7,828 nucleotides of DNA from a bacterium ADurb.Bin374 (GTDB lineage Bacteria > Riflebacteria > Ozemobacteria > Ozemobacterales > Ozemobacteraceae). Made by a program: the position numbers and the translations under genes. Of the stretch, positions 1-7,828 are shown in pieces. Below the pieces are notes generated by a model, which was given only the letters and a program-made list of their open reading frames with translations, made no database searches and was not told the DNA's origin. How positions within the stretch are numbered: position 1 is the first letter of the stretch; each line of letters begins with the position of its first letter. The stretch spans positions 1-7,828 of the forward strand of contig MWAR01000015.1 in the NCBI GenBank assembly GCA_002068715.1, written 5' to 3'.

Positions 1-601
1 CAGGGCGGCGGCGGCGGTGGAGCGCATCAGGGCGGACGCGGCGAAGATGGCCGGCGCGCTTGTCGGCAAGGCGATGGCGGACGGGGCGGACATGGCGGCC
101 GTCATGAGGGCGGCGGGCATGGACGGCTGGCGGAACGGATCGGCCGGCAAGGACAACGCCGGGATCGCCCGGCGCAGGCGGAAGTTCCCCAACGGCAGGG
201 CGGCGGTCGGCGCGGACGGGAGGATGGTCGCCGCGGCGGAGAGGGGCGCGCCGGCGCTCACGTCGGCCTCGACGGTGAACAGGGACAGGCAGTACGGGGA
301 GACGTGGGAGGGCTGGGCGGGCACGGAGCTGCGCAAGCAGGGGCTGAAGATGCGGCATGTGGCCAAGGGGCTCGGCATGTCGCCGGAGGACGCGTGGCGG
401 TGCATCAGCGGCTTCGCGAAGCACTGGCGGCGCGAGGCTCTGGCCGGGAGGGCGTTTCCGGGGCCGAAAGAGGGCTGGGCGGACAGGCTGGAGGCGGCGC
501 GCGCGCTGGCCATGAACATCGGGGTGAAGGGCCGGAGGGTGGTGCTCAACGGATCGGGCGACTGCGGTTTGGGAACGGAAGAGAAAGAAGGCGGAGAATG
601 A
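1..601 (+). CDS. Hypothetical HTH-like phage protein, 5' end outside the window
   Basis: I do not recognise the family. The frame is open to the left edge (an Ala-rich run precedes a possible GTG at 17), so the gene probably starts upstream and only its last 200 or so residues are visible. The N-terminal visible part is rich in Ala, Met and Gly. An Arg-rich stretch (RRRRKF) lies near residue 52 counted from the GTG. The later segment around LRKQGLKMRHVAKGLGMSPE, followed by a tryptophan-containing basic helix, reads like a helix-turn-helix, which suggests DNA binding; this is pattern recognition only. The stop overlaps the next start as ATGA, so the two are probably translationally coupled. 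Base composition is strongly GC-rich like the next three genes. It might be a packaging or regulatory protein, but no function can be assigned. Confidence 0.6.
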   Translation, partial: RAAAAVERIRADAAKMAGALVGKAMADGADMAAVMRAAGMDGWRNGSAGKDNAGIARRRRKFPNGRAAVGADGRMVAAAERGAPALTSASTVNRDRQYGETWEGWAGTELRKQGLKMRHVAKGLGMSPEDAWRCISGFAKHWRREALAGRAFPGPKEGWADRLEAARALAMNIGVKGRRVVLNGSGDCGLGTEEKEGGE

Positions 602-1401
602 TCGCTGAAACAGACATCCAGACAGAAGCGGGTGGCGAAGCAGGCAGCGAAGCGGGTAGCGTAGCGGAGAAGCCTCTTGTGACAGTTGTGACAGATTCTT
701 GTGACACTCTCGAGAAGGATTTGCTCGCTTCCGCGCTCGAAAACAGGGAAAAAGAGGCGAAAAACGAGTCCCTTGTGACGGTTGTGACAGATTCTTGTGA
801 CACTTTCAAGGGCTCCATGAAGGAAGGCGAGTCGCGCTTCGGCATCACCTGCACGGGCGCCCCGGTCGGGCGGAGCCACTGGCTTGCCGACTCATCCGTG
901 TGCGGCGACATGGTCATGGCCCTGCCGTCGTCGGTGCTTATAGCGGGCAGGACGAAGGAGGCCGGAGGCGTGGCGGTGGACGTTGCCATGTTCCTCGACG
1001 CTATCGTGGAGGGCGCGGCCAAGCTGGAAGGCCTTGCCGGGGTGGCGGAGGCCGCGAGCCTGCCGTCCTGGGCGGTCAGCCGGCTGTTCGGGACGTTCCC
1101 CGTTCTCATGTCGGTATACCACGAGGCGATAGATCAGGCGGTGCTCACGGTCGAGGCCGCGGCGATGAAAGCGGCGATCGGCATGCGCGTCACGACCTCC
1201 CGCAAGTTCCGGAAAAGCAGGGTGACCCCGGAAGGCAGGAGCGAGGACGAGGTGGAGGAGTCCTCGGAGAAGTACTTCCCTCCGGACGCCGCGCTGTCCA
1301 AGACGATCCTCACGTCGCGCATGCGCGGGCGGTACAAGGACGAGGGCGGCCTGAAGCAGGCCATCCAGATCAACATTTCGGGCGCGGAGGCGAACTTATG
1401 A
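598..1401 (+). CDS. Probable terminase small subunit (TerS-like), 267 aa
   Basis: The ATG at 598 overlaps the previous stop (ATGA) and follows a purine-rich GGCGGAG. The frame is open further upstream to 304, but that part overlaps the preceding gene and is a shadow. Residues 1-75 are a low-complexity tail with EAGG/EAGS/EAGS units and the peptide VTVVTDSCDT present twice, 32 residues apart. The C-terminal part resembles phage small terminase subunits: an HTH-like region around residues 140-175, an alpha-helical segment with AAAMKAAIGMRV, a charged variable linker, then EKYFPPDAALSKTILTSRM and RYKDEG. This matches the usual TerS layout of a helix ending in A-x-G, then PPD followed by a conserved helix with L and R. 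TerS recognises the packaging site and loads TerL. Its gene is separated from terL by three small genes and a non-coding region. A different HTH protein is possible. Confidence 0.55.
   Translation: MIAETDIQTEAGGEAGSEAGSVAEKPLVTVVTDSCDTLEKDLLASALENREKEAKNESLVTVVTDSCDTFKGSMKEGESRFGITCTGAPVGRSHWLADSSVCGDMVMALPSSVLIAGRTKEAGGVAVDVAMFLDAIVEGAAKLEGLAGVAEAASLPSWAVSRLFGTFPVLMSVYHEAIDQAVLTVEAAAMKAAIGMRVTTSRKFRKSRVTPEGRSEDEVEESSEKYFPPDAALSKTILTSRMRGRYKDEGGLKQAIQINISGAEANL
625..660 (+). repeat. Three tandem 12-bp units encoding EAGG/EAGS/EAGS
   Basis: Three consecutive 12-base units (GAAGCGGGTGGC, GAAGCAGGCAGC, GAAGCGGGTAGC) differ at one or two positions. They are in frame in the TerS-like gene, so each adds four residues. 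A fourth, degraded copy may begin at 661 (GTAGCGGAG). Such in-frame minisatellites usually form flexible linkers and can change copy number by slippage. Confidence 0.75.
676..708 (+). repeat. 33-bp direct repeat, copy 1 (three TTGTGAC motifs)
   Basis: This copy matches the one at 772-804 at 32 of 33 positions; the difference is A684 against G780. Within it TTGTGAC occurs at 677, 686 and 699, spacings of 9 and 13 bp. It is AT-richer than the surrounding gene and encodes VTVVTDSCDT in frame. Repeated short motifs inside a small-terminase gene recall pac/TerS binding sites, which in several headful-packaging phages lie within or next to terS. Replication iterons are the main alternative. Confidence 0.8.
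772..804 (+). repeat. 33-bp direct repeat, copy 2 (three TTGTGAC motifs)
   Basis: Second copy, offset by exactly 96 bp (32 codons) from the first, so the reading frame and the encoded peptide are both kept. TTGTGAC occurs at 773, 782 and 795 with the same 9 and 13 bp spacings. The sequence between the copies is not repeated. Confidence 0.8.
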
Positions 1402-1973
1402 GAAACCTCCTCCTGTTTCTGCGGGAAATCCCGCTTCTGGTCTGGCTGGCGGCGGTGGCCGGGGCGTATTGGCTGTTCGGGCCGGAGATGCGGGCGGCGC
1501 GCCGGCTGAGGCGGCTCCGGAAGAAGGAACGCGCCGGTTGGGTCCGTTGGCGCGTCGATCTGGAAACGGGAAAGTACAGAAGGGTAGGTGAGCCGATGGG
1601 CGGCAAGTGGTCATGGGACGCGAACGCGGCGAGAAGGATGAACGGTTGCGGCAGCCCCGTGGACCGTCAGCCCGCCGTGCGCGACACCGACGGGCGCGTG
1701 CAGCCAGAGTGGAAGCGCCCCGCCATCCTGCCTCCCGACTTCAGGGCTCCGCCGGACGATCCGCAGAACCCGCACACCCATCCGGAGAACTTCCCGCCCC
1801 AGCGGATGTGGGCGGGCTACTTCGACGGCTGGCGAGATCCTGTCCGGTGCGAACGGCTGGACGGTGCCGTCCGGCGGGGCGAGTGCGTCATTCTCGGCTG
1901 CAAGGCCGGCACGTACAGGGTCGGCCAGATCCTTTCGCAGATGTTCGGAGCATTCAGGGAGAACGCGGAATGA
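1398..1973 (+). CDS. Hypothetical membrane-anchored protein, 191 aa
   Basis: The ATG at 1398 overlaps the previous stop (ATGA). The N-terminus, around residues 3-27, is a hydrophobic stretch (LLLFLREIPLLVWLAAVAGAYW) fit for one membrane helix. An Arg/Lys cluster (residues 32-44) follows, which by the positive-inside rule would keep the rest of the chain in the cytoplasm. The remainder is soluble, with proline-rich and tryptophan-bearing segments (for example PPDFRAPPDD and QRMWAGYFDGW) and a C-terminal part that looks folded (GECVILGCKAGTYRVGQIL). I do not recognise a family. Its place between the TerS candidate and terL does not fix a role. The frame is also open upstream of 1398, but that part lies over the TerS-like gene and is a shadow. 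Confidence 0.6.
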   Translation: MRNLLLFLREIPLLVWLAAVAGAYWLFGPEMRAARRLRRLRKKERAGWVRWRVDLETGKYRRVGEPMGGKWSWDANAARRMNGCGSPVDRQPAVRDTDGRVQPEWKRPAILPPDFRAPPDDPQNPHTHPENFPPQRMWAGYFDGWRDPVRCERLDGAVRRGECVILGCKAGTYRVGQILSQMFGAFRENAE

Positions 1974-2101
1974 AACTCGAGACCGTGCTGTTTGTAATGA
2001 TGGGCCTGCCGTTCGCGCTTTGGTTGGCGTGCGATGTTATAAACGGTCAGCGGCTTGTGCGAATGTGGTTCCAGCGCAGGCGCAAGAGGGCTCACAAATG
2101 A
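1970..2101 (+). CDS. Small single-pass membrane protein, 43 aa
   Basis: The ATG at 1970 overlaps the previous stop and follows GGGAGAACGCGGA, an acceptable Shine-Dalgarno region. Residues 5-23 or so (TVLFVMMGLPFALWLACDV) form one predicted transmembrane helix. The C-terminus is strongly basic (RRRKRAHK), so the tail should be cytoplasmic. The coupling on both sides (ATGA at each end) and the conserved hydrophobic/basic plan shared with the preceding protein make it a likely real gene despite its length. Size and topology alone would allow a small holin- or regulator-like membrane peptide, but nothing supports a specific role. Confidence 0.5.
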   Translation: MKLETVLFVMMGLPFALWLACDVINGQRLVRMWFQRRRKRAHK

Positions 2102-2355
2102 CACCCTACAACCCGATACAGGCGGTTCTCGACGACGAGGCATTCGAGGAGACGCTCAGGCGGTATTCCCTCATGACGCCGGAAGAGAAGCGCGCCCGGC
2201 TAATCAAAGTCGATCTGGCGGCGTCCAGAAGCGTCCCGGCGGACATAGAGGAGGGCGAGCGGTTTGATATCCTCGAATACCCCGACGACCTGCCCATAAT
2301 CCCCGCCTGCGGAAATGTCCTGCCGTCGCAAGCCGCCCTTCACACGCGCCGGTAA
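2098..2355 (+). CDS. Hypothetical small acidic protein, 85 aa
   Basis: The ATG at 2098 overlaps the preceding stop (ATGA), making this the last gene of the coupled block. The protein is soluble and acidic in its first two thirds: a likely helix with DDEAFEETLRRY, then a Pro-Glu-Glu-Lys turn, a second helix, and a short DILEYPDDLPIIP segment. It has no signal peptide, membrane helix or metal-binding motif. I do not recognise a family. After its TAA the composition changes sharply to the AT-rich non-coding region, so the upstream gene block ends here. Confidence 0.5.
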   Translation: MTPYNPIQAVLDDEAFEETLRRYSLMTPEEKRARLIKVDLAASRSVPADIEEGERFDILEYPDDLPIIPACGNVLPSQAALHTRR

Positions 2356-2511
2356 ACGGCAGTAATAAGTTCTGGTGTGGAACACCCTCAAGATCCATGA
2401 CGATTGGTCTGTATTCGCGTTCCGGCTTTCGATCAAAAAAGAGGGGTCAAAGATTTTGACACAATCCGCAACAATGAACGGGAACAATATAGGGAATAAA
2501 AACTGCTTAGC

Positions 2512-2609
2512 GTTATCAGGACCGATCTTTCGGAATACCGAAAGAACGAACCGTAAATTTCATTTACGTTTCGCTCTTTGTTCTTGGAGGAACACCGCTC
2601 ACTGATAAC
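2512..2609. other. Four-stem structured element (cruciform or structured RNA candidate)
   Basis: A closing stem GTTATCAG (2512-2519) / CTGATAAC (2602-2609) encloses three consecutive hairpins: TCTTTCGG/CCGAAAGA with an AATA loop (2526-2545, 8 of 8 pairs); a 12-bp stem with one mismatch and a TTC loop (2547-2573, 11 of 12 pairs); and a shorter TGTTC/GAACA stem (2579-2594) that contains GGAGG. Only one base separates the first two hairpins. The pairing would hold on either strand, so it could be single-strand DNA structure, a transcribed RNA or a protein-binding site. It does not match tRNA geometry or an integron attC site. Function is unknown. Confidence 0.5.
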
Positions 2610-2716
2610 AGGCTCTATGAATCAACAATAAAGAACCAATAAAGGCTATCCGACACACTCCCCCAGCCGCCTCTCCAATTAAAGCATATTATAGGACAAA
2701 AATCAAACAACTATTT

Positions 2717-2734
2717 CATTACAAGTTTGTAATG
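2717..2734. promoter_or_regulatory. Operator-like palindrome, site 1 (CATTACA-N4-TGTAATG)
   Basis: CATTACAAGTTTGTAATG is an 18-bp inverted repeat with 8-bp arms around a 2-bp centre. The same CATTACA-N4-TGTAATG arrangement recurs at 2892-2911. Symmetry, size and repetition upstream of a gene are typical of a dimeric repressor or activator site. No regulator gene is visible in the window. Confidence 0.6.
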
Positions 2735-2824
2735 ATTCATAAATGCCTTACATTAGGCCATTTGTGACTATAAATGACTATTTACAGGGCTGTCTTTTCT
2801 GGCTGAACATGGCTTTTTTCAGAC

Positions 2825-2840
2825 GTTAGCCTTGGCTAAC
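2825..2840. promoter_or_regulatory. Palindrome GTTAGCC-TT-GGCTAAC
   Basis: This is a perfect 7-bp inverted repeat with a 2-bp centre. The centre is too small for a stable hairpin loop, so a protein-binding site is more likely than a terminator. It differs from the CATTACA/TGTAATG family and lies between the two copies of that motif. Confidence 0.35.
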
Positions 2841-2891
2841 TTCGCAAGTGGTTGCCCGGCAAGGCGTTACTTCTAAATCGACATCCGTTTT

Positions 2892-2911
2892 ACATTACAA
2901 ATCTGTAATGT
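2892..2911. promoter_or_regulatory. Operator-like palindrome, site 2 (CATTACA-N4-TGTAATG)
   Basis: ACATTACAAATCTGTAATGT has 8-bp arms around a 4-bp centre and the same core half-sites as the site at 2717-2734. The centres of the two sites are 176 bp apart. The right half-site is the first member of the phased TGTAAT series that runs to 2952. Confidence 0.6.
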
Positions 2912-2952
2912 TGGTGTAATACTCCTGTAATGTTGCGGCAATATTCTGTAAT
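2904..2952 (+). repeat. Helically phased TGTAAT half-sites (2904, 2915, 2926, 2947)
   Basis: TGTAAT occurs four times in the same orientation with spacings of 11, 11 and 21 bp, close to one, one and two turns of B-DNA. This places all copies on the same face of the helix, as expected for cooperative binding of one protein. The third copy contains an ATG (2930) in the terL frame, which argues that terL translation starts downstream of it. Confidence 0.6.
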
Positions 2953-2998
2953 TTTAGGCTTGCGCGCGGACAGCGTTTGTGAGATTCTCGGTTCTGTT

Positions 2999-5461
2999 AT
3001 GGACAAGAGCGCACTTCTGACGGATATGCTCAAAAAAGAAACCGAGATGTCTTTCCGGCTGAATGCCAAGCAAGAGATCGCGCTCGGCTTCATGACCGAT
3101 CCGATCGCTCGCCATACGCTTTTGCTCGGGGGCTCGCGCTGTTTGGGCGGCGCATCTCTCGTCGAGACTGCCGACGGAGAGATTCCTCTAAAAACTCTTT
3201 TTGATCGGGCGAGTTCGTTCGCGGTCAATTCGCTTTCGAGAGAGGGTCGAAGAATTGTTGTTGAAGCGGAAGCGCCGTTCGTCAAAGGTTTTGGTCGCTT
3301 AAAGCATATCGTACTCGACAATGGGAAATGGTTCGACGCGCACCCGATTCATCGTGTTATAGGAATACGCGCCGGGAAGTTTTGTTGGCTATATGTCAGC
3401 GAACTTGTTCCGGGTGATCGGCTGCTTTCTTCTTTGGACGACCGGTTATCCGTGCCTTGCCTTCCGGCGTCCAATTTGGAACCTGACCCTTCAGTGTTTC
3501 CCGAAGATGATCCGCGTTGTTTACGAATAGCTCGAGATTCTCAATCCGGTTATCCAAAACATCCTTGTTCTTGTGATGAACAACTTCCTCTGGCAGAAGT
3601 GGTCGGCCAAGATGCAACTCCATCACAAGACGGTGCTCAAAAACGTAAACGCGCCGGTTGTTCTTGTCGAGAGAGCCGTTTGGATGTTGTACCATTCGGT
3701 ATCCCTTCGACATCTTTACACCGCCACGCCACGAGTTGTGACGTTCCCCCCGAAGACCTTTGCCTCGCAGTGCAACGCCCATTTTGTGCAGCCAACGACG
3801 GAAGTGTTCCTCATTCTCCAACTTCTCTCCGAAATGCGGCATGCAGGCTTTTAGGCTCAATCCGCTATTGTATAGCGCGATGGCTTCGTTCGGATGATCG
3901 CCCCAGTAGAATTTCGACCGCTCGCGAATGCCTTTTGACCGACGCCACGCTGCAAAAGCCAATATCGCTCGATCTGTCGGTTCGATATTCAACATCGACA
4001 AAATCCTTCTCACATCCTGTCGGTTTCTGTAGTTCGCGCGAATTAGTTCCTGATGATCACCCCAGTGATATTTGTCTCGGCCATGATCTGATGTTTTCTG
4101 CGCTTTCATATAGCAATTCTTTCGGTTTGACGGTTGTTTTACAATCCTCTTTCAAGGAGGAACCAGAAGAGTACTACGATTTTACAGTGCCGTCAACGGC
4201 AATATATGCCGCCGGGGGAAGTTTTCACCACAACAGCGGCAAAAGTTTCATCTGCGTCCGCGCCATCATTCTGCGCGCGCTCACCTATGAGCGTTCACGT
4301 CATCTGTGTCTGCGCCTGCACCGCGTCACCGCCGAGAAATACCTCTGGAAGCAGACGCTGAAGGACGTGATCGAGAAATGCTTCAAGGGTGTCGCGTTCT
4401 CCTACAACAACTCCCGCATGATTCTGACTTGCCCGAATGGGAGCACGGTCTGGTTCGGCGGACTGGACGAAGGCGACAAGAGTGACGGACTTTTGGGTTC
4501 CGACTGGTCAACCATCCTGTTCGACGAGGCCAACGAGATGTTGCCGGAAGGGATGCAAAAGGCCCGCACACGTCTCTCGCTCAAAGCAAAGAGCGCCGAC
4601 GGCCGCATGTGCGTCAACCGCTCGTTCTCCACGGTCAACCCGACCTACAAGACCCATCACCTCTACCGCACCTATGTCGAGAAGTTCGACATCTTCAACG
4701 GGCTGCCGATGTCGCCGGAGCAGTCGTCGATGTACAATTGGTGCCGGATCAATCCTTGCGACAATCTGGACAACCTCTCGGAAGGCTACCTGCGGGAACT
4801 CCAGTCGCTCTCGCCCGAGAACCGCCGGCGCTTCTTGGAGGGCGAGTGGAGCGAGGAGAGCAAGGACGCGCTGTTCAAGATGAACGACATCAATAACGCG
4901 CGCGTCAAGACTTTCGAGGAGATCGGCGCGATCCAGTTCGACAAGATCGTGGTCGGCGTCGATCCGGCGGTCACCAGCGGAGCCAAGGCCGACTTGACCG
5001 GCATCATCGTGTGCGGCTGGACGCGCCCGAAGGCGTTCGACCGCCGCTCGTCCGGCCAGTACTACGTTCTTGAGGACCGCAGCATCCGCGGCACGCCGGA
5101 CGAGTGGGCGCAGGCCGTCTACGACGCGTACACCCACTGGAAAGCGGATCTGATCGTCGGCGAGGCCAACCAAGGCGGCGATCTCGTGGAGAAGAACATC
5201 CGCTCGGTCAGCCGCATCGCGCCGTACAAGAAGGTCTGGGCCACGCGCGGCAAGGCGATCCGCGCCCAGCCTGTTGCCGCCATCTGCGCGACGGGCGATC
5301 TCCACATAGCGGTTTGTCTTCCCGAACTGGAAGGGGAGATGGTGGGATGGAACCCCGACTCGGGCGAGCCTTCGCCAAACAGGCTGGACGCCCTTGTCTG
5401 GGGAATAACCGAGCTGATGGGCTCAAAAAACAAGAGGGCGCGCATAATAGGAGCGGTATGA
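2999..5461 (+). CDS. terL: Terminase large subunit (TerL) precursor with intein
   Basis: TerL is the ATPase/nuclease that translocates and cuts phage DNA at the portal. After removal of the intein (3140-4234) the Walker A loop reads GGSRSGKS. Walker B is ILFDEANE (Asp codon 4523), followed by an NPT motif and HHLYRTYVEKF as in other TerL ATPase domains. The RNase H-like nuclease domain has its acidic residues in GVDPAVTSGAKADLTG (Asp codon 4961), VGEANQGGD (Glu codon 5162) and PNRLDALVWG (Asp codon 5387). From the ATG at 2999 the precursor has 820 residues and the spliced protein 455, a normal TerL size. Other in-frame starts are 2930 (inside the operator-like repeats), 3026 and 3047; none has a strong Shine-Dalgarno, so the exact start is uncertain. 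The stop overlaps the next gene as ATGA. Confidence 0.95.
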   Translation: MDKSALLTDMLKKETEMSFRLNAKQEIALGFMTDPIARHTLLLGGSRCLGGASLVETADGEIPLKTLFDRASSFAVNSLSREGRRIVVEAEAPFVKGFGRLKHIVLDNGKWFDAHPIHRVIGIRAGKFCWLYVSELVPGDRLLSSLDDRLSVPCLPASNLEPDPSVFPEDDPRCLRIARDSQSGYPKHPCSCDEQLPLAEVVGQDATPSQDGAQKRKRAGCSCRESRLDVVPFGIPSTSLHRHATSCDVPPEDLCLAVQRPFCAANDGSVPHSPTSLRNAACRLLGSIRYCIARWLRSDDRPSRISTARECLLTDATLQKPISLDLSVRYSTSTKSFSHPVGFCSSRELVPDDHPSDICLGHDLMFSALSYSNSFGLTVVLQSSFKEEPEEYYDFTVPSTAIYAAGGSFHHNSGKSFICVRAIILRALTYERSRHLCLRLHRVTAEKYLWKQTLKDVIEKCFKGVAFSYNNSRMILTCPNGSTVWFGGLDEGDKSDGLLGSDWSTILFDEANEMLPEGMQKARTRLSLKAKSADGRMCVNRSFSTVNPTYKTHHLYRTYVEKFDIFNGLPMSPEQSSMYNWCRINPCDNLDNLSEGYLRELQSLSPENRRRFLEGEWSEESKDALFKMNDINNARVKTFEEIGAIQFDKIVVGVDPAVTSGAKADLTGIIVCGWTRPKAFDRRSSGQYYVLEDRSIRGTPDEWAQAVYDAYTHWKADLIVGEANQGGDLVEKNIRSVSRIAPYKKVWATRGKAIRAQPVAAICATGDLHIAVCLPELEGEMVGWNPDSGEPSPNRLDALVWGITELMGSKNKRARIIGAV
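3140..4234 (+). mobile_element. TerL intein (365 aa) in the Walker A loop, split splicing domain around an antisense HNH gene
   Basis: The intein begins with Cys1 (codon 3140) and ends with His-Asn (codons 4229 and 4232) before Ser+1 (codon 4235), the residues needed for standard splicing. Block A is CLGGASLVETADGEIPL. Block B is the region FDAHPIHRV with the conserved His at residue 71; the usual Thr of TxxH is His68. The next block is SELVPGDRLL (residues 87-96). Block F is YYDFTVPSTAIYAAGG (Asp347) and block G is SFHHN. The N-terminal ~100 and C-terminal ~40 residues together make a mini-intein core of about 140 residues. The ~220 residues between are Ser-, Arg-, Cys- and Pro-rich with no LAGLIDADG or HNH motif on this strand; they are the complement of the minus-strand HNH gene. 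Local GC is much lower than the flanking extein (25 of 60 bases at 3541-3600). Confidence 0.95.
3396..4109 (-). CDS. HNH homing endonuclease, antisense within the terL intein, 237 aa
   Basis: This is a complete minus-strand gene (ATG at 4109-4107, TGA at 3398-3396). Residues 11-62 and 64-115 form a duplicated module, each starting K-[YF]-x-WGDH and ending with an [RW]-x-x-[KS]-[KM]-G-like basic helix; these are probable DNA-recognition units. The HNH nuclease follows: NSWRGG and KGYRMVQHPN, then VFEHRLVMELHLGRPL, EEVVHHKNKDVLDNRIENLELF and DH at 200-201. His178/His179, Asn187 and His201 fit the HNH metal site of phage homing endonucleases (HNH_3-like). The basic tail GRPKKK ends the chain. 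Upstream GAAAGAAT is only a weak ribosome site. The gene fills the endonuclease slot of the intein and its end overlaps the intein SELVPGDRL block. The inferred role is cutting intein-less terL alleles to start homing. It overlaps terL completely, so its mRNA is antisense to terL. Confidence 0.9.
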   Translation of the reverse strand: MKAQKTSDHGRDKYHWGDHQELIRANYRNRQDVRRILSMLNIEPTDRAILAFAAWRRSKGIRERSKFYWGDHPNEAIALYNSGLSLKACMPHFGEKLENEEHFRRWLHKMGVALRGKGLRGERHNSWRGGVKMSKGYRMVQHPNGSLDKNNRRVYVFEHRLVMELHLGRPLLPEEVVHHKNKDVLDNRIENLELFVNNADHLRETLKGQVPNWTPEGKARITGRPKKKAADHPEQVR

Positions 5462-5691
5462 AGAGAAAACAGCGGGCGGCATACGACAGCAGGGCCAAAA
5501 TCTTTGAGGCGACATGCGAGAAATGCGCCCGGATAAAGCGGTGCGCGTTCCGCACGACCGAAGGCGGCGGGCCTGAAGCGGTGTGCCTCCAACTTGTGCA
5601 GGGCGGAACCTATTCATGCGAGAGTTGCACCCGCCGGAACCAGCAAGGGGACTGCCATTTCTCCTGCGTCTTCTTCCGCGCGGCGATTTGA
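5458..5691 (+). CDS. Small cysteine-rich protein, 77 aa, possible zinc binding
   Basis: The ATG at 5458 overlaps the terL stop (ATGA), so it is coupled to terL. The chain has eight cysteines: CEKC at residues 20-23, C at 29, C at 43, CESC near 54-57, and two more near 66 and 70. The pairing of CxxC motifs suggests two structural zinc sites (or a reduced cysteine cluster). The N-terminus is basic (KRKQR). No signal peptide is seen, so disulfide bonding outside the cell is unlikely. I do not recognise the family. Its position between terL and portal is a common place for small packaging accessory or nuclease genes, but no HNH or GIY-YIG residues are present. Confidence 0.65.
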   Translation: MKRKQRAAYDSRAKIFEATCEKCARIKRCAFRTTEGGGPEAVCLQLVQGGTYSCESCTRRNQQGDCHFSCVFFRAAI

Positions 5692-5698
5692 CGTTGTT

Positions 5699-5716
5699 GC
5701 CGTTTTCGCCGTTTTG
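5699..5716 (+). repeat. Tandem 9-bp pair GCCGTTTT(C/G)
   Basis: GCCGTTTTC at 5699 is followed directly by GCCGTTTTG at 5708 in the 55-bp gap between the Cys-rich gene and the portal gene. The gap is the only clear break in the right-hand gene block and might carry control signals, but no promoter or terminator is convincing. Confidence 0.3.
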
Positions 5717-5746
5717 TCGTAATATCGTGACGATTTTGGGTGAATT

Positions 5747-7324
5747 ATGAACAAAAAATCCACAACTGCCTCTGTTTCTGTGCCGGATTCGACAAAAGCG
5801 GCCAAATCGCCCGAGGTCAGGTGCGAGGCTATCGCCGATCTTCGGCGCGGGGCTTATTCCACGATGCTTGAGGCCGCGATGGAGCGCGTCTGGCGGAACT
5901 GCAAGTATCCCACGACCGTTTCGTTCGATCAGTACTACAAGATGTACGCCCGGAACAATATCGCGGCGCGCGTGATAGAGACCTTTCCGGACTACTCTTG
6001 GGCGGCTGTCCCGTTTCCCAGCGACTCGCGCGGGGCGACCTCGCGCTTCTCGAAGGCGGCGGCGGCGCTCCTCACGCGGCAGTACAAGTTGCAGGACGGC
6101 GTGAGTCAGCCGCTTTTGGCGTCCATGAAGCAGTTGGACGTGCTCGGCGGCATCGGCGGAGAGTCGCTTCTGGTGTTCGGCTTTGCGGACGGAAAGAAAC
6201 TGAACATGCCTGTCGAGCAGAAGCGCGACATGGAAATCTCGTGGATCAAGATCCTGCATAACGGTCAATTCGAGGTCGAGAAGCGGGATGAGGACGAGTC
6301 TTCGCCGACTTACGGGGACGTTCTCTTGTACCGCACGAAGGATTTCACGTCCACGATCGACCTGAATTTCTCAAGCCAGATTGCTTCAGGCAAGAGCATC
6401 CATGCCTCGCGTTGCGTCCATTTCAAGGAATCTTCCGGGCTTTCGTACGGAACCTCGCGCATCCAGAAGTGTTACAACCAGCTTCTCGACATCACGAAGC
6501 TCTCGGGGGCTTCGGCGGAAGTCTATTGGCTCGGGGCTTTTTCCGGTCTGTCGATCGAGACGGACCCGACGGCCACGCTGGACGATGACGCCTACGAACG
6601 GATGATGGAGAAGACCTCCATGTATTTCGACGGCCTCGCTCGCGCGTTGGTGTTCGAGGGAGCGACCTCGAAACTGCTTTATCCGGCCATCGTGTCACCG
6701 AAAGACCATTTCGACCTCCAGATCACCATGATCTCCATCGCGACGGGCATTCCCCGCCGGTTCCTGACCGGCTCCGAGGCCGCGAAACTGGCCTCTCAGC
6801 AGGACACGCTGAACTGGATGGAGCGCGTCACGAATCGGCGCGAGATGTTCATCGGACCGAAAGTTGTCGCGCCCGTGATCCAGCGTTGCATCGACGCAGG
6901 CGTGATTCCGGGGCCGAGCGACGGCACTTTCACGGTGGCTTGGCCGCGCGTGCAGTCCATCGCGCTGAACGAGCGCGCCGACGCCGCACGCAATATGACG
7001 GCCGCATGGAACGCTTACGGATCGTCCGGGATGTCGGAAGTGATGCCGTTTGGAGTGTATCTTCTCTACGCTTGCGGCTTCAGCGAGACCGAGGCGGACG
7101 ACATCGAATCGAAAATCAATTCGGCAAACTGGAAAAAGGTGAAGAAGGCCAGCGAGAGCGGCACGACTTCGCCGGGCGCATCCTCTTCCGCCGTCAAGAA
7201 ATTGGAATCCCGGATCGAGGATCTTGAGACCGGCATGGAAGAGGCGGCGAATCAGGCAACTCCGGCGGCGCCTATGCCACGGAGCGAGGACACAGAAAAG
7301 AAACCCAAAAGAGGTGAGAAATGA
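5747..7324 (+). CDS. Phage portal protein, DUF1073/HI1409-like, 525 aa
   Basis: The portal forms the dodecameric ring at the head vertex through which TerL pumps DNA. Features seen: an N-terminal region with FDQYYKMYARNNIAARVIETFPDYSWAA, which resembles the conserved start of DUF1073 portals (a Y-x-x-N-x-x-A-x-x-I/V helix before a D-x-x-x-x-W); a GGIGGESLLVFGFADG core strand; the IKILHNGQFEVEKRDED loop; SRCVHFKESSGLSYGTSRIQKCYNQL, typical of portal clip/wing regions; and IPRRFLTGSEAAKLASQQDTLNWMERV, a hallmark segment near the crown. Residues around 478-495 (VKKLESRIEDLETGMEEA) form a coiled coil, followed by a charged disordered tail. The length is normal. The ATG at 5747 follows GGGTGA, a usable ribosome site. 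Its stop overlaps the protease start by ATGA. Confidence 0.88.
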   Translation: MNKKSTTASVSVPDSTKAAKSPEVRCEAIADLRRGAYSTMLEAAMERVWRNCKYPTTVSFDQYYKMYARNNIAARVIETFPDYSWAAVPFPSDSRGATSRFSKAAAALLTRQYKLQDGVSQPLLASMKQLDVLGGIGGESLLVFGFADGKKLNMPVEQKRDMEISWIKILHNGQFEVEKRDEDESSPTYGDVLLYRTKDFTSTIDLNFSSQIASGKSIHASRCVHFKESSGLSYGTSRIQKCYNQLLDITKLSGASAEVYWLGAFSGLSIETDPTATLDDDAYERMMEKTSMYFDGLARALVFEGATSKLLYPAIVSPKDHFDLQITMISIATGIPRRFLTGSEAAKLASQQDTLNWMERVTNRREMFIGPKVVAPVIQRCIDAGVIPGPSDGTFTVAWPRVQSIALNERADAARNMTAAWNAYGSSGMSEVMPFGVYLLYACGFSETEADDIESKINSANWKKVKKASESGTTSPGASSSAVKKLESRIEDLETGMEEAANQATPAAPMPRSEDTEKKPKRGEK

Positions 7325-7828
7325 GCGTGAAGAAATCTGACGGAAAAGCGCGTGTGATCATTGTTGGTTCGATAATCTCCGGCCGCAGCGGCAGCGGATG
7401 GTATGGGCGCTATACGGGAACCGAAACCGTGATCAAGGCGATCGGCTCGTCCGGGCCTGTGGACGTGTACATCAATTCTCCGGGCGGAAGCGTTTTCGCC
7501 GGATTTGAGATCCTGAACGCGCTGAATGCGGCCGTCATTGCCGGGCGCGAGGTCACGATGTACGTCTCCGCCATGGCCGCGTCGATGGCCTCCTACATCT
7601 CCAGCGGCGTTGTCGGGGCTAAGGTCTACATGGCAGATAACGCGAAACTCATGTTTCACGCGCCTTGGACCTACACCGAGGGCAGCAAGGACCAGCTCCG
7701 CGATACAGCCGACCTGCTCGGAAAGATGGAGGACGACATTGTCCGCGCCATCGAATCTCGCGGTGCCAAAGCGGAAAAGGAATGGTTCGCGGCCGGCCGC
7801 GCGAAATGGTTCGCCGCAAAAGAGGCGG
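7321..7828 (+). CDS. ClpP-like (S14) head-maturation protease, 3' end outside the window
   Basis: The ATG at 7321 overlaps the portal stop and follows GAGGTGAG, a good ribosome site. The first 169 residues are visible. The ClpP fold is clear: an N-terminal strand with VIIVGSI, INSPGGSVFAG (residues 51-61, the oxyanion-hole glycines), MYVSAMAASMASYI with the nucleophile Ser88, and NAKLMFHAPW with the catalytic His113. The third catalytic residue, normally Asp farther on, lies in or beyond the visible WFAAGRAKWFAA region and cannot be judged. In tailed phages such proteins downstream of portal cleave scaffold and capsid precursors during head maturation; in some phages they are fused to a scaffold domain, which the missing C-terminus could show. 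The expected next gene is the major capsid protein. Confidence 0.9.
   Translation, partial: MSVKKSDGKARVIIVGSIISGRSGSGWYGRYTGTETVIKAIGSSGPVDVYINSPGGSVFAGFEILNALNAAVIAGREVTMYVSAMAASMASYISSGVVGAKVYMADNAKLMFHAPWTYTEGSKDQLRDTADLLGKMEDDIVRAIESRGAKAEKEWFAAGRAKWFAAKEA

Follow-up and report, generated by a model that had tools for sequence, protein, structure and literature searches.

A terminase intein with a predicted homing HNH endonuclease gene on the opposite strand

The large terminase subunit gene (terL) in the window, the whole 7,828-nucleotide stretch of DNA analysed here, is interrupted by an intein that faces an HNH endonuclease gene on the opposite strand. We consider it very likely that this element is a mobile terL intein with its homing HNH gene antisense and a sense linker that is merely kept open. 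This reading follows from the nested layout with its fixed codon phase, the selection on the HNH frame in relatives, an exact insertion that distinguishes two related phages, and the different inteins found at one site, all read from sequence comparisons. Inteins are usually described as a single polypeptide that both splices and homes; if our explanation is true, the products for splicing and mobility come from opposite strands. The same layout and phase recur in 140 virus-type sequences besides the window, so the antisense-HNH intein is probably a widespread way to build a mobile intein, undescribed within the searchable literature. A full-text literature search found no equivalent; the chief risk to novelty is a 2025 preprint that deals with non-canonical inteins of actinophages. 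The features of the window are as follows.

2930..5461, plus strand: terL, large terminase subunit including the intein; a single open frame of 843 codons
2930..3139, plus strand: N-extein, ending ...LLLGGSR, the first half of the Walker A loop
3140..4234, plus strand: intein, Cys1 to Asn365 (365 aa), interrupting the Walker A loop of terL
3140..3439, plus strand: N-terminal splicing part (Hint) of the intein, residues 1-100; AlphaFold2 pLDDT 92-98 per ten residues
3440..4099, plus strand: sense linker, intein residues 101-320, opposite the HNH gene; pLDDT mostly 35-57
4130..4234, plus strand: C-terminal splicing part (Hint) of the intein, residues 331-365, with an FHHN end; pLDDT 96-98
4235..5461, plus strand: C-extein, starting SGKS, the second half of Walker A
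3396..4109, minus strand: HNH endonuclease gene, 237 aa, ATG to TGA, facing residues 86 to about 324 of the intein
3525..3635, minus strand: HNH_3 domain (Pfam), residues 159-195, with the stretches EHRLVME, EVVHHKN and LDNRIENL
3765..4073, minus strand: helical N-terminal portion of the HNH protein, approximately residues 13-115; pLDDT about 80-91 (residues 11-110)

The terL frame matches Terminase_3 (E = 6.5e-9) and Terminase_6C (E = 8.5e-8) in Pfam, and the large terminase subunit family phrog_979 (E = 1.8e-42). The earlier note had described a terL intein with a full splicing domain and no endonuclease in its own frame, and this description proved exact to the residue. Position 1 is Cys1 (TGT, 3140-3142), the block B histidine is His71, the intein ends in His364-Asn365 (Asn codon AAC, 4232-4234) and the +1 nucleophile is Ser+1 (AGC at 4235). 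Cys1, Lys49, His71 and Asn365 are invariant across 53 aligned inteins of the class, whose profile matches solved DnaB inteins (E = 1.4e-25). The best Foldseek matches of the modelled N-terminal splicing part are mini-inteins (E = 5e-6); model and class profile together point to a Hint fold and to kinship with known inteins. PF14890 matched nine of ten scanned inteins, three of them above its cutoff, and gave no match to the window intein. Protein splicing by the window intein is predicted.

Between the predicted Hint flanks, the linker is predicted to be disordered. Pfam returned only terminase families and no recognised endonuclease for the sense ORF (maximum E 0.01), and no family above cutoff for the linker; an endonuclease in the intein's own frame, as in canonical endonuclease-bearing inteins, was not found in the window. 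Searching the sense intein region against 5.8 billion proteins gave 7690 candidates, none at E <= 1e-3, a result that speaks neither for nor against the intein. The minus-strand ORF, which the earlier note had called a complete 237-residue HNH endonuclease in this slot, does match HNH_3 (E = 2.2e-10; 40.5 bits against a cutoff of 24.8). It also matches 13 PHROG families, of which 11 carry the name HNH endonuclease, and 671 proteins match it at E <= 1e-3. The 14 close relatives (P0001-P0014) share 63-99% identity with it over 79-98% of the query and conserve the HNH motif columns. Its structure model has a mean pLDDT of 61, with the HNH part below 50; the N-terminal helical part is possibly DNA-binding, and the model, this part included, gave no significant fold match.

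Codon position 1 of the window HNH gene lies opposite sense position 1. The same phase holds in every one of 141 nested intein/antisense-HNH pairs (62 clusters, window included), which supports at scale the earlier note's claim of an intein with a separate endonuclease gene on the other strand. These pairs include two cultured phages, and seven siblings of one share the layout. Among all HNH ORFs facing a long ORF, 88 of 90 show this phase. L106 and L020, in the other phase and lacking an intein, were excluded from the nested collection; two loci with HNH remnants (L148 and L202) count among the 62 clusters. The sense frame is open throughout in all 141 pairs, where shuffles expect 1.9-12.6 stops, an openness that is partly circular for the first set of loci, which were chosen for a long opposite ORF. 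We also surveyed 80 loci picked blind to HNH, via the sense splice junction. Minus-strand HNH frames, which the earlier note had proposed to look for in TerL inteins, lay in 50 of the 80, all in the same phase; a further 14 were mini-inteins and 11 carried in-frame LAGLIDADG-like inserts. Intein boundaries in 132 loci were set by splicing-block profiles, built from members of the set to which they were applied, as regex boundaries were unreliable; one locus (L173) has a doubtful N part (profile score 2.7).

In a FastTree phylogeny of the HNH core, built on 125 columns from up to 91 sequences, nested HNHs partly intermingle with free-standing ones; the topology, read without branch support, places the window HNH with the free-standing L051. 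A Phe-dipeptide test looked null at 0 of 76 against 2 of 311, but is informative against non-nested controls. In some members, the HNH reading extends opposite the N-terminal splicing domain. C-termini able to encode the sense motif ELVPGD at 7/9 occur in 6 of the 14 close relatives and in 6 of 106 other HNH hits, which is suggestive only, as shuffle fractions range from 0 to 1.0, and was left out of the argument. We judge it fairly likely that this class is apparently the commonest at HHN-SGKT junctions in uncultivated viruses, with the homing gene antisense in one phase, and that a subset dual-codes the C-terminal end of the nuclease and the N-terminal splicing domain. If true, one DNA stretch in this subset encodes two selected proteins back to back.

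Signs of mobility come from alleles at the same site. Intein-less relatives (L124 and P0121-P0126) carry SGKT directly after the GG-R context seen in the N-extein, and the window C-extein is 85% identical to that of L124 and 81% to that of P0121. The terL genes of PHS3 and AL, phages of the one host species Pseudoalteromonas marina, differ by a single exact insertion of 900 nt, Cys1 to Asn300. Third-position differences between the two are fewer near the insertion site, with a boundary chosen post hoc; this lower divergence could also stem from constraint acting on the N-terminal portion of TerL. Terminases that are nearly identical can hold different inteins at a single site: L132 and L041 have 99% identical C-exteins and splicing parts of 33% identity. 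Exact insertion, exchange and a post hoc sign of co-conversion, the genetic signs of homing, are found by sequence comparison in relatives rather than in the window itself. In the mechanism that we propose, the sense linker, open and predicted to be disordered, would need only to stay free of stops so that the terminase precursor can be translated and undergo its predicted splicing. Separate expression of the minus strand would yield the HNH protein, which would cleave the empty terL site, and repair would then copy the whole element into it. The class would supply many such nucleases with guessable target sites.

The antisense HNH protein might instead be a phage packaging or fitness factor rather than the homing enzyme of the intein. 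HNH proteins beside terminases can serve in such roles, Kala et al. are said to have described them in 2014 as packaging components, and most host genes here are terminases, with 35 of 54 representative C-exteins matching Terminase_6N. However, 2 of the 54 match SNF2 helicase families instead, some terminases with mini-inteins that lack the HNH are 96-99% identical to terminases that bear it, and intein-less relatives such as L124 have no HNH match in their records, which are possibly fragments. We regard a packaging role as unlikely.

Codon positions bear on whether the HNH frame is alive. HNH position 3 was more variable than position 2 in 44 of 44 disjoint pairs of relatives, which are not independent because they fall into five groups (single linkage, 55%) and which represent other branches of the class than the nearest HNH relatives of the window. 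In relatives, variation is greatest at sense position 3 in the splicing parts and exteins and at sense position 2 in the linker, and in 43 of the 44 pairs the HNH proteins share higher identity than the linkers do. By this measure, selection follows the sense code in splicing blocks and exteins and the HNH code in the linker, the reverse of the outcome that would have spoken against the earlier note, a selected sense domain facing a broken minus-strand frame. In such natural antisense overlapping genes, codon positions reveal which frame is under selection.

A dead HNH relic, kept only because the linker has a sense role of its own, such as splicing regulation, that holds the frame open, is therefore very unlikely and already disfavoured for the class. 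The remnants in L148 and L202 would fit a relic, as would the window's own signals: the first ATG of its HNH gene has a weak Shine-Dalgarno match, and a promoter scan stayed at chance level (2 found, 1.6 expected). Against it stand the codon pattern, the HNH motifs kept in P0001-P0014 and the predicted disorder of the window linker. In 27 of 60 representatives, against 5 of 60 controls, a Shine-Dalgarno match of at least five bases lies ahead of a candidate HNH start (both remnants excluded). With a homing gene expressed from the minus strand, the opposite-strand layout would decouple splicing from homing; it also makes the expression of an antisense gene within an essential late gene open to direct test.

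The arrangement can be set against known systems. Like canonical large inteins (LAGLIDADG or HNH), the window element has a Hint domain interrupted between its N and C splicing parts; in those inteins the endonuclease belongs to the intein polypeptide, whereas the window encodes it separately, on the opposite strand. Split inteins that come with a free-standing endonuclease gene, reportedly described by Dassa et al. in 2009, have host gene and intein divided between two genes. These are said to share the separate coding of endonuclease and splicing domain, but the host gene in the window is a single continuous frame. At the same Walker A position, mini-inteins (L132 and others) have related Hint parts without the HNH stretch and probably derive by its loss. 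Group I introns carry homing genes, some antisense, and independent of the splicing function. An insert leaving at the RNA level as such an intron would account for the antisense gene, yet this is highly improbable: group I introns are spliced as RNA, and here the reading frame is unbroken, the splicing residues are invariant and the Hint fold is predicted. Group I identity was rejected, as a search of the window for conserved intron RNA gave no Rfam matches at gathering thresholds. In a mobile intein, the sense frame must stay open because splicing acts at the protein level.

That the antisense ORF mirrors sense codon usage by chance has practically no probability left: antisense ORFs are common opposite real genes, but HNH_3 homology with hundreds of relatives refutes it, as do the codon-position pattern and the result of shuffling synonymous codons in the window HNH 1000 times, which gave a mean of 5.15 stops in the sense frame and never an open one.

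The cyanophage CL131 dCTP deaminase intein carries an HNH_3 endonuclease, the family found in the window, in frame (PMC6293099). ShiLan-type HNH insertions in phage methylases are out of frame, and their authors found no intein or intron (PMC11855218). As described there, they share with the window an HNH gene in another frame of the insert and a host frame that stays open, but their HNH is on the same strand and lacks a splicing element, whereas that of the window is antisense, inside an intein with Hint parts. Second inteins in L058 and L026 have an HNH arrangement closer to ShiLan, yet within inteins.

If the class is common, gene callers and intein surveys would miss or misannotate such elements. 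The PHS3 annotation holds only a shortened terminase next to an HNH gene, and the Ymer annotation lists the intact gene as a hypothetical protein.

The window holds the genes of a phage packaging module (small terminase candidate, terL, portal and protease), with an HNH gene on the minus strand inside terL:

598-1401: possible small terminase (phrog_309, E 0.003, weak)
2930-5461, plus strand: terL, a single open frame of 843 codons
3396-4109, minus strand: HNH gene, 237 residues; HNH_3 domain, 40.5 bits against a cutoff of 24.8
5747-7324: portal (profile match)
from 7321: head-maturation protease (profile match)

The intein (3140-4234) comprises terL residues 71-435 and is inserted in the Walker A loop (GGSR/SGKS; slashes mark junctions). 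At this site GGSRSGKT is found in the terminases nearest to it that lack an intein, L124 (85% identity over the C-extein) and P0121 (81% identity). The exteins have GC contents of 0.52 (N-extein) and 0.61 (C-extein), the intein 0.45-0.51. The earlier note had described a full set of splicing residues without an endonuclease in the same frame. Both points held: Cys1 (at 3140), Lys49, block B His71, His364-Asn365 and Ser+1 were located, and the sense ORF matched only terminase families at E 0.01. By eye, the stretches at 2520-2640 and 2700-2955, before terL, are AT-rich with no obvious gene and hold hairpin-like repeats and several TGTAATG-type copies, a possible regulatory or packaging signal.

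Judged by kinship, the sense element is an intein. A profile of 53 aligned inteins (53 of 69 representatives), in which Cys1, Lys49, His71 and Asn365 are invariant, finds solved DnaB inteins with E 1.4e-25. Lys49, though invariant in these 53, is not known to be a splicing residue. In a scan at E ≤ 0.1, PF14890 matched nine of ten inteins, three of them above the cutoff, and did not match the window intein. The AlphaFold2 model of the latter is predicted with pLDDT 92-98 for residues 1-100, 96-98 for 331-365 and mostly 35-57 between; its top fold matches are mini-inteins, which lack the endonuclease stretch (E 5e-6).

The opposite-strand protein proved to be a complete HNH protein with recognisable motifs, as the earlier note had proposed: HNH_3 scores above its cutoff, and the motif stretches are preserved in 14 database proteins that are 63-99% identical over 79-98% of its length. 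Its N-terminal part is confidently predicted as helical; the model of the HNH part, built from 15 sequences, is poor. The first HNH ATG in the window has a weak Shine-Dalgarno match; AAGGA precedes a candidate start at Met39, where the close relative P0001 starts. When as many as four candidate starts per gene are compared and the best is kept, matches of at least five bases occur in 27 of 60 representatives versus 5 of 60 for internal codons under the same rule. No promoter stood out in a scan of the window.

The nested antisense layout is common. Loci of HNH relatives were taken from IMG/VR and GTDB contigs, one set covering 80 of 383 confirmed relatives. The HNH profile matched 126 ORFs in these loci, 90 of which face an open stretch 200 or more codons long; the other 36 are non-nested. 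HNH codon position 1 faces sense position 1 in 88 of the 90; the remaining two, L106 and L020, differ in phase and carry no intein. Because starting from the HNH biases this set, we also searched IMG/VR using only the C-terminal splice junction (HHN/SGKT) at DNA level, obtaining at least 80 loci. An antisense HNH was the best upstream HNH match in 50 of the 80 loci listed, always in the same phase, while the other 30, sorted by eye, comprised 14 mini-inteins, 11 with in-frame LAGLIDADG-like inserts, 4 edge-cut loci and 1 chance match; near-duplicates among the 80 mean that these counts are not frequencies of independent lineages. The in-frame insert of L133 is degenerate. Once the window, Pectobacterium phage Ymer and Pseudoalteromonas phage PHS3 are added, the nested pairs number 141 and form 62 clusters at 70% HNH identity, with one phase throughout. 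Full-length matches to the Ymer gene (91-100% DNA identity) occur in seven more phages, each with an opposite-strand HNH match, bringing the named phages with this layout to nine.

The host genes are mostly, not solely, terminases: 35 of 54 representative C-exteins match Terminase_6N and two match SNF2 helicase families (5 of 59 listed representatives, lacking a usable C-extein, were omitted), and phrog_2, a terminase family, is matched by 31. At L010 (4487-6823, minus strand), the antisense HNH is nested in the intein of a helicase-like protein, again at a Walker A loop (LD/C...HHN/TGLGKS). A sense-frame contrast is provided by L110 (75-3587, plus strand), a Dehalococcoidales contig whose 1171-codon frame has two in-frame HNH-like segments.

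In the nested phase, HNH position 3 faces sense position 2, and HNH position 2 faces sense position 3, an offset that reveals the strand under selection. We compared 88 of the 141 members as 44 disjoint pairs. Within the overlap, HNH positions 1, 2 and 3 showed 1731, 1462 and 3340 differences; in sense codons outside it, sense positions 1, 2 and 3 showed 5487, 4119 and 11651. The earlier note had named a sense frame under purifying selection as a known domain, with the minus frame broken, as evidence against its reading. The relatives point the opposite way, HNH position 3 exceeding position 2 in 44 of 44 pairs, which fall into only five groups by single linkage at 55% and so are not 44 independent tests. 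Split by region (37 pairs), the exteins and both splicing parts peak at sense position 3, and the linker between those parts, opposite the HNH, at sense position 2.

Under synonymous shuffling of HNH codons, each gene would be expected to have between 1.9 and 12.6 stops in the sense frame, against zero observed in 62 representatives. For any representative, at most 9.8% of shuffles kept the sense frame open, and for the window none of 1000 did, a test that is partly circular for first-set loci, chosen for a long opposite ORF, but not for survey loci. Both splicing blocks are found in 132 of 141 sense proteins (profiles from the same set; the N part of L173 is doubtful), and seven of the other nine start within or just before the HNH stretch. 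In 25 of the 132 (24 excluding L173), the HNH ORF extends far enough to face the N-terminal splicing domain too. Variation per codon there is nearly even, at 0.224, 0.235 and 0.285 for sense positions 1-3 (5 pairs), whereas the C-terminal splicing part gives 0.29, 0.249 and 0.535. These few pairs suggest that both strands may be constrained in this overlap.

The proteins alone give an agreeing sign, since in the nested phase a sense stop would be forced wherever Phe precedes Lys, Asn, Met, Ile or Thr. Such dipeptides number 0 of 76 in the closest relatives (P0001-P0014) and 2 of 311 in P0015-P0120, against 37 of 166 in the 36 non-nested ORFs and 348 of 1620 in P0121-P0240. From this scarcity, nesting is probable for the majority of the 120 listed HNH relatives as well. 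P0020 and P0064, the only carriers among the 106 listed (P0015-P0120), are perhaps free-standing.

Relatives also bear signs of mobility. PHS3 and phage AL, both of Pseudoalteromonas marina, have terminase proteins 98.3% identical; their terL genes share 1164 of 1227 bases and are set apart at GGAG/SGKS by a single insertion that spans exactly 300 codons, from Cys1 to Asn300. Downstream, a second difference of 970 nt coincides with a methylase gene in PHS3. Third positions differ in 3 of 119 codons as far as 83 codons after the site versus 53 of 289 farther on (p 5e-6 by Fisher's test, with the boundary picked after seeing the data), a pattern that co-conversion would leave. The C-extein of L132, which has a 132-aa mini-intein, is 96% and 99% identical over 350 residues to those of L008 and L041, which have HNH inteins of 293 and 314 aa; the N splicing parts of these two are 50% and 33% identical to that of the mini-intein. 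Conversely, the 15 pairs with the greatest discordance, out of 66 listed, combine HNHs of 60-66% identity with C-exteins of 22-28%. Short inteins at L148 (997-1440, plus strand) and L202 (5417-6046, plus strand) retain remnants of an antisense HNH, 63 and 85 codons long, and may be intermediates in its loss towards mini-inteins.

Cyanophage CL131 has a published HNH intein with the HNH in the intein's frame, whereas that of the window is on the opposite strand. The out-of-frame HNH insertions described in PMC11855218, and in Applejack (PMC12613952), are on the same strand and without splicing domains, unlike the window HNH, antisense inside an intein. Among the papers listed by full-text searches, none was seen, from titles, abstracts and selected passages, to describe an intein with its endonuclease antisense; a preprint on non-canonical actinophage inteins (Gosselin, Arsenault and Gogarten) could overlap. 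Second inteins at another site of the same host protein encode same-strand, out-of-frame nucleases: HNH_3 (E 1.9e-15) at L058 (3681-4346, minus strand) and a DUF559 nuclease domain (E 1.7e-8) at L026 (4456-5133, minus strand). An endonuclease hidden in another frame of an intein may, on these sequences, have evolved more than once.

In GenBank, the whole intein-containing terL of Ymer (L126, OP748252.2) is a hypothetical protein, and the terms HNH, homing and intein were not found in the Ymer-genus paper (PMC11445585). In the PHS3 annotation (L251, KX912252.1), the small terminase gene and a shortened large terminase gene flank an HNH gene, despite terL being one frame, and an upstream gene is named terminase ATPase subunit.
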